Shown here: positions 1 to 64,000 of the stretch, in pieces | Layout of the letters: every line of letters starts with the position of its first letter | Numbering within the stretch: the first letter of the stretch is position 1 | Assembly: GCF_002197845.1 (NCBI RefSeq) | Contig: NZ_NIDE01000014.1 | Location: 124,001-188,000, forward strand | Direction of reading: 5' to 3' | Source of the DNA: Fimbriiglobus ruber | GTDB lineage: Bacteria > Planctomycetota > Planctomycetia > Gemmatales > Gemmataceae | Length of the DNA stretch: 64,000 nt | The notes under the pieces: generated by a model | Database searches by the model: none | What the model saw: the letters and a program-made list of their open reading frames with translations, nothing else | What the model was told of the DNA's origin: nothing | Made by a program: the position numbers and the translations under genes

Positions 1-606
1 GGGGTCGAGAAGGTGACCACCCTCATTAACATCTTCGACAAGGACGCCTTCCTCAAGGAGATCGAGAAGCTGGAGGGCACGGCGTCCAAGGCGGACACCA
101 TCGCCCACCGGACGAAGAAGACGATCATCGAGCGGATGGAGGAGGACCCGGCGTTCTACCGCAAGTTCTCCGAGATGCTGGAAGACGCGATCCGGGCGTT
201 CCGCGAGAAGCGGCTGGCCGATCGGGACTACTTGAGCAAGGTCATGGAGATCGCCGACTCGGTGCGGAACCGTACCGGCGACTCGCTGCCAGATAAGCTC
301 CGCAACCAGGATGTGGCGAAGGCCTTTTACGGGGTCGTCCTGGAGCCGCTGGGGCGGCACGTCGCCGAGCCGGGGGAATGTCGGGAACTCTCGGCGGACG
401 CGGCATTGCGGATCGACGAGATTGTGCGGGCCGAGCGGATTGTCAGCTGGACGACGAACACCGATGTGCAGAACCGCATGAAGAACCTGATCGAAGACTA
501 TCTGCACGAGCTTAAGGATGAGACCGGGCTGCTGCTGACCTTCGAGGACATCGACGAGATCCTCGAGAAGTGCCTCGACGTCGCCAAGCGGAGGTACGCG
601 GCGTGA
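1..606 (+). CDS. hsdR: Type I restriction enzyme R subunit, C-terminal part
   Basis: The frame is open to the left edge, so this is only the last ~200 residues of HsdR, the ATP-dependent translocase and nuclease subunit of a type I restriction-modification complex. What is seen is the helical C-terminal region that contacts the methyltransferase: GVEKVTTLINIFDKDAF, then ADTIAHRTKKTI, EDPAFYRKFSEML and SVRNRTGD, a pattern typical of the EcoR124-like HsdR C-terminus. The motor and nuclease domains would lie left of the window. An internal GTG at 13 is not taken as the start because the homologous sequence begins upstream of it. The stop codon overlaps the start of the next gene, so the two are translationally coupled. 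Confidence 0.88.
   Translation, partial: GVEKVTTLINIFDKDAFLKEIEKLEGTASKADTIAHRTKKTIIERMEEDPAFYRKFSEMLEDAIRAFREKRLADRDYLSKVMEIADSVRNRTGDSLPDKLRNQDVAKAFYGVVLEPLGRHVAEPGECRELSADAALRIDEIVRAERIVSWTTNTDVQNRMKNLIEDYLHELKDETGLLLTFEDIDEILEKCLDVAKRRYAA
590..594 (+). promoter_or_regulatory. Ribosome binding site deciding the YgjP start
   Basis: GGAGG sits 8 bases before the GTG at 603, inside the last codons of hsdR. It selects GTG 603 over the in-frame GTG at 570, which has no comparable site, and creates a GTGA stop-start overlap. Confidence 0.7.
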
Positions 607-1334
607 TCGAGAACGGCCAACCCGGGGGCGGTTACCTCCTGCGGTACGGCGGACTGGCGATCCCGTTCCGGGTCGAGTACCGCGATCGAAAGGATCTGGC
701 CATCAGCGTCTACCCGGAGCTGCGGCTGGAGGTGTTGGCCCCCCGGCGTGTGAGCGTCGAGCAGGTCCTCACCCGGGTGCAGAAGCGGGCCGGGTGGATC
801 GTGCGTCAGTGGCGGAAGTTCGAGCGGTACCGCCCGCCCCAGCCGGAGCGGCGGTACGTGAGCGGGGAGACGCACCGCTACCTCGGCCGCCAGTACCGGC
901 TGAAGGTCCAGGGAGGGACGCCGTCCGGGGTGAAGCTGATCGGCCGGTTCCTGCAAGTCCGGACCACGGGCGAGGCGGACGGCGACGAAGTGCGGAACCT
1001 GCTCGAAGCCTGGTATCGGCAGCACTCCGAGCGGGTGTTCGCCCAGCGGCTCCTGCACTGCCTCGAAGCGGTGCGGTCGCTCCGCCTGGCCCAGAGTCCG
1101 ACCCTGACCGTCCGCAAGATGGCGAAGCGGTGGGGGAGTTGCACCAAGGCCGGGGCGATCCGGCTGAACGTGGAGCTGGTGAAGGCCCCGGTCCCCTGCA
1201 TCGACTACGTGATCGTTCACGAGCTGTGCCACCTCAAGGCCCACAACCACGGCCCGGAGTTCTACCGTCTCCTTGGTCGCTGCATGCCCGACTGGGAGGC
1301 CAGGAAAGAACGTTTGGAAGCCGTTACCGTTTAG
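603..1334 (+). CDS. YgjP/WLM-type zinc metallopeptidase (M48-like)
   Basis: A 243-residue protein of the YgjP (DUF45) family. The catalytic zinc site is seen as HELCH at residues 206-210, followed by the family hallmark HNHGPEFYRLL with a further His ligand. Upstream, KMAKRWGSCTKAG is the conserved strand before the zinc helix. Such peptidases are often encoded directly beside type I hsdR genes, and here the GTG start overlaps the hsdR stop, so it is made together with HsdR. The substrate is unknown; control or turnover of the restriction complex is inference. A start at 570 is possible but lacks a ribosome site. Confidence 0.87.
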   Translation: MIENGQPGGGYLLRYGGLAIPFRVEYRDRKDLAISVYPELRLEVLAPRRVSVEQVLTRVQKRAGWIVRQWRKFERYRPPQPERRYVSGETHRYLGRQYRLKVQGGTPSGVKLIGRFLQVRTTGEADGDEVRNLLEAWYRQHSERVFAQRLLHCLEAVRSLRLAQSPTLTVRKMAKRWGSCTKAGAIRLNVELVKAPVPCIDYVIVHELCHLKAHNHGPEFYRLLGRCMPDWEARKERLEAVTV

Positions 1335-1407
1335 GCTGCTGAGCGGCGATCCAGCGACTGCCGCAGGGGACTTACACGGCCGGCGTGGGGCGGCCCGAGG
1401 AGTACAC

Positions 1408-3324
1408 ATGAAGAACGACTACCGGGTGCAGATCAACTTCTTGCCTGTAGACGGGCCGCTCCCGCCGTTTCGCGTGTACCGCAAGCCGTGCACCGGTAGC
1501 GAAGCCCGCCCCTCGACCGACGTGGCAGCCTACTCCCTCCCCGTCAGCAGCGAAATGGAGGAGCGTCAGTTTTATTGGGTCCGGTTCACCCCCGCTGAGG
1601 GCTACCACGAACACCATATCCACGCGTCGGACAACAACAACCTCACCAAGTGGGCGATTCTGCACGCAATCCAGACTGCTGTTCATGCGAAGTTGAAACC
1701 TTCGGAGTACCACATCCCTGCCAAGGGTTTTGTCGATTCAATTCGGCTGCTCATGGTGGAGCACCCTGAGGGATTCGAGCAACTGGAGGTTCAGCCCTAC
1801 TTCCTGCGTGAAACCCAGCAGTTCGGGTGTCTGGCAGACTTCCACTTCAAGGTGAAGGGGGGCGTCGCCTTCTCCCGACGGATCCAGCAACTGAGCTTGA
1901 GCTTGAACCGGGCAGGGAAGCGGAACGTCGACTACTACCTCGACCGCGACGGGAAGATTCGGACGTTCACGACCGCGAGGCGGGATGTGCTGTCTGGGCT
2001 GTTGCTGCCAGGAAGCACGACACCCATCAGTCTCGGCAGAGAGTTCGTTTCGTTGCCTGCCCGGACCCTCGGGGCGAAGACGTACGTTTTCGCGGGTGGG
2101 AAAACGTCCCGAAGTCAGTTCTCAGGTCTGCGAGACCACGGGCCGCTGGAACCCCTGTCGGCTGCCCCACATCTTCTCTTCCTGTTCCGCGAGCAGGATC
2201 GCCAAGCGGCCCGAATACTGGCGGCAGCTCTCAAAGGGACGAAGGGAAAGGAGCGGTTCAACTTCCCGGGTTTCCAAGCCCTCTTCAAGTCCGATCTGAG
2301 TTACGACGCGAAGCCGATCATCCTGTCCGATCTGAACAAGCCGTCGATGGAACTTGCCGTGCAAGAGGTCCAGCGACGGCGGCTCACGACCCCGAACGCC
2401 CTTCCGGTCCTCGTGCTCCCGCAGGGCGATGATAACGGCTACCTGGCTCACAAGGCGGGGTTCGCGAACGTCGGGATCGCAACCCAGGTGTGCACCCTGC
2501 CGGTCATTCAAGACGAGGCCGCGTTGAAGTGGGCGATCGGGAACATCGCTTTGCAGATCTTTTGCAAGGCGGGCGGGCAGCCGTGGAAGGTGCGGCCGAC
2601 CACGGAGCCGACCCTCATCGTCGGGATCAGCCAATCGCACCGGCTGAAAGCAGTCGGCGATGACCGGGTGGTGGAGAAGTACTTCGCTTTCACGGTGATG
2701 ACGGACAACAGCGGGCTGTTCCAGAAAATCCAGGTCTTGGGTGACGCCACGCAGCACGAGGACTATCGACGCCAGCTGACGACCAACCTCGAGGCCCTGC
2801 TCGGTGAGGCTTCGTCGCAGTTCAAGAGAGTGGTAGTCCACACCTCGTTCAAGCTCAAGAGGAAAGAAATCGACGCCATCGAGCAGTCGGTCCGTCGTGC
2901 GGCGGGAGCCAACAAGGCGTGTCGGTTCGCGGTGGTGAAGGTGAACCAGCACTCGCGGTTTTTCGGGGTGAACCGCGGCGTGAACAGTCTGGTGCCCAAC
3001 GAGGCGACGTGCGTCCGCCTCGGCCAAGGCGAGTACCTCGTGTGGTTCGAGGGCATCAACCCGGACAAGCCGACCGTGGGTAAGCTGTTCCCTGGGCCGA
3101 CACACTTGGACTTCTTACGGGTGCCCGATGGTCAGGGCATACGCGACGACGAGTTGCTCCAGGACATCATCAATCTTTCGGGGGCCAACTGGCGGGGGCT
3201 GAACGCCAAGAACTCTCCGGTCTCGGTGTTCTACTGCCACCTCGTTGCCGACATGGTTCACGACTTCCACGCCGAGAACCTGCCGCTGCCGCAGGTCGAG
3301 GTCATCCGGCCTTGGTTTCTGTGA
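1408..3324 (+). CDS. Long prokaryotic Argonaute, catalytically inactive (long-B type)
   Basis: A 638-residue protein with the length of a long pAgo, not of a ~450-500 residue short one. The MID domain shows the 5'-phosphate guide pocket Y345, K349 and Q360 in YLAHKAGFANVGIATQ. The PIWI domain begins near residue 402 (LIVGISQSHR) and closes with LLQDIINLSGANWRG (about 583-597) and HLVADMVHDF. The first catalytic Asp of the DEDX tetrad is Ser408, and the second is replaced in VVVHTSF (Thr479/Ser480), so target cleavage should be lost. Inactive long-B Argonautes use a guide to sense invader nucleic acid and pass the signal to a partner effector; the partner here is the next gene. Start: ATG 1408 with GAGGAGT six bases upstream. 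An in-frame extension to 1273 overlaps the YgjP gene and is rejected. Confidence 0.88.
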   Translation: MKNDYRVQINFLPVDGPLPPFRVYRKPCTGSEARPSTDVAAYSLPVSSEMEERQFYWVRFTPAEGYHEHHIHASDNNNLTKWAILHAIQTAVHAKLKPSEYHIPAKGFVDSIRLLMVEHPEGFEQLEVQPYFLRETQQFGCLADFHFKVKGGVAFSRRIQQLSLSLNRAGKRNVDYYLDRDGKIRTFTTARRDVLSGLLLPGSTTPISLGREFVSLPARTLGAKTYVFAGGKTSRSQFSGLRDHGPLEPLSAAPHLLFLFREQDRQAARILAAALKGTKGKERFNFPGFQALFKSDLSYDAKPIILSDLNKPSMELAVQEVQRRRLTTPNALPVLVLPQGDDNGYLAHKAGFANVGIATQVCTLPVIQDEAALKWAIGNIALQIFCKAGGQPWKVRPTTEPTLIVGISQSHRLKAVGDDRVVEKYFAFTVMTDNSGLFQKIQVLGDATQHEDYRRQLTTNLEALLGEASSQFKRVVVHTSFKLKRKEIDAIEQSVRRAAGANKACRFAVVKVNQHSRFFGVNRGVNSLVPNEATCVRLGQGEYLVWFEGINPDKPTVGKLFPGPTHLDFLRVPDGQGIRDDELLQDIINLSGANWRGLNAKNSPVSVFYCHLVADMVHDFHAENLPLPQVEVIRPWFL

Positions 3325-3332
3325 GGTCATCA

Positions 3333-4421
3333 ATGAGTGCACGTTCGACGGATGTCATGCTCCTGCTCGGAGCCGGGGCCAGCGTGGACGCGGGCATACC
3401 CGCGTCCGCGACGATGATCAAGGACCTCGAAAGCCTGCTGCATAACGGTGGCGAGTGGGGGGAGCATCTGCAGCTGTACCGGCACGTGAAGAGTGCGATC
3501 CACTACGCCGCCGGGCTCAAGGGAGTCTATGGCTGGGACGTGCCGTTCAACATCGAGACCCTCGTCAACACCCTGTACGAGTTGGAGCGGAACGAAGAGC
3601 ATCCGCTGTACCCGTTCATCGGCTCGTGGAACTCTCGCTTTGTCGCCCTCGCCGGCTCGAAATTCGAGCACATTCGCAGGTTCCGGTCCCTCATCTTGAA
3701 GCAGCTCAAGCGGTGGATGTGCCCCGACAGTCCTTCGCGGGGCGACTATTACAAGGGGCTGGTCAACCTGCAGCGTGAGTTGAACTACCCGCTCCGCATC
3801 TTCACTCTGAACTACGACCGCTGTGTCGAGCGGATCGAGCGTGACGGGTTCCGGGTGGAAGCGGGCTTCGGCGGGAACGGGGCGGATCATTTCTGGGACT
3901 GGGAGCGGTTCGAGCAGCACGACGCGGATTCGAGCACCCCTCCACAGGCCTACCTCTACAAGATTCACGGTTCGATGGACTGGAAGCGGGACCAGGACAA
4001 CAACCTGTTCCGCGTCGAGCAGACGGAATCCGTCGAGCACGAGCGGATGGAGATCATTTTCGGCCGGGATTTTAAGCTGGAGGCAGCCGACCCCTACCTC
4101 TTCTACGCGTACGAGTTTCGTCGCTACTGCTTGCTCGCCAAGCTGATCGTGGTGATTGGCTACAGCTTCAGCGATGGGCACATCAACAAGATGCTCGTCC
4201 AAGCTCTACGCAACGATAAGGACTGCCAGTTGTTCGTGGTCATTCGTTGCGAATTCAAGAAAGAGATCGACTCGAAGCGTGAAGAAATCGCCGAGAAACT
4301 GGACGTGTCTGTCGATCGCATCGGTGCGTACCACGGTTCGGCGAGAGATTTTCTCAGCTCGAGTGAGCTTGGAAATTGCGTTCGCTCCCGCGTCCCCGAA
4401 CCCAGCGATGGGCCTTTCTGA
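3333..4421 (+). CDS. SIR2-domain effector paired with the Argonaute
   Basis: A 362-residue SIR2-like protein. NAD-binding and catalytic signatures are seen in order: LLLGAGASVDAGIP (residues 11-23), TLNYD (158-162), KIHGSMDW with His212, and VIGYSFSDGHIN (274-285). Proteins of this class in defence systems usually hydrolyse NAD+ and cause abortive infection. It starts 8 bases after the Argonaute stop, with GAGG just upstream, so the pair forms an operon: the inactive Argonaute as guide-loaded sensor, SIR2 as toxic effector. No APAZ domain is recognised, in line with a long Argonaute partner. The activity is inferred from family, not shown. Confidence 0.88.
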   Translation: MSARSTDVMLLLGAGASVDAGIPASATMIKDLESLLHNGGEWGEHLQLYRHVKSAIHYAAGLKGVYGWDVPFNIETLVNTLYELERNEEHPLYPFIGSWNSRFVALAGSKFEHIRRFRSLILKQLKRWMCPDSPSRGDYYKGLVNLQRELNYPLRIFTLNYDRCVERIERDGFRVEAGFGGNGADHFWDWERFEQHDADSSTPPQAYLYKIHGSMDWKRDQDNNLFRVEQTESVEHERMEIIFGRDFKLEAADPYLFYAYEFRRYCLLAKLIVVIGYSFSDGHINKMLVQALRNDKDCQLFVVIRCEFKKEIDSKREEIAEKLDVSVDRIGAYHGSARDFLSSSELGNCVRSRVPEPSDGPF

Positions 4422-4452
4422 CCTGGTGCCATTCCTTCCGATGGCCGCGACC

Positions 4453-4653
4453 TCACAAGAGGCTGCCGCTGACCTCGGCCAAGATCTCAGTCTTGTGGTC
4501 CTCGGGCAGGGCGAGCTCGGCATCGGTGATGATGCCACGGTTGATGGCGGCTTGATTCCGTTCTAGGTATGCACGGGCGGCGTAGCAACCCGTTGCAATA
4601 AGCGGGTTTGCACGGTGCAGCTGTATAGCTCCGAAAACGACTATTTCAACGGG
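4453..4653 (-). pseudogene. Start-less coding remnant, unknown
   Basis: Minus-strand frame open for 67 codons between two stops, without a plausible start. The peptide (ANPLIATGCYAARAYLERN, then INRGIITDAEL) looks protein-like, so it may be the C-terminal relic of a gene cut away when the island was rearranged. The family is not recognised. The rest of 4422-4818 holds nothing I can identify. Confidence 0.3.
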
Positions 4654-4818
4654 CTAATAGGCATGCGAGCTGCTCGGTTGTCATTTGACCTGGGGCATCT
4701 CATCTCTTCACGCCTGTGGTCCAAGAAGAGCCGGGAGCAAATAACCACCCCCGGCCCATAGAGCGGGCGATAACTGTCAGGAGTCCCCTTTCAACCGTGG
4801 GCATCATCCCATCACCAA

Positions 4819-5247
4819 CTACGTGCGTCTAAAAAAATGTGCCAGTGCCGACCGGGCCTGCCTGAGCCACTCCCCGTCCCTGTTGTATTCCTCTTCCTCG
4901 GCCTTCGTGAGGCGGAGGAAGATCTCGTGGTCGCTTCGGGCACGCCTCAGTACTTCGAACGCCTCCTTGCAGAGGGCCTGGTAGAACACGAGAACAGTCT
5001 GATCCAACGAGCGTTGGCTATATTCGGAAGCGGTCTTCATGAACGCTTCGTCCGAGTCCTCTCTGGCTGCGACGATGATCGCTTCTGCCAGGTCCCAGTC
5101 GTCTTTCGCCGCGTTGTCGAAGAGGTCAGGGAGGTAAGGGTCCCCACGAGAATTCAGCCACTCCGGGGCCTCCTCCCAGATGATATCGATCAGCCGCAGT
5201 TTCAGTTCCTTCGTCACCTCGACGCCATCAACGACCTGCACGGACAT
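4819..5247 (-). CDS. Hypothetical acidic protein
   Basis: 142 residues, acidic, all-helical in appearance (EEAPEWLNSRG, QALCKEAFEVLRRARSDHEIF), no recognised domain, no signal peptide or membrane segment. ATG 5247 is preceded by AGGAG at 9 bases, a good ribosome site. The opposite frame is also open but has shadow composition. It is the last gene of the minus-strand accessory run and points toward the SIR2 gene on the other strand. Function unknown. Confidence 0.6.
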   Translation of the reverse strand: MSVQVVDGVEVTKELKLRLIDIIWEEAPEWLNSRGDPYLPDLFDNAAKDDWDLAEAIIVAAREDSDEAFMKTASEYSQRSLDQTVLVFYQALCKEAFEVLRRARSDHEIFLRLTKAEEEEYNRDGEWLRQARSALAHFFRRT

Positions 5248-5398
5248 ATCTTTTCACTCCTGTAATGCCAGTCTGGCACCATTCAAACTCAGTACCGCAA
5301 CCTAGCTACGGGTTCGAGAACACCGGGGTCTGCCTGGTGTCCACAAGTAACGGTTCAGGTCTGGTGTCATGTGCTGGAACAGTTCACGAAGTTGAACC

Positions 5399-5452
5399 GG
5401 TGCTCCTGCGGAGAACCTGAACGGGTTCACTTCGCCCACTTCAGTTACCCGG
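5399..5452. repeat. Intergenic repeat block, copy 1
   Basis: Contains GTGCTCCTGCGGAGAAC followed by GTTCACTTC..CCAC..TC.GTTAC. A diverged second copy lies at 6466-6514 (22 of 28 positions match in the second half). Each copy sits in the leader region of a minus-strand gene of the accessory run, so a shared operator or promoter element is possible. The remainder of the 5248-5562 gap holds nothing else. Confidence 0.4.
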
Positions 5453-5562
5453 AAACTTTTTGCGGCTCTGGGCGAGCCAGCCGCCAAGGGGCGGCGAATA
5501 GGAATCGCCGGAGGTTCTGAGCCACTCTCAACTCAATTGCCTGATCGGTCGCATCACTTGAT

Positions 5563-5826
5563 TCACCACTTAGAATCCTCGATCGCCCGAATGACGTTAT
5601 CAAAGGCACCATTTACCTCCCCCGGTAGAACCAAGTGCCGGCGTCGAGAAAAACGCTGACAGGACCTTTGCCACCACCAGACCGCCCGATGAGCAATTGC
5701 CAGGGCAGAGGCGGGGGACGCACCGTGACGGGTCCTCAGCATCTCGGCCACCTTGAACGCGGGCCACTCGGGGTAGAGTTGGACCATCCGAAGGGCGGCC
5801 GCGAGTTGTTTGCGGTAGCGGGACAT
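5563..5826 (-). CDS. Small hypothetical protein
   Basis: 87 residues, basic N-terminus (MSRYRKQLAAALRMVQ), a Trp-rich middle (HRAVWWWQRS) and an acidic tail. No family recognised. The arrangement of two short helices around residues 5-40 could bind DNA, but no clear helix-turn-helix is seen. It lies between two other unknown minus-strand genes. Confidence 0.45.
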   Translation of the reverse strand: MSRYRKQLAAALRMVQLYPEWPAFKVAEMLRTRHGASPASALAIAHRAVWWWQRSCQRFSRRRHLVLPGEVNGAFDNVIRAIEDSKW

Positions 5827-5904
5827 ACAGACCCTTGGTACCGGGATCCTGTAACTTCAAAGGTCTTGACCAGGTCACCCAGCCGGACTCGCGGCCCGCC
5901 CAAA

Positions 5905-6402
5905 TCAATTCGTGTGGTGGGCGTTCAGAAACGACTCGAACTCCCGGCGTAACGCATCGGCAACATCACCCTCAAGAAGCTGGCGAAAGCGACGGGCTGT
6001 CTTCCGCGGTTTGAGTTGCCGGGGGAGCAGTAGCATGAGCGAGGAAAGGATTGTTGGTCCTTCGGGTGTTCCATAGATCTTAATCAGGGCCTCAAGGGCG
6101 TGCCATACGCCCCACGCGTCGTCGATTTTCATCTGAAACTTCAGGAGTCCGTTTTCTGGCTGGGTTCCTGTTCCGATATCCACCAGGAAGTTTCGCAGGG
6201 TGACGATGTCTCCCATCATCACCACGGTTGGGTGCTCCTCGATCAGCCGCCAGCGGTCTCGATCGGCGGGACGAGCGAACTGTGAGGGCAGGTTTCCGTA
6301 GACCGTCGCGAAGAACGCCTGCATTGCCTCAGCGTTCTTAAAGTGCCCGGCCACTCTGCGAGTGACGCGATCGTAAGATAGTGTCTTTACTGTCCCCATC
6401 AC
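5905..6402 (-). CDS. Hypothetical protein
   Basis: 165 residues, soluble, mixed alpha/beta look. Seen: YDRVTRRVAGHFKNAEAMQAF near the N-terminus and a basic stretch RQLKPRKTARRFRQLL near residue 135. No recognised motif. The leader carries the second copy of the 5.4 kb repeat block, suggesting shared control with the gene at 4819-5247. Two adjacent Met codons leave the start uncertain by one residue. Confidence 0.55.
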   Translation of the reverse strand: MMGTVKTLSYDRVTRRVAGHFKNAEAMQAFFATVYGNLPSQFARPADRDRWRLIEEHPTVVMMGDIVTLRNFLVDIGTGTQPENGLLKFQMKIDDAWGVWHALEALIKIYGTPEGPTILSSLMLLLPRQLKPRKTARRFRQLLEGDVADALRREFESFLNAHHTN

Positions 6403-6465
6403 CTCTCCTCCAGTTGCGGTGTGCCCCGGTTTCTAAAAACACACAGGGTTGTCGGGTGACTCCTG

Positions 6466-6514
6466 AGTGCTCCTCGTGGAGAACTCGTTCACTTCTTCCA
6501 CCTCCGTTACGCCG
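6466..6514. repeat. Intergenic repeat block, copy 2
   Basis: Second copy of the block at 5399-5452, with GTGCTCCTCGTGGAGAAC (a near-palindrome) and GTTCACTTC..CCAC..TC.GTTAC. It lies 65-110 bases upstream of the gene ending at 5905. Confidence 0.4.
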
Positions 6515-6565
6515 ATTTCTATCCCCACTCAGGCATGGTTAATGGACCAGGGGCGGCACGGGTGC

Positions 6566-6823
6566 TCAACTCGCGGAGACTTGAAGGGAAGCCTGATTGA
6601 CTATATGGTCTGATGCGTCGCTTTGCGTGGTACGGAGGGGGTAGGGTTGGGCCTCGGCCAGGAGGCGGATGACGTAATCGCGGAGGGTCATCCGGGATAG
6701 GTTGGCGTTGTGTCTTGTGCGGCACCAGACGTCGTACGGGACCGCCTTGACGTGCAGGGCGTGGGACGCCAGCACGTCGGTGGTCGTGTTCGGAACTGGG
6801 GCGTCCAGGGTATCGGTGGGCAT
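6566..6823 (-). CDS. Small putative ribbon-helix-helix protein
   Basis: 85 residues. The segment VKAVPYDVWCRTRHNANLS followed by MTLRDYVIRLL fits the beta-helix-helix layout of plasmid-type ribbon-helix-helix proteins (short strand ending in VP, helix, Met-Thr-Leu-Arg turn, helix). These act as autorepressors, antitoxins or partition proteins. No toxin-like partner is next to it, and the candidate iteron array lies 300 bases upstream, so a replication or partition regulator is the better guess. Start ATG 6823 is chosen over the longer frame because AGGAGA lies 7 bases upstream. Confidence 0.5.
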   Translation of the reverse strand: MPTDTLDAPVPNTTTDVLASHALHVKAVPYDVWCRTRHNANLSRMTLRDYVIRLLAEAQPYPLRTTQSDASDHIVNQASLQVSAS

Positions 6824-7127
6824 CAGTGTCTCCTGATTGATTCGGTGATCCGGTGAGGGTATCCACCAGGATCGGTACTCCAGGGCGAGGTCAAGAACCC
6901 GCCGGGCCGAAGGCCGTGGCAGGTCGGGTTCGGGATCACGTCGGCCACTCACCCATGCAACCTCCATCGGAGTTAGCCAGGGCGGGTGTCACGGTCGGGG
7001 TGGGACAAGACCTGTCGAGGGCCGCCGGTTGCACCGACGGGCCTGAACGGGTCTAGTCCTCCTGACATGGTGAGTCAGTTCCCGTCATGGTCGTGTCCGT
7101 CGGACCGGACTGGTCGAGTCTTCTGTG

Positions 7128-7175
7128 TAGTCATGTGATTAGTCATGTGGTTAGTCATGTGATTAGTTATGTGCG
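7128..7175. repeat. Four tandem 12-bp repeats (iteron-like)
   Basis: Units start at 7128, 7140, 7152 and 7164 with consensus TAGTCATGTGAT; the third equals the first and the others differ at one to three positions. They directly border the AT-rich stretch 7176-7330. This layout is that of an iteron origin or a multi-site operator. Confidence 0.6.
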
Positions 7176-7330
7176 TGGCTAGTTTTCCAGTTCTCGTTTC
7201 TCTTAAATTGTTTTAGATTAGTTGTCACTATCTCGTTTCACTTGTCACATATCTGGTTTAGAAAAAGGAAGAAGTAGATGGTCTGCTGATAAAAAATCTT
7301 CTGCTACTAGTGTTAGAATGGACACCGGAA
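7176..7330. other. AT-rich stretch beside the iterons, candidate unwinding region
   Basis: Marked fall in GC relative to the ~60-65% surroundings, with runs such as TCTTAAATTGTTTTAGATTAG and GATAAAAAATC. It holds no open frame. Together with the tandem repeats it would suit a DNA-unwinding element. The gap 6824-7127 left of the repeats shows nothing else. Confidence 0.4.
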
Positions 7331-7380
7331 TGGAACCCAGTGTGACCGCCTGCCGGCGGTGTGGTCGGTAGAGCGTCGAC

Positions 7381-7797
7381 TCAGCACGCGTTCGCTTCGG
7401 TCGCGGCTTCCTTGAGCCGCTTCATGTTGACAGGTTGCCCGGACAGGAGCAGGTATCCGCTGGTCACGAGCATCCGATCGCCGGGTGCGGATTCCCGCAA
7501 CTGGAACTGCCGAATCCGGTTCCGGCCGACAACCTTCTTGAGTTGCTTCATCCAGAGGGTGCAGGCTCGGTAAGTCTGTCGAAGGAACACCGCCTCGGGC
7601 ACCTTACCGGGGGCGAAAAGGCTGAACATCGGGTTGAGGTAGCGGTGGTCTGTGCCCCAAGGCGGCAAAGCACAAAATCGGCTGTAAGTCAAGGCAGCGA
7701 ACTCTCCAAGGTGCGGCCCAAGGTTGGGCCAATCGATGTGATGCCGGGTGATTGTCACCGGCCCGATGGTGTAGATCCGGTTTCCAGTGCCGGACAT
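7381..7797 (-). CDS. Hypothetical protein beside the iteron region
   Basis: 138 residues, basic, no family recognised. Seen: HHIDWPNLGPHLGEFAALTY, a basic helix WMKQLKKVVGRNRIRQF near residue 80, and GYLLLSGQPVNMKRLKEA at the C-terminus. ATG 7797 with GGAGG directly upstream is preferred over the 44-residue longer frame. It is the closest gene to the iteron/AT-rich stretch; a replication-initiation or origin-binding role is only a guess from position. Confidence 0.55.
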   Translation of the reverse strand: MSGTGNRIYTIGPVTITRHHIDWPNLGPHLGEFAALTYSRFCALPPWGTDHRYLNPMFSLFAPGKVPEAVFLRQTYRACTLWMKQLKKVVGRNRIRQFQLRESAPGDRMLVTSGYLLLSGQPVNMKRLKEAATEANAC

Positions 7798-7960
7798 GGA
7801 GCCTCCGGGGTCAGCGTGTGAGTCCGGGTGGAACTTTCCACCCGGGTCACTTACCCGGACGCATGAAATCACTCTCGGAATCGTTGGTTGCGAGAAGTGC
7901 CTGCCGTGACGCGGCCTGGCAATGAGCACCAGGCCGCCCGATGGATCGACGAAGGAACTG

Positions 7961-8851
7961 TCACACCTCCCAGCGGTAGGACTCGACGAACGCCAGGGTA
8001 AGCGGAACGCCGAGGAAACGTGCGGCCCGCAGCGGACGCAGTGCCTGCCCCGGGATGTGTCCCGCCCGCTCGATGATCAGGTCCAGGACGGCATCGTCGG
8101 GGGCCAGTCCCCGCCGTACCACTTCACCAGAGAGCCAGCGGCGGAAGTCCGGTGGGGCCGGGGCGGTGGTCCTGACGATCGATGTGAACCGGTACACGAA
8201 GTCCTTGCTGAGTCCCGGGAACCGGGCCCCCGTCACCGGGTCCTTCCGACCGCCGAGTCGGACGCCGCTGGCGATGATCGTCATGGGTGTCTCGGTCATC
8301 GGTTTGATGAGCCGGGGCATGAACTTGAGGAACTCCGGGTGGGACACCTCGTCGATGTACAGCACCAGGGGGCACCCGCGGTCCCGGTAGCGGCACGCGA
8401 GTTCCTCGTCGATCGTCGACGGGTTGGTCCCGTCGATCCACGAGTACTTGAAGTCGTGCCCCTCTCGGTTGCGGAAGAACCCGATCCGGTTCCAGCCCCC
8501 ACTCTCCCAGGTCCGGCAGCTCTTGCACCGGTTGCACGGGTCGAGGTCGTCTCGACGTTCCCGGCAGAACTTGGCCTTGAGGGCAGTGTGGACGCTGAAC
8601 GTCTTTCCGGAGCGGTTCGGGCCGTACACGAGCACGTGCGTCTGGGGCTCCCGGTACGTGACGAAGGCCTTCAGGACGCGGACGAGTTCCGCGTTCCCAG
8701 TGATCCGGGACCAGGAGTCGGCCGTATCCCCGGCTGGCGTCACAGGAACGGTGTCCGTGTTCGCCGGGCCGGTCCCACCAGTGGAGACCGGTTGCTCGTC
8801 GTCCTCCAGGTCGAACAGTTTGAACACGTCGTCGGGTGTGTTATCTGCCAT
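7961..8851 (-). CDS. AAA+ ATPase, clamp-loader-like with zinc knuckle
   Basis: 296 residues. Walker A GPNRSGKT at 77-84, a Cys cluster (C106-x2-C109-x2-C112, possibly C96) right after it, and Walker B VLYIDEVS with D167-E168. The zinc knuckle inserted between Walker A and B is the layout of DnaX/clamp-loader subunits, but the protein is short and its sensor 2 region (GHIPGQALRPLRAARF) is only loosely alike. An acidic disordered N-terminus of ~45 residues precedes the ATPase. It lies between two unknown genes in the run beside the candidate origin, so DNA replication or transposition-type ATPase are the likely roles. Start ATG 8851 fits the domain; no strong ribosome site is seen. Confidence 0.65.
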   Translation of the reverse strand: MADNTPDDVFKLFDLEDDEQPVSTGGTGPANTDTVPVTPAGDTADSWSRITGNAELVRVLKAFVTYREPQTHVLVYGPNRSGKTFSVHTALKAKFCRERRDDLDPCNRCKSCRTWESGGWNRIGFFRNREGHDFKYSWIDGTNPSTIDEELACRYRDRGCPLVLYIDEVSHPEFLKFMPRLIKPMTETPMTIIASGVRLGGRKDPVTGARFPGLSKDFVYRFTSIVRTTAPAPPDFRRWLSGEVVRRGLAPDDAVLDLIIERAGHIPGQALRPLRAARFLGVPLTLAFVESYRWEV

Positions 8852-8928
8852 GGATGGTTCTCGCGAAGGAGTTGGAATGAAGAGAAAGACGGGCGTGGAT
8901 CTCAGCCACGCCCGTTGTGACAGGGCGA

Positions 8929-9804
8929 TCACACCGCCGGGGTGGAGACGACCGGGTCAGTTGCGATGCAGTTATCGTCAGTAGCTTGCAACCCCTTGCC
9001 GCCGTTCATGTTGTCGCCTGACGATAGGGCTGACGCTGACGGTACTGGACCGTCAGGCCGGACCAGGACGGTGGGGTCGGGACAGAACACATCATCACGG
9101 CGGACGAGGGTGGTCCAGGAACCTGTATCCCGGTGCGTGACCGTCACTTCGAGCCCGACCTTGCGGAATTGGTAGCCGAGGTCGTCGAGACGGCGGGAGA
9201 AGTAGTTGAGGGCCTTGCACAAGGTGCCCTTGTCCGCCCGGACCTGGGCTTCGATGTCGGACGAGTTCACCACCGCCCAGAGGTCGGCGGTCCGCAACTT
9301 GAGCGTGAGCGTCGCCCCGTCTGACTCCACAGTGAGGGTGTGGCGGAGTCGGTCATCGGTGGTCAGTCGGGCGACAGCGTCGAGCAGCCGGTTCCCGAGG
9401 CCGGGGGCCGCACCCGAGCGGGTCAGTGAGTTGGCGAAAACGCAGACGGCCTCGAAGTTGTAGTCGCCGTCCTTCTTGACCACTGCCGCCGTTCGCTCGC
9501 GGCCGCCCTGGTACGCGTCCTCAGCGATGTAGTCGACCGCGAGGGCGAGGTCCTTGTCCGACAGGTGCAGCGTCGGGCGATGGTACCGGTACAGGTTCCG
9601 GAGATAGCTGCGGGCCCGCAGGCTGACCTTCCCGTCCCGGTCGTACAGCCGGTACAGCTGCCGGTTCGGGTCCTTCGCCAGGCGGATGCACGGCTGATCC
9701 TCGCTGTCGAGGCACTTGTCGGTCCGGTCCTCATTGACCTTGCCGAGGAGGAAGTTCACCGGGTCCAGATCCTCGGGGGTCGTGTTGATGATGCTCGCGT
9801 TCAT
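8929..9804 (-). CDS. Hypothetical protein of the replication-like module
   Basis: 291 residues, soluble, no recognised domain. Features: CLDSEDQPCIRLAKD near residue 30, a basic patch SLRARSYLRNLYRYHRP, two long helical stretches, and GTLCKALNYFSRRLDDLGYQF near residue 200, which could be a winged-helix recognition segment. Start ATG 9804 has GGAGAT five bases upstream. It lies just upstream of the AAA+ gene with a 77-base gap, so the two may be co-transcribed. A primase-like or origin-binding partner is conceivable but not shown. Confidence 0.55.
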   Translation of the reverse strand: MNASIINTTPEDLDPVNFLLGKVNEDRTDKCLDSEDQPCIRLAKDPNRQLYRLYDRDGKVSLRARSYLRNLYRYHRPTLHLSDKDLALAVDYIAEDAYQGGRERTAAVVKKDGDYNFEAVCVFANSLTRSGAAPGLGNRLLDAVARLTTDDRLRHTLTVESDGATLTLKLRTADLWAVVNSSDIEAQVRADKGTLCKALNYFSRRLDDLGYQFRKVGLEVTVTHRDTGSWTTLVRRDDVFCPDPTVLVRPDGPVPSASALSSGDNMNGGKGLQATDDNCIATDPVVSTPAV

Positions 9805-9890
9805 TTCGATCTCCTTCATCGGGTGAAAGGGAAACAAGGGGAGTCAAACGGTGGAATCTTCCAGACGGGCAACCGCCTGTCCGACTCCGG

Positions 9891-10178
9891 TTACAGCCCG
9901 AGTGCGGCCAGTTCCCGCTCGACCTGGTTGCGGTCCGCAGGCATCGGTTTGGGAACAGGTCGCGGGTTATCGGTGCGGGTCTGGCGGTCGAAGAACCGCT
10001 GTAGGGCTTCGACCGAGGTGCAGAGTTGTCCACCCACACGGATGGTTTCGAGCCCCCTTGCCGCCCAGCGGTAGAAGGTGCTCACGTGGGGCTTTCGGCC
10101 GTGGCGTCGACGGGGGCACAGGTCTCTGGCCGCCTCCCGGAAGCTCACGACCCGTTCTTTCGCGATGTCGATCGGCAT
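9891..10178 (-). CDS. DUF1580 helix-turn-helix protein
   Basis: 95 residues. The N-terminal 60 residues (FREAARDLCPRRRHGRKPHVS, then FYRWAARGLETIRVGGQLCT) match DUF1580, a family I know mainly from planctomycetes that resembles excisionase/MerR-type DNA-binding domains. Such proteins are common on planctomycete mobile elements, where excision or copy control is plausible. Start ATG 10178 has AGGGGTG upstream; the longer frame runs through a short tandem repeat and is rejected. Confidence 0.75.
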   Translation of the reverse strand: MPIDIAKERVVSFREAARDLCPRRRHGRKPHVSTFYRWAARGLETIRVGGQLCTSVEALQRFFDRQTRTDNPRPVPKPMPADRNQVERELAALGL

Positions 10179-10250
10179 TGGGTCACCCCTTGGCGTGGCC
10201 CGGGAATCGGGTCCACGCCCATAAGGGGCATTTTTTCGGGTGTCACATGG

Positions 10251-10275
10251 GACACTTAGAGACACTTAGAGACAC
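10251..10275. repeat. Short tandem repeat
   Basis: Two and a half copies of the 10-bp unit GACACTTAGA in the leader of the DUF1580 gene; a binding site for that protein is possible. Confidence 0.45.
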
Positions 10276-10331
10276 GACATCAACTCCCGCCACCGCAGCA
10301 ACCGGGTGGGGTTAGAGCCGATCTCGCATTG

Positions 10332-11021
10332 CTACTGGGGTTTGAGACAGAGCCGCCGACCGCAGCCCTTCTGGCCCATGATGATCTGCCGGAGGTCGGC
10401 CGGGAGGTACTTGATCGCCCGCGAGATGCGTTTCAGCCCGGCCGCCCCCTCGGGGAAGTCCTGGAACCCGGCGAACGCCTTGCCGCCCTTTGTCGCCTCG
10501 TCGCGGAGGGTGAGAACCATGACTTCGGAAGTGCAGTACGGGGTCTGGTGGGCGTGGAGCACCCTGAGAATCGCGTACCCGTCGGGCCGCAGCCGGGAAT
10601 ACAACTCGCCGTCAAGCAGGACCGAGTGCGTCGAGTCGTCGAACTGCAGGCGTTCCCTCTTATGATACTCCTCGTCCAGCCAGTCCGCGAACGCCGATGC
10701 CATCTCGCGGGCCTTGCCGAACTTCCGACCTTCGTAGGCGGTCACAAGGTCGATCCAGTACGACCGCCCCTCCTCGTCGAGCGGGTTCAGGTTTACGAAC
10801 GTGTCCGGTGAGACAAACACCTCGCGGAAGACGAGATCGAGTTCGGGCACGTCCGCGATCGATGTCGGTGTTCCGGCGGTCTCCTCGTTCGCACCGACGA
10901 TCTTCCCGACCGCGAAGGCCCGCAGCGTGTCGGCGAGAACGCGGATGCGGAACCGGCCGTAGAATATGGCACTCGGTTTTGCTTTCCGCGACTTCACCTT
11001 CGGTTTCTCGTTCCGTGGCAT
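10332..11021 (-). CDS. Hypothetical protein with winged-helix-like C-terminus
   Basis: 229 residues, very basic start (MPRNEKPKVKSRKAKP). From about residue 145 the layout LRPDGYAILRVLHAHQTPY, then ISRAIKYLPADLRQI and GCGRRLCLKP resembles a response-regulator-type winged helix (helix, recognition helix, glycine hairpin). The N-terminal part is not recognised. It is the last gene of the phosphatase/nucleotidyltransferase/2H operon, 23 bases after the 2H gene, and could be its regulator. A similar winged-helix layout occurs in the gene at 15777-16244. Confidence 0.55.
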   Translation of the reverse strand: MPRNEKPKVKSRKAKPSAIFYGRFRIRVLADTLRAFAVGKIVGANEETAGTPTSIADVPELDLVFREVFVSPDTFVNLNPLDEEGRSYWIDLVTAYEGRKFGKAREMASAFADWLDEEYHKRERLQFDDSTHSVLLDGELYSRLRPDGYAILRVLHAHQTPYCTSEVMVLTLRDEATKGGKAFAGFQDFPEGAAGLKRISRAIKYLPADLRQIIMGQKGCGRRLCLKPQ

Positions 11022-11044
11022 CAGTTGGCCTCCCCATCACCTGG

Positions 11045-11632
11045 CTAATGCGACGCCCGGACGCTCTTCAGGCGGTGTCTGAGTTCCGCGACCGCTGTGA
11101 CGGATCCAGACGCGGGCCAAGTGTCCGGGTACTCGGCGAGGACGACCTTCTCCAGTGTCGCCGTCACCGCGATCCCGCGGTCGTCCCGGCCCAGTCCTAT
11201 CAAGGTACCCTCAGTGGCACCCCACGCGAGAGTCACATGCGGCCGGTAACCGCTCCCGGCGTGAGCGGCGGACGTCTCGTCCCGTATCACCACCGTGCCA
11301 AATGCGTTCATCAATAACCCATGCAGTCGCTGCATCACGGCGGTACCGGGACCGTCGGGTTCGACCGATAGCCAGAGCAGGTCCGGCTCGCGGAAGGCAG
11401 GGCCGCAAAGCAAAAACTCGCCTGTATGTTCGCCATCGAGGTCAAGCTCATTCAAGACATCCCCGACGGGCTCCGGTTCAGCCCAGAACCGACCGCGTAG
11501 TGTGACGTGGACTGGGAAACGGAGAGCGAGATCGTTCCCGGTGAGAGCGGCCAGCTGTTGCTGGAGTGGTCGCACGACCCGAGCGGTCGATGCGTCGAGG
11601 AGCCCGAAAACAGCGTAGCGGCGGGGTGGCAT
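11045..11632 (-). CDS. 2H phosphoesterase (LigT/2'-5' RNA ligase-like)
   Basis: 195 residues with the two HxT signatures of the 2H superfamily: FPVHVTLRG (H42, T44) and GYRPHVTLAWG (H132, T134), each ending a strand. Family members open 2',3'-cyclic phosphates or cleave 2'-5' bonds, including cyclic oligonucleotide signals. ATG 11632 follows the nucleotidyltransferase stop after only 2 bases, so expression is tightly coupled. A 112-codon upstream extension of the frame runs through the neighbouring gene and is not used. The substrate is unknown; RNA-end repair and nucleotide-signal turnover are both possible. Confidence 0.85.
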   Translation of the reverse strand: MPPRRYAVFGLLDASTARVVRPLQQQLAALTGNDLALRFPVHVTLRGRFWAEPEPVGDVLNELDLDGEHTGEFLLCGPAFREPDLLWLSVEPDGPGTAVMQRLHGLLMNAFGTVVIRDETSAAHAGSGYRPHVTLAWGATEGTLIGLGRDDRGIAVTATLEKVVLAEYPDTWPASGSVTAVAELRHRLKSVRASH

Positions 11633-11634
11633 GG

Positions 11635-12687
11635 TCAGTAGATGAGGTACTCGAAGAAGCGGCTGGACCACGTTCCGCCCCGGGCCAGTGTAAACCGGAG
11701 TAGCTCGGCGACAAACCCGTCGGAGTTGTCTTTCAACGCCTTGTAGGACGGGATCTCGTACCGCTTCTCGTAAGAGTTGGGTTCCGCCTTGTTGAGGGCA
11801 GTTCGCACCTCGGACTTGCTGATCTCGGACAGAAAGGTTTCGTAAAATCCGAGCAGTTTCGCCACATCCTCGCCGTTGGATGTATATGTCCAGGCGATCC
11901 GTTCGAGCGGCGTCATTCTCAACCGCCGTCGGAGCCATGCCACCTTGTCGGTTGTTTCCAGGCTGCACTGCCCGAGCAGGAGCAGGAGGCCGCCGTACAT
12001 CGCCAGTCGGCTATGCCGCAACTTCGTGTTCCGCAGTGGCCACTTCATGTGCTCGGTGCGGAAGTCCCACTGATAGTTCACGCACAGCGACCGGAAGTAC
12101 CGGATCAGGTCGTTGAGCAGGAACACCCACTCCTTGGTGGGTTTCCTGTCTACGTAACCTTCGGCATAACTGTTGACGACTCCCGTGATGAGTTTCTCGT
12201 ACTCATCGTCGTTGTACACTGGCTGGGTTTCCAGCAGCAGGAGCAGACGCTTCGCCAGCACCCGCAGGTCTTCGTCCGGAGCCCCAACGTTCCGCTTGTC
12301 GCAGAGGTGCTGCTCGGACGTCGGAGACGAGAACGTCCCGGTTGCCTTGGGCAGTTCCAGGTCCAGCGGCTCGAGTGCGGCCCATACTCGTGCGTATGCG
12401 TCGTTGGCAATGGCCGGGTTCTGTCTGGCCGCGTCAGTAAGAACGACCAGCAGGTCGCAGTCAGAGGCATCCCCGTATTCCATCCGACCCAGTGATCCTG
12501 CAACGGCCAGCGTGCGAACCGCACGAGGGAGCCCCGCCTTGCCGAGTTGTTCGCGAATTTGCCCAATGCGGACGCGGGACTTGGTCCAGTTCCCGACGAG
12601 TGTGGGGCAGGCCGGGAGGTTAATTCCCGGTACACCCCAGTCACGGTCGGCGGCAAATTGTTCCGGGAAAGGGATGGGCACCGACAT
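11635..12687 (-). CDS. Nucleotidyltransferase (Pol-beta superfamily)
   Basis: 350 residues. The nucleotidyltransferase signature is seen as G64-S65 followed by D76-x-D78 in AGSLGRMEYGDASDCDLL, the GS...DxD metal-binding site of the Pol-beta superfamily. The remaining 270 residues are helical and could form the substrate domain, in a layout close to DUF294-type putative nucleotidyltransferases. Coupled by 2 bases to the 2H gene and 50 bases after the histidine phosphatase gene. It could add nucleotides to RNA, to a protein, or make a nucleotide messenger; the sequence does not decide this. No signal peptide or membrane segment. Confidence 0.8.
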   Translation of the reverse strand: MSVPIPFPEQFAADRDWGVPGINLPACPTLVGNWTKSRVRIGQIREQLGKAGLPRAVRTLAVAGSLGRMEYGDASDCDLLVVLTDAARQNPAIANDAYARVWAALEPLDLELPKATGTFSSPTSEQHLCDKRNVGAPDEDLRVLAKRLLLLLETQPVYNDDEYEKLITGVVNSYAEGYVDRKPTKEWVFLLNDLIRYFRSLCVNYQWDFRTEHMKWPLRNTKLRHSRLAMYGGLLLLLGQCSLETTDKVAWLRRRLRMTPLERIAWTYTSNGEDVAKLLGFYETFLSEISKSEVRTALNKAEPNSYEKRYEIPSYKALKDNSDGFVAELLRFTLARGGTWSSRFFEYLIY

Positions 12688-12737
12688 GAACGGGCCTCTG
12701 GGGCAGCACGGGAGGTCTGCCTTTCACTTTACGGTCA

Positions 12738-13451
12738 CTACGCTGACTTGGCTGCGATGCTTGCGAGAAAGGCCGGGAACGCGAGACGGTGCCAGCGTAC
12801 CCGGAACACTTCCGTGTTCTTGAAGCTGCGGGCGAGAACCTGGGAAGGATCGCGGAGCTCCTCGAAGATCCCCGCCATGATTCGCATGGGGCCCATGTGT
12901 CCGCAAATCAAGACCGCGGTGGCGTCGGTCCGCCGGATGAACCGGATGAGGTCAATGAGGAAGCTGAGCAACCGCCGCGACACTTCGGCATAGCTATCGC
13001 CTCCGGCCGGGGCGTAGTCGAAGTCACCGCGGGCGAACTCCTCAATTGGACGAACGGGCGTCATCTCCAATTCGCCTAGCGAACGCTCGTTAATCCTGGC
13101 ATCCGGGTACACGGCACCGACCCCGACTTGTCCGGCTTCCATCGCGAGCTGGAGGGTTTCGGCGGAACGGCTGAGCCGGGAATGGATGGCCAGATCGTAC
13201 CGCGGATCGAGACGGCGACCGACTGCTCGGGCTTGCTCACGTCCGAGAGCAGTCAACGGGCTGTCCTGGACACCGGTCACCAGTGAGCGTGCGTTCGCCT
13301 CGGTCTCACCGTGCCGGACCATGTGCAGTTCGACCGGGAAGGGGAGTTCGATCGGCCGGTTCAGCAGGTTGCCGATCTCCTCCCACGAGTACACCACTCC
13401 GGAGAACTCGGGGGCGGATCGGACAGTTCGTTCCGCGAATAAGCCCGGCAT
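12738..13451 (-). CDS. Histidine phosphatase (phosphoglycerate mutase-like)
   Basis: 237 residues. The branch-1 histidine phosphatase signature ELHMVRHGETEAN carries the phospho-accepting H47 after R46; a second Arg is in SRLSRSAETL (92-95), the acid residue near E122 and the second His at H185 in LICGHMGPMR. About 40 extra residues precede the domain. Start ATG 13451 is chosen because GGAGAGG is just upstream. First gene of a four-gene minus-strand operon, so it probably acts on the product or substrate of the nucleotidyltransferase and 2H enzymes, for example removing a terminal phosphate. Confidence 0.85.
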   Translation of the reverse strand: MPGLFAERTVRSAPEFSGVVYSWEEIGNLLNRPIELPFPVELHMVRHGETEANARSLVTGVQDSPLTALGREQARAVGRRLDPRYDLAIHSRLSRSAETLQLAMEAGQVGVGAVYPDARINERSLGELEMTPVRPIEEFARGDFDYAPAGGDSYAEVSRRLLSFLIDLIRFIRRTDATAVLICGHMGPMRIMAGIFEELRDPSQVLARSFKNTEVFRVRWHRLAFPAFLASIAAKSA

Positions 13452-13671
13452 GCCTCTCCTCGATTGCGGCTGGTTCGTCCATCGTTCCGGATAAGATCGG
13501 CAGTTCCTGATCGTCAGCGTTGCCTCCAACTCGTCATTCACGAGAGGGGAACTGACAGTTGCGACGGCCATGCCGATCATGCGGCCTCAAAAGTGGACGG
13601 GGCCTCTCCTCGCCCACAAGCCAGTTCAAGACTCGGACCAGGTCAGGGGCCCTGTGTCGCCTGCTTGCATC

Positions 13672-13688
13672 AGTATACGCAAGTATAC
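13672..13688 (-). promoter_or_regulatory. Doubled TATACT boxes upstream of the phosphatase operon
   Basis: On the minus strand GTATACT occurs twice, 10 bases apart, about 220 bases before the phosphatase start. Either copy could be a -10 box, or the pair a small operator. No clear -35 box is seen. The rest of the 13452-13755 gap is empty. Confidence 0.3.
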
Positions 13689-13755
13689 ATGACCCCTGGA
13701 CGGAGGCAACGAGTTCCCTCGCTCTCCCCTCCACTTCGATCTCCTGGAGGAACAG

Positions 13756-14034
13756 TCACCCGAACGAAGTCAACAGGGTGCTCGCCCTCTTCCACCCGAT
13801 CCAAGCATACACCGAACACTGATCCGGAACGAGGCCCTTTCCCTGCCAGGCAGGTTTGCCAGGTAGATACTCGAACCCAGGCAGTTCACCGGAATCCATC
13901 GTCTTACCAAAGACATGCATGACATCGACCAAAGTAAAATAGCAATTTGACCCTTCCAGGTGGGCCTTCAAGTTGTACCGTCGTGTACCGTCTGCGTACC
14001 GTTTTTCGCCCATCCGTACCGCGTCACGCCGCAT
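13756..14034 (-). CDS. Small hypothetical protein next to the att site
   Basis: 92 residues (or 85 from the Met at 14013). The middle reads like real protein: YNLKAHLEGSNCYFTLVDVMH, then ELPGFEYLPGKPAWQGKG. No family recognised. GGAG lies about 10 bases before ATG 14034. It is the last minus-strand frame before the tRNA fragment. Confidence 0.4.
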   Translation of the reverse strand: MRRDAVRMGEKRYADGTRRYNLKAHLEGSNCYFTLVDVMHVFGKTMDSGELPGFEYLPGKPAWQGKGLVPDQCSVYAWIGWKRASTLLTSFG

Positions 14035-14138
14035 TCGGTCGCACTCCGCCGCACGACCTTGAAGTGCTGGACCTGGAAGTGTAAGGTGCTTTTACACATT
14101 GCGGTTTCGAGCCGAATCGACGAAACGGTGAGGGAGTG

Positions 14139-14182
14139 CTTCGGGACCAAGAGGTCGCAGGTTCAAATCCTGTCAGCCCGAC
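14139..14182 (+). other. 3' fragment of tRNA-Pro(CGG), candidate att site
   Basis: From the anticodon loop TTCGGGA onward the sequence follows tRNA-Pro: CCAAG of the stem, variable loop, T-arm GCAGG-TTCAAAT-CCTGT that pairs (one G-U), and acceptor 3' strand ending AGCCCGA. The 5' half is absent: upstream DNA does not pair with the anticodon stem or the acceptor. A break inside the anticodon loop beside a tyrosine integrase is the usual mark of tRNA-site integration. No intact tRNA-Pro is seen in the window. Confidence 0.72.
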
Positions 14183-14245
14183 TTGAAGTAGAATGCCTTA
14201 AACTCCGTTGCCGAAGCAGTTTCTGCTTACCCCGGCCTGGGATCG

Positions 14246-14308
14246 GGTGCGGATTCCTCACTGCGTTCTGTGGAATTGTTCCACAGAACGCAGTGAGGAA
14301 TCCGCACC
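14246..14308. repeat. Perfect 30-bp inverted repeat touching the integrase start
   Basis: Arms 14246-14275 and 14279-14308 are exact complements with a 3-base loop. The right arm ends one base before the GTG start of the integrase, so in RNA the leader would fold into a very stable hairpin right up to the start codon. No T-run follows, so it is not a classical terminator for plus-strand transcription. It could control integrase translation or be a recombinase-binding dyad. Confidence 0.85.
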
Positions 14309-15613
14309 GTGCCTCCTTTTCGTAAACCAACTCCGTCTTATCTCCTTCACAAGCAGTCCGGGCGTGGTCGTGCCGTTTGGTACGATGTCGCAGGAATTCG
14401 CCAACAGAAACTTCTTCCCGGCCCCTACAACTCGCCCGAGTCGCGCACCGCATTCGCTCGGTTGCAACTGGAGCTGGAGTCCTCCTCCGCCCCAGCCTTG
14501 CCCGATCGCGACGGTGTCACGATTGCGGAACTCCTTTGTGCCTATCTCGACCACGCTGAGCGGCATTATCGGGGTCCCGACGGCGTCCCGACGAGTGAGA
14601 TCTACGAGGTGCGTGTCGTAATTCGGGCGTTACGAGAGTTGTACGCCGACACACCTGCAGCCGAGTTCGGCCCCTTGGCGCTAAAAGCCGCACGTCAGAA
14701 GTGGGTCAAGGACGGGCGGAGTCGGACGGAGTGCAACCGTCGCGCGGGCCTGATCAAGCGTATTTTCAAATGGGCGGCTTCGGAGGAACTGGTTTCCTCA
14801 ACCGTTTACCATTCCCTCGTCACGATTACGGGTCTACAGAAGGGGCGGACGCTGGCCCCAGAGACGAATCCTGTCTGCCCGGTCGATGACGCCGTGGTCG
14901 ACGCGACACTACCTTTTCTAAACCGCTACGTCCGCGGCTTGGTCGAATTCCAACGATTGACTGGCTGCCGGCCGGGAGAGGCCTGTGCCGTCCGCCGCTG
15001 CGACATCGATATGAGTGGCTCAGTCTGGCTGTACCGGCCAACTCGACACAAGAACGCGTGGCGCGGAAAGCCCCGCACCATTGCGATCGGGCCGCGGGCG
15101 CAAGAAGTACTGAAGCCGTTCTTCACCCCGAATCCCGACGATTACTTGTTCAGTCCTCGGCGGGCGGTTGAGGAGCAACTCGCGGATCGGACAGCCCAGC
15201 GGAAAACCCCTCGTTACCCGTCCCACATGAGGCGGAACGCGGAGAAGCGGGCGGCAAAACCGAAACGCTTACTCGCCGAGACGTACGACCGGGGGAGCTA
15301 CGGACTGGCCATCGATCGCGCGAGCGAGCGGGCCTTCCCACCCCCAGCCCCCCTGTCACAATGCGATGGGGAAACGCGGGCGGCGTGGTGGAATCGGTTG
15401 TCGTCACAGCAACGCGACGAGGTAAAATCTTGGTGGAAAGAGCACCGCTGGCATCCCAATCAACTCCGACACGCGTTTGCCACGATTGTCCGCAAGCAGC
15501 ACGGTTTGGAGGCCGCACAAGTGCTTCTCGGACACACTCGGGCGGACGTAACGCAGGTGTACGCCGAGCGAAATGAACAACTGGCCGCAACGGTCGCGGC
15601 AATGATAGGATAG
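14309..15613 (+). CDS. Tyrosine recombinase / integrase
   Basis: 434 residues. Catalytic residues: R221 in LTGCRPGEACA, R387 in HPNQLRHAFAT, H409 in VLLGHTRAD and the nucleophile Y418 in TQVYAERN. The first His of the HxxR box is Asn, a variant I associate with planctomycete integrases. The N-terminus (KPTPSYLLHKQSGRG..YDVAGIRQQKLL) is the short beta arm-binding domain of this group. GTG 14309 directly follows the 30-bp palindrome, with no recognisable ribosome site, suggesting tight control. It lies 126 bases from the tRNA-Pro fragment and is transcribed away from it; it presumably inserted an island at that tRNA. Confidence 0.93.
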   Translation: MPPFRKPTPSYLLHKQSGRGRAVWYDVAGIRQQKLLPGPYNSPESRTAFARLQLELESSSAPALPDRDGVTIAELLCAYLDHAERHYRGPDGVPTSEIYEVRVVIRALRELYADTPAAEFGPLALKAARQKWVKDGRSRTECNRRAGLIKRIFKWAASEELVSSTVYHSLVTITGLQKGRTLAPETNPVCPVDDAVVDATLPFLNRYVRGLVEFQRLTGCRPGEACAVRRCDIDMSGSVWLYRPTRHKNAWRGKPRTIAIGPRAQEVLKPFFTPNPDDYLFSPRRAVEEQLADRTAQRKTPRYPSHMRRNAEKRAAKPKRLLAETYDRGSYGLAIDRASERAFPPPAPLSQCDGETRAAWWNRLSSQQRDEVKSWWKEHRWHPNQLRHAFATIVRKQHGLEAAQVLLGHTRADVTQVYAERNEQLAATVAAMIG

Positions 15614-15776
15614 AATATTAACGCGACAGCCTTACCAACCGCGTCAGTAGGATCACGTCTTGAACCGATATGAACTTCATCGTAAACTTGGATCACGAGT
15701 GGAGAAATGCTTTTTCTGCTGAGCGTGTGGAATAGGGGCACTGGATTGGGACCCAATGTCACCTCATGGGACAAAC

Positions 15777-16244
15777 ATGTCTAAATCGTTAACGTCATCA
15801 TCCGGCAACTCTGAAGAAAATCTTGGCCGATCAAATTCTGACGGGGCAGACTGTGATTTCGCCCTACATTTCATTTTTCCATCTGTGCCGGAAAAGACAT
15901 GCGAAGCCACGGCCACTGAGCTTCCTCGTCCTTGCCAAGTTGAACAAGTGACAATTTTGTATCATGGCAATAAAAGCACATGCTATTCAGTTATGGGAGA
16001 AGATGGGCCACCAGTCGCCGTCAGCCCAAATCATCATAAAATACTAGGGCTATTTCTAGATAAGTGTAATCTAGTGTACACAGGTAAAGAAATATCAGAA
16101 TTTACTAAGATTACGAATGCCTCGCAAGAAATCAAACGTTTGAAAGATTTGTATAACAATCGTTCTGCAAAGGCTATTGTAATGGCGAAATGTAAAGGGA
16201 AGGGCTACTCTATTAAGGTGGTCTCGGCTCAGCCTGGCCCTTGA
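15777..16244 (+). CDS. Low-GC putative winged-helix protein
   Basis: 155 residues. The base composition is clearly more AT-rich (roughly 43% GC by eye) than all neighbours, a sign of recent transfer. The C-terminal half (HHKILGLFLDKCNLVYTGKEI, then ASQEIKRLKDLYNN and CKGKGYSIKVV) fits a Trans_reg_C type winged helix ending in its glycine hairpin. The N-terminal ~70 residues are not recognised. It directly follows the integrase and may be island cargo or a regulator. Start ATG 15777 is one of three close in-frame starts. Confidence 0.5.
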   Translation: MSKSLTSSSGNSEENLGRSNSDGADCDFALHFIFPSVPEKTCEATATELPRPCQVEQVTILYHGNKSTCYSVMGEDGPPVAVSPNHHKILGLFLDKCNLVYTGKEISEFTKITNASQEIKRLKDLYNNRSAKAIVMAKCKGKGYSIKVVSAQPGP

Positions 16245-16868
16245 ACAACCGGATTGGGTGCCATCACTTCCCTACGCATGATTCAGCCACTTTGTCACCG
16301 CTTTCAACCGCAACAGGTTCTGGGTTGGCTTTGACGACTTGAAAACGCGTGGTGTCCTTTATGCAACGAGCTGTTACCACACAGGTTCGCCGAGCAAGGA
16401 CACCACATGACAAACTCTATGCACCTGCTCGCCGTCGCGGCGACCTCCGAGCAACCGCTTGCTGGCCTGTCCGTCGCAATGTTGAGGACGCCCTCGCCCC
16501 AGCGTGGAAGGCCCAGTTCCAATTGCTGCGCGACTTCGCCGCCGCCTCCGCTTCGTCGGTCGCATCCGGTCGCATCCTTCGCCCCGGAACAACAACTCCG
16601 GGATTGCTTGCGTGAAATGGGGCGGTTCGGCCTCTTGTGGGCGGACAACCATATCGATCCCGAGGGCGTCGGCGCGTGGCCGTCACACCTCGTGTTCGAG
16701 TCCGTCCCGTCCACCCAACTCGGCCGCAAGACACCACAGGCCTGATTGGCGACAGTTAGCTTTTCCGATCAACGACAGTTACCTTTCCCTTGAGAACGAC
16801 TACCGGCCCGCGTGCGTTACGTCGTCACATCGGGGGGTCTTTCGCTCGCCGGCACTTGGCTTGCTCGG
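16245..16868. other. Degenerate stretch without an intact gene
   Basis: Short frames in different phases (for example residues resembling LRDCLREMGRFGLLWADNH near 16600-16690) suggest a frameshifted relic, not a gene. An 11-bp inverted repeat (GTGGTGTCCTT) lies at 16349-16359 and 16396-16406. Confidence 0.4.
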
Positions 16869-17074
16869 CCCGTTAATTCGGCACGTTCAACTCCACGATC
16901 ATGCTGTGGTGTACCAATCGGTCGATCGCCGCGGGCGTCGTCATCGGATCCTTGAAATGGCTTCCCATCCCGTGAAGGCCAGGTTGCTCATCAACAGCAC
17001 GCTCCCGCGCTCGTATCGCTCGGCCAGCAAAGCGAACAGTACTTCCATCTCATCCCGACTCTGCTGCACGTACC
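16869..17074 (-). pseudogene. istB remnant (IS21-family helper ATPase, C-terminal part)
   Basis: Minus-strand translation gives YVQQSRDEMEVLFALLAERY, then a one-base shift, then KDPMTTPAAIDRLVHHSMIVELNVP, the C-terminal third of an IstB-type ATPase. The N-terminal part ends exactly at the CTAG target site of the IS5 element, so the gene was cut by that insertion; its other half is not found on the far side. Confidence 0.7.
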
Positions 17075-17792
17075 CTAGGTCGTGTTGACTTTTTGATTGA
17101 CTTTCGATTTTACCTTAATGAAACCTAACACCAGATGAATCGGCCCGAGGAAGATGGGCTTGAGTTTCTCATACCGGGTGGCCACCCGTCGGAACTGTTT
17201 CATCTTCCCGATCAGACGTTCGACCCGATTCCGTTCGCGGTATCCGACCGGGTCGAACGCCCACGGGTGGACCCGGTTCTTCTTATTCGGGATGTTCGCG
17301 AACACCCCACGGGCCGTGCACGCGTGTCGTTGCTTGTCCCCGTCGAATCCCTTGTCAGCGTCCAACTCATCGATTGCCGGAACGCGGTCCAGGGTCTTGT
17401 CGAGCATCGGTTCCAACCGTGGAACATCGCTCGCCTGCCCGGGGATCACTTTGACCGCCAAGGCCGTGTTCTCATCCGACGCGGTGACCACGACTTTGGT
17501 CGAGAACCCGCCCCGACTCCGGCCCAACCCCTGGGCCGTGGCCGACCGCTCCTGGCCGATCTTCTGGGCCTTCCGGCGGGGTCCGGCCGCGTGCGCATGG
17601 GCTCGAATGATGGTCGAGTCGATCAGGATCCGGCGGATCGGACCGAACACCGGGTTGTCGGTCAGATCCTCGAACACCGCCTGGAGGTGGCCGGACGCCG
17701 CCCACCGTCGGAACCAGTTGTACACGGCGCTCCAGTCCCCTAAGTCGGACGGCAGATCCCGCCATGGGATACCTGTCCGCGCCCAGTACTAA

Positions 17793-19161
17793 CAGTACAG
17801 CGCAGTAATTTAATAGGATGGGAGGTAAGGATTTAGGAGGAATCACATGACCGAGCGGGAAATCGTGGGCGTCGGCCCGGCGTTCGCCCGGTATCTGGGC
17901 CGGTATCGGGACGTGTTCCGGCAGGACCGCACGGCCGCCCACTTCGACACGTATTGTCGGGGCCTGTTATCCGACCTGCCGCGGAAATCGATCGAACCGA
18001 TCGCGTTGGCGAGCGGGACGACGGTCCGTACCCTCCAGTTGTTCGTGACGACCTCGGTGTGGTCGTACGACGAGGCCCGGACGCGGTTGCACCGATTCGT
18101 GGCCGATACGCTGGCCGATCTCCCGACCGATCCCGTCGGAACGGTCGGGGTGATCGACGAGACGAGCAACCGGAAGTGGGGGATCACACTCCGGGCGTCC
18201 AACGGCAGTACCTGGGGTGTGTGGGCAAGGTCGACAATGGGATCGTGACCGTCCACGTGGGGGTCACCCACGGCACCTTTCGCACCCTGTTGGACGCCGA
18301 CCTGTTCCTACCCGAGTCGTGGGACGTGGACCGCGCGCGGTGTCAGGCGGCCGGCATCCCGGACACCGTCCGGCACCACCCGAAGTGGCGGCTGGCCCTC
18401 GACCAACTCCTCCGGGCGAACACGAACGGGATCACGTTCGACGGGCTGACGTTCGACGAAGGGTACGGGGCAGCCGTCCCGCTCCTGACCGTGTTGGGCG
18501 TGATGGGACAGCGGTTCGTGGGTGAAATCCCGACGAATTTCGCCGTCCGGGACGCGGCCGGGGGCCCCTCCCGGCGGGCCGACGAGCGGTTGACCGGGGG
18601 TCACGCCGAGCGGGGGCGAGTGTACCGGTTGACCCGCCAGACGACCCGCCCGTCGGTCTGGCGGGTGGCCACCGCCATCGTCTGGGTGGCCGACCGCAAG
18701 CACACCCTGATGGTCGCCCGCAACGACGCGACCGGGGAGATCAAGTACTTCCTGACGAACGCCACGGCCGAGCCGGTGGCTCGGATTCTCGCCGTCGCCT
18801 TCCGCCGGTGGACGGTCGAGCATCTATTCCGGGTCGCCAAACAGGAAGTCGGACTGATGCACTACGAGGGGCGGGATTACACGGGGCTGATGCGGCACCG
18901 GACCCTGGCCGTGGTCGTCCTCGGATTCGTCGCCGCCCACACGGAGCGACTCCGGGGGGAAAAACCCAGACGTGACGATGGAGCAGGTGTGCCGGGCGCT
19001 CAACGTCCGGTGCGCGATCCTGTTCCGGCGGCGACGGGGAACCGGGGCCACCCAACATACCAGCGACGTAATTCAATACCACCAGCGGCGAAACAAGCAA
19101 GCCACCCGATCTCATAAGAAGCAGCGGCACAAACGTGTTACGTAAAATACGCGCTGTACTG
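17793..19161 (+). mobile_element. IS701-family element, copy A
   Basis: 1369 bp, bounded by CAGTACAGCGC inverted ends and the target duplication CTAA at 17789-17792 and 19162-19165, which fits the YTNA-type 4-bp target of IS701. One base shorter than copy B (a missing G near 18180). Confidence 0.9.
17847..19117 (+). pseudogene. IS701 transposase copy A, frameshifted
   Basis: The first 111 codons match copy B, then one G is missing in the run at about 18178-18183 and the frame is lost (ETSNRKWGITL instead of ETSSRKWGDHT). The rest continues in the next frame. AGGAGG lies 7-8 bases before the ATG. As in the other copies, the last ~55 codons look genuine only in a further frame (see the shared shift at 18954-18964). 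Confidence 0.88.
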
Positions 19162-19362
19162 CTAAGAGGGCTTCCAGGAAGGCCCGATCGGAGAGGGCCG
19201 GTGGATGCCCGCACCGGTGCGGTTTGGTCTGCTCGACAACCGGGCCGAGAGTGGCCCACAGCTCGTGCGAAATCATCGTTCGCATGGGAAACCAGTACCC
19301 GAGACCAGAAAACAGCTACAACATTATTCGCTCCAAGGGATTAAAACGTCAACACGGCCTAG

Positions 19363-19610
19363 GTCTTAACCAAGCGAACTACGAGCTATGCTTTTTTGAG
19401 GGACGGGGGGAAAGCTTGAAATCCCCCTGCGTTTCGGCTGTTTTGGTCATTGCCTCACGACCCGACCCGCCGCCCCATAGAAGGATTTCAAGTGAACACC
19501 ATTTTCTAGCGTTGGTTCCGCAAACACAAGACGCGTCTCCTACGCCGTCTGCAGAAACGGACCGGCGGGTCGCCCGCCCGACCCATTCTCTCGGATCACA
19601 CCATTCACTA
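19363..19610 (+). mobile_element. Left-end fragment of an IS1380-like element
   Basis: A diverged copy of the first ~250 bp of the IS1380-like element that follows at 19615: same terminal repeat (CTTAACCAAGCGAACTACG), same leader and the first codons of a transposase, here with a stop in place of the fifth codon (CATTTTCTAGCG). It ends abruptly at the CTAG in front of the next element. Confidence 0.7.
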
Positions 19611-19743
19611 CTAGGCCTTAACCAAGCGAACTACGGGGCATGATTTTTTAAGGGAAGTGGGAAAAGCTTGAAATCCCCCTGCGTTTCGGTTGTTTTGGTC
19701 ATGGCCACACGACCCGAACGGCCGCCCCACAGAAGGATTTCAA

Positions 19744-21272
19744 GTGAAGACCATCTTCCAGAAGTGGTTCCGCAAAAACAAGACACGTATCGAACGCCGT
19801 CTCAATAAACGGACCGGTGGGTCACCGGCCCGACCCGTTCTCTCGGACCACACCCTTCACTACGAGGTCGCCGATCCGACCCGCGCCATCACCTGCGGGG
19901 GCATCGGACTCATCCATCAACTCGTCGGCCGCACCGGCCTCGTGGGAGACATCGATCCGTCCGTCCGGGTGCTGAAGACGCACCTCCCGTACCACGAATC
20001 CGACCATGTCCTGACCCTCGCGTACAACGCCCTGTGCGGCGGAACCGGCCTGCAGGATATCGACCGCCTCCGCAACGACGCGGCCGTCCTCGACGCCCTC
20101 GGGGCCGCCCGCATCCCGGATCCGACGACGGCCGGCGACTTCGGCCGCCGCTTCCGGGAGAAGGATGTCCGTGCTCTGCTCGACGCCTTTGACCGCACCC
20201 CCCGCCGCGTCTGGGCCGAACAACCCGACCCGTTCTTCGACCTGGCCGTCATCGATGCCGACGGGACGATCGTGGAGACCGGCGGGCGGTCGAAACAGGG
20301 CCAGGACATCACGTACGATGGGCGGTGGGGATACCACCCGCTGATCGTTTCCCGGGCCAACACCGGGGAGGTGCTGAGCCTCGTCAACCGGCCCGGCAAC
20401 CGTCCGTCGCACGAGGGCGCGGCCGGCGAACTGACGCGGGCGGCCACCCTGTGCCGGGAGGCCGGGTTCCGGAAAGTTCTGTTCCGCGGGGACACCGACG
20501 TCTCGCAGACCGAGTGCCTCGACGGTTGGAACGCGATCGCCAACCTGCGGTTCGTGTTCGGGTACGACGCCAAACCGAACCTGGTCGCCCGGGCCGAGGA
20601 ACGGCCGGCGGCCGAGTGGCAGCGGTTGACCCGCCCGGCCCGGTACGCGGTCGCCACCGCGACCCGGCAGAAGCCGGCCGATGTCCGGGACGGGATCGTC
20701 CGGGACCGGGAGTACGAGACCCTCCGGTTGCAATCCGAGGACGTGGCCGAGTTCGCGTACCGCCCGACCGCGTGCGACCGGGAGTACCGGATGGTGGTTG
20801 TCCGGAAGACCATCGAGCGGACGAAGGGGCAACTCGTGTTGTTCGATGAAACGAGGTACTTTTTACCTCACGAACGAGCGGGAGTGGACGCCCGCGGAGA
20901 TCGCCTTCTCGGCCAACGACCGGTGCCACCAGGGGGAATCTGATCGCCCAGTTGAAGGGTGGCGTGCGGGCCCTGTCGTCCCCGACGGACACCCTGGCGA
21001 GCAACGGGGTGTTCATGGTGATGACGGCCCTAGCGTGGTCCCTGAAGGCGTGGTGGGCGTTGATGCTGCCGGACACGGCGGGCCGCTCGCAGGATCGGCA
21101 CCGGGACGAGAAGCGGCAGGTGCTGGGGTGGGAGTTCCGGACGTTCGTGACCGCGTTCGTGTCGGTGCCGTGCCAGGTCGTGACGCCCGGGCGGCGACGG
21201 ATCCTGCGGGTCCTGAGTTGGAATCCGCACCTGGCGATCTTCTTCCGGTTGGTCGATCGGTTGCGGCGGTAG
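19744..21272 (+). pseudogene. IS1380-like transposase, two frameshifts
   Basis: GTG 19744 starts MKTIFQKWFRKN; the DDE core is visible with D in AVIDADGTIVETG and D in VLFRGDTDVSQTE. Near 20860 the frame slips in a T-run (RYFLPHERA should read ..FYLTNEREWTPAEI) and near 20936 an extra G in CAGGGGGAAT shifts it again; the last third (LKGGVRALSSPTDTL...AIFFRLVDRLRR) lies in a third frame. With two independent frameshifts it is inactive. Confidence 0.85.
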
Positions 21273-21459
21273 GACCGGGCCAACCGATGCCGGGATCCGG
21301 ATGTCCCGATCCGCGAAGACGCCGAACGGACCATCGGGTTGAGGGGAGGAGACGGGAGTGACGAATCGCGTCGTGACACAGCCCCGATCCAGGGCCGGGG
21401 TTGGCGAGTTCGTCGACCGATTCAGCATGCGATATGTGTAGAACAACTCGCTTGTTTAA

Positions 21460-22829
21460 CAGTACAGCGCGTATTTTACGTAACACGTTTGTGCCGCTGC
21501 TTCTTATGAGATCGGGTGGCTTGCTTGTTTCGCCGCTGGTGGTATTGAATTACGTCGCTGGTATGTTGGGTGGCCCCGGTTCCCCGTCGCCGCCGGAACA
21601 GGATCGCGCACCGGACGTTGAGCGCCCGGCACACCTGCTCCATCGTCACGTCTGGGTTTTTCCCCCCGGAGCCGCTCCGTGTGGGCGGCGACGAATCCGA
21701 GGACGACCACGGCCAGGGTCAGGTGCCGCATCAGCCCCGTGTAATCCCGCCCCTCGTAGTGCATCAGTCCGACTTCCTGTTTGGCGACCCGGAATAGATG
21801 CTCGACCGTCCACCGGCGGAAGGCGACGGCGAGAATCCGAGCCACCGGCTCGGCCGTGGCGTTCGTCAGGAAGTACTTGATCTCCCCGGTCGCGTCGTTG
21901 CGGGCGACCATCAGGGTGTGCTTGCGGTCGGCCACCCAGACGATGGCGGTGGCCACCCGCCAGACCGACGGGCGGGTCGTCTGGCGGGTCAACCGGTACA
22001 CTCGCCCCCGCTCGGCGTGACCCCCGGTCAACCGCTCGTCGGCCCGCCGGGAGGGGCCCCCGGCCGCGTCCCGGACGGCGAAATTCGTCGGGATTTCACC
22101 CACGAACCGCTGTCCCATCACGCCCAACACGGTCAGGAGCGGGACGGCTGCCCCGTACCCTTCGTCGAACGTCAGCCAGTCGAACGTGATCCCGTTCGTG
22201 TTCGCCCGGAGGAGTTGGTCGAGGGCCAGCCGCCACTTCGGGTGGTGCCGGACGGTGTCCGGGATGCCGGCCGCCTGACACCGCGCGCGGTCCACGTCCC
22301 ACGACTCGGGTAGGAACAGGTCGGCGTCCAACAGGGTACGAAAGGTGCCCTTGGTGACCCCCACGTGGACGGTCACGATCCCATTGTCGACCTTGCCCAC
22401 ACACCCCAGGTACTGCCGTTGGACGCCCGGAGTGTGATCCCCCCACTTCCGGCTGCTCGTCTCGTCGATCACCCCGACCGTTCCGACGGGATCGGTCGGG
22501 AGATCGGCCAGCGTATCGGCCACGAATCGGTGCAACCGCGTCCGGGCCTCGTCGTACGACCACACCGAGGTCGTCACGAACAACTGGAGGGTACGGACCG
22601 TCGTCCCGCTCGCCAACGCGATCGGTTCGATCGATTTCCGCGGCAGGTCGGATAACAGGCCCCGACAATACGTGTCGAAGTGGGCGGCCGTGCGGTCCTG
22701 CCGGAACACGTCCCGATACCGGCCCAGATACCGGGCGAACGCCGGGCCGACGCCCACGATTTCCTGCTCGGTCATGTGATTCCTCCTAAATCCTTCCCTC
22801 CCATCCTATTAAATTACTGCGCTGTACTG
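21460..22829 (-). mobile_element. IS701-family element, copy B
   Basis: 1370 bp with CAGTACAGCGC ends and target duplication TTAA at 21456-21459 and 22830-22833. Inserted in the right terminal repeat of the IS1380-like element. Confidence 0.92.
21504..22775 (-). CDS. IS701-family transposase, longest-frame copy
   Basis: 423 residues as an open frame, the only one of three copies without the early frameshifts. DDE-type features: VGVIDETSSRKWG, YLGCVGKVDNGIVTVHVGVT, FDEGYGAAVPLL, and RRWTVEHLFRVAKQEVGLM with the catalytic Glu. AGGAGG stands before ATG 22775. The last 55 residues (EKPRRDDGAGVPG...) look like out-of-frame sequence; the next frame gives the expected basic tail TMEQVCRALNVRC... 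ending at 21476. A +1 shift at the G6A5 run would join them, so this copy may be active only with frameshifting, or be dead. Confidence 0.85.
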   Translation of the reverse strand: MTEQEIVGVGPAFARYLGRYRDVFRQDRTAAHFDTYCRGLLSDLPRKSIEPIALASGTTVRTLQLFVTTSVWSYDEARTRLHRFVADTLADLPTDPVGTVGVIDETSSRKWGDHTPGVQRQYLGCVGKVDNGIVTVHVGVTKGTFRTLLDADLFLPESWDVDRARCQAAGIPDTVRHHPKWRLALDQLLRANTNGITFDWLTFDEGYGAAVPLLTVLGVMGQRFVGEIPTNFAVRDAAGGPSRRADERLTGGHAERGRVYRLTRQTTRPSVWRVATAIVWVADRKHTLMVARNDATGEIKYFLTNATAEPVARILAVAFRRWTVEHLFRVAKQEVGLMHYEGRDYTGLMRHLTLAVVVLGFVAAHTERLRGEKPRRDDGAGVPGAQRPVRDPVPAATGNRGHPTYQRRNSIPPAAKQASHPIS

Positions 22830-22936
22830 TTAAGGGCTAGATTGAGATGACAGTTTATGCGGGAGCCAGATGGCGAGAAGAGTGAGGGAGGCCGGCCGGG
22901 AGCAACTGAGGCGTTCCCCCGGCCGGTCTTCATCAC

Positions 22937-22999
22937 AGTGTTTTGGCCCCGGCCGTCCTTCACCCCAGGCTGAGGACGACCGGGGGCCAAAACACTCGG
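22937..22999. repeat. Imperfect inverted repeat at the istB 3' end
   Basis: Arms AGTGTTTTGGCCCC and its complement, extended by GGCCGTCC / GGACGACC with one unpaired base, around a ~15-base loop. It lies where the istB frame leaves homology; a terminator or repeat remnant is possible. Confidence 0.5.
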
Positions 23000-23780
23000 T
23001 CACTGCGGACGCGTTACGTCCCGAGCGACGACGCTTGGCGTCCTGCAACCGGTAACTCTCCCCAGTCAACTCGACGATGTGGCACCGGTGCGTCAACCGA
23101 TCCAACGCGGCTCCGGTCAGGCGTTCGTTCCCCAGCACCTCGGTCCCGTTCTCGAACGCCAGGTTCGTCGTCAGAATCACGCTCGACTGCTCGTACGCGG
23201 TCCCGATCACGTCGAACAGCAGTTCCACCCCGGCCTTGCTCGCTGGCACGTACCCGAATTCGTCCAGCACCAGCAGGTCGAGCGTCCCCAACAGCTGCCG
23301 CATCCGCAACAGGTGCCGCTCCTGATCGGCCTCGCGGAGGGTGGTGATCAACTCCGTGACCCGTCAGAACCGCACCCGCTTCCCTTGCGCGCACGCGGCC
23401 ATCGCCCGCGCACTCGCCCGGTGCGTCTTCCCGGTCCCGCTCAGGCCGGCCAACGGGACGTTCTCCCGCTTGCCCAGGTAGTCGCCACGAGCCAGGTCGA
23501 GGATCAGCGGCTTGTTCACACTCGGGCGGGCCGCGAAGTCGAACTCGGCGAGCGTCTTCGGGGCCGGGAACCGGGCCGCCTTCAACCGCCGCTCGGCCGC
23601 CTTCCGCTCCCGCTCGATCAACTCCCACTCGCACACCTGGAGCAGGTACCCGAGATGATCGACGTTCGCCGCCGCGCTCCGGGCCGCGACCTTCTCGCAC
23701 TCGGTCGCCACCGTCGGCAACGTCAGGGCCTTCAGGTGGTGCTTCAACAGGACCGTACGGGTCGTGGTCGGGGTGGTCAT
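23000..23780 (-). pseudogene. istB with in-frame stop (first IS21)
   Basis: ATG 23780 overlaps the istA stop (ATGA). Walker A is degenerate (AGLSGTGKTHRA) and Walker B is seen as LLVLDEFGYV. A TGA at 23364-23366, codon 139, stands between KRVRF and RVTELITTL without any frame change, so this is a nonsense mutation. The conserved part ends near residue 252 (SYRLQDAKRRRS); the frame then runs on through the repeat to 22830. Confidence 0.82.
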
Positions 23781-25277
23781 CGGGAGCCCTCCCCGACGAG
23801 CAACGCGCCGTACGCCGCCACGTCCGTGACCGCCACCCGGATGCCCGCCAGGTGCGGCCGCCCGTCGAGCGAGAACACCGGCACCGGGCGATCCGCCCGG
23901 ATCACCCGAATGCTGTCCGGGTCGGTCACGCCGATCGCCAGCGCCGCGTCCACCGCGTCGGTCAGTGGGGCCACCGAGACGTGCTCCAACATTCGCAGCA
24001 CCCGAATGAACCCGCGGGTGCCCGAGCCGTCCGCGGGGTCCGCCTCGAGTCGCCGCCGCAACACCCCGAAGCACTCGGGCAACGCCCAGTTCTCCAGCGG
24101 CCGGGCGAAGTCGAACTCGCCCGGCTTGCGCTCCAACAGCGCCAGGTCGTGGACCGGGTCGAACCGGTAGTGCTCCCGCTCCCAGCACCGCGGGTGGCGG
24201 GCGACCAACCGGTCCTCGAACACGACCCGCACCTCGCCCACCGTGCCGACCACGGTCCGCGTCCGGTGGGCGTACTTCGTGGGCACCGCATACGAGTTGG
24301 TGTCGAACCGGACCAGCGACAGGGAGTCTGCCGCGACCTCCGCCACCCGCCGCGGCTCGAACCCCTGCGTCGGGACCGGGCGCATCGCAGCCCGGTCCTC
24401 GACCAGGAGCGCCCCCACCGTCCCCGGCGTGCCGCGGGTCGTCCGCTCCTGATCCCGCCGGCACGCCGCCGCCAGGCGGGCGTTCAACTCGTCCAGACCG
24501 GCGACCTGCGGTACGGGCACCAGGAAGTTGGACCGGGCGTACTCGACCCGCCGCTCGACGTGCCCCTTCTCGTTCGGCCGCCGGCCCAGGCCGAAGTGAC
24601 TGGCGAACAGGAAGGGACTCCTCAGGCGGGCGAACGCCCGGGTGACCACCCGGTCCCGACCCCCGACGATCTTCGCCACCGCCGTCTTCGTGTTGTCGTA
24701 CGCGATCCGCCGAGGCACCCCGCCGAAGAACGCGAACGTCCGCACGTGCCCCTCGAGGAACACCTCGGTGCACTCCCGCGGGAACGCTTGGCAGTAGACG
24801 GCGTCCGAGTACGGTAAGCTCATCACGAACACCGCGACCTGGGTAGGGCATGCCGGCGACCACCGCCTCGGCGAACCCGAAGTCGACCTGGGCTTCGCCG
24901 GGCGGGTGGGTCAGCGGCAGGAACACTTCCTTCGCCCCGACCCGGAGCTCCCGGACCGCGTCCTTGACGGTCGTATACCCGCTGGTGAACGCGTGCTCGT
25001 CCCGCAACCGCTGCCAGATGCGGCGGACCGTGTGCTTCTGCTTCTTCGGGGCGGAGGTGTCGTCGGCCAGGATCTGTCGGATGACGGGCAGGACCGACTC
25101 GATCGTCGGCCGGCGTCGGGGGTGGTTTCGCCGGTACCCCGGCGGCTCCTCATGGGCGAGGATCTTCTTCGGGGTGGCCCAGTGGATCTCGTACGTGCGG
25201 CAGGCCTGACGCTTGCTGACCTCGCCGGTCAGGACGCGGCGGCGGATCTCGGCCCACCGTTCCATGTTGGCGAACAC
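23777..25277 (-). pseudogene. istA transposase, frameshifted (first IS21)
   Basis: N-terminal helix-turn-helix part MFANMERWAEIRRRVLTGEVS, then the first DDE Asp in GEAQVDFGFAEAVV. At about 24840 the frame changes by one base (VAGMPYPG runs into nonsense; VAVFVMSLPYSDAVY continues in the next frame). The second Asp is in IAYDNTKTAV and the Glu in KGHVERRVEYARS. Apart from the shift the protein is near full length (~500 residues). Confidence 0.85.
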
Positions 25278-25352
25278 CTCGGAACCTCCGGGGAGTCGGG
25301 TTGATGGGACTCCCCCATCATCACCGCGGCCCGGACGGTTCGGTTGCGCGCC

Positions 25353-25406
25353 ACACTTTTACTCCGCCGTTCCCACCTCCTCGCGCTACACTTTTACTCC
25401 GCCGTT
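25353..25406. repeat. Paired direct repeats at the IS21 right end
   Basis: ACACTTTTACTCCGCCGTT occurs at 25353-25371 and 25388-25406, spaced 35 bases start to start. Such repeated IstA-binding sites are usual at IS21 termini. Confidence 0.65.
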
Positions 25407-25442
25407 AGCATCAGCGCCGGTCACAGGGCCACTACCAGTTCG

Positions 25443-25470
25443 TTTGGTATCCATTTGGTATCCATTTGGA
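25443..25470. repeat. Short tandem repeat TTTGGTATCCA
   Basis: Two full 11-bp units (25443-25453, 25454-25464) and a partial third, in an AT-rich stretch about 70 bases before the interrupted small gene. Confidence 0.5.
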
Positions 25471-25538
25471 AGCAATCTGGTAGATGTCTGGAGTGATGTA
25501 TCTGTAAGGATAAGTCATCCAGAGTCAGGAGGTGTGCA

Positions 25539-25614
25539 ATGATCAAAAAAGAAATCGCAATCGGTGATATATCCGAAAGTTCGTCCCAGCCCGAAGCACC
25601 TTTGGGCTCATTAA
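25539..25614 (+). pseudogene. Small gene interrupted by IS701 copy C
   Basis: A strong AGGAGG (25527-25532) precedes ATG 25539, giving MIKKEIAIGDISESSSQPEA before IS701 begins at codon 26. On the far side of the insertion the frame can resume (GSSSAEQGDHHGANGG) and would overlap the start of the DNA polymerase gene. It looks like the first gene of a small operon with the polymerase; family unknown. Confidence 0.5.
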
Positions 25615-26983
25615 CAGTACAGCGCGTATTTTACGTAACACGTTTGTGCCGCTGCTTCTTATGAGATCGGGTGGCTTGCTTGTTTCGCCGCTGGTGGTAT
25701 TGAATTACGTCGCTGGTATGTTGGGTGGCCCCGGTTCCCCGTCGCCGCCGGAACAGGATCGCGCACCGGACGTTGAGCGCCCGGCACACCTGCTCCATCG
25801 TCACGTCTGGGTTTTTCCCCCCGGAGCCGCTCCGTGTGGGCGGCGACGAATCCGAGGACGACCACGGCCAGGGTCCGGTGCCGCATCAGCCCCGTGTAAT
25901 CCCGCCCCTCGTCGTGCATCAGTCCGACTTCCTGTTTGGCGACCCGGAATAGATGCTCGACCGTCCACCGGCGGAAGGCGACGGCGAGAATCCGAGCCAC
26001 CGGCTCGGCCGTGGCGTTCGTCAGGAAGTACTTGATCTCCCCGGTCGCGTCGTTGCGGGCGACCATCAGGGTGTGCTTGCGGTCGGCCACCCAGACGATG
26101 GCGGTGGCCACCCGCCAGACCGACGGGCGGGTCGTCTGGCGGGTCAACCGGTACACTCGCCCCCGCTCGGCGTGACCCCCGGTCAACCGCTCGTCGGCCC
26201 GCCGGGAGGGGCCCCCGGCCGCGTCCCGGACGGCGAAATTCGTCGGGATTTCACCCACGAACCGCTGTCCCATCACGCCCAACACGGTCAGGAGCGGGAC
26301 GGCTGCCCCGTACCCTTCGTCGAACGTCAGCCCGTCGAACGTGATCCCGTTCGTGTTCGCCCGGAGGAGTTGGTCGAGGGCCAGCCGCCACTTCGGGTGG
26401 TGCCGGACGGTGTCCGGGATGCCGGCCGCCTGACACCGCGCGCGGTCCACGTCCCACGACTCGGGTAGGAACAGGTCGGCGTCCAACAGGGTGCGAAAGG
26501 TGCCCTTGGTGACCCCCACGTGGACGGTCACGATCCCATTGTCGACCTTGCCCACACACCCCAGGTACTGCCGTTGGACGCCCGGAGTGTGATCCCCCCA
26601 CTTCCGGCTGCTCGTCTCGTCGATCACCCGACCGTTCCGACGGGATCGGTCGGGAGATCGGCCAGCGTATCGGCCACGAATCGGTGCAACCGCGTCCGGG
26701 CCTCGTCGTACGACCACACCGAGGTCGTCACGAACAACTGGAGGGTACGGACCGTCGTCCCGCTCGCCAACGCGATCGGTTCGATCGATTTCCGCGGCAG
26801 GTCGGATAACAGGCCCCGACAATACGTGTCGAAGTGGGCGGCCGTGCGGTCCTGCCGGAACACGTCCCGATACCGGCCCAGATACCGGGCGAACGCCGGG
26901 CCGACGCCCACGATTTCCTGCTCGGTCATGTGATTCCTCCTAAATCCTTCCCTCCCATCCTATTAAATTACTGCGCTGTACTG
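25615..26983 (-). mobile_element. IS701-family element, copy C
   Basis: 1369 bp with the same CAGTACAGCGC ends. Flanks are TTAA on the left (25611-25614) and TTAG on the right (26984-26987), so the target duplication is not exact, unlike copies A and B. Confidence 0.9.
25659..26929 (-). pseudogene. IS701 transposase copy C, frameshifted
   Basis: Nearly identical to copy B, but one C is missing at about 26629-26630 (GATCACCCGACC instead of GATCACCCCGACC), which shifts the frame after codon 101 (PVGTVG). This lesion is different from the one in copy A, so the two copies decayed independently. Confidence 0.88.
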
Positions 26984-27017
26984 TTAGGAAGTTCATCCGC
27001 CGAACAGGGAGATCATC

Positions 27018-29255
27018 ATGGAGCTAACGGTGGGGAACGAACGAGTGGCGTTCCGCCCCTGGCAGCCGACCGACGGGCAGGTCTTCCGCACTCCGTTCGC
27101 GTTCCACGCCGAAACAACCACGATTGACACGATGCGCCCGTGGGCAACCCCGGCCTACGTTCTCGGGGCCGGTTTCGACGGGAAGACAGGCCTCTTCGTC
27201 CCCCGGGACCGGCTACCGGCCTTCTGGGCCACCCATGCCGACGTGCCGATCGCTTGCCACGAAGCTCGGTTCCACCTGGCCGTGGTGGCCGCCGCCGTCC
27301 CATCTGTCGACGTATACGACCGGGTGGACCGGAACGCGGTGTACGACACGTGGCTGATGCACCGACTACTCGCCCTCGGGGCCAACGGCCACACGGCGGC
27401 CGGAGTGGGCGAGTCGACTTTGGATCGGTGTGTGGCAGAACACCTCGGGGAGACCCTCCCGAAGTCTCAGACGGACTCACAGGGTCGGGTGGTCCGCCTT
27501 TCGTTCGGCCGCTGGCTCCGCCGGCCGTCAGCCGATATCGAGCCGGTCTACCTCGATTGCCTGGCCCGGGTCACCGCCGCCACGTTTCTCCTCTTCGGCC
27601 GGCTGCGCGCCGGTCTCGAACGGCTCTTGGCCGAGTCCGGTGGGTCGTGGGGGTACGTGTCTCCCGACTGGCTCGCCGCGCAGGTCCAGCGGTGGGGGTG
27701 GCAAACCCACCACATCCAGGTCCGGGCCAGCATCGTGCTGCGCGCCGTCACGGCAAACGGACTGACGCTTGACCTGGACCGCCGTGACGAACTGACCGCC
27801 CGACTCCAGGCCGAGGCGACCCGCCTCCGCGAGGAACTCCGGCTCCACGGCTACCTGGCCGGGCAACCGGGGGCGGAAGCCGCACTCCAGTCGATTCTCC
27901 GCCGCCTCGAGCGGACGCTCCCGGGCGTCACGTTTCCGCGGACCGCGGGGGGCAAGTACGCCACCTCCCGGGAGGCCCTCGGGGAACAGGCCGCGCGGGT
28001 CCCGTTCCTGGTTACCCTGGCGTCGTATCAGGCGATCGAGAGTCTACTGGGTGGGTTCGTTAGCAGGGTGCGAAAGCGGGTCGTGCATCCGTCCTTCGAC
28101 CCGCTCGTGAGGTCCGGCCGGACCTCGTCGTTCGGCGAATTAAACGCCCAGAACCTGCCCCGGGAGCACGGCGTCCGAGCGTGCATTGTGCCAAGCCCGG
28201 GTCATGTCTTCATTTCCGCCGACTATGCGACGATCGAGATGGCCACCCTGGCCCAGGCTCTCAAAAGCCAGTTCGGTCTCGACTCCGGACTAGCCCGGGC
28301 GCTGAACACGGGGCGGGATCCGCACCGCATGGTCGCCGCCCGAATGACGGGGAAGCCGGAGAGCGAGGTGACGAACGACGAGCGGCAGCGGGCCAAGCCG
28401 ATCAACTTTGGCAAGCCGGGCGGGATGGGACTGGCCGCCGTCCGGCAGTGCGCGAAGGCGAGTTACGGCGTCGACCTGGACGACGGGGAGGCGCAGAAGC
28501 TGTCGGACGCCTGCGAGGACGAATTCCCCGAGCTGGGCGATTTTCTACGCCCCGAATCGGACGAAGGGGAGGCGGTTGCCCAGCTGTTCGGGCTGACCCC
28601 GGCGAGTCACCACGCCCACACGCGCTGTCGCCGGTTCCTCGATCACCCGGAGAACGCGAGTCGGGCCGACGACCCGCACTCTATCCTCGGGCGAATGTGC
28701 CTGAAGGTATTGAAGTCGGACTTACCCACGACCCGGGCGGGCGTCCCCTACCAGTCGACGGACGTCGACTACTTCTGGTCCCGGGTCAAAGGGGGTCTCG
28801 ACCACTTACCGGACCAGGTCCGCCAAGCCGTCCGCGACCGGCGACCGTCGCCCGCCCTCCTCCGGGCGGTGCGGGAGGCGGCGGACCGAGCCCCGGTGTT
28901 TACCGTCACCGGGCGACTGCGGGCGGGAGCCTCGTTCCCGGCCCGCAGGAATACGGTTTTCCAGGGGTTGGCCGCCGACGGGGCGAAACTCGCCCTGTGG
29001 CTCCTGTGGCGGGCCGGCTTCCGGGTGGTCAACTTCGTCCACGACGAGGTCCTGATCGAGGTCCCCGCGAGCGAAGATTTGCTGGCGAAAGCCGAGCAGA
29101 TCCGGGGGCTCATGATCGACGGCATGAGGCAGGTCGTGCCGGACATCCGGATCGCGGTCGAGTACGCGGCCTGTGACCGATGGTACAAGGGGGCCAAGGC
29201 CGTCCGGAGCCCCGACGAAAAGCGGCTCGAGTTGTGGACCCCGCCCGGGGCTTAA
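27018..29255 (+). CDS. Family A DNA polymerase with a degenerate exonuclease domain
   Basis: 745 residues, Pol I-like but not the housekeeping enzyme. Polymerase motifs: A in FISADYATIEMATL (about residue 400), B in RQRAKPINFGKPGGMG (about 460; the usual Tyr of the O-helix is Gly), C in VNFVHDEVLIEVP (about 675). In the N-terminal 3'-5' exonuclease-like part, motif I is FAFHAETTTID and motif II HEARFHLAVV: both catalytic Asp are His; motif III YDTWLMHRLL is kept. Proofreading is therefore probably lost. GGGAG six bases before ATG 27018. Such polymerases are typical of plasmids, phages and islands; one likely use is replication or repair of a mobile element. Confidence 0.88.
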   Translation: MELTVGNERVAFRPWQPTDGQVFRTPFAFHAETTTIDTMRPWATPAYVLGAGFDGKTGLFVPRDRLPAFWATHADVPIACHEARFHLAVVAAAVPSVDVYDRVDRNAVYDTWLMHRLLALGANGHTAAGVGESTLDRCVAEHLGETLPKSQTDSQGRVVRLSFGRWLRRPSADIEPVYLDCLARVTAATFLLFGRLRAGLERLLAESGGSWGYVSPDWLAAQVQRWGWQTHHIQVRASIVLRAVTANGLTLDLDRRDELTARLQAEATRLREELRLHGYLAGQPGAEAALQSILRRLERTLPGVTFPRTAGGKYATSREALGEQAARVPFLVTLASYQAIESLLGGFVSRVRKRVVHPSFDPLVRSGRTSSFGELNAQNLPREHGVRACIVPSPGHVFISADYATIEMATLAQALKSQFGLDSGLARALNTGRDPHRMVAARMTGKPESEVTNDERQRAKPINFGKPGGMGLAAVRQCAKASYGVDLDDGEAQKLSDACEDEFPELGDFLRPESDEGEAVAQLFGLTPASHHAHTRCRRFLDHPENASRADDPHSILGRMCLKVLKSDLPTTRAGVPYQSTDVDYFWSRVKGGLDHLPDQVRQAVRDRRPSPALLRAVREAADRAPVFTVTGRLRAGASFPARRNTVFQGLAADGAKLALWLLWRAGFRVVNFVHDEVLIEVPASEDLLAKAEQIRGLMIDGMRQVVPDIRIAVEYAACDRWYKGAKAVRSPDEKRLELWTPPGA

Positions 29256-29573
29256 TGGTTTGGCTCGACCACCGTCGACCGCGTCCCCGGCGTCGGGGGC
29301 CACAACGAAGCCTGTCCTGAAGTTGTTCTGAGAACGAGAGCCGGCCGGTTCTCGTCTGCCCAAGTGTCTTCCGTCAAGACCCTATCCGTCCCACGAACTG
29401 AGCGACCCCGATGAAGAAGCAGACCCGGCCCGGCACCCGACCTGAAGTGGAACAGCCTCATCGAAAGTCGGATGCGGCGACGCCAACCCACGTGGGTGAC
29501 CCTGAGGTAGTACCGGACCTGAGCCCCGCCGTTCAGGCCGCGGGTGAGCGTCACGTAAGGGGCAGAAGCTGGT
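29256..29573. other. Gap between polymerase gene and ISKra4
   Basis: No gene, repeat or terminator recognised. Confidence 0.4.
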
Positions 29574-30969
29574 CTAATTCTTAGACCAAAACGCCGCCCA
29601 CTGGTTATCCGAGCTACAAAACAGCGCGCGCAAGTGGCTCATCGCATCGGCGCCGTCCTCGCCCCAACGCATTCCCCCGCCCTTCATGCGTTCCCCGATG
29701 ACCGTCTTGCAGGCACTCTCCACCGGACCACTGCCGATCTGCCAGCCCTGGGCCAAGTAGTGCGGGTAATCCATCCGATGGGTCTGATTCGTGAAGTACG
29801 TCACGACCTCCGCACGAACACTCGCCGCCCCGGCCCGGTCGGCGAGATCCAACGACCGGACCTTCTCTAGCACGGCGGATCCGCCGGAGGTCTTGAGTTC
29901 CTCGCACGTCGTCTCCCGCCATCGCCGGTCCGCGTCCGCGTCCCCGGATGCAGGACGCGGGACAGTTTGGCGACGTATTCGGCCACGTGGTAGAAGTCCA
30001 AGATGACGGCTTCCACACGGGGGAAATTCGCCCGCAGGAAGTCCTCCAACCCAATGCCCCCGTCGGACAACGCGACCCATCGATCGGCACCGCCCAGATT
30101 CACCTGGGAGGCTTGTCGCCGCAACGGCTCGGCCAACTCCGCGAGCGACCGCACCTGGGACACGTACCGGGCCTTCCACTCCGGTCGCTTGGCCGCCGTC
30201 GGATTCGCCCACCGTGGGCGTTCCTCGGGGACCGGGTTGTCAATCATCCCGATGTACGCCATCCGCCCCTCGGCCTTGGCACCGCGGGAACCTTGTTGCC
30301 CGACGCCGGTGGCGTCGACCGACACGTAACCGACCGTTTTCCCGTCGGCATCCTTGTGCCACGCCCACGGGGTCGACGGGCCGAACGTCTGGCCCGCATG
30401 TTGGGCTTCGGCCAACCGCTCGCCGGCGGCCTCGGTCGCCCGCTGGACCGTCGACTCACTCACTCGCAGACCGGCCAACCGCGGCAACACCGTGTCGGCG
30501 GCCGTGGCGAAACTATCCTCCAACCCGGACAGGCAGACGACCTCGTCGGCGGCCGGGGTCAGGTCGTGAGCCCGTAACCCGAGCACCCCGTCCAGGGGCG
30601 ATATCCCGTGGTGGCAGTGCCGGCACAAGTAGTAGTGCCGGGAGTACTCGAGCGGACCGAACAGGCTGACCAATTGACGGGACTTGAATCCCTTGCACCG
30701 GGCCGATTCCCGGCAGTGCGGGCACGTCATGGTCGACCCCTGGTACCCCCTTTTTTCCGCTCGTCGAGAGCGGTCTGAAGACTCCGGGCGGCCAGTTCGT
30801 GGACCCGATCCCGGAGTTCGAACTCGGTCTTCCCGAGGAGTTGATCGTCGGACTTACTGGCGAACAGGCGGGCGACCCGCTTGGCTTCCTCGCAGAACAG
30901 ATCCTGGAACCGCTGGTAGAGTTCGTCGGCCCGTTGCTCTTGTTCCGGGGTCAGAGTGAGTGTGTCCAT
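29574..30969 (-). pseudogene. ISKra4-family transposase in three frames
   Basis: Part 1 (30969-30727, 80 residues, MDTLTLTPEQEQRADELYQR) is the helical N-terminal region. Part 2 starts at 30730 with MTCPHCRESARCKGF, a zinc ribbon, and carries VSVDATGVGQQG and LDFYHVAEYVAKL. Part 3 resumes in another frame near 29950 with CEELKTSGGSAVLEKV and ends GSGPVESACKTVIGERMKG, the conserved C-terminal Glu region. Parts 1 and 2 could be joined by a -1 slip on the A6 run at 30751-30756, giving RKKRGYQGST before MTCPHC; the second break has no slippery site and looks like decay. Terminal repeats could not be fixed. Confidence 0.8.
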
Positions 30970-31153
30970 GACGGGGCTCGGGGGGTTCGGACGGGGATTT
31001 TTAACCTCACCAAAATGCCACCATTAGAGTATCAAAAAATCCGCCCCCTTTTGAGCTGCCCACCCTCAGGCCGCTCGCCAGATCATTTTCTGTTCCATTT
31101 TCGGCCCCGGCTGGGCCGTTCAACCCCCTGTCCCGCTCGGTGCGCGGGACGAC

Positions 31154-32281
31154 ATGGTTGATACCCGGACGTGGCCGACCCCGAGCCCACCGATACCCAT
31201 TGCCGACCCGCCGGCGTGTGACGACACGCCAGCCGGCCGGTCGCTCCGGCAGAGACTCGCGGGGTGGAGGGACCACTTGGCCGAGCAACGAACCCGTCGG
31301 TGGATCGCGCTGCAGGAGGCCAGTGCCAGCCCGTTCGTCGACCCCGAACCGACCGAGCCCGATTCGTCGTGCAACTTCCAACTCCAGTGTCCGGGGTTCG
31401 ACGCGGGCGGGAACAACGGTGGCGCTCCTTGTGGCGAGTGGTTCTGCCCGCATTGCCACGGCCGGTTCCTGGTGGAGGTGTATACCCACCTCCTTTGCGT
31501 CGCGCACAACAACCCCGGGGCGCGGGTGTGGATCGGCAAAACGGACCTCCTTCTGGGACGCGCAGCGGCGCCCCTGTGCGCGGCCTTTCGTTTAACGAGG
31601 ATACTGGACGGGTGGCCGGACGCTCCCGCGTCGTATCCCCCGGGTCGCGACTACTTCCGTGACTCGCCCGGGCGGGTCCTGGCCGGGTACGCGGTCCGGT
31701 GGCCGGTTGTCCGGGACAGGGTCCCCAAATGCTCGTGGCTCCTGCGGGAAGCCGCGCTCGGGATCATCGAGCCGTATCACGAGTTCGAGATGGGAAAGCC
31801 CTCGCGGAAACGACACACCCAGTCGTTGACGTCGTCCCCGGGCGGCGATGAGGCGGACGCCGGGGCGATCTTCCAGGCGCTCGCAAAAGTATTCTCTTTC
31901 CCGGACTGGGTGATGACCGATTCCCCGGCCACGGCGGCGGCGATGGTCAATGGCATGGGCAAAGCGGAAGTGCGCACGCCAGTCGGCAGGTCACCGACCC
32001 TGGCGCAAGCATCGCCCGGCGGAAGTACGCTTCTCGACGCGCGCCTCCTCGTGCCGTTCGAACACCGGGCCCGTGAGGTCGCCCAGCACCCGGGGGCGAA
32101 GACATCGTCCGGCCCGACCGGCCCGACCGTTCGGACGAAAGCGGACACATACTCTGAAGCCGCCCGGTCAGTGGGGATGATAACGCCGACCCATGTGGAG
32201 GAACTGGAATGGTTGGCCGCCATAGCCGAGAAGAACCGGCTTCGGATAGTCAGCCATTTCACTCAGGTTGCGAACAAGTGA
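31154..32281 (+). CDS. Hypothetical protein with a CxxC zinc knuckle
   Basis: 375 residues, not recognised. Cys pairs C66..C72 and C84..C90-x2-C93 in CGEWFCPHCHGRFLV form a likely zinc ribbon near residues 66-95, followed by a globular part with WIGKTDLLLGRAAAPLC and a Pro/Thr/Gly-rich linker before a short C-terminal helix (EELEWLAAIAEKNRLRIV). No signal peptide. It stands alone between ISKra4 and a convergent minus-strand gene. Confidence 0.55.
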   Translation: MVDTRTWPTPSPPIPIADPPACDDTPAGRSLRQRLAGWRDHLAEQRTRRWIALQEASASPFVDPEPTEPDSSCNFQLQCPGFDAGGNNGGAPCGEWFCPHCHGRFLVEVYTHLLCVAHNNPGARVWIGKTDLLLGRAAAPLCAAFRLTRILDGWPDAPASYPPGRDYFRDSPGRVLAGYAVRWPVVRDRVPKCSWLLREAALGIIEPYHEFEMGKPSRKRHTQSLTSSPGGDEADAGAIFQALAKVFSFPDWVMTDSPATAAAMVNGMGKAEVRTPVGRSPTLAQASPGGSTLLDARLLVPFEHRAREVAQHPGAKTSSGPTGPTVRTKADTYSEAARSVGMITPTHVEELEWLAAIAEKNRLRIVSHFTQVANK

Positions 32282-32435
32282 CGTGTCCAAATGGGGGAGC
32301 GGCCGGAGGCGCGACGGAGCTCAACGGACATCTCTCGGTTACCCGGCCCGACGGCGTTTGCCTGCCCCCGCGCCGTCCATTTCTAACCGACCCGGGTCCT
32401 GGTATCGTGGCCGCCTGTCGGGAGCGCCTGAATCC

Positions 32436-32489
32436 CGCTCGAAGGCCGCCGCGAACACGCCATGCGATGGTCGCGGCGGCCTTCGAGCG
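32436..32489. repeat. 19-bp perfect inverted repeat between convergent genes
   Basis: Arms 32436-32454 and 32471-32489 (CGCTCGAAGGCCGCCGCGA and its complement) with a 16-base loop. It lies between the 3' ends of two convergent genes, so a two-way transcription terminator is plausible although no T-run follows. The rest of the 32282-32614 gap is empty. Confidence 0.55.
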
Positions 32490-32614
32490 CGCCCCCCCGC
32501 CCTCCGCTGCCGGATGGCATCCGGCGTGGAAGTCGGTCGGCCGCGAATCGATGCCCGATGTCGTCTTGGCGGTGGTACTCCAATCGTCCCCCGAGCCACT
32601 AACGACCCGTCCGG

Positions 32615-33610
32615 TCACGCGTTCCCGTCCCGGGGTGCGGGGGGCGGCAAGTGCAGTGACCGGATCTCGTCCTCATTCTGCAGGGTCCCGCCCGCCCCAA
32701 GGATCATCAGCTCGTCCTCGTTGAGTGCCGCGGCCGTGTGCCGGAACTCGTTCAGGCGGCCGGGCAGGTCGGGCCCGCCGCCCCCCTCGGCCAAGGTCCA
32801 CGGGATCGCGTCCAAGAGCATCTGGAGCCTCTGCTCCATGTCCGTCTGGGTCTTCCTGGCGGCCCCGGGGCTGTTCCGCTGCTCGATGATCCGGGCGTGG
32901 ATCGCGAACAGCTCGGTCACGTTGAACCGGTTGATCTCGAACAGCTGGGCGGCCTGGGCCGACCGCCGGGCGATCGTCCGCTGCCAGTGGTCGTGGAACC
33001 ACTCGTCGACTTCCTCGGGCGACTTCAGGGACCGGACGTCGGTCACCCCGGCGGTCAGCACGTCGACCATGAGCGGCCCACAGAAGTAGGCGAACAGCTT
33101 CAGGGTCCCGTCCGCCGCGGGGGCCGCCACGGCCCCGAGGTCGAACCCCCCGGGGCCGGCCGCCCGGGGCCGCGCCAGGGCCGGGATCAGGATCTGGGTG
33201 ACGACCCAGTCGCGGGCGTCGAGTCGGTCGGTGACGTGAAAGAACAGGGCCTCGTACCACTCGACGGCGACCGGGTCGAGCCCGGTCCGGGCGGCGATGT
33301 TGGCGAACGACTGGCGGGCCAGAATTCGGGCCTCGACGACCGTCGCCAGGAGCGGCGGGACGTCGGCCGCCTGAAGCCGCTCGGCGGCCGCACACTCCGG
33401 GTACTCGGCCGCGGCGACGGCCGGGTCCGGGGCCGTCATCGACCGGTACCGGTACTGCTTGTACCGGCGGACGAACGCGTCGTCGGCCCGCCGGCACGGT
33501 AGCGGGCCGTCGGGGGCGAGGACCAACTCGTCGACCCGGTCGGCCCGCCACCGCGGGCTCCGGAATGGGTTGAGGAGGTCGATCGAGCCGCCCCGGGGGA
33601 GATGGTTCAC
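32615..33610 (-). CDS. Hypothetical protein
   Basis: 331 residues, helical, no recognised domain. A segment ARILARQSFANIAARTGLDPVAVEWYEALFF near residue 90 looks like a helix-turn-helix of the kind that follows a sigma-4-type or transposase-like fold. The C-terminal third is a likely coiled coil with RKTQTDMEQRLQMLLDAI. GTG 33610 is preferred because AGGAG lies 9-10 bases upstream; the longer frame is Pro/Arg-rich shadow. It lies about 100 bases downstream of another planctomycete-type unknown gene and may share its transcript. Confidence 0.6.
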   Translation of the reverse strand: MNHLPRGGSIDLLNPFRSPRWRADRVDELVLAPDGPLPCRRADDAFVRRYKQYRYRSMTAPDPAVAAAEYPECAAAERLQAADVPPLLATVVEARILARQSFANIAARTGLDPVAVEWYEALFFHVTDRLDARDWVVTQILIPALARPRAAGPGGFDLGAVAAPAADGTLKLFAYFCGPLMVDVLTAGVTDVRSLKSPEEVDEWFHDHWQRTIARRSAQAAQLFEINRFNVTELFAIHARIIEQRNSPGAARKTQTDMEQRLQMLLDAIPWTLAEGGGGPDLPGRLNEFRHTAAALNEDELMILGAGGTLQNEDEIRSLHLPPPAPRDGNA

Positions 33611-33707
33611 GCGCGGACAACTCCTGACACCCGGCGGCGGCCGGGGCGGGCGGGGGTCCAGATAACCGGGCGCCCGCGCGGTGGCGAAATCCATCCGTGT
33701 TGGCCGC

Positions 33708-34643
33708 TCACCGGGCGGTCGAACCGCGCGGCCGCGGGCTTGCCGCCCGCCGTGTGCGGCCGGCCGCCGGGCGTCCGCTCCCGCCCTGGTCGCCGCGAGG
33801 GCAGGCAGGTGCTCGCTTCACCCGGGCCATCGTGGCCCGGTACCGGGTACAACCCTTGAACGCGGCCTGGAACGCGGCCTGGCACCTGGCAAACCGGGTC
33901 ACGGCGGTGACCGTCGAGGACGGTTCCCGGGCGGCCAGCAGTTCGGCGTGGGTCAGCGCCAGGTGGGCCGCGACGGCGTGGTCGACGAGCAACCGGGCGG
34001 GCCCGTCCATTCCGTCCCACGAGAGCTCGGCCCGGGTCCGGGCCGCGTCCGCCCGGGCTGCCGCGGCGGCCACCGGGTCGCCGGCCCCGATTGCGTCCGC
34101 CCACTCCCGCTCAACCCGGGTCCGGGTCGTCCCAGCGACCTCGCACAGATCGGGGTACGCGGCGAGCAACCGGTCCAGGTCGGCGGCCGCCTTCGGGTCT
34201 CCCCGCCGGGCTTTCGCCCCGAGTTCGGCCAGGAGTTGTTTCCGGCCCTCGGGGCTGAAATGGGCCCACGGGGCCGGCGGGTTCGCCTGCGGCCGGTTCG
34301 ACGAAGCTTTCGAGCCCACGGTGGAATCCTCTAAGAGGGACTGTTTGGTCGATCGCCGCCACTCGCCGCGGCGGCAGCGGAACCCGGCCCGGACGAAGGC
34401 GGCGGTCGCCAGGTCGCGGGCCCGGGCTCCCAATTCGGCGGCCGCCCGGTCGAGCGGGGCCACGGCAGCGACGGCGGCCCTTGCCTCGTCGCGGGCCGTC
34501 TTGGCAGCGGCGAGTTCGGCAGCCGCGGCTTGTGCGGCCGGCCCGCGGCCGAAGTAGACCTTGACCGGCCCCCGGCCGGGCACTCGGACCGACCGGTAGA
34601 AGTACCCGGTCGCCGCCCCCCGCTTTTTCTGGTCCCAGCCCAT
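33708..34643 (-). CDS. Planctomycete-type hypothetical protein
   Basis: 311 residues. The N-terminus MGWDQKKRGAATGYFYRSVR, followed by VKVYFGRGPAAQAAAAELAA, is a layout I associate with unnamed planctomycete families (Gly-Trp start, basic YxxRSxR strand, then an Ala-rich coiled coil ending in RCRRGEWRR). The middle is a long Ala-rich helix. The last 50 residues are Arg/Pro/Gly-rich. Start ATG 34643 is set by that conserved N-terminus. Function unknown; a nucleic-acid-binding role would suit the basic composition. Confidence 0.6.
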   Translation of the reverse strand: MGWDQKKRGAATGYFYRSVRVPGRGPVKVYFGRGPAAQAAAAELAAAKTARDEARAAVAAVAPLDRAAAELGARARDLATAAFVRAGFRCRRGEWRRSTKQSLLEDSTVGSKASSNRPQANPPAPWAHFSPEGRKQLLAELGAKARRGDPKAAADLDRLLAAYPDLCEVAGTTRTRVEREWADAIGAGDPVAAAAARADAARTRAELSWDGMDGPARLLVDHAVAAHLALTHAELLAAREPSSTVTAVTRFARCQAAFQAAFKGCTRYRATMARVKRAPACPRGDQGGSGRPAAGRTRRAASPRPRGSTAR

Positions 34644-35376
34644 GTTGCACCACCCCGTTGGCAAGCCTGCACGGCATTCGTCTCGCCATCCTTGCAGGCT
34701 ACCCGGTCCGAACACAACAGTTCGGGCCGGCCGCCGTCGCGACCCGCCCGTGGCAACATGCCCACAAAGCGGGACATGGGTGGCGGGGCCGAACGATTCA
34801 AAACGACTTTGGTTGGCTCGTGGGCGACCGCTGCGACAGGCCAGCCGGATGGGTCAACCGGGTTATGGGCTGTCCGGCTTTCACCGACCGAGCCGATCGG
34901 CAGGTTGGGAACCCGTCCCGGGCGAGACGCGGCATTGCCGGCAAGCGAAGGACACCAACCCCGCCGGACAGACGTGCCTCTTCCGCCGGTTGGGTTGTCA
35001 TGATGGCAACGCCGCCCAAAACGACTCGTCCGATGCGTCGGCGGCCGACCGGCAACAGTCGTCCGCGGTGGCGACCCCGCGCGGGTCACGCCGCCCATCA
35101 CCCCGCCCCGCCGCTCCTGAAACGAATTATTCGCCGCCACTGGGAGCGGCTGATCGAAGATCACACGACCCTGTTTGGTAATGAATTGTGTCGACGGGCC
35201 GGGGCGGAGGCGCAAACAAGGTCTGCTCGGCGTGGCCCGGTCGGAAGCGGTGATGACGGCAAGGTCTGCTGACCCCCGCGTCTGAGAGGAGAGGCCTGCC
35301 GACGAGCGTTGGGCCGGCGCACGGTGAGCCGGAGCGGCAAGCTCGCCTCGTGCGGCCTGTTTTGCGCTGCTGCGCG
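34644..35376. other. Long gap without a recognisable gene
   Basis: Open frames exist on both strands but have low-complexity, shadow-like composition. No RNA gene or repeat recognised. Confidence 0.4.
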
Positions 35377-37149
35377 TTACCGCTTGCCGGTTATCTCCTT
35401 CGTCAGCGGGAGCGTGTACAGGTACACCGGCCGCTCCACGTCGTCCTCGGACGAGGTCACCTTGAATACCTGGTCCGGCTTCACCCCGGGGATCGGGAAG
35501 ATGTGCGAGATGACGCGCGATCCCGGCTTCATCGTGCTCAACTGTGGCACCAACTTCGCGTTCAGCTTCTCGCCCAGGTACAGCGCGACGACCGTAAACG
35601 CGGACAGATCCGCCTTGAAGATGTCCGCTTCTTCGATCCGAACCAATCGGCCCACCGCGGCCTCCGTCACCGCGGCCCAGGACAGCCGCACGCACTCCGG
35701 GTCGAGGTCGTAACCGACCGCCTTGCACCCGAACGTCTGCGCGGCCGTCACCACGATCCGCCCGTCGCCGCAGCCCAAGTCCGCAACGACATCGTCCTTC
35801 GCCACCTTCGCCGCCCCCAACATCTTCCCCACCACGTCCTGCGGGGTCGGCACGAAGATCACGTCGGGCTCCCGGTTCGGCTCCCGGCCCTTCGGCTGCG
35901 GCTCCTTCGGGTCCGGTTTGGCACGCAGGTCGTAGCACCGCAGCACGCCCTGGTCGCGCAGGTACAGGTGGCCGTTCGCGACCACGGGAAACGTCCACGT
36001 CGGCTCCGTCGCCACGGGCGCGACCTTGAACTCCCCGCACCTCTTGTACGTCCCCTCGGCCGAAACGTCGGTCAGCGTCACCTGTCCGTTTCCGGTCCGG
36101 TGGATCAGTCGGCCGCCGGCCGCGGTCATGGTGACCCGGGTCGTCGGCACCACCCCGGCCGGCTCCTCGACGCGGCTCCCGGTTTTCTACTCGACGCACA
36201 CGCCATTCGCGGCGTGCACGTACTCCCCCAGGCGCACCGCACTGCCGAGCCACGGGTCGAACAGGGTCTTGTTGCGGTACACCTCCGCGACGTCGAACGC
36301 GTCCCCGCCCTTCGTGGCGCGCAACAGCGCGAGCCCGACCCCGAACCCGCACGACGCGAACACCTCGTCCCCGCGAACCAGAGCGGTGTGGGGGTTGCCA
36401 ATGGTGCTGCCGAATCCCGGATAGTGCCAGAGGAGTTTCCCGTCCCTCGCGGCGACGCCGATGACCCCCACTTCGAGCTGGTGGACGTACTGGCGGGTCC
36501 CCGCGATCTCCGCGACGACGACGGCCCCGTACGTGCCGCGGGTGCTCTTCTCGACGGCGCACTTCCAGACCACGTCGCCGGTCTTCTTGTCGAGTGCGAC
36601 GAGGGTCGCCTCCTTTGCTCCGGGTGTGCAGATGAGGTTGCCGCCGTCCACGCAGGGAAAGTCGCAGTACCCCCACGAGCCGCCCCGCCCGCCGAAGTCC
36701 TTGACGTAGTCCTTGCGCCACCGCTCCTTCCCGTCGGCCGTGCCCAGGCAGATCAGTTCGCCGCGGGCGGTGAACGCGTACACGCGGTCCGCGTCCACGG
36801 TCGGGGTGCGCTGGCTGAGCCACCGCATGGACGGGATCTCTTTGACCTCGGGACCAACCGGCGTGCTCCAGATCGATTTGCCGTCCTTCTCGGCGACTGC
36901 GGTGAGGTGCTCCGTGCCGTCCTTGTAGCCGAGGACGAACACCTTGCCCCCGACGACCGCGACCGACGGCACCCCGACCCCCAACCCCTCGGCCGTCCAC
37001 GCGATCGGCGGGCCGTCCTTCGGCCACTCCGTCAGGAGACCGGTCTCCCGCGAGACGTTCGTGCGGTCCGCCCCGCGCCACTGCGGCCAGTCGGCCGCGA
37101 GAGAGGCGGAGGCGGAAAGAAGGAGCGCGGACAGGGCGATGCGGCTCAT
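35377..37149 (-). pseudogene. Secreted PQQ-type beta-propeller fused to a methyltransferase domain, in-frame TAG
   Basis: ATG 37149 begins a signal peptide (MSRIALSALLLSASASLAAD) and a PQQ-like propeller with repeats such as WPQWRGADRTNVS, GKSIWSTPV, DGKERWRKDY and TGDVVWKCAV. At 36187-36189 a TAG interrupts the frame after NGVCVE; the same frame goes on at once as KTGSRVEEPAG...RLIHRTGNGQ, completing the propeller. The last ~170 residues are a class I SAM methyltransferase (VVADLGCGDGRIVV, then VGYDLDPECVRLS). So it is one gene of about 590 codons with a nonsense codon, unless the TAG is read through. The propeller-methyltransferase join is unusual for an exported protein. Confidence 0.72.
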
Positions 37150-37706
37150 GACGGTTCCTGACGGAGCGGTTAGGGGGGGGTGTTGTGGCGGGGGTCGTTC
37201 ACGAGCCGAATGACTTCCTGCCGTAGCAGTGCAGGTGCGTGGCGGCAGGAATGTCGACGCGGCCGCTCGCGACGGTCGGGGGCCGATCACCCGCTCGCCC
37301 AGGTCCCAGTCGCCCACGGGGTCGAACTCCTTCGCGGCCTTCCAGACGGCGAGCCGTCCCTTCTCGGAGAGGCCGGTACGGGATGCCGAGGTGGTGAGGT
37401 CCGTTCGAACCCGGAACGCTCACCCTCGCCCAGTTCCTCGATGTCACCCCAGGCTGGCTCGACCGGTACCACCGCCGGGCCAGTGGGCCCGACCGGTGCC
37501 GAGTTGTGGCCGTCTGTCACGCCTAAATCGTCGCGACCCGGCACCCGGTCGGGTCCGCCGGATCGGTCCGTCGTGGCCGGCCCGGAGTAACCGCACGTCT
37601 AGTTGTGTCGTAACTCCATCGCGGCCGGTCCGATATTACTTCAGATCCAAGTTGTGTTACACCCTCCGTCGTGGTCCGGGACCGGAGTTTCTACGAGTCT
37701 TGGTGA
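37150..37706. other. Gap left of the second IS21
   Basis: No supported gene. Notably it does not contain the missing 5' half of the sigma-factor gene that lies on the far side of the IS21. Confidence 0.4.
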
Positions 37707-37770
37707 TCATCATCGGGAAGGAAAACACGAACAGCACGAAAGGAAAACGCGACGGCCGTGAGGTTGAGGG

Positions 37771-38556
37771 TTATTTCCCCTTCTTCGGGTCCTTGCCCGC
37801 TTTGGCTTTCATCGACTCGCGGAAGCGGTAACTTTCGCCCGACATCTCAAAGATGTCGCATTGGTGGGTCAACCGGTCGAGCAGGGCGGCCGTCATCCGC
37901 TCGCCCTGGAACACTTGGCCCCACTCGCCGAACGGCAGGTTGCGGGTGACCAACAGGCTCCGTCGCTCGTACCGGTCGGCGAATACCTGGAACAGCAACT
38001 CGGCCCCGGCCCGGCTGAACGACAGGTACCCGCGTTCGTCCACGATCAGCAGGTCGAGGCGGTCGAGGGTGGCCCGCATCCGGTCCAGCCGGTGTTCCTG
38101 CTGGGCCTTCTCCAACTGGGTGACGAGTCCGGCCGCGGTCACGAACCGGACCCGCTGGCCGGCCCGGCCGAGGGCCAGTCCGAGGGCCGTCGCCAGGTGC
38201 GTCTTCCCGGTTCCGCTCCCCCCGATCAGACACAGGTTGGTCTGTTGGTCGACCCCGGCCCCGCGGGCGAGTTCGAGGATCTTGTGCTTGGGGACGGACG
38301 GGCACGCGGTGAAGTCGAACGTGTCCCGATCCTTGACCACCGGGAACCCGGCCGCCCGGATGCGGGCGGCGACGGCGTTGGCCGCCCGGGCCGTCACCTC
38401 GACCTCGGTCAGGCGGACCAGGTACGCGTCATACGGCTCGTTGGCGGCCGCCGCCTCACGGGCCAGCTGGTCCCACTCGGCCCGCAGGGCCGGAAGTTTG
38501 AGCGTCTTGAGGTTGGCCGTCACCAGCAGGGCGTTCGCGTCGGTCATCGGTTTCAT
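37771..38556 (-). CDS. istB: IstB-type helper ATPase, intact
   Basis: 261 residues. Walker A GGSGTGKTHLATAL, Walker B LLIVDERGYLSFSRAGAELLF, and the C-terminal SGESYRFRESMK box are all present, so this copy is intact, in contrast to the first IS21. IstB loads on DNA and activates the IstA transposase. With istA broken next to it, it could only work in trans with another IS21 copy. It overlaps the end of the istA frame. Confidence 0.9.
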   Translation of the reverse strand: MKPMTDANALLVTANLKTLKLPALRAEWDQLAREAAAANEPYDAYLVRLTEVEVTARAANAVAARIRAAGFPVVKDRDTFDFTACPSVPKHKILELARGAGVDQQTNLCLIGGSGTGKTHLATALGLALGRAGQRVRFVTAAGLVTQLEKAQQEHRLDRMRATLDRLDLLIVDERGYLSFSRAGAELLFQVFADRYERRSLLVTRNLPFGEWGQVFQGERMTAALLDRLTHQCDIFEMSGESYRFRESMKAKAGKDPKKGK

Positions 38557-39028
38557 CTCCTCGGGAGGAACGGGTTAACAAGTGGTCGAACCGGGACAAG
38601 TCGGGAAGGGCGGCGGTGGCGGCCGGCCGGGTCATTGTCTCGGCCGACGTTCCCCGGTCGGCCTCCGCCAGACGCTCGGCGGTCGCGATGATGCGGGCGG
38701 CGTCGGGGGCACCGGCGGCCAACCCGGACGCGACCGCTTGCTCGACCCGGCCCATCGGGTGGCGGGCGAGCAACTGGAGAACGCGAATGTACGGCTTGGC
38801 CCCGGCGGATGGCCCGACCCGCTCCTCCAGAGCGCGCCGGAGGGCCGGAAGGGCGGGCGGCAACTGCCCGTCCCGGTACACGGGGGCGTGGTCGAGGGCG
38901 GCCGGCTTCCGCTCCAGGACGACCAGGAAATGTAACGGATCGAGGATCTTGTCCCCGCGACCGTAGGACCGCGGGTGGGTCGCGATCACCTGCCCGTCGG
39001 CGACGACTGCGACCCGATCCACGTACCC

Positions 39029-40732
39029 TAGGCTGATCGGAAGTTGGGGTTGTTGGTTGTTTGAGTTCATCCTGGATTTGGTACGGTTTGTTCCGGGGGA
39101 GTGTCGGTCCGGGCAAACTGGCGACGCAACCATTGGACCGTTGGTCCGAACATCCGCTGGGTCCAGTTCTGGACGACTTTCTCGGGCACGCGATCCATGT
39201 CCGCGAGTGTCTGCTCGGGGGTCGCGGTTCCGATCATCGCGCCCACACCCAAGCTCAACCCGGTGAACCCGCTCGCGGCTTGATCCCGGGACAACCGCTT
39301 CTGGAGGCCGAACGCCGATTCCAGGATCTCGGTACTCCCGATCAACCGCTCACCCGGGTGGGCGGCCCGGCTCCACCGGTCGACGTACGCCCGCAACCGA
39401 TTCCGCAACCGGACGGTGGTCGGGTGGTCGGAGAGGGTGAGGCGAGCCCACTCGTCGTCCACGAGTGTCGGGGTGCGGGCGAACAACCCTCGACCCGCAC
39501 GATCCGGAGGGTCGCCTGGACGAGGGCGTGTTGCTCGTGCCACACGGTCAACGCGTCGGCATACGCGGCCACCCACCCGTAGTGCGTCACGACCTCCGGG
39601 TCGGGCGTTGCGGCCCGGAGTTTGGCCGCCACGAGGCGACCGAACCGGACGAACGTGGCCACACTCATGTACCGGGCCTTGGCCCGCAGCTTCGGGGCCA
39701 CCAGATGGGCGGCCCGGGTTTGGCGAAGGGTGGCGGCCGTCGCCGTCATCCGGCCGACGAACGCCGTCCACTGGGGGTCGGCCTCCCAGTAGTGCTTGAG
39801 CAAGTTGGCCACGTGATGGGCCACATCCGGGACCCCGAGGGTGTCCGGATGCCGGGCTCGGAAGTCCTGGATTCCCTTGCACAGATCGGTCGCCCCGTCG
39901 GACACGATCTGCCGCGGGGGACCGGTTCGGGCAACCGCCCGCTGCAACGCGGCGTCGACCCGCGCATGGTTCGAGGTGTCCATCGGAACCAAGTCGACCA
40001 GGTGCAGATCCGCCCGCTCCAGGGGGCGGACGCCGAACGGGGCGTGGTCGAGGACCACGCCGACAATGGCGAGCAACTTCTGGGATCCGATCTGGATGGT
40101 GTGGTCAACGAGCCACGCCCACCGGTGGTCGTGACTCAGGGGGCGGGTGAGTTGGGCGTACCCGAGGCGGAGGACCCACGACCGCACGGTCGTCGCACAC
40201 GGCACCCGCTCGGCCGCGAGGGTCGGGTTCCCGAGGGCGGCCACGACGGCCAGGGTGGCGGCCGTCCCGCGGAACGACAGGCCGGCTTGGCGGACGAGCG
40301 TTACGGCGAGGTGGACAACGCCGAGGGGGAAATGCCCACCCCGGGGGGCGGTACTTTTTTTGGGCCGTCCGGGATCACCAGGGGGCGGTCGACGGATCGC
40401 CCGCCACGCCCGGTCGGAGGCCGAGTTGTGCGACCTGCTGCTCGAGTTGTGCGACCTGTTGGGCGAGTTGGTCGGCCCGCTGGCGGTGGTGCTCGCGCGA
40501 GCGTTCGAGATCCCGGACGCGGATCGCCAGGGCTTTGCGGTCGGCTTTGCGGGCCGTGGCCTTGGCTTTCCAGGCGTCCCGGGATCGTACCAGCTTGGGG
40601 ATCAGAATCCGGGGCGGGGTCTGGAAGGTGGTCGCCGTACTCATAGGGCCTCCGGCCCGGTGGGACGAAACACTTTTCCCGAGTAGAACCGAACAAATAT
40701 CGGGATGCCAGCCCAACTTCCGATCACTCTAC
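39029..40732 (-). mobile_element. Unclassified DDE insertion element inside istA
   Basis: About 1.7 kb, flanked by ACGTACC(C) at 39021-39028 and 40733-40740, a 7-8 bp target duplication. Ends share TGATCGGAAGTTGGG as inverted repeats. I cannot place it in a named IS family with confidence. Confidence 0.75.
39067..40644 (-). pseudogene. DDE transposase of the inserted element, frameshifted
   Basis: ATG 40644 begins MSTATTFQTPPRILI and a coiled coil (LERSREHHRQRADQLAQQVA). After GDPSTAPW the frame shifts; the core follows with D in WAWLVDHTIQIGSQK, D in IVSDGATDLCKGIQDF, a second shift near 39495, and E in STEILESAFGLQKR. The DDE spacing and the VDHTIQIG strand match an unnamed transposase group I have seen only in planctomycete-like genomes. 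Two frameshifts make it inactive. Confidence 0.72.
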
Positions 40733-41877
40733 ACGTACCCTGTGACGGTGACCGGGCGGAACGCCCACCGGCGGGGGACGCTGTACGCGTTGTGGTCGAA
40801 CCGCGCCGTCTGGTACTTGTCGACCATGGCCGGGTGGAACACGCACGGGTCGAACGGGCGGGCCGGGACCGGGGCGGCGGCCGCCCGCTCCCGGTCGAAC
40901 CGGACCTGAACGGTCTCGGGGTTCCCGCCACACGTCCGCCCGCGGGCCGCGACACAGCACGGTCGGAGATGCGTGTTCCACGCGGCCAAGTCGACCACCT
41001 GGGGAACCGGGGTGGCCCACTGCCGCTGCGGGTCGAACACCCGGTTCTCGACCCGCGGCTTCTCCCGGGGGGTAACCGGGAGACAGAACTTCGGGGTGAA
41101 CGGGTCGTGGGCCGCGAGGGCCGCGTACCGCGGGTGGACGGTCCGCTCCCGGCCGGCCAGGACGTGGACGGCGACGGTCGTTGGGTTGTCCCACCAGACT
41201 TCCGCCGGGACACACCCGAAGAACCCGAACGCCTCGACCAATCCGTGCAGGATCGCCTCAGTCCGCTCGGTCGGCAGGGCGAGAGCGAACGGGGCGTTCG
41301 AGTCACTCCAGGTGACGATCCGGACCGGAACCGATCGCCGGCCGCCCGGGAAGTCGACCGCGATGTGTCCGCGGTCGGCTTCGGCCCGTGACCCCGGGCG
41401 ATGGTCGAGAGGGACGAATGTCTCCCGGCGGTCGAGGCGGCGGCCCTTCAGGTACCGCTGGACCGGGGCGTAGCTGCCGGCGTACCCGTGGTCGGCGACC
41501 AACCGGCGGAAGATCTGCTGGGCGGTGTGCCGCTGCTTCCGCGGGGCCGTCTCATCCGCGGCCAGGATCGCATCTACGATCCCGCGAACCGGATCGAACA
41601 CCGGGGCCGCACGGGTGGCCGCCGGGGCCAGTGGGTCCGGGGCCGGACCGGCCAGAACCTTGAGGATGGTCTTCGACGAGTGGTGCAGTTGGGCGGCGAT
41701 CTGGCCGACGGTCCACCCGTCCCGGTGCAATTGCCGAATGCGAGCGTGCTGGTCCACCGTGAGCATCCTGTTCCCCTACGAGCGGTGAAAATCCCGATCG
41801 TAGGGAGAGGCCCCGGCGTTTTCCTTTCGTGCTGTTCGTGTTTTCCTTCCCGATGATGACTACCAGGGGCGGTCGGC

Positions 41878-43513
41878 TTGTGGCTGGTCGGGGTGGCTGG
41901 CCGGGTCGCGCGGCAGATGCGGCGGGCCGCGCTGCGGCGCGGGCGGCACGAGTCCGCCTTCGCGAGCGAGCGAGCGAAGCGGCTCGAACATCGCGGACCT
42001 CCCGCCCGAGACGGCCGACTTGGGCCGCGTTCTCGACGACGAACTCACCCGTTTGCCCGATCACCTCCGCGGGCCGGTGGTGGCCTGCCTGCTACAGGGC
42101 CGCACACAGGAGCAGGCGGCCGCAGACCTGCGTACCAGCCAGCGGACGGTTCGACGTCGACTGGAGGAGGCCCGCCGGCTCTTGCGGTCCCGGTTGGAGC
42201 GGCGGGGCGTCGTGCCGGTCGTGGCGGCGGGGTTGGTGGCGGGTGCCGGGCAAGTACCGGCCGCGGTCCCAGCGGAACTGGCGAAGCGAACGGTGGCGGT
42301 CGTGTTCGATTTCTTGGCCGGTGGGAGCGCCTTCGCGTCCCCGGTGGCTGTTCTGGCAAAAGGAGTGGTGATGAGTGCGCGAGCGAGCCAGGTGAAGACA
42401 ATGATGGTCGCGTTCGCCATCGGGATCTCGGGCCTCGGGCTCAGCTTCGGGATGGCAGCCGGTGACGGCGATAACAAATCGGTGGGCCCGCGGAGTCCGG
42501 AACAACTGGGTTCCGCGTCGCTCATTGTTCCCGTCAAGTTGAATGAACCGGGGAAGTCAAAACCGGCGCCGCCGCAAGCGGCTCACGCGCCCGGCACAGA
42601 TTTGACGTGGAGCTTTCATCGAAACTCTTCACCGAGTTCTCGGGCAATAGCCAACGAGGTCGGCGCAGTGCGCGCCCGGATCGCTTCGAGGTGGCTCCGT
42701 GCAGAATTACCGAGTGAAGCGAAGTTGCCCTTCGATGTTCGCGAGGTATGGGAGGGGCGCCCGATCGAGCCTCCGCTTGCTCAATGCATTCCGATCCTTT
42801 ACAGGCGCGAGACTTCGGTTAAATATCGATCCTCGACCGATCTGGAATTCACCAACGGGCGGTTGAGTCGCGCGTGGGTGAATGTGAGCGGCCCACTTGA
42901 GGTTGTTCTCGAAAAAGATCTGGGACAGGAGATATTCCGTGTGGTGATGGCGGGGCAATTTGGCAAGCCGTTCCCGTGCTGGGCTGCCGACGGCGCGGCC
43001 ATGTCGGACATGTCGCTCGAAGCGCAAGCCGTGTCGGACCGCGCGTGTCGGGAAATCGTCGAGAAAGGCGCGGCCGCTCGCTTGTCCGCGATATTCAAAA
43101 TGACCGAGTATCCCAAGGGTCAAGAAAACTTGGACGCCCAGGCGTACTCGGTCGCGAGGTACTTGTTGGGCCGCAAGGTGATGGTCAAAGTGCCGATCCT
43201 GGCCGACCTTCCTCACCTCGGAAAACTCTATCAAAACAGCATTCAACCGGAAGTCGCCTTTGTGATGTTCGCCGAACTCGGGGCAAAGAATGGATGGGAT
43301 AAGGCGGCCAACGACGTGTACGGGTTTGAAAATGTCGACGCTCTTGAGACGGCCTGGAAGGGATGGCGGAAGACGCCCGAATCCCAGCCCGAGCCCAACA
43401 TCCTTTACCCCCAACCTGTAAAGCCCAAAGCTCTCCCGCCAAAACCGGAAGCCCGTCCGCCCGCCGGGCCGGCGGCGGAAGATACGCCGGGTTCGGCGCC
43501 GGTAAAACGTTAG
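41878..43513 (+). pseudogene. ECF sigma factor with exported C-terminal extension, 5'-truncated
   Basis: The first part (WLVGVAGRVARQMRRAALRRG) is the end of sigma region 2 of planctomycete ECF factors; everything before it is missing because the IS21 end abuts at 41859. A one-base shift near 41990 separates LEHR from DLPPETADLG. Region 4 follows as LPDHLRGPVVACLLQ, then TQEQAAADLRTSQRTVRRRL. A transmembrane helix lies at MMVAFAIGISGLGLSFGMA, then a ~340-residue extracytoplasmic part rich in Pro at the end. The long 42020-43513 frame could still be translated from TTG/GTG codons, but without region 2 it cannot be a sigma factor. Confidence 0.7.
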
Positions 43514-44063
43514 CGGGGTGAGTTGGTCGGGGGCCGAGGTGGAAGTCGAGCATCCGCCGCTGGACGTCCACCCGGACGCGGTCGCCGAGCGTCCTCGCTC
43601 CGGGGCTTTTTAACCCGCGGTTTAACACCTCACACCTCGGGATCGGTCGAAAGATCAGTTTCCGGGAATCGAGGCCAGAAAATGTTCGCGACCGCCCCTT
43701 CGACCACAGATTAACCACGAGCGGCGGTGGGAGGAGTGCCGTGTCCGACCGCCGTCGTGACGCGGGCAGGTTGCCGGGTTTTGAAACCGAGGCCCGAGGG
43801 AATTTCTGCGCTTTTTGCGCCGTGCAGCGTGTTTTCTGACAGTGGACGGACCAGGACATTACTGCACGGAAAATGGTCGGCCCCGTGGACCGCGTTTCCT
43901 CGTCGAGCATCGACTTGCAGACTCGGGCCGGGGGTCGTTTTTGCGCGGTTGTGCGTTCGGATCGACCGACGGATACGCTCCCGAGAATTGAGGCCGAAGA
44001 ACGTTCCCGACCGTTCTTCCACTTCCTGAATCGGGATGTGATCCGTCGAGCGGTTCTCAGTTG
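43514..44063. other. Intergenic gap
   Basis: No gene supported. Two diverged similar stretches (about 43640-43710 and 43965-44025, each with ATCGGTCGA/ATCGACCGA and GAAT.GAGGCC.GAA.A.GTTC) suggest an old local duplication. Confidence 0.35.
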
Positions 44064-45728
44064 CTACTTCCCCCGCACCGGCACGACGATCCGCGACGCG
44101 CGCTGCTTGTCGTGGTAGACGGCGTTCTTCGCGACCACAATCTTCGCGGGCGGTTCAAAGGTCAGCGGCTCGCCGGTATTTGGGTTCGTTTCGTAAAATG
44201 GTGCCCCGGTGCTGGCGACCGTGACTCGGATGCGGTGCCCCGCGTTGAACACCTGGCTCAGCCAACCCACGTCGAATGCGATCGGGTACACCTTCCCCGG
44301 CTCCATGAACACTTCCTTCTCGTACCCCTCCCGGTACCGCGCCCGCCGGACGTAATCAACGAGTAGGATCGACCTACCATCCGGGTAAACGTCGCTCACG
44401 CGGACGATGAAGTCGGTGTCCTTGGCCGATGACGACACCCACAACTCCGCCCGGATCTTCCCCGTCCACTCCACCGGCTGCAACAGGACTTCGGACGTGA
44501 ACGTGTGCACCTCGGTCTGCTTCTCGAAGTCGCGGGCGTCCCGCGCGCCCGGGAAGCCGCGGGTCGCCGGGATCTTGGCCGGGTTGGTCGGGTCGGCGAG
44601 GAAGTTCGAGGAGGAAGCTTCCTCCGGCGGGGCCGTGCCCGCGAGGACGCCGTTCGCCCGCAGGTAGAGCGGCGTCGCCTCCGCCGGCGCCGGCCAGTCG
44701 GCGGCCGTCCGCCACACGTTGCCGGGGGCACCCGGCTCACCGACCGCGCCCATGACGTAGTATCGGACGGCCGGCTCTTTCGTGACGCCGTTGTCGATCC
44801 CTTTGAGGTAGTGGTCGAACCAACGGATCAGGTGGGCGTCCAGGTCGAACTTCGCGTTCTCGGGGTAGGTCATCTCGCCGGTCACGTTGGTGTTCTTGTA
44901 CCGCCCGTGTAGCCACGGGCCGATGAGGAGTTGCTGCTTCCCGCGAGAGTTCGGCCCGCCCCCGTGTTGCCGGCCGACGTAGCTGTCGATCGAGCCGACG
45001 CACATGAAATCGAACCAACTGCCCACGGTGAAGCAGGGCACGTCCATCTTGTCGAAGAAGCGGGTACAGTCCTCCGCGGCCCAGTAGTCGTCGTAGGTCG
45101 GGTGGGCGAACCACTCTTTCAATAAGCGGCGGTTATCCTCGGGCACGCGGCAGACGCCGTCCATTCCCTTGAACCGCTCCGGCCGGGTCGTGCCACCGAT
45201 GCGATAGCCTTCCTGGTAGAGGCTGAGGCCGGTGTCGATCATGTACTGGGCTTTCAGCGACGGCGGCCGGGTCACGGCCAGGAAGTTCTGGGCGAATCCC
45301 GCCTGGGAGCTGCCGAATGTGCCCACCTTCCCGGTACTCCACGGTTGCTTTGCCAACCATTCGACCGTGTCGTACCCGTCCTTCAACTCGCCCCACCCGA
45401 GCGCGCGGTAGCCCACCCACGTCCCCTCGGACTTGTGCGACCCGCGGAAGTTCTGGGCGGCCACGACGTAGCCCGGTTCGGCCAGCTTGGCGAAGCCCTT
45501 GCGGGTGGCGGGGGCAGTTAGGTCGGCGTATCGCTGTTCGAGCAAGACGGGCCACGGACCTGGGCCGGGTGGGAAGTAGAGGTAGACCGAGAGGTGCTTC
45601 CCGTCCCGCATCGGCACCATCACGTGCTTTTCCGTGATCGAGCCGAGGTCGACGGCCGGCGGGTCGGCGGCGGGGGCCGGGGCGAGGGCGAATAGAGAGA
45701 CGAGAATGGCGGCAATCAGTCGGTGCAT
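44064..45728 (-). CDS. CocE/NonD-family serine hydrolase, exported
   Basis: 554 residues with a signal peptide (MHRLIAAILVSLFALAPAPAAD). Alpha/beta hydrolase core: MVPMRDGKHLSVYLYFP, nucleophile elbow GTFGSSQAGFAQ, and LLIGPWLHGRY carrying the region of the catalytic His. The C-terminal jelly-roll domain typical of the X-Pro dipeptidyl-peptidase/CocE family starts near residue 350 (EVLLQPVEWTGKIRAEL...RVTVASTGAPFYETN). Members hydrolyse esters or cleave dipeptides; the substrate here is open. Monocistronic as far as can be seen. Confidence 0.88.
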   Translation of the reverse strand: MHRLIAAILVSLFALAPAPAADPPAVDLGSITEKHVMVPMRDGKHLSVYLYFPPGPGPWPVLLEQRYADLTAPATRKGFAKLAEPGYVVAAQNFRGSHKSEGTWVGYRALGWGELKDGYDTVEWLAKQPWSTGKVGTFGSSQAGFAQNFLAVTRPPSLKAQYMIDTGLSLYQEGYRIGGTTRPERFKGMDGVCRVPEDNRRLLKEWFAHPTYDDYWAAEDCTRFFDKMDVPCFTVGSWFDFMCVGSIDSYVGRQHGGGPNSRGKQQLLIGPWLHGRYKNTNVTGEMTYPENAKFDLDAHLIRWFDHYLKGIDNGVTKEPAVRYYVMGAVGEPGAPGNVWRTAADWPAPAEATPLYLRANGVLAGTAPPEEASSSNFLADPTNPAKIPATRGFPGARDARDFEKQTEVHTFTSEVLLQPVEWTGKIRAELWVSSSAKDTDFIVRVSDVYPDGRSILLVDYVRRARYREGYEKEVFMEPGKVYPIAFDVGWLSQVFNAGHRIRVTVASTGAPFYETNPNTGEPLTFEPPAKIVVAKNAVYHDKQRASRIVVPVRGK

Positions 45729-45952
45729 GTCACACCTGTCGGGAAAAGTGACTCAAGGCGGGATGTAGGCGGGCGGGCAAGCAATATCGCGGAGAGGTAG
45801 TCGTCGCGGCTGACCGGCCCGGGAGCGAGCAGCAGTCACTCCGCTTTCGTATTCCCGGCACGAATCTTGGGAAGGGAAGATCTGTACCCGATCTCTCGGG
45901 CACCCAATCCGGGCGTCATGTTAAACGGCTCAGCGCAACGTGCCCGCACCGT

Positions 45953-47215
45953 TCACTCGCCGCACGCCGCCGCACGTTCCAACAGAAGTGCCTGCTCGCG
46001 GGCATTGCGCGTGAGGGCCGCGGCGCGCTCGAACTCCGCGCGGGCTTCCCGTTTGCGGCCAAGTTTGACGAGGAAGTCGCCCCGAACGCTGGGTAAAAGG
46101 TGGTAGCTCTGGAGCGACGGCTCGCCGGCCAGCGCGTCGACGAGGTCGAGGCCCGCCTGGGGACCGAAGGCCATGGCGATCGCCACCGCGCGGTTCAACT
46201 CCACGATGGGCGAAGGCCGGAGCTGGGCGAGACCTTCGTAGAGCATCGCGATGCGGTTCCAGTCCGTCTCGGCCGCCGTCCGCGCCCGGGCGTGGCAAGC
46301 GGCAATCGCGGCCTGGAGCGCATACGGACCGCGGGCGCCGCCCAGACTCTCGGCCCGGGCGAGCGCGGCGAGGCCGCGGCGGATGAGGAGTTGATCCCAG
46401 AGGGCGCGGTTTTGTTCGAGGAGCAGGATCGGCTCGCCCGTGGCACTCACTCGCGCCCGCGAGCGCGACGCCTGAATTTCCAGGAGGGCGATGAGGCCGT
46501 GCGCCTCCGGCTCTTGCGGTACGAGTTCGGCCAGGATGCGGCCCAGGCGCAACGCGTCTTCGCACAGCGCCGGCCGCATCCAGTCGTCGCCCGAGGTGGC
46601 CGTGTAGCCCTCGTTGAAGACGAGGTAAATCACCTCGAAGACCGACGACAGCCGCTCCGCGAGTTCCGCCCCGCGGGGGACTTCAAAGGGGACTTGTTTT
46701 TCGGTGAGGGTGCGTTTGGCCCGGACGATCCGCTGGGCGATCGTCGGTTCCGACACGAGGAAAGCCCGCGCGATTTCGTCGGTGGTCAAGCCGCCGAGTA
46801 GCCGGAGGGTGAGGGCGACGCGGGCCTCGGTGGAGAGGACCGGGTGGCAGGCCGTGAAGACGAGGCGGAGAAGGTCGTCGCCCACGTCGTCGTCGAGAGC
46901 CGCGTCGAGGTCGGGCGCGGCCGCCGATTGCTGGGCCTCGAACTTGCGGCCGAGTTCTTCCTGCTTGCGCTCGAACCGCTTGTTCCGTCGCACGAGGTCG
47001 ATCGCCCGGTGCTTCGCGGTGGCCATGAGCCAGGCGCCCGGGTTCTGCGGCACGCCCGATTCCGGCCACTGCTCCAGTGCGGCCACGAGGGCGTCGTGCG
47101 CGAGTTCCTCGGCGACCCCCACGTCGCGGACGATCCGCGCGAGGCCGGCGATGAGCCGGGCCGATTCGATCCGCCAGACCGCGTCGATCGCGCGGTGGGT
47201 GTCGGTAGCCGTCAT
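45953..47215 (-). CDS. ECF42-type RNA polymerase sigma factor
   Basis: About 420 residues, long for an ECF factor. Sigma region 2: SARLIAGLARIVRDVGVAEEL, then WLMATAKHRAIDLVRR. Region 4: LTLRLLGGLTTDEIARAFLVSEP with TIAQRIVRAKRTL. A ~220-residue C-terminal helical extension (VFEVIYLVFNEGYTATSG, then ALQAAIAACHARA and RAVAIAMAFGP) is the TPR-like SnoaL-free tail of the ECF42 group. These usually sit beside a DGPF/YCII-type protein; none is seen here. ATG 47215 is taken over GTG 47221. The tail may sense the signal in place of an anti-sigma factor. Confidence 0.87.
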   Translation of the reverse strand: MTATDTHRAIDAVWRIESARLIAGLARIVRDVGVAEELAHDALVAALEQWPESGVPQNPGAWLMATAKHRAIDLVRRNKRFERKQEELGRKFEAQQSAAAPDLDAALDDDVGDDLLRLVFTACHPVLSTEARVALTLRLLGGLTTDEIARAFLVSEPTIAQRIVRAKRTLTEKQVPFEVPRGAELAERLSSVFEVIYLVFNEGYTATSGDDWMRPALCEDALRLGRILAELVPQEPEAHGLIALLEIQASRSRARVSATGEPILLLEQNRALWDQLLIRRGLAALARAESLGGARGPYALQAAIAACHARARTAAETDWNRIAMLYEGLAQLRPSPIVELNRAVAIAMAFGPQAGLDLVDALAGEPSLQSYHLLPSVRGDFLVKLGRKREARAEFERAAALTRNAREQALLLERAAACGE

Positions 47216-47292
47216 GGGCACCGATCAGACCAACTCCGGGCCGCCGGTGCAAGGTGAGCAGGGAGCCATTCGGCGCATCCCCGACCACGTGT

Positions 47293-48225
47293 TCAGGGGC
47301 GCTTGTGGCCGAGGGCCGGCGCGAGCCTGGCGTAACACGTCTTCGCCGCCGCGACGCCGTCGTACCCAGGCTTCCGGCTGATCTGGTTGCTGACCTCGAC
47401 CACCACCGGCCCGCGATAGCCGGCTTCCCGCAACAACTTCGCGTAGAGCGGGTAGTCGGTGCTACCGTCGCCCGGGAGGAGGAATTCGAACTTGTCCGGC
47501 GTACCCTTCGCGTCTTTCAAATGGACCATCGCTGAATGCGGAACGATCGCCGCGATGGTGTCCGCCAATTTCAACCCTTGTAGAACGTAGTGGCTGTAAT
47601 CGTAAACCAATCGCAGCCACGGACTGTTCACCTTGTCGAGAACCCATTTCCCGCCTTCGGGCGTATGGAGAACGCTCTTTACGTGCGGCTTGACTGCGAT
47701 CACCGTCTTCGCGGCTTTGGTAACGTCCGCCCACGCCGTCAGGTGGTCGGCGACCTTTTCCCGCACGTTCTCCCAGTCCTCCGGCTTGCCGCCCAAATTG
47801 GTGACCAACACGGGCGGAGCGCTGGGCGCAAGCGCGTGGCCCAACTCGGCACATGCTTTGAGGGTGTCCAGGTTCGCGGCGTGCGCGGGGTCGGGAGCCG
47901 GCTCGCGGACGCCCACGAGTAGCGAGGAAAGCACCAGGCCGGCGTCAGCCATGCGGTCACGCAACTCGCGGCGGTCGGCCGCCGTTAGCGCTTTCGGGTC
48001 GGCCGGCCAGCCGGGTTGCGGCGCGAATTCGACGCAATCGTACCCGATGGCGATACACGTCTTGAGGTACTCCGCGTTCGACAACGACAACATCCCGTAC
48101 TGCCCGAACCCGAACCGGAACGGCTTGATCGGATCGGCCGCAGGCGCGGCCGGCGTTGACAGGGCGACGGCGGCGAGCCCGGTCGCGGAATCTCGCAGCC
48201 ATTCGCGGCGGTTCTGGTGTGGCAC
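47293..48225 (-). CDS. Exported sugar isomerase/epimerase-like TIM-barrel protein
   Basis: 310 residues from GTG 48225. N-terminus NRREWLRDSATGLAAVALSTPA resembles a twin-arginine signal. The rest is an AP-endonuclease-2/xylose-isomerase-type barrel: FGFGQYGMLSLSNAEYLK, YDCVEFAPQPGWP, LVYDYSHYVLQGL, HSAMVHLKDAKGT and GPVVVEVSNQI, with the metal-binding Glu, Asp and His at strand ends. Planctomycetes carry many such proteins, presumably for sugar turnover outside the cytoplasm. GAAGAGGG lies upstream of the chosen GTG. Confidence 0.83.
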   Translation of the reverse strand: MPHQNRREWLRDSATGLAAVALSTPAAPAADPIKPFRFGFGQYGMLSLSNAEYLKTCIAIGYDCVEFAPQPGWPADPKALTAADRRELRDRMADAGLVLSSLLVGVREPAPDPAHAANLDTLKACAELGHALAPSAPPVLVTNLGGKPEDWENVREKVADHLTAWADVTKAAKTVIAVKPHVKSVLHTPEGGKWVLDKVNSPWLRLVYDYSHYVLQGLKLADTIAAIVPHSAMVHLKDAKGTPDKFEFLLPGDGSTDYPLYAKLLREAGYRGPVVVEVSNQISRKPGYDGVAAAKTCYARLAPALGHKRP

Positions 48226-48357
48226 GGTCGACCCTCTTCGCGGGTGCGGGTGTCGGCGCATTATCGGGGCGGTGATCGGCGTTCGCAATAAACGAGTGGG
48301 ATTGGGCTACCGGTGCCTGGGCATGGTCATCGGGACGGTTCTTGTGGGGTGACGTCT

Positions 48358-48647
48358 TGGGGCTCTGCCCCAAACCCCGCCGGAGGGGTCGAACCCCTCC
48401 GGACCTCCTCACTTGCTCCCGATCCGTGGGTCGATCCCAAGGCGGATCGACCCACGGATCGCTCGCGGGACCGTTTGTTGCCCCAACCGGAACCGAGCGA
48501 ACAGTTGCTGTCTTCCCGCCGCAATCAACCCAGGCCCCTGCGAGCGCCCCGCGGCCGGATCCGCTCTGGGATCCGGCCGCGGGGCGGGAGCAAGTGGGAG
48601 GTCCGGAGGGGTTCGACCCCTCCGGCGGGGTTTGGGGCAGAGCCCCA
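48358..48647. repeat. Nested palindromic element with 62-bp arms
   Basis: Outer arms 48358-48420 and 48586-48647 are complementary over 62 positions with one extra base. Inside, directly next to the arms, are two further perfect hairpins: 48421-48435 with 48446-48460 (15 bp) and 48546-48562 with 48569-48585 (17 bp). About 85 bases in the middle are unpaired. No open frame supports a gene. It could be a small non-autonomous mobile element or a structured RNA. The remaining bases of the 48226-48843 gap hold nothing else. Confidence 0.85.
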
Positions 48648-48843
48648 GGACACCCTCCCAGGAATCCCCGCCGCCCGACTGCTGACGGCCGCTTCGATTG
48701 CTGAACAGAGGGCAAGCCCCTCGGAATTGGGAGGCGGGTCGAAAAAGCCCGGCCCGGCTAACCGGCGGACTGTTCGATTACAAGGGCATTTCTAAGATTC
48801 TCCGTGACCTCTCTGCCACGATTCGTTACGGAGTTCACACCCG

Positions 48844-49923
48844 ATGTCCCTATCCGTCACCCGCCTACTCGGCCTCGGCCTCACCCCCGGGAAGCTCCGC
48901 GGGCTACAACGCATCAGCAATCCGAACGGCACGCTGACGATGGTCGCGACCGATCAGAACAGTTCGATGATGTCGATGATGAAGAAGGCGACCGGCAAAG
49001 AGCCGACTTACGCCGACGTCGTCGACGCCAAGGTCATGCTGTCCCGCGCCCTATCCCCGCACTGCTCCGGCCTGCTGGTCGACGGGTACTACGGGTACTG
49101 GAGCACCGTCGCCGCCCAGGCCGTCCCGTCCAGCACCGGGCTCTTGATCCGCGTCGAGAAGTCCGGCGCCCCGAAGAACAAGGCCGGCGCCCCGCAAGGC
49201 GAAGTCGAAACCGGCTGGGGCGTCGCCAAGATCAAGCGGTGTGGTGCGGACGCCGTCAAGCTGCTCGCCCAGTTCGAGCCGGCCGAATTCGACTCCGCCG
49301 AGCACAACTTCGAATTCACCCGGAAGATGTACGAAGACTGCATCGCCCACGACATCCTCTTCCTGCTGGAACCGATTCACTTCCCGTACAACGGCGAAGA
49401 CGAAAAGAGCCCGAGCAAGATCGCCCGCAAGGCGAGTACGGTCATCGAGTCGGCCCGCATCCTGAGCCGGTACTGCGACATCTTCAAGGCCGAGTTCCCC
49501 GGCACCCCCGGCGTCGAGTCGGACGCCCAGCTGGTGGACAACCTGAAGAAGCTGAACGACGCCTGCGCCAAGCCGTGGGTGCTGCTGTCCGCCGGCGTGG
49601 ACTACCCGCAGTATAAGAAGCAAGTGGAGATGGCGATGAAGGCCGGGGCGAGCGGCATCCTCGGCGGCCGGGCGTTCTGGAAAGAGTTCTTCACGTACAC
49701 CACCCCGGCCGAGCGGCAGAAGTTCGCCGAGACCGAATGCACCAAGCGGGTCCAGGAACTCGACGCGATTGTCAAGAGCGGCACCCCCTGGTTCGCCAAG
49801 TACGGGTACACCTCCAACGAACTGCACGAGTTGCGGGCGGCCGAAGGCTGGCACGCCCGGTACGGCGGGGGCACGGTCGCCACGACCGGCCCGGTCAAGG
49901 TCGACCCGAACGCCGTGTATTGA
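48844..49923 (+). CDS. LacD-like tagatose/fructose bisphosphate aldolase (class I type)
   Basis: 359 residues. The start KLRGLQRISNPNGTLTMVATDQ matches the LacD family; a TIM barrel follows with GLLVDGYYGYWS, LLEPIHFPYN, WVLLSAGVDYPQYKKQVEMA and GASGILGGRAFWKE. LacD enzymes split tagatose-1,6-bisphosphate into triose phosphates through a lysine Schiff base. GGAG lies 11-12 bases before ATG 48844. Slightly longer than the typical ~325 residues, with an extra C-terminal tail. No sugar genes are adjacent, so the in vivo sugar is open. Confidence 0.82.
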   Translation: MSLSVTRLLGLGLTPGKLRGLQRISNPNGTLTMVATDQNSSMMSMMKKATGKEPTYADVVDAKVMLSRALSPHCSGLLVDGYYGYWSTVAAQAVPSSTGLLIRVEKSGAPKNKAGAPQGEVETGWGVAKIKRCGADAVKLLAQFEPAEFDSAEHNFEFTRKMYEDCIAHDILFLLEPIHFPYNGEDEKSPSKIARKASTVIESARILSRYCDIFKAEFPGTPGVESDAQLVDNLKKLNDACAKPWVLLSAGVDYPQYKKQVEMAMKAGASGILGGRAFWKEFFTYTTPAERQKFAETECTKRVQELDAIVKSGTPWFAKYGYTSNELHELRAAEGWHARYGGGTVATTGPVKVDPNAVY

Positions 49924-50117
49924 TCTGTTTTCGTAATCACTGGATCTGGCGAGCGGGGGGACGTAAGTCCCCTGATTCTCCGAACTAAGTCCCCTGATTC
50001 TCTGAACTGACTCCTACGTCCACTTCACCCTGACCCGGTGACGCACGTTCCTGAATCAAAGACGCGCGTCACCAGGGCACCAAGAATCAGGGGACTCACG
50101 TCCCCCGCTCGCCTTCT

Positions 50118-50432
50118 TTATGGCACTATGACTGTATGCCCGGCGTGGGCCGTATGTCGCCCGCCGAGCGCGAGGTGATGTTCGCGCTCGCGGCGGTGGT
50201 GGTGGTACGCCAGGCCGACGAACGCGATGCCCAGCCCGATGACAGCCGTCGCCGTCAGGAACACGAGCGCGAAGAGCAGGGGCGCATCCATCTGCGAGAG
50301 GTGAACCACTACGGGTTGGCCCTCGGGCGTGTGGGCCCGCTCCATCGTATACCGCTGGCCGATTCCGATCGCGGTCAGGCCGAGGCCGATCAACGCCCCG
50401 CACGCGATGATCGCGCCGCACAAAGCACGCAT
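50118..50432 (-). CDS. Small membrane protein, two helices
   Basis: 104 residues from ATG 50432 with GGAGAC seven bases upstream. Two predicted membrane helices: ALCGAIIACGALIGLGLTAI and LLFALVFLTATAVIGLGIAFV, with a ~30-residue loop between. The C-terminus is His/Arg-rich (YHHHRREREHHLALGGRH), a possible metal-binding tail. Function unknown. It lies 53 bases downstream of another small membrane protein gene. Confidence 0.68.
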   Translation of the reverse strand: MRALCGAIIACGALIGLGLTAIGIGQRYTMERAHTPEGQPVVVHLSQMDAPLLFALVFLTATAVIGLGIAFVGLAYHHHRREREHHLALGGRHTAHAGHTVIVP

Positions 50433-50485
50433 GGTCGTCTCCTTCGGGAGATAAAAGTATGAGGGTGAGTCGTTCGCCCGCGCGG

Positions 50486-50647
50486 TTATTGCCCGACCAT
50501 TCTCAGGCACCCGCCGAAGACGAGCAGGATGCCGGCCAGGATGATGAATATGCTGCTGCACCCGCACCCCGGGTACGCCCCGTATTGACCGCTCGGCCCC
50601 ATCCGGCCGAAGAAGTCGCCGCCGCCCAGTCCGCCGTCCGTACTCAT
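50486..50647 (-). CDS. Very small Gly-rich single-helix membrane protein
   Basis: 53 residues, MSTDGGLGGGDFFGRMGPSG, then YPGCGCSS and the membrane helix IFIILAGILLVFGGC. GGAGG stands 7 bases before ATG 50647. Forms a pair with the following membrane protein gene (50118-50432). The Cys-x-Cys before the helix could be lipidated or bind metal. Function unknown. Confidence 0.65.
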   Translation of the reverse strand: MSTDGGLGGGDFFGRMGPSGQYGAYPGCGCSSIFIILAGILLVFGGCLRMVGQ

Positions 50648-50706
50648 CGCCGGTCCTCCGTCTGTCAGGTGTGTTCGGTCGGAAATTCCGCCCGTAAATC
50701 ATTCCC

Positions 50707-51495
50707 TCACCGCCGAGGGGGTGTGATTCGTCCTTCGTCGAATGCCTTCTTCGCGGCCCGTGCTTTGGGCGCCCACGCGGTCAGGTTCTGCACCCGGTGT
50801 TCGTCGCTCGGGTGGTCCGAAAGAAACTCCGGTGGGCCGTTGTGAGCTTGCGTCATCCGCTTCCAGAACGCGACCGCCCGGTCCGGGTCGTACCCGGCGA
50901 ACGCCATGATGAAGACGCCGATGTGGTCGGCCTCGGATTCTTGCATCCGACTGTACGAAAGTTTCTGGAACACGTTCCCGCCGGCGCGCTCACGGGCGAG
51001 CCGTTCGCTGGAGTGGTGGGCCTGCGCGTGGGCCATTTCGTGCGCGAGGACGGCGGCCACCGCGTCGTCGTCGTTCCGGAGAAAGCTCAGGATGCCGGTG
51101 AACACGAAGATCTTCCCGGCCGGCAGGCAAAACGCGTTCACCTGTTTGTCCCGGATCACGTTCGCTTCCCAATCGAAGCGGTACCCGCGGACCCGCAATT
51201 CGATCTCGCGCTGAAGCGGCTCAATGTCGGCCGCTTCCTTCAACCGGTCGACGATACGGCGGACGCGGGTCGTCTCCGGGCTGTCGGCCGAGAGGACGCG
51301 GTCGCCGTACTCGGACATCACCTCTTCGTAAGACTGGTGGCCGAGCGCCAGTTCCTGTTTCGGGTTGAGGGCGAGCGGCTGCTCGCGGCCGCCCGGTCCG
51401 GCAGTCTGGTCGGCGCCAGGGACGCCAATCCGCCCACACCCCGCCGCCATTCCTGCGCAAATCATTGCCAGTCCGAGCGCACGCCACTGCTGCAT
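50707..51495 (-). CDS. M48-family metallopeptidase lipoprotein
   Basis: 262 residues from ATG 51495 (GGGAGA upstream). Lipobox MAAGC at residues 15-19 gives a lipid-anchored periplasmic protein. The zinc site HEMAH is in AAVLAHEMAHAQAHHSSER, the third ligand Glu in QESEADHIGVFIM. The layout (GKIFVFTGILSFLRNDD before the site, HPSDEHRVQNL after) is that of BepA/LoiP-like M48 peptidases, which degrade or help assemble envelope proteins. Confidence 0.9.
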   Translation of the reverse strand: MQQWRALGLAMICAGMAAGCGRIGVPGADQTAGPGGREQPLALNPKQELALGHQSYEEVMSEYGDRVLSADSPETTRVRRIVDRLKEAADIEPLQREIELRVRGYRFDWEANVIRDKQVNAFCLPAGKIFVFTGILSFLRNDDDAVAAVLAHEMAHAQAHHSSERLARERAGGNVFQKLSYSRMQESEADHIGVFIMAFAGYDPDRAVAFWKRMTQAHNGPPEFLSDHPSDEHRVQNLTAWAPKARAAKKAFDEGRITPPRR

Positions 51496-52040
51496 TCGAG
51501 GCATTCTCCCGCGCACGTCGAACATGGGCCGAGGTCTCCGATCGCGGACTCTTCAAAAGAATCAGCCGCAACGAAAGCCGATTCGGGCCTCTCGCATCGC
51601 GGGAACGGCCGAACGGCTTTCGCGTCAAAACGAATCACTGCCGGCTAAACCGACCGGCGTACTGCACGCAAGGAAATCGAGCGGACAAGCCGATGCGAGT
51701 TGTCTGCGACGAAAGTGGTTGGCAAGTTCTATGCCGAGAGCATGGGACGCTCGCCGGGGCGAGCGGATAAGAAGTGCGCGCTTATCGGGCGCCGTAGATC
51801 TTCGATTGTCCGGCGTCCGGGGGGGTGGTCAGGACGGCCGGGGCGACTTCGTCTGTCGGCTTCTTCTTTTGCGATTACCCCATGGCGAGTACGTCCTGAA
51901 TCACGGGTTGCCCGTATCTGGCCCCGTCGGTCAGAACCCCAAAGTTCAGCAGAATCATGGATTCGCTGCCTCCCGTGAGGTGTGGCCGAACAACACCGTC
52001 GTCTGGAGATTCGAATCGCACCCGTCACGCCGAGATCGCA
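51496..52040. other. Intergenic gap
   Basis: No gene, repeat or RNA recognised. Confidence 0.4.
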
Positions 52041-53057
52041 TCATTCGAGCCCCAGGATGCGCCGCGCATTCCCCGAATAGACCTTCTCCAAAACGTCTCT
52101 TGGTAAATCTAGACCGCGTAGCGTTACCTGCGGCCCTTCCCCCTCCCCCGGAGTGAAGTCCGGATCAGAAATGGGACTCGGTCCCGTCCAGGCGCTTTCC
52201 CATAAGGTCCGCTGGCACCAGTACCGGCTGACATAGTGTTCTCGGACGTGCGTGTGCGCGGTGACCAGATCGGACCCGAACAGAAAACGGTCGGGGTGGC
52301 GGCAGACCAGCGAACGAACGGCATCGCGGTGGCGCGAAACCTCACGCACCTGCCACTTCGTCGCGCTGGTGTCGAAATGAAGTTGGGGGAATTCCTCCAG
52401 CAACTGCTCGAGATGATCGGGGTGTTCCGGGTCGCCGCCCATGTGTGCGCCGATCCAGGTCATTTCCGGGAATAGCCGAATCATTTTCCGGAGCGGCAGG
52501 TACTGATCGGCCTTCGTGCCGAACTTCCCCACGTCCTGGTATGTGTGCGCCCACCAGGAATCGGGGTCGCCGACGTGGACCATGACGACGCGAATTCCGG
52601 CTGACCGGGCGCGCGTCAGCGCCTCGATGCGCCACGGCGTGTCGAGCAACAGACCTCGATCCCGTCCGCGCGGCGCGGCCCAGAGTTTGACGATTTCAAT
52701 GCCCGCCTGGAGGAACAGGTCGAGAGTGCGGTACGCGGCGTCGTCCGGTTCGTCCGGCTTCTTCGTAATCATCCCGTTGAAGGAGATGGCTCGCCCCAAT
52801 CGCTCTCGGAGCGGTGCGATGTCTTGTGGTGGGCACATACTGTACGTTCGAGCGATACCTAATTCGGTCGCCGTCGCGAGCATCAACTCCGCCGCGTTCG
52901 ATACCCAGCTGGCCGGTTCATCGGTCTTCTCGACTGGGTTAGTCATCGTGACGTGGGCATGAATGTCGATAATCGGCGGACCGGAATACCCGAGGTGTTC
53001 GCGTTGGCCGAAGTCTTGCCCGGTCACGTTGTATTCGGGGAGCGGATTGCTGTTCAT
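52041..53057 (-). CDS. Amidohydrolase-family protein (ACMSD-like)
   Basis: 338 residues. Metal site: HxH in PIIDIHAHVTM near residue 32, later IGAHMGGDPEH with a metal His, and DRFLFGSDLVTAH with the Asp at the end of the barrel. The layout is that of Amidohydro_2 (ACMSD/resorcylate decarboxylase-like) enzymes. Inserts GAPRGRDRGLLLD-like and SRYWCQRTLWESAW suggest a distinct subgroup. No signal peptide. AGGAA precedes ATG 53057. Substrate unknown; stands alone. Confidence 0.85.
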   Translation of the reverse strand: MNSNPLPEYNVTGQDFGQREHLGYSGPPIIDIHAHVTMTNPVEKTDEPASWVSNAAELMLATATELGIARTYSMCPPQDIAPLRERLGRAISFNGMITKKPDEPDDAAYRTLDLFLQAGIEIVKLWAAPRGRDRGLLLDTPWRIEALTRARSAGIRVVMVHVGDPDSWWAHTYQDVGKFGTKADQYLPLRKMIRLFPEMTWIGAHMGGDPEHPDHLEQLLEEFPQLHFDTSATKWQVREVSRHRDAVRSLVCRHPDRFLFGSDLVTAHTHVREHYVSRYWCQRTLWESAWTGPSPISDPDFTPGEGEGPQVTLRGLDLPRDVLEKVYSGNARRILGLE

Positions 53058-53469
53058 CGCATTTCCTGTGGATAGCGAGGCGTACCACGGATTCTACGCA
53101 TCGGTCTCGACAGCACTAGAAACTCCCGACCAAGGGCTTGAGTACGATCGCTTCCCACAAGGACGGACTCCTTGTGATTCATTGGGAGGTCAGCGAAAAT
53201 CTTCGCGGCTACTGGCTACTGAACCTGATCCGGGAACACACAGATAGGGAGCGGGAGAACCGTCTTCATTCGATGAAAGGACTTTGAGCCGGGCAAGCCG
53301 CGGGAGATCGAAGGTCGAAGTCGAACTCGGGCGGACCGCGGTAATCGCCTACCAGGATGTCAACGCGACTCCCTGACCCATCGAACCAACGGCTGAAGCA
53401 GACAGATGATAACCTGCTGGACGCTGATGCACAAATTTCCGTGCGCGCACAGTGCGGCCTGACTCCCCG
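53058..53469. other. Intergenic gap
   Basis: Nothing recognised. Confidence 0.4.
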
Positions 53470-54354
53470 TTACGTCCCCCTCCTCCGACGGTCGCGGAGG
53501 CGGAAGAAGCGCAGGAGGGCGTCGAAGTGGTTGCCGCCCGTGTCCACGTCGATCAGGTCGACCTGGGCGGCCCGTGCGAGGCGGGTGAATGTGGCCCGGC
53601 GGTCTCGCGCCCGCGCGGCGAAGGCGTCCCGGAACGACCGGCTGCCCGCGTCGATCACGACCTGCCGCCCGGTCTCCGCGTCTTCCAACCGGACCAGTCC
53701 AGCCGCCGGCCAGTCTTGCTCGCGGGGGTCGGTGGTGCGGACGGCGATCAGGTCGTGTCGCCGGGCGGCGCGGTTGAAGCTGTCCGTGAAGTTGTCGCCG
53801 AGGAAGTCGCTGAACAGGAATACGATCGCCCGCCGGCGGTGGACCCGGTTGAGGTAGTCGAGGGCGGCAGCTAAGTCGGTCCCCTTGCGGGTCGGCTCGA
53901 AGAACAGCACGTCGCGGAGAACCCGGAGCGCGTGCCGCGGGCCCTTCCCGGGCGGGACGTACCGCTCGACGCGGTCGGTGAAGCCGAGCAGGCCGACGCG
54001 GTCGTTGTGCGTGACCGCGGCGAACGCGAGGACGGCCGCCAACTCGGCCGCGGCCGTTCGCTTGGTGACGCTCCCGGTCCCGAACCGCTGGCTGGCGGAC
54101 AGGTCGACCATCAGCACGAGTGTTAGCTCGCGCTCCTCGGCGTACCGCTTCACGAACGGGTGCCCCATCCGCGCGGTCACGTTCCAGTCGATCGACCGGA
54201 CTTCGTCCCCCGGCTGGTACTCGCGGACTTCCTCGAACGACAGCCCGGCCCCCTTGAACGCCGACCGGTACTCACCCCCGAGCAGCGTGCGGACGGCCCG
54301 CCGCGCGCGAAGCTGCAGTCGCCGTACCTGTCGCATCACTTCGGCCGGGAGCAT
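53470..54354 (-). CDS. DUF58 protein with vWA-like fold
   Basis: 294 residues. The DUF58 signature FKGAGLSFEEVREYQPGDEVR then IDWNVTARMG is complete, followed by a von Willebrand A-like domain with MIDAS-type LMVDLSASQRFG. Members are usually encoded with MoxR ATPases and membrane vWA proteins and act as assembly or chaperone modules; no moxR is visible here, so it may stand apart or belong to a cluster elsewhere. Confidence 0.9.
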   Translation of the reverse strand: MLPAEVMRQVRRLQLRARRAVRTLLGGEYRSAFKGAGLSFEEVREYQPGDEVRSIDWNVTARMGHPFVKRYAEERELTLVLMVDLSASQRFGTGSVTKRTAAAELAAVLAFAAVTHNDRVGLLGFTDRVERYVPPGKGPRHALRVLRDVLFFEPTRKGTDLAAALDYLNRVHRRRAIVFLFSDFLGDNFTDSFNRAARRHDLIAVRTTDPREQDWPAAGLVRLEDAETGRQVVIDAGSRSFRDAFAARARDRRATFTRLARAAQVDLIDVDTGGNHFDALLRFFRLRDRRRRGT

Positions 54355-54878
54355 GTCGTCCTCGTATCAGCCCGTGCCGGGGTGCGGAGAATCAACCGCG
54401 TTCCCGGCTGTGAGGAGACATGATATCCCCAGCGTCCTCGCCCCGCATGCTTCGGGGGTAACTTCTCAAAAACCCTCGAACGTCAGAATCGCGCGGGGGG
54501 TGCCCAGCCAAACAGGACGCCCCAAGAAGCCCGGCACGCTTGATCCGGTTGACGAACGACTGCTGCCACGACGCGCGGGGGTGCGCAGCCGAACAGGGAG
54601 TCCGGCGGTGTCGAGAGTTTCAATGGACATCTATATCGTGATGAACGACAATGATTCGTACCGCCAGCGACAATTAGAGAGTCACCGCAAGTCGTACCGT
54701 GGGCGGCCGGTTTTTCGCCCTAATCGTCTTCAGCATAGGGTGTAAGACGATTAGGGCGAAAAACCTTGCTCGGAGTTACCTTGAGGGGGTAATTGTCGCT
54801 GATCGGGGAAAGTCATTGTCGCCAATCATTCCGGCTTAGGGGTACGTACCCGGGAATGTCTGCCAGTGTTATTGGCTT
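54355..54878. other. Intergenic gap with a MITE-like element
   Basis: Contains no supported gene; the MITE-like palindromic element at 54646-54821 is the only structure seen. Confidence 0.4.
54646..54821. repeat. MITE-like palindromic element
   Basis: Outer ends CGACAATGA (54646-54654) and TCATTGTCG (54813-54821); second pair AGCGACAATTA (54666-54676) and its complement (54790-54800); centre a perfect 22-bp hairpin at 54709-54730 / 54744-54765. The repeated GCGACAAT boxes resemble ends of some IS21-type elements, so it may be a non-autonomous derivative. Confidence 0.55.
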
Positions 54879-55871
54879 TCAATTGGTTTGGAGGCCGAGT
54901 TCGGCCAGGGATTTCGATTTCGGGACGAGAATCACCAGTTGTCGCAAGGCGTCGTTTGGGAGAGCCCTGAGCGCAAGGAGCGTTTCGGCTGATAGAGGGC
55001 CGAATTGGTTTTCGAGCATGGTTTCGAGTGCCAGGAGTTGCCCGAGGCGGAGACCCTCTTGCCGGCCCTCTTGCCGGCCCTCTTGCCAGCCCACTTCTTT
55101 GCCGATGTCGTAGGACGTTTTGTTCCGCTGCATGGGTGAAGTTCCTCCGAGAGTTTCTGCTGCCAGTATACCGCGGAGTTCGGCCAAGCGGCCCGGTTCG
55201 ATCGGAAGATAGGCTTCGAAGCATTCGCTGAGGAGGTATCTCTGTTGGTCGGTGACCGGGGCACTGGAAAGCCGCCGCAGGACGGCCAGGCCGAGTTCTT
55301 CGGCCCGGTCTTCGGGTATTCGCATGAGGGCCGAGAGTGCCACCCCGAGCCAGTTGTCCCCGGTCATGTAAGGTTCGGCATTCAGACCGGGCAGGCCGAC
55401 GTACAGGTATTGTAACTTCAAGACTTCCAATTCCCAGAACGAACGGACGACGGTGTCAACGCCGATCCCGTCCAACCCGACGTTGAGGTATAGCACAATT
55501 GGCAGGACGGGCGTCCGGTACCGCTCGCTCAAGTGGAAATAGTAGGACGGGAGGCGGGGCTTGATTTGGGTCGTCCGGTCCGGCGACTCGACCTCAATGT
55601 GGACGAGGGCGAGCCACGCGCTGGGGATGTCTGTCGAGTGGTCCGGAGTGACGGGTTCGCGGGTCCGGAGTTTAGCGACCAGATCGAGTCGGTGCCGGGC
55701 TCCGTCGGGCGGGTCGGGGAGCAATTCCGTTTCGAGCCATTCGACTTCGGAGAGGTCGAAGCGGTCGGTCCACTCGGCGAAGAACAGGCGGAGGAAGTCG
55801 GCAAAGAACAGGCGGATGAGTGCCTTGAACCGCTGGTCGTGGTCGTCGGGGATCAAACCAGGCGGTGTCAT
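54879..55871 (-). CDS. Rpn-family PD-(D/E)xK nuclease-like protein
   Basis: 330 residues. The N-terminus DQRFKALIRLFFADFLRLFF and the core LALVHIEVESPDRTTQIKPRL, then YYFHLSERYRTPVLPIVLYL follow the Rpn/transposase_31-like nuclease fold, in which E-x-E and a downstream Lys/Gln form the active site. The C-terminus has three EGRQ-type repeats (WQEGRQEGRQEGLRLG) and a DUF4351-like tail (FGPLSAETLLALRALPNDAL). Members promote recombination or are mobile-like. ATG 55871; a 100-codon longer frame exists but precedes the fold. Confidence 0.8.
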   Translation of the reverse strand: MTPPGLIPDDHDQRFKALIRLFFADFLRLFFAEWTDRFDLSEVEWLETELLPDPPDGARHRLDLVAKLRTREPVTPDHSTDIPSAWLALVHIEVESPDRTTQIKPRLPSYYFHLSERYRTPVLPIVLYLNVGLDGIGVDTVVRSFWELEVLKLQYLYVGLPGLNAEPYMTGDNWLGVALSALMRIPEDRAEELGLAVLRRLSSAPVTDQQRYLLSECFEAYLPIEPGRLAELRGILAAETLGGTSPMQRNKTSYDIGKEVGWQEGRQEGRQEGLRLGQLLALETMLENQFGPLSAETLLALRALPNDALRQLVILVPKSKSLAELGLQTN

Positions 55872-56160
55872 CCGATTGCTCCGGGAGAGCGTTCGTCGCG
55901 GAGTTAACGATTTGTGTTTGGGCCGCCGGCTTCGTTCTACTCCCCCGGTCGACCACCGGCACTCGGCCGGGGTCGTTTCCATCAGTCCTCGCGGAAAGGT
56001 CCATGCGACCAACTTAAGAAACGCCCTTTCGATCAGCTGCGCCACGGACCAGGAATTTTCCGATTTTCTAAAAAGTACGTACCCCCTACACGACGACCGT
56101 TGCAGGAAGTTATTGAGAGGGTACCTTCGGGGCGACCGGGATGTGGGTTTGCCCATGCCG

Positions 56161-58041
56161 CTACCGGAACTCGTACCCAATCTGAAAGGCGATCCGGCCG
56201 TCGGGGAGCCGGCGGATGTTGGTGATGTGGACCGGCAACCCGCCGCCGTGCGGCGACCGGCTCGACGGGGTCGTGTCGGGGGTGAACGCGGCGTTCGCCG
56301 TACTCGGGTACGGCACGCTTGTCAGGTGCGAGGTCGGGCCGGCCGGGCCCTCGACGCCGTGCGACTCTTTCAGCACGGGGCGCCCGTCCGCCACCCGCCA
56401 GATCAACAATCCTTCGCCCGGCAGGTCGGAGTCGAAGCCCGTCTTTCGGCGGTTTTCTAGCAGAATGTATTCGCTACCGTCCGGGCGGACCAGCAGTTTG
56501 AGGCACTCCCGCGTTTCCTCGATCGGGGCGAGGATGAGCTTCTGTCTGACCGACGGGTCGATGACCGTCGGCTTCACCCACCCCAGCTTCTCCTTGCACC
56601 ACGCCGACAGGTGCTGCGGCCGGGCCGTCTCAAAGGTATTCGACATAGCGCACCACGCGCCCAGCCCCTCCGATCCGATGTTTTCCGGCCGGGCCGCCAG
56701 GTCGGGCAAACCGAGTAACTCACCGAACGGCTTCACGAACGTGCCGATCGACGTCAGGGTCGGCCCCCCCTCGGGACCGATCACGTAGTGGTACCGCTTC
56801 GACTTGACGGTAACAACCCCGGTGTGCGGGTAGTAGACCGCGCCGCGGTTGGTCCGGTAGCGGTCGCCCGCGTAAACGAACGCCAGCGCGTCGAATCCGT
56901 CCAGCGCCTTCTCGCCGTCCCGGGCGATCAGCTTTTCGAGCGCGTCCACCAGGACAGCCGTCTTGTTGCTCGTCCCCGACCCCTGGATGTAATCGCCCCG
57001 CTTCTTCGCCACCGCCACCCAGTCGAAGACCCGCCCCTCCAGGCGTAGCGCGGCCCCGGACTGCTCCCGGAAGTAATCGGCCAGACTGCCGCGGACCTCA
57101 CGGCCGGTCGCGTCCTTCCCGGTGTAGGTCGCCTGACTAAAGAACGTCCGGTCGAGTTCGCCCGGCGTGATCTTCGCGTTATGCGTCGTTTCGGCGAACT
57201 CGACGCAGACGACCGCCAGCCGCAGCGCCGGTCCGGTCAAGACGATGGGGCCGGGGGCGGCGGACCGGCCCGCGTCGGCGGCCAGGGTTGCTTTGAGTTC
57301 TTGCGGCTTGCCGCCCTCGCGGGTGACCCCGAACGTGAGTGTGTCGCCGGCTCTTTTCTCGGCGACGATCTCGGCCAGCCGGGACGTCCGAGACATCTCC
57401 TGGCCGTCGAGCGAAATGACCACGTCGCCGACCGTCAGCCCGGCCAGGGCGGCCGGGGAGTTCGCCGCGACCGACTCGACGACGATTCCCTTCCCCATCT
57501 TTTCGGTGAGCGTGACGCCGACCTGGGGGCGGGCCGGCCTCCCGGCCTGCATCGGCCGGCTTGCCGCGACCAGTTTGGCGGACAGGTCCGACGGCTTGCC
57601 GTCGCGGACCACGCCGATGGCGACCGCGTCGCCGGGGCTGTGGACGAGGAGCCATTCGCGGAAGGCTTGCGGCGTTTTCACCGCATGCCCGCCGATCTTG
57701 TCGATCATGTCCCCCTTCTTGAGGCCGGCGGTCGCGGCCGGCGACTCGGGCTGGACCTCTTCGACGACCAGCCGGCCGTCGCTGCCCCGGCCGACGGACG
57801 CGCCGAGGTAAGCGGTGTGTCCCTCGCGTCGCCCCGCGGCGGGAGCCGCTTTCGATACCGTCGCCTCGGCGACGGGACGGTAGCCCGACAGGTCGCCGGT
57901 CTGGGCGGGGACTTGCTGGGCGCCGCCGAACGGAGCCGAAGCGGTCAGAAGGCCGATGCCGAGGGCGAACCCCGCCAGGCGCGTGCCAGTCACAGGTGAT
58001 CTCCGGTGTTCGGTAGAAGTAACTCGGTCGGACGGCGTCAC
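56161..58041 (-). CDS. Secreted double-PDZ protein with dead M6-type peptidase domain
   Basis: 626 residues; signal peptide LAGFALGIGLLTASAPFGGA after a possible second start (Val 18). Two PDZ domains: about 80-155 (VVEEVQPESPAATAGLKKGD) and 170-245 (VVESVAANSPAALAGLTVGD). The C-terminal half parallels the active paralogue next door, including YREQSG-type box, NRGAVYYPH and LGLPDLAARPENIG. The zinc site that should read HEFGH is KPFGE (about residue 433), so it cannot be a zinc peptidase. Start GTG 58041 overlaps the stop of the upstream paralogue (GTGA): the pair is co-translated. A regulatory or inhibitory partner is inferred. Confidence 0.83.
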   Translation of the reverse strand: MTPSDRVTSTEHRRSPVTGTRLAGFALGIGLLTASAPFGGAQQVPAQTGDLSGYRPVAEATVSKAAPAAGRREGHTAYLGASVGRGSDGRLVVEEVQPESPAATAGLKKGDMIDKIGGHAVKTPQAFREWLLVHSPGDAVAIGVVRDGKPSDLSAKLVAASRPMQAGRPARPQVGVTLTEKMGKGIVVESVAANSPAALAGLTVGDVVISLDGQEMSRTSRLAEIVAEKRAGDTLTFGVTREGGKPQELKATLAADAGRSAAPGPIVLTGPALRLAVVCVEFAETTHNAKITPGELDRTFFSQATYTGKDATGREVRGSLADYFREQSGAALRLEGRVFDWVAVAKKRGDYIQGSGTSNKTAVLVDALEKLIARDGEKALDGFDALAFVYAGDRYRTNRGAVYYPHTGVVTVKSKRYHYVIGPEGGPTLTSIGTFVKPFGELLGLPDLAARPENIGSEGLGAWCAMSNTFETARPQHLSAWCKEKLGWVKPTVIDPSVRQKLILAPIEETRECLKLLVRPDGSEYILLENRRKTGFDSDLPGEGLLIWRVADGRPVLKESHGVEGPAGPTSHLTSVPYPSTANAAFTPDTTPSSRSPHGGGLPVHITNIRRLPDGRIAFQIGYEFR

Positions 58042-59849
58042 TGGTATTCGTAGCCGATCTGTAGGGCGATCCGGCCGCCCTCAAGGCGGCGGATGTTGGT
58101 GATGTACACCGACAGACCGTCGCCCAGCTGGGACCGGCTCGATGGCGTGGTGAGCGGCGTGAACGAGTCGTTCGCCGGGCTCGGGAACGGGACGGCGGAG
58201 AGGAACGACCGCGGGCCGGCCGGACCCTCGACGCCGTGCGATTCCTCCAGCTGCGGGCGGCCACCCACCACTCGCCAGATCAATAGTCCCGCGGCCGGCA
58301 GGCTTTCGTCGAACCCCGTCTTCCGGCGGTTCTCCAACAGGAAGTATTCACTCCCGTCGGCCCGGACGGGGATCTTCAGGCACTCGCGTGTCTCCTCAAT
58401 CGAAGCGAGGATGAGTTTCTGCTTCACCGACGGGTCGACGACCGTCGGCTTGATCCACCCGAGTTTTTCCTTGCACCACGCCGAGAAGTGCTGCGGCCGA
58501 CCGTTGCCCGCCTGATTGGCCATCGCGCACCAGATCCCAGCCCCCTCCATCCCGGGGTTCTCCGGCCGGGCGTACAGGTCGGGTAGACCGAGCATGTGGC
58601 CGAACTCGTGGCAAAAGACGCTGATGTTGCCCATTCGGGCGCCGCCCTCGGGGCAGATGAAGTACGGCCACCGCTTGCCGCCGAAGTTGACGCTCGCTCG
58701 GTGCGGCCAGTAGAGGCTGCCGCGGGCGGCCTGGAACCGCTCACCGGCATAGATGAAGAAGACGCCGTCGAAGTCCTTCAACACGTCCTTTCCGTCGCGG
58801 GCCATCAGTTTTTCCATCGCCTCGGTGAGCAGGGCCATCCGTGGCCCGGTGTCGTATGCCGCCCGCTTTTTGCTCACTTCGACATACTCGAACGCCTTGC
58901 CCTCGACCTTGAGGTGGCCGTAGGACTGTTCCTGGTAGTAATCCTGCATGCTGCCGAAGGCGAGTTGCCCGGTCGCGGTCTTCTTGTACCCGGTCCCGAA
59001 CATGGCCTCCTGCCAGGCCTTGGGCGTGATCGTCGGGTTGTGCTTCACGTCCGGGTATTCGACGCCGATGATGGCGACCTTGTACCCCGCCTTGGTCCAG
59101 TAGGCGCCGGCCCGGTTATTCCACCCGGCGCCGCGGGACGACTCGGCGGCCTCGGCGGCGAGGGACACCCGCAGTTCGACGCGCTTCTCGGCGAGCAGCA
59201 TGGTCAGGGTGACGGCATCGCCGGGCCGCTTCGCGGCCAGGGCGGTTTTCAGCGATTCCGGGCTGGTCAGATCCGCCTGGTCGACCGCCAGCAAGACTTC
59301 CCCCACCTTAATGTGGGCCCGGGCAGCCGGCGACCCGGAGGCCACCTCGGCGACCGTCACCCCGTTCCCGTCTTTCGCCACCGCGACCTGGAGGCCGAGC
59401 GTCGCCCGAAGGCGGCTGTCCGGTATGGGCCGGCTCAGGGCGTCGACGGTCGCGGTCACCTCGACCGGCTTGTCGCCGCGGAGCAAACTGAGACGGGTCC
59501 GGTCGCCCGGGTATTTGTCCGCCAGTAAGTCGCGGATTGCGTCCTCCCCATTCACCTCCCGGCCGCCGATTTTCAAAAGCACGTCGCCCGCCTTGACCCC
59601 GGCTTTCGCCGCCGGCGAGTCGACGGCTACCTCGGCGACGGTCAACCGCCCCTTGGCATCGGTCGCGAAGGCCAGACCAAGGAATACGGGCTCGGCACTC
59701 GATTCGGACGTGTGGAACCGGCCCGTGGCGGCCGTAATCGCCTTGTCGAGAGTGACGTACCCCGCAAGATCCGGTTCGGCGCCGATCCCCGCACCGGCTG
59801 AGTACGCGGCCAAGGCGACGACCGCGACGAAACGGCGTGAGACAAACAC
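58038..59849 (-). CDS. Secreted double-PDZ M6-type zinc metallopeptidase
   Basis: 603 residues; signal peptide MFVSRRFVAVVALAAYSAGA. Two PDZ domains: about 65-140 (VAEVAVDSPAAKAGVKAGDV) and 165-230 (VAEVASGSPAARAHIKVGEV). The catalytic part has HEFGH in VFCHEFGHMLGLPDLYARP near residue 415, the M6 (immune inhibitor A-like) signature with Asp in the downstream loop, then NRRKTGFDESLPAAGLLIWRV. Likely a periplasmic or surface peptidase regulated by its PDZ domains. First gene of a two-gene unit; its stop overlaps the paralogue's start. Confidence 0.87.
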   Translation of the reverse strand: MFVSRRFVAVVALAAYSAGAGIGAEPDLAGYVTLDKAITAATGRFHTSESSAEPVFLGLAFATDAKGRLTVAEVAVDSPAAKAGVKAGDVLLKIGGREVNGEDAIRDLLADKYPGDRTRLSLLRGDKPVEVTATVDALSRPIPDSRLRATLGLQVAVAKDGNGVTVAEVASGSPAARAHIKVGEVLLAVDQADLTSPESLKTALAAKRPGDAVTLTMLLAEKRVELRVSLAAEAAESSRGAGWNNRAGAYWTKAGYKVAIIGVEYPDVKHNPTITPKAWQEAMFGTGYKKTATGQLAFGSMQDYYQEQSYGHLKVEGKAFEYVEVSKKRAAYDTGPRMALLTEAMEKLMARDGKDVLKDFDGVFFIYAGERFQAARGSLYWPHRASVNFGGKRWPYFICPEGGARMGNISVFCHEFGHMLGLPDLYARPENPGMEGAGIWCAMANQAGNGRPQHFSAWCKEKLGWIKPTVVDPSVKQKLILASIEETRECLKIPVRADGSEYFLLENRRKTGFDESLPAAGLLIWRVVGGRPQLEESHGVEGPAGPRSFLSAVPFPSPANDSFTPLTTPSSRSQLGDGLSVYITNIRRLEGGRIALQIGYEYQ

Positions 59850-60339
59850 GGATCGGCCTCCGAAATGTGAAATCAGGTTGCCATCCAGCCCGGGCGGGGG
59901 AGATCGTCGTGGGCGGTGGGCAGTTGCGAGGATGAAAGTATCGCAGACTGCCCCGGGAAAACATCTGAAAAAGTGGTGAGTGCGCCGTCACGTCGTCAAA
60001 AAGTGCGTCTGGAATACCTCACGATCGGTCAGCTGACCGGATTCGAACACAACCGCGCAGACAAAGAATTATTGCTCAACAGGAAACAGGAATTCCGCGT
60101 CTCGAATTTTCTTTTCGCGCGGCGGTTTCCGCATCTTCTTCGTTACTTCACATTTGACTGGACATGTGCCGCCCGGCAAGCGACGTTGAATCATCGGAGC
60201 GATCCGTCTTCGGGTGAGCGAGTCTGACTGTTTGCGTCCGGGCAGGTCCGACGCGAAAGGGTTGGACGAAACGCCTGGAGCAGATCGCACCATGTGTCGC
60301 GCGTTTCTCAGATCAAGATTGGATGAAGGAGCCGCCGGG
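59850..60339. other. Divergent leader between peptidase and VTC operons
   Basis: No gene. A perfect 14-bp palindrome CGGTCAGCTGACCG at 60026-60039 lies between the two divergent transcription units and is a candidate operator. Confidence 0.45.
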
Positions 60340-61173
60340 ATGCTGAAGTTTTCTGACCCCGCGAAGGACGGCGTGGTTGTTCCCACGATTGGAGGTCGCG
60401 CGCCGGCGGCCGTGTTGTTGGAGTCTCCGTCGCTGTTCGGGGGTGCCGGGGACGACGATGCGACCGCGTATGAGGTGAAGTTTGTGCTGACCGAAGGGCA
60501 GGCGGCTGAAGTCGCGGCGCGGGTGAACGGCAAACTCTTCCTCGACCCCTTCGCCGACCCGGCGATGGGCCACGCGTACCTGACGACGAGCGTCTACACC
60601 GACACGCCGGCGTTCGACGTGTTCCGCCGCACCGAAGGGTACGACCGGGACAAGTTCCGCGTCCGTCGATACGGCGCCGACGGTCCGGTGTTCGTCGAGC
60701 GGAAAGCCAAGAATGGCGAGAAGGTCCGAAAGCACCGTGAGCGAATCGACGTGACGGCGGTGGCCGATTTCTCCGCGCCGGTGTGTTCCGGCGAGCGGGC
60801 GGGCGGATGGTTCCACCGCCAGCTCCGCGAAAAGTTGCTGAAGCCGGTGTGCCGGATCACCTACGAGCGGGTCGCCTTCCTCGGCACCGCGGACGGCACG
60901 ACGGCCCGTCTGACGTTCGACCGCAACATCCGCGGGGCCCTGACAACGGACTGGGTGCCGAACGCGGTCGAGACCGCGGCCCCCCTACTGGCAAACCGGG
61001 TGGTGTGCGAGTTCAAATTCCGCACCGCGATGCCGGCCCTGTTCCGGGGCATCGTCGCGGACCTCAAACTGGCGCCGGCCTCATTCTCGAAGTACCGGGT
61101 GTTCGTGAAGTCCGCGGGGTTGTCCGGCGGCCTCCCGACCGCAGAAGCTGAGGGGAGCCGGGCGGATGGCTAA
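60340..61173 (+). CDS. VTC-domain protein (polyphosphate polymerase-like)
   Basis: 277 residues from ATG 60340, which has AAGGAG 10 bases upstream. VTC/CYTH-type tunnel strands: YEVKFVLTEGQAAEVAARV, TTSVYTDTPAFDVF, KFRVRRYG, and VFVERKAKNGEKVRKHRER with the basic and acidic residues that hold polyphosphate and metal. Bacterial VTC proteins are encoded with DUF4956 and CotH proteins, as here. Polyphosphate synthesis is the known activity in yeast; in this operon it is inference. The last 8 bases overlap the next gene. Confidence 0.87.
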   Translation: MLKFSDPAKDGVVVPTIGGRAPAAVLLESPSLFGGAGDDDATAYEVKFVLTEGQAAEVAARVNGKLFLDPFADPAMGHAYLTTSVYTDTPAFDVFRRTEGYDRDKFRVRRYGADGPVFVERKAKNGEKVRKHRERIDVTAVADFSAPVCSGERAGGWFHRQLREKLLKPVCRITYERVAFLGTADGTTARLTFDRNIRGALTTDWVPNAVETAAPLLANRVVCEFKFRTAMPALFRGIVADLKLAPASFSKYRVFVKSAGLSGGLPTAEAEGSRADG

Positions 61174-61909
61174 GCACGTGGGTGAGGTTCTCGGGGCCGA
61201 CGCGGGCTCCTCGGTTCTTGACGTTCACCCGCTCGAATGGACCGACGTGGCAATGCGGCTGGGGCTCGCGGCTGTGTTCGGGCTGGCGGCCGCGGCGGCG
61301 TACTTCCTCACGCAACGGAAGACGCGGGCCGAGGCGGCGTCGTTCGTCGCCACGATGGTCCTGCTCGCCGTCCTGCTGGGAATGGTCAGCATGGTGATCG
61401 GGACGAACATCGCCCGGGCGTTCGCGCTCGTCGGCGCGCTGTCGATCGTCCGGTTCCGCACGGTCGTGGAAGACACCCGCGACACCGCGTTCGTGATCTT
61501 CGCCGTGGTCGTCGGCATGGCCGCCGGGGCGGGCGCGTACCTAGTCGCGGCGGTCGGGATTCCGATCGTCGGGCTCATCGCGTGGGGGTTGGCCGTGTGG
61601 GGGCGGAGCGGGGGGCGGGTCATGGCCTCGGGCGAGCGGCCGTCGGCGGGCGAGCGGCCGTCGGTGCTGGTTCTCCGACTCGGGGCCGGGGTCGATCCGG
61701 CTTCCGGAGTGATCGGAGTTCTCGCGAAGCACGCGGGAGACATTCAACTGATCGCGGTGGCGACGGTCCGGCAAGGCACGGCTTTGGATCTGACGTACCT
61801 ACTCCGGTTCCACGCGGGCGTTACCGCACCGGCATTGATTAGCGAACTGAACCGCACCGAAGGCGTTCAAGGCGTCGAGTGGAAGTTTGAAACGGGTGAG
61901 AAGAAATAA
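61166..61909 (+). CDS. DUF4956 membrane protein
   Basis: 247 residues, membrane protein. About four helices in the first 145 residues: LGLAAVFGLAAAAAYFLT, VATMVLLAVLLGMVSMV, then ALVGALSIVRFRTVVEDTRD (the DUF4956 signature) and two more around FAVVVGMAAGAGAYL. The C-terminal ~95 residues are a small cytoplasmic domain. Overlaps the VTC gene by 8 bases, 30 bases before CotH. In this cluster it is the membrane component, perhaps a channel or anchor for the VTC protein. Confidence 0.87.
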   Translation: MAKHVGEVLGADAGSSVLDVHPLEWTDVAMRLGLAAVFGLAAAAAYFLTQRKTRAEAASFVATMVLLAVLLGMVSMVIGTNIARAFALVGALSIVRFRTVVEDTRDTAFVIFAVVVGMAAGAGAYLVAAVGIPIVGLIAWGLAVWGRSGGRVMASGERPSAGERPSVLVLRLGAGVDPASGVIGVLAKHAGDIQLIAVATVRQGTALDLTYLLRFHAGVTAPALISELNRTEGVQGVEWKFETGEKK

Positions 61910-61939
61910 CATCACCATTTCCATAATCGATTGAGGTTA

Positions 61940-63805
61940 ATGATGAACCGACGACTGTTCGCGGCGCCGGCGGCGGTACTCGCCGTGGCGCTGGTGGCTC
62001 TTTGCGTACCCAGCGCGTGGACCCAACCGCCGGACGGGGGTGGAAAGGGCGGGTTCGGCGGCAAAGGCGGGTTCGGCGGCAAGGGCGGCCCCGGCGGCCA
62101 GGAACGCAAGATCCTCAAGGACTTCGACAAGGACAACGACGGCTGGCTGAACGCGGAGGAGCGGAAGGCCGCCAGGGAGGCCGTCAAGAAGGGCGGCGGT
62201 GGTGGGTTCGGCTTCGGTGGCCCGAAGGGTGGGTTCGGCAAGGGCGGCGAACGCGGCCGACCCGGCCCGAAAATGACCCCGGCCGAGGTGAAGAACTACC
62301 CGGACGCGGCCCTGTACGACAGGGCGGTTCTCCGCACCATCTTCCTGGACTTCGAGAACGCGGACTGGGAGGCGGAGATCCAGGATTTCCACGGGACCGA
62401 CGTGGACGTGCCCGCGACCGCCACCGTGGACGGCAAAAAGTACCCGAACGTCGGCGTCCACTTCCGGGGCATGTCGTCGTACTTCGCCGTCGGGGCCGGC
62501 TCAAAGCGGTCGCTCAACCTGTCGTTCGACATGGCCGACGGCAAGCAACGGCTCTACGGGTACAAAACGCTCAACCTGCTCAACTCGCACGAAGACCCGT
62601 CGATGATGAGTACGGTCCTGTACTCGCACGTCGCCCGGCAGTACATGCCGGCCCCGAAGGCGAACTTCGTGAACGTGGTCATCAACGGCGAGTTCTGGGG
62701 CGTGTACGGCAGCGTCCAGCAGTTCGACAAGGTGTTTCTGAAAGAGAACTACAAGACGACGAAGGGCACCCGCTGGAAGGTCCGCGGCAGCCCCGGCGGG
62801 CGCGGCGGGCTGGAATACTTCGGCGACGACGTGTCGGCGTACAAGCGGATCTTCACGATCAAGTCGGAGGACAACGAGGAAGCGTGGAAGGCGCTGGCCC
62901 ACTTGTGCAAGGTGTTGAACCAGACGCCCGCGGATCAGCTGGAGGCTGCGCTGAAGCCGATTCTGGACGTCGATGAAGTCCTCTGGTTCCTCGCGCTGGA
63001 CGTGGCACTTATCAACGGCGACGGCTTCTGGGTTCGCGCGAGCGACTACAGCCTGTACCTGGACGACAAGGGCAAGTTCCACCTGATCCCGAGTGACATG
63101 AACGAGGGGTTCCGGCCGGCGGGCGGGCCGGGCATGGGCGGCCCGGGTGGGCCGGGCGGCGGGTTCTTCCGGTTCGCACCGCCGGGCGTGCTGTTCCCGG
63201 AACCGATGCAGAACATGCTGCAAATGACCGACGCCCAGAAGAAGGAAGTAGCCGCACTCCAGAAGGAAGTCGACGTAGCACTCGAAAAGTTGATGACCGA
63301 GGAACAGCAGAAGCAGTTCAAGGAGATGAAAGACCGCGGCCCGGGTGGGCCGGGAGGCGGCCCCGGCGGTGGGTTCGGTCCCCCGGGCGGCGGTGGTGGT
63401 CCGGGCGGCGGCGGTGGCGGTCGTGGGATGGAACTTGACCCGCTCGTCGGGTTGGCCGACCCGAACAAGCCGCTGCGGAGTAAGTTGCTCGCCGTGCCCG
63501 CGTTGCGGGCCAAGTACCTCGCGGACGTGAAGAAGATCGCGGCCGATGCCCTCGACTGGAAGAACTTCGGCCCGGTGGTGATGGGGTATCGCAAGCTGAT
63601 TGAGAAGGACGTAGAAATCGACACCCGAAAATTGGACTCGTTCGAGGCGTTCAAGCGGAACACAGACGACGCCCCGCCCGCGGCCGGTGGAGCGGGTCCG
63701 GGTGGCGGGCGCGGGTTCGGCCAGGGAATGAACCTGCGGGCGTTCGCGGAACAGCGGCGGACGTACCTCATGAATTACTCTGAGGCGAAGAAGGCCGGGC
63801 CGTGA
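61940..63805 (+). CDS. CotH-type kinase family protein, exported
   Basis: 621 residues from ATG 61940. Signal peptide RLFAAPAAVLAVALVALCVPSA. An EF-hand-like loop DFDKDNDGWLNAEE lies near residue 55, between Gly/Lys-rich linkers. CotH domain: YDRAVLRTIFLDFENADWE, VGVHFRGMSSYF, KRSLNLSFDMAD, LLNSHEDPSMM, INGEFWGVYGSVQQFDK, and the metal-binding Asp pair in DYSLYLDDKGKFHLIPSDMNEGF. A coiled-coil (DAQKKEVAALQKEVDVALEK) and a Gly/Pro-rich insert split the domain near residues 430-500. CotH proteins phosphorylate surface proteins in spores; here it ends the VTC operon. Confidence 0.87.
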   Translation: MMNRRLFAAPAAVLAVALVALCVPSAWTQPPDGGGKGGFGGKGGFGGKGGPGGQERKILKDFDKDNDGWLNAEERKAAREAVKKGGGGGFGFGGPKGGFGKGGERGRPGPKMTPAEVKNYPDAALYDRAVLRTIFLDFENADWEAEIQDFHGTDVDVPATATVDGKKYPNVGVHFRGMSSYFAVGAGSKRSLNLSFDMADGKQRLYGYKTLNLLNSHEDPSMMSTVLYSHVARQYMPAPKANFVNVVINGEFWGVYGSVQQFDKVFLKENYKTTKGTRWKVRGSPGGRGGLEYFGDDVSAYKRIFTIKSEDNEEAWKALAHLCKVLNQTPADQLEAALKPILDVDEVLWFLALDVALINGDGFWVRASDYSLYLDDKGKFHLIPSDMNEGFRPAGGPGMGGPGGPGGGFFRFAPPGVLFPEPMQNMLQMTDAQKKEVAALQKEVDVALEKLMTEEQQKQFKEMKDRGPGGPGGGPGGGFGPPGGGGGPGGGGGGRGMELDPLVGLADPNKPLRSKLLAVPALRAKYLADVKKIAADALDWKNFGPVVMGYRKLIEKDVEIDTRKLDSFEAFKRNTDDAPPAAGGAGPGGGRGFGQGMNLRAFAEQRRTYLMNYSEAKKAGP

Positions 63806-64000
63806 CGCCCGGATGATGTCGCACGGGCGGGCGCCGGGAAACCGCGCCCGCCTCTTTCGTCGGGCTATTGATGGCACATCTTCCGCCGCCGTTGACAACG
63901 CGAACACTCTCGCGGGTCGGCTACTTTTCCGAAGTCATTCAACCGCATACCGATGAACCGCCGGCCGTGATTTAGGGTGGGCAATGATTCGCTCGACCCT
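63806..64000. other. Right-edge intergenic sequence
   Basis: No gene recognised. An imperfect Gly/Arg-codon inverted stretch (GGGCGGGCGCC.. with GCGCCCGCC) right after the CotH stop could be its terminator. Confidence 0.3.

Follow-up and report, generated by a model that had tools for sequence, protein, structure and literature searches.

A candidate replication-initiation module with a triplet-phased A-rich tract on a tRNA-integrated planctomycete island

Short tandem repeats bordering AT-rich DNA raise the question whether this locus holds the replication origin of an integrated element and, if so, which protein would act as its initiator. Little seems to have been described about how planctomycete mobile elements replicate. 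Within the window, i.e. the whole 64-kb stretch of DNA analysed (C14:124001–188000), TRF returned an array at 7128–7173 on the plus strand with the unit TAGTCATGTGAT (score 78, period 12, 3.8 copies, 91% match). The array adjoins an AT-rich stretch at 7180–7310 with a GC content of 34%, against a window mean of 65%, which ranks second-lowest in GC among the 120-bp stretches of the 64-kb window. Both features are located within a non-coding gap of 557 bp (6824–7380, minus strand) between the gene of an RHH-like protein and that of a protein termed Y, considered here as the candidate cis site. These data confirm the four 12-bp repeats bordering AT-rich DNA of a preliminary description, which had taken them for the iteron array of a plasmid-type replication and partition module. 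Allowing up to two mismatches, TAGTCATGTGAT matched 8 sites in the 64-kb window (shuffles: mean 1.0, maximum 4 in 100), and a two-unit pattern with up to three mismatches was found at a single site of the 12.4-Mb genome, the backwards control yielding 0.

The island at tRNA-Pro and its relatives

The module is part of an island of 41,418 bp inserted in the 3′ end of tRNA-Pro(CGG), with a direct repeat of this tRNA 3′ end at both of its ends. The left copy consists of the last 48 bp of the intact tRNA-Pro(CGG) (C14:96739–96813), 27.2 kb before the window start, and the right attachment repeat at 14137–14184 (plus strand) is a 48-bp copy with 98% identity. A tyrosine integrase gene (int1) starts just inside the tRNA copy of the island and is frameshifted; an intact tyrosine integrase of its own was not found at an end of the 41.4-kb island. 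The integrated element proposed earlier is hence supported by the 48-bp tRNA-Pro repeat recurring 41.4 kb apart together with the integrase beside the tRNA copy. A plasmid nature found no support, as neither the AAA+ ATPase nor protein X of the window matched any of the 72,556 plasmids in PLSDB, the AAA+ protein of a relative matched neither PLSDB nor a phage collection, and the module was thus found on no extrachromosomal element in PLSDB.

Outside the right repeat lies a second, intact integrase gene (int2; 14309–15613), which is probably part of an adjacent element arranged in tandem. The far end of that element was not found, and an IS-rich stretch comes next, in which a protein resembling the family A DNA polymerases of phages or mobile elements is encoded (27018–29255). 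Between the attachment repeat and int2, a long inverted repeat is present at 14250–14310. The island cargo, as read from the translations, comprises a type I restriction system, a DUF932 protein, an SNF2-like protein and others; PADLOC identified a class II Argonaute with its SIR2 partner at 1273–4421 (pAgo_II 2.4e-217, Aga_SIR2 1.1e-131). At 11045–13580, genes for a LigT-like protein (2′-5′ RNA ligase family by reading), a nucleotidyltransferase (PADLOC candidate PDC-M70A, 3e-33) and a histidine-phosphatase-like protein follow in a row, possibly forming a defence or RNA-repair cluster.

Searching genome contigs and viral contigs with the AAA+ protein of the window matched no relative. Distant relatives were first obtained from the same family, and a profile then added 14 loci in the class, with more in two families, amounting to about two dozen distant AAA+ relatives in Planctomycetia by profile search. 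A survey by eye and with HMMs revealed a recurrent order on a single strand: HTH or DUF1580, X, AAA+, a gap with an A-rich tract, RHH and Y. The order from X to Y is kept in about a dozen loci, corresponding to about ten independent cases, since these counts include near kin (L076 and L078; L081 and L090 from one genome). The HMMs for RHH and Y also recovered these proteins in loci outside their building sets. The window departs from the usual order in having Y before the gap, likewise L083.

The modules of the relatives are accompanied by defence cargo and by integrases at tRNA or tmRNA genes, L089 being located directly after a tRNA-Arg. The IMG/VR entry G940 starts in a tmRNA gene with the integrase at that end and X and AAA+ at the other end beside an att copy, a layout equal to that of the window island; no tract follows its AAA+ gene. 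Its start at the tmRNA gene and the att repeat at both ends indicate an integrated copy, and its interpretation as a circular form was dropped. Matches in G511 and G628 turned out to be ordinary DnaX, and one AAA+ match occurs at the same coordinates in two supposed species (G352:C264 and G777:C13), pointing to a shared or contaminant contig. Overall, these islands constitute an apparently undescribed planctomycete family carrying anti-phage genes.

Proteins encoded beside the gap

The AAA+ ATPase (7961–8851, minus strand) carries a four-cysteine insert and matched DnaX structures in a profile search (1e-9), while its Pfam match to DNA_pol3_delta2 was weak and below the cut-off (5.9e-5). Among its relatives, eight of nine matched a PHROG clamp loader (down to 4e-28), and the AAA+ alignments contain the Walker motifs and zinc-binding cysteines of DnaX-like proteins. 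By these profile and motif matches the protein is clamp-loader-like. With the DnaX clamp-loader subunits it has in common, besides the profile match, the insert after Walker A; in contrast to the chromosomal DnaX of these organisms, with about 440–800 residues, the module proteins are encoded on islands and comprise about 270–300 residues. PADLOC holds no model for X or AAA+, and a defence role is therefore not supported.

Protein X (291 residues; 8929–9804, minus strand) is predicted from its alignment, the model of a relative and fold matches to consist of a D5N-like collar and a C-terminal winged helix. In the model of its relative from L079 (pLDDT 80), a winged helix accompanies a collar-like domain; an earlier model built from four sequences was poor (pLDDT 43) and set aside. 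The best viral fold match of the model was a phage DNA helicase (3.7e-6). VIA-align gave Z values of 6–7 to the D5/E5 pre-helicase (collar) domain, to PriRep1 and to the winged helices of RepE and Orc1, as well as to the Nse subunits of SMC5/6, all Z values being below 8 and thus under the safe level of the tool, so that these matches may reflect a common arrangement. Foldseek against the PDB yielded E values of 0.07 or worse, profile searches of X against the PDB gave nothing significant, and Pfam and PHROG assigned no replication initiator family to X or Y. An SF3/AAA+ helicase domain is absent from the X chain of the window and of most relatives. X is predicted to resemble the collar and winged helix of a D5 helicase without the helicase ATPase, a P-loop ATPase domain being placed between the collar-like and the winged-helix parts in the X of L085.

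Proteins not recognised as X take its position in L090 and L154 and in L155, L156 and L158, those of the first pair having replication-initiation families as best, weak matches. In L157, the gene of an NrS-1-type primase directly follows the tract (1.3e-24; PHROG primase 1.2e-77); in L030, the protein after AAA+ is primase-like by inspection only (PHROG primase E 0.25). The replication-type module with an unrecognised initiator that had been proposed is thus supported by the synteny, the clamp-loader-like matches, the wHTH partner and the primase beside one relative.

The RHH-like protein (85 residues; 6566–6823, minus strand) matched MatP_C at 0.067–0.11, under the cut-off, and was assigned by 26–42% identity to its relatives and by HMM synteny, its gene being the conserved partner downstream of the tract. 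Protein Y (138 residues; 7381–7797, minus strand) was identified by alignment and HMM synteny in L078, L081, L083, L088, L089, L155 and L158 and adjoins RHH in the relatives. A DUF1580 protein is encoded at 9891–10178 on the minus strand (Pfam about 1.5e-10 to 2.8e-10), probably an HTH protein in the position of an excisionase. DUF1580 also precedes the module in L089 and L090, whereas L027, L154 and L155 have HTH_17 at this position; no mention of DUF1580 was found in the literature searched. AAA+, DUF1580 and, below threshold, the RHH-like protein agree with the earlier description of these neighbours, whereas of the two proteins described as basic only Y is so (pI 10.1), X being acidic (pI 5.7).

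The position beside an integrase and HTH genes in L079 and L089, with an HTH gene also in L027, L154 and L155, would be in line with X and AAA+ governing excision, integration or target choice in the manner of TnsC/TniB, the AT-rich gap being a recombination accessory site, and the AAA+ fold is common to clamp-loader-like and TnsC-type ATPases. We consider this highly improbable, since the closest families of the AAA+ protein are clamp loaders and not TnsC/TniB, L157 has a primase next door, and the tract is located away from the att sites at 14137 and the tRNA.

A triplet-phased A tract in the gap

The gaps equivalent to 6824–7380 in 11 relatives hold an A-rich tract with the pattern NAN NAN NAN on the AAA+ strand, i.e. 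an A in the middle of successive triplets, together with in-phase stops. The tract runs span 15–56 triplets. Their maximal runs exceeded dinucleotide shuffles in all 12 gaps, the window included (p 0.001–0.01); when the tract alone was shuffled, this held for 10 of 12 (p ≤0.014). All runs scoring at least 11 in 442 kb of loci are on the AAA+ strand, nearly all of them between AAA+ and RHH; this specificity is only local, as whole genomes contain further NAN runs with the appearance of low-complexity genes, acidic or basic. In seven loci the gap is the site of lowest or near-lowest GC around the module. Hairpins before RHH were seen in L076, L078 and L079 and are not a general feature.

In the window, the run at 7118–7171 (minus strand; 14 of 18 triplets, with in-phase stops) coincides with the repeats, with four triplets per unit. 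It is joint-highest in the 64 kb, yet modest, and the weakest of the tracts, with p 0.01 when the gap is shuffled and p 0.078 against local shuffles. The 12-bp repeats are, as far as can be judged from sequence, a local and weaker form of the triplet-phased A tract. Accordingly, the array described at the outset is real, but the comparison with the relatives argues against classical iterons.

The residues encoded by NAN triplets are K, N, Q, E, D, H and Y, and the tract could in principle be a decayed or cryptic low-complexity gene rich in K, N, Q and E, the window repeats being an unrelated minisatellite. Low-complexity genes appear to yield NAN runs genome-wide, and a gene would also be expected to conserve its codon positions as observed between L076 and L078, where the phase is kept over 141 aligned columns and conservation is highest at the middle position (41/47), followed by the first (32/47) and third (24/47). 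However, 17 in-phase TAA or TAG triplets occur among 360 tract triplets, with stops in 10 of 12 loci, excluding the tract as a gene in most loci. L078 and L083 have no in-phase stop, and the L083 tract may fall within the RHH frame. As the place and strand of the tract moreover recur across loci, we regard a cryptic gene as very improbable.

Across the loci, tract and RHH occur together in 12, RHH alone in 1, the tract alone in 1 and neither in 8 (Fisher p 2e-4, the loci being not fully independent and sorted into classes by the author). Where an AAA+ locus has no RHH gene, the tract is mostly missing as well, and it may thus belong to RHH rather than to X and AAA+. Tandem short repeats are common binding sites of RHH proteins. 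The repeats and the A tract might therefore be an RHH binding array, serving as a partition site or as operator of the RHH gene itself, with replication, if any, starting elsewhere, and the usual position of the tract a few hundred bases ahead of the RHH frame end would fit. On the other hand, a triplet phase is not expected for RHH sites on duplex DNA, tract and RHH are separated by the primase gene in L157, and no ParA- or ParM-like gene is visible in the module. We deem such an array rather unlikely, although it is the main and a serious alternative to an origin. The partition role suggested previously finds support only in the RHH-like gene and in how this gene occurs together with the tract. 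Both readings may also hold together, the origin being controlled by RHH.

A putative origin and known replication systems

Taken together, replication initiation is the single reading that best fits a clamp-loader-like ATPase, its predicted winged-helix partner, the neighbouring primase and phased, AT-rich DNA, all on integrative elements. On these sequence grounds, we consider it more likely than not that this module initiates the replication of an integrative element, with the gap as cis site and probable origin. Against it speak the frameshift in int1, the missing plasmid matches and the weakness of the window tract. Following excision of the element, the wHTH protein X would bind element DNA and recruit or position the clamp-loader-like AAA+ protein, and the triplet-phased A tract of the gap 6824–7380 would be opened, letting in the helicase and primase of the host or, among some relatives, a primase encoded by the element itself. 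The RHH protein might bind beside the tract to regulate or to partition. More tentatively, and with rather low confidence, we propose a split initiator, in which a D5-type protein devoid of its helicase ATPase and a separate clamp-loader-like AAA+ open extended stretches of central-adenine triplets on mobile islands as a DnaA-box-independent counterpart of the DnaA-trio.

DnaA-trios have been searched as at least three NAN triplets, with the pattern (.A.){3,}, beside the DnaA box of bacterial oriC (PMC8287927). The gaps resemble this basal unwinding system by their central-adenine triplets, runs of at least three being present, but differ by runs of 15–56 triplets and by their location on a mobile element without a DnaA box; with up to one mismatch, no box was detected in 11 of 12 gaps, including the window, and none was convincing. 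Similarly, iteron plasmids (RepE/mini-F) and the lambda ori-O-P system share with the window the tandem repeats beside AT-rich DNA, four of which flank the stretch here, near a wHTH protein and an ATPase, whereas the units here have 12 bp, no Rep or O/P family was recognised for X and DnaA boxes are absent. X is predicted to resemble the D5-type primase-helicases in a D5N-like collar and a terminal winged helix, with an ATPase in between in the X of L085; in contrast to these, X lacks the ATPase in most members and a DnaX-like AAA+ is encoded beside it.

Phage-inducible chromosomal islands and SaPIs carry int, alpA, pri, rep and ori. The present islands resemble them in tRNA or tmRNA integration, the integrase and HTH excisionase-like genes, initiator-like genes of their own, repeats beside AT-rich DNA and defence cargo. 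They differ in the candidate initiator, composed of a wHTH protein and a separate clamp-loader-like AAA+, in their planctomycete hosts, and in that no phage-interference or packaging genes were recognised in a non-systematic reading of the cargo. If the proposed reading is true, planctomycetes gain a family of islands that bring along their own origin, of use for vectors, and the question arises whether DnaA-type recognition of single-strand triplets re-evolved or came borrowed with a clamp-loader-like ATPase.

The cargo of the relatives offers further observations. In L157 (11265–12875) and L088, a protein with a CARF-like part and a sigma-54 activator part, resembling RtcR, is encoded downstream of the module. 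In L095 (2230–9804), where the element is located in a tmRNA gene, X and AAA+ are followed by a Dcm-like methylase, a GHKL-like ATPase, further genes and a Vsr-like endonuclease, as judged by reading.

Follow-up and report, generated by a model that had tools for sequence, protein, structure and literature searches.

A histidine phosphatase, nucleotidyltransferase and 2H phosphoesterase gene trio in the cargo slot of a planctomycete defence island: a tentative case for RNA 3′-end healing

Why should a histidine phosphatase (HP), a pol-β-type nucleotidyltransferase (NT) and a 2H phosphoesterase (2H) be encoded side by side in a mobile island, and on what might they act? The locus lies in a stretch of 64,000 nucleotides, here called the window (G000:C14:124001-188000), from an assembly of 12.4 Mb that, judged from its relatives and from DUF1580, is planctomycete. 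The original prediction was of a four-gene operon, and four co-directional ORFs are present where it placed them (Table 1), yet the conserved unit consists of three genes, HP-NT-2H. The gap between HP and NT is 50 bases and that between 2H and the fourth ORF is 23 bases, and the claimed spacing of 2 bases between NT and 2H is borne out, with 2H beginning 2 bases past the NT stop codon. A purine-rich stretch resembling a ribosome-binding site is present upstream of HP, NT and the fourth ORF. Two observations support the ATG at 13451 as the HP start: a decayed homologue (in G073, below) aligns from residue 1, and GAGGAGAGG is present upstream.

Table 1. Features of the locus and its surroundings, in window coordinates
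Feature	Position	Strand	Remarks
HP, histidine phosphatase branch 1	12738..13451	-	237 aa; module gene 1; PF00300 4.5e-28
NT, pol-β-type nucleotidyltransferase	11635..12687	-	350 aa; PADLOC PDC-M70A 3e-33; conserved helical C-terminal part
2H phosphoesterase	11045..11632	-	195 aa; two HVTL motifs; PF13563 1.4e-5, just under the curated cut-off
Fourth ORF, element-backbone gene	10332..11021	-	229 aa; no family; 77% identical protein in G083
DUF1580 protein, element backbone	9891..10265	-	PF07618 2.8e-10; within 80% identical stretch common to G083
Cargo slot	11025..13973		DNA homology to G083 ends at 11024 and 13974
45-bp att-like core, island right end	14140..14184	+	exact copy of tRNA-Pro(CGG) 3′ half
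Tyrosine integrase, outside att-like core	14309..15613	+	PF00589 1.1e-13
Other island defence cargo	13..4421	+	HsdR C-terminus, YgjP peptidase, class II pAgo + SIR2 (Aga_SIR2)

The suggestion that the genes sit in a defence-rich mobile island holds. The island is 41.4 kb long, is inserted at tRNA-Pro(CGG) and is flanked by exact 45-bp repeats, the left copy being at G000:C14:96770-96814; the intact tRNA-Pro(CGG) is at its left end (C14:96738-96812), with an integrase-like ORF just within that end (C14:97379-98068, PF00589 6.4e-13). The integrase outside the right-hand repeat probably belongs to the next, older element of a tandem. HP-NT-2H is at the right end of the island, which also carries, in addition to YgjP, type I restriction-modification genes (HsdM/HsdS/HsdR just upstream of the window start) and, at 1273-4421, a short-Argonaute/SIR2 system made up of a class II pAgo (2.4e-217) and its SIR2 partner (1.1e-131).

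Comparison with G083, from the same family as the window, indicates which of the four ORFs travel together. Its DNA aligns with that of the window at 80% over 11024-9892, spanning the fourth gene and the DUF1580 gene, and at 76% over 14183-13974, and its integrase is syntenic with that of the window at the protein level. Between the aligned flanks G083 has different genes, which makes the interval a slot for cargo and assigns the fourth gene to the backbone. The fourth gene, predicted to be a winged-helix-like operon member, matched no family in family-model searches; in G083 its homologue accompanies unrelated cargo, and it drops out of the module. The slot in G083 is of ~1.2 kb and holds a gene pair encoding 128 and 282 aa, neither of which matched in Pfam or PADLOC, and no NT was reported from G083 in a survey of 149 relatives. 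The larger of the two proteins has an NTase-like GG...DFDLHL stretch, and the pair resembles a toxin-antitoxin pair.

A scan of ~85,000 species genomes with NT yielded one confirmed relative, in Desulfoferrobacter suflitae. Though this bacterium belongs to another phylum, it has HP, NT and 2H in identical order, at 52, 52 and 38% identity to those of the window, and because the order recurs at such a distance the grouping is not one of chance. Of the four families expected to co-occur, it is thus these three, without the fourth gene, whose association persists. The Desulfoferrobacter module is directly behind YgjP and an Hma anti-phage system (HmaA 3.8e-172, HmaB 2.4e-100, HmaC 3e-94) whose methylase carries a NADAR domain, and nearby are a Gabija-like pair and a 1561-aa protein with no family match, so that, given also the cargo of the window's island, both intact three-gene loci are in dense defence islands. 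A scan with a single protein detects only close relatives, and the module may therefore be commoner than this one find suggests.

Two further loci have HP and NT intact. In G390, a planctomycete of another family, HP is followed directly by NT on a 4.5-kb contig, and on a plasmid of Rhizobium sp. BT04 the order is NT-HP (31-36% identity); neither has 2H. Of four intact HP-NT loci, then, 2H accompanies those of the window and Desulfoferrobacter alone, and so the core is HP-NT and 2H is accessory. A 2H profile run across 392 planctomycete genomes matched the window's own and no other. In G073, of the window's own family, an HP at 60% identity has in-frame stops, and an IS630-like gene and NT fragments are spread across two contigs, from which sequence the HP and NT there are best described as a decayed copy of the module. 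When NT was searched for across the phylum to which Desulfoferrobacter belongs, the sole addition was an incomplete NT at a contig end, with PDC-M70B (see below) after it. IMG/VR, scanned with NT, 2H and related NT queries, gave no relatives, and its HP matches were without NT or 2H neighbours; neither NT nor 2H matched in phage records, and neither 2H nor the fourth gene in plasmids. A literature search found no paper describing an HP-NT-2H operon, which is apparently an undocumented and rare variation on a candidate family that is known but uncharacterised.

The original prediction credited the enzymes with all key residues, and for two of them this stands. HP has the RHG motif (R46-H47) and the second catalytic histidine (H185), and R46-H47, R95, E122 and H185 are invariant across 3 homologues, as befits histidine phosphatase branch 1. 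As a housekeeping CobC, Gpm or SixA it scores far under the NCBIfam cut-offs; no housekeeping equivalog in NCBIfam scores above its cut-off, which supports the original prediction. The HVTL motifs of 2H, at 42-45 and 132-135, conform to the Hh[ST]h pattern and are both invariant in both homologues. AlphaFold models of 2H (pLDDT 42) and NT (pLDDT 38), each made from two sequences, were left out of fold searches.

For NT the claim needs qualification. G64-S65...D76xD78 is present, and G64, S65, D76 and D78 are invariant in 9 homologues, giving the expected combination of GS and DxD. The third acidic residue of the pol-β-type fold normally sits on strand 5 (PMC11646218). The corresponding residue here is H127, and in its column Desulfoferrobacter has Q, G390 has H, and Rhizobium and most of the NTs linked to a TIM barrel have D; judged from this alignment, the third acid that the fold usually has does not look conserved at its expected column in the HP-linked NTs (H/Q/H/D). 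D193 and R196 are conserved in the helical part, position 193 being E in one NT without a partner gene, and D193 could substitute for the third acid. That NT is catalytic is a working assumption. Its match to PADLOC PDC-M70A extends over residues 42-333, and the Desulfoferrobacter NT matches the same model at 2.1e-34. Matches to the NT families of Pfam are weak (DUF294 0.004, NTP_transf_2 0.043), as is that to GlnD in NCBIfam, and no match to Pfam PolyA_pol or to the NCBIfam CCA/PAP models, that is, to class II poly(A)/CCA polymerases, was found at E≤1. PDB profile matches span the GS-DxD core only: the best are small MNT and kanamycin NTs, no CCA/PAP-type chain is among them, and HalB (E 0.09) and the best CD-NTase, CdnD (E 2.3), match weakly. 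None of the PADLOC CBASS models is matched, and no Cap effector gene is present in the module.

The PDC models stem from a guilt-by-embedding survey in which some Hma-embedded candidates were antiviral, keeping in mind that most PDCs are unvalidated (PMC12988326). PDC-M70 pairs an M70A NT with an M70B TIM barrel; a literature search found no paper naming it, and it is apparently uncharacterised. The window's NT is of the M70A family, and the association with defence islands is shared, as is the two-gene logic of an NT with a partner that probably acts on phosphoesters. The partner is different, however, being HP, with or without 2H, instead of the TIM barrel, and the NTs concerned are in separate groups of the tree. 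In that tree, of 17 rows, a single label change accounts for the four HP-linked NTs (support 100/99, unlabelled rows not being counted); those of the window, Desulfoferrobacter and G390 are together, with that of Rhizobium across the midpoint. HP is present with all four NTs of the HP clade and PDC-M70B adjoins all six of the TIM clade; it was not found beside the NT of the window or of Desulfoferrobacter. One distant NT has a gene for an HD-domain protein overlapping by 4 bases, and another NT follows a possible HTH ORF. Solo NTs also occur, several in planctomycete chromosomes, where some have neighbours of housekeeping type (a gyrA-like gene, for example), and one on a 4.5-kb E. coli plasmid.

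PDC-M70B belongs to PF01261 and has invariant H65, H93, E113, D143, H146, H172, H182 and E208, residues of metal-ligand type. We infer from this a resemblance to endonuclease IV, an AP-endonuclease-like enzyme; since a PDB search with PDC-M70B found no relative, the likeness is one of family and residue pattern. A PF01261 TIM barrel could equally be a sugar isomerase. Taken together, those partners of NT that are recognised enzymes (HP, 2H, HD and TIM) look phosphoester-hydrolase-like from their sequences and suited to cleaning 3′ ends. With one NT accompanied by clade-specific partners of this kind, a testable substrate is predicted, and PDC-M70A, an uncharacterised defence candidate, is now seen in a second gene setting, one whose chemistry can be interpreted.

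What chemistry might that be? The reading that we favour, though tentatively and at well short of even confidence, is that HP-NT-2H is a conflict module that spreads horizontally as interchangeable cargo of an integrative element and most likely heals RNA 3′ ends. A metal-independent RNase, either a host toxin or one provoked by phage, would leave a 2′,3′-cyclic phosphate that 2H would open; HP would remove the phosphate that remains, and NT would add at least one nucleotide to the cleaned end, perhaps restoring the 3′ end of a tRNA. 2H enzymes are common openers of the 2′,3′-cyclic phosphates produced by conflict RNases (PMC9503650). The scheme is favoured because HP and 2H would supply the two activities needed to go from a 2′,3′-cyclic phosphate to a 3′-OH, because an NT can extend the resulting 3′-OH, because the other partners in the family, the endonuclease-IV-like TIM barrel and HD, would suit such a role as well, and because a single chain of the CCA-adding enzyme combines these activities. 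In E. coli and Mycobacterium that enzyme, with its HD domain, unites a pol-β-type NT with 2′,3′-cyclic phosphodiesterase and phosphatase activities and cleans tRNA 3′ ends. In the module the genes are separate, HP and 2H folds take the place of HD and NT is without a CCA/PAP match, so that by this analogy it may work like the CCA-adding enzyme and is not a member of its family. Animal Sts-1/UBASH3 likewise joins, in one chain, a histidine phosphatase to a 2H domain, with its motifs HITL and HVTL, that opens 2′,3′-cyclic nucleotides to the 3′-nucleotide (PMC10218301); it is without an NT and its HP domain targets protein phosphotyrosine, and orthology is not claimed. The proposal presupposes that RNA is what the three enzymes act on, all on one substrate, and that a cell would gain phage defence or toxin resistance by it, and the conflict role, by guilt through association, is probably anti-phage.

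Several observations sit uneasily with RNA healing, which among the suggestions of the original prediction survives as the best single mechanistic guess; the completeness of the NT active site claimed there is not supported. Besides the varying third acid, 2H is missing from half of the intact HP-NT loci, the structural matches of NT cover no more than the GS-DxD core and include no class II poly(A)/CCA match, the module is without ligase or kinase, NT genes can stand alone, and the M70B-type barrel might be an isomerase of sugars. The Rhizobium pair, moreover, is among glycosyltransferases and MFS transporters, though it is also ~9 kb from rtcR/RtcB RNA-repair genes, which lends weak support. 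Nearly as likely, while still doubtful in its own right, is a write-and-erase scheme in which NT would put NMP on a protein or small molecule and HP and 2H would remove or process the group, as a toxin-antitoxin-like or detoxification module. MntA transfers NMP to its HEPN toxin, GlnE and GlnD to their proteins and KNTase to an antibiotic. Such a scheme accords with minimal NTs and kanamycin NT being the nearest solved structures by profile, with the weak DUF294 and GlnD matches, with solo NTs, including that on the small plasmid, with the setting of the Rhizobium pair and with the toxin-antitoxin-like, NTase-motif-bearing pair in the G083 slot. HEPN-MNT systems (PDC-M05 type) in particular share the GS-DxD minimal-NT core and the conflict setting; neither a HEPN nor another target gene adjoins the module, however, and the window's NT is of 350 aa with a helical C-terminal part of its own. 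No 2H enzyme is known to act as a deAMPylase, and the keeping of three separate genes across phyla would be unusual for a resistance enzyme.

The other readings are weaker. It is rather improbable that the genes are metabolic or regulatory hitch-hikers, serving small-molecule nucleotide metabolism and present in islands by chance with no defence role: the biosynthetic look of the Rhizobium surroundings and the housekeeping-type neighbours of solo planctomycete NTs would fit, but both three-gene loci are within dense defence islands, the G083 slot holds another conflict-type cargo and the NT family had previously been flagged as a defence candidate. About as improbable is a second-messenger system in which NT would make a (cyclic) oligonucleotide for 2H and HP to degrade. 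Some 2H enzymes, such as phage Acb1, can degrade cyclic oligonucleotides, and the HalB and CdnD profile matches point, weakly, the same way; nucleotide signalling is nevertheless less likely because the conserved module has no effector gene, and two hydrolases without a receptor, together with an NT lacking a CBASS match, also tell against it. The closed nucleotide-signal loop proposed earlier falls on the absent effector and on the lack of a match at CD-NTase level.

Returning to RNA healing, a broader proposal, unlikely though worth stating, is that the NT family as a whole forms mobile immune modules that swap 3′-end-cleaning partners (TIM, HP with or without 2H, HD) and would heal RNA after attack by conflict RNases. 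If true, they would be a defence-specialised, dispersed counterpart of the CCA-adding enzyme with its HD domain; should the enzymes act on RNA 3′ ends, bacterial immunity would have a mobile arm that repairs RNA without a ligase. The slot at 11025-13973, variable among related elements, is a place to seek more conflict systems.

In the homologous element of a genome of the same family (G083), the slot that here holds the histidine phosphatase, nucleotidyltransferase and 2H phosphoesterase genes is occupied by another gene pair, which resembles a pair of the toxin-antitoxin type. The second protein of this pair, of 282 aa, matches no Pfam or PADLOC model and contains a nucleotidyltransferase-like stretch, GG...DFDLHL. 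A further partner combination of the nucleotidyltransferase (PADLOC candidate family PDC-M70A) is the row in genome G253, where the HD-domain and nucleotidyltransferase genes overlap by 4 bases, and a PDC-M70A nucleotidyltransferase is the main cargo of the tiny (4.5 kb) E. coli plasmid pISHS7_5 (L020), present in one of 5426 E. coli genomes. On the Rhizobium sp. BT04 plasmid, the genes rtcR and rtcB, together with one for an RNA-binding protein, lie about 9 kb from the cluster with the nucleotidyltransferase-phosphatase pair. In Desulfoferrobacter the HmaB fusion adjoins a Gabija-like pair as well as a PRTase-CE protein.

Locations of features in the window and in related loci
Feature	Location	Strand	Details
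Short-Argonaute system	window 1273-4421	+	class II pAgo (PADLOC 2.4e-217), then SIR2 protein (Aga_SIR2 model, 1.1e-131)
45-bp exact direct repeat, tRNA-Pro(CGG) 3' half	window 14140-14184; G000:C14:96770-96814		bounds 41.4-kb island
DDE_5 transposase, two inverted copies	window 17954-19117; 25659-26822	+; -	flank transposon-rich stretch
G083 cargo pair	L071 8011-9242 (G083:C195)		128-aa and 282-aa genes, 4-base overlap
G253 row	L062 5690-8326		HTH-like ORF, HD-domain protein, PDC-M70A-like nucleotidyltransferase
Rhizobium sp. BT04 plasmid cluster	L069 15709-30699		glycosyltransferase, MFS transporter, small P-loop kinase, HAD, NUDIX and aminotransferase genes around pair
Desulfoferrobacter HmaB methylase	L050 5286-8996		N-terminal NADAR domain fused

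Further near-copies of the repeat that bounds the island occur on contigs C17 (371437) and C1 (1315447) of the same assembly, and at neither was a tRNA gene called. Inside the island, YgjP and a type I restriction-modification operon adjoin the short-Argonaute pair, and there is a short tandem repeat of 12-bp period (AGTCATGTGATT-like) at window 7117-7176. The two DDE_5 copies appear to be the same transposase, and the transposon-rich stretch between them is adjoined by a DNA polymerase A gene (window 27018-29255).
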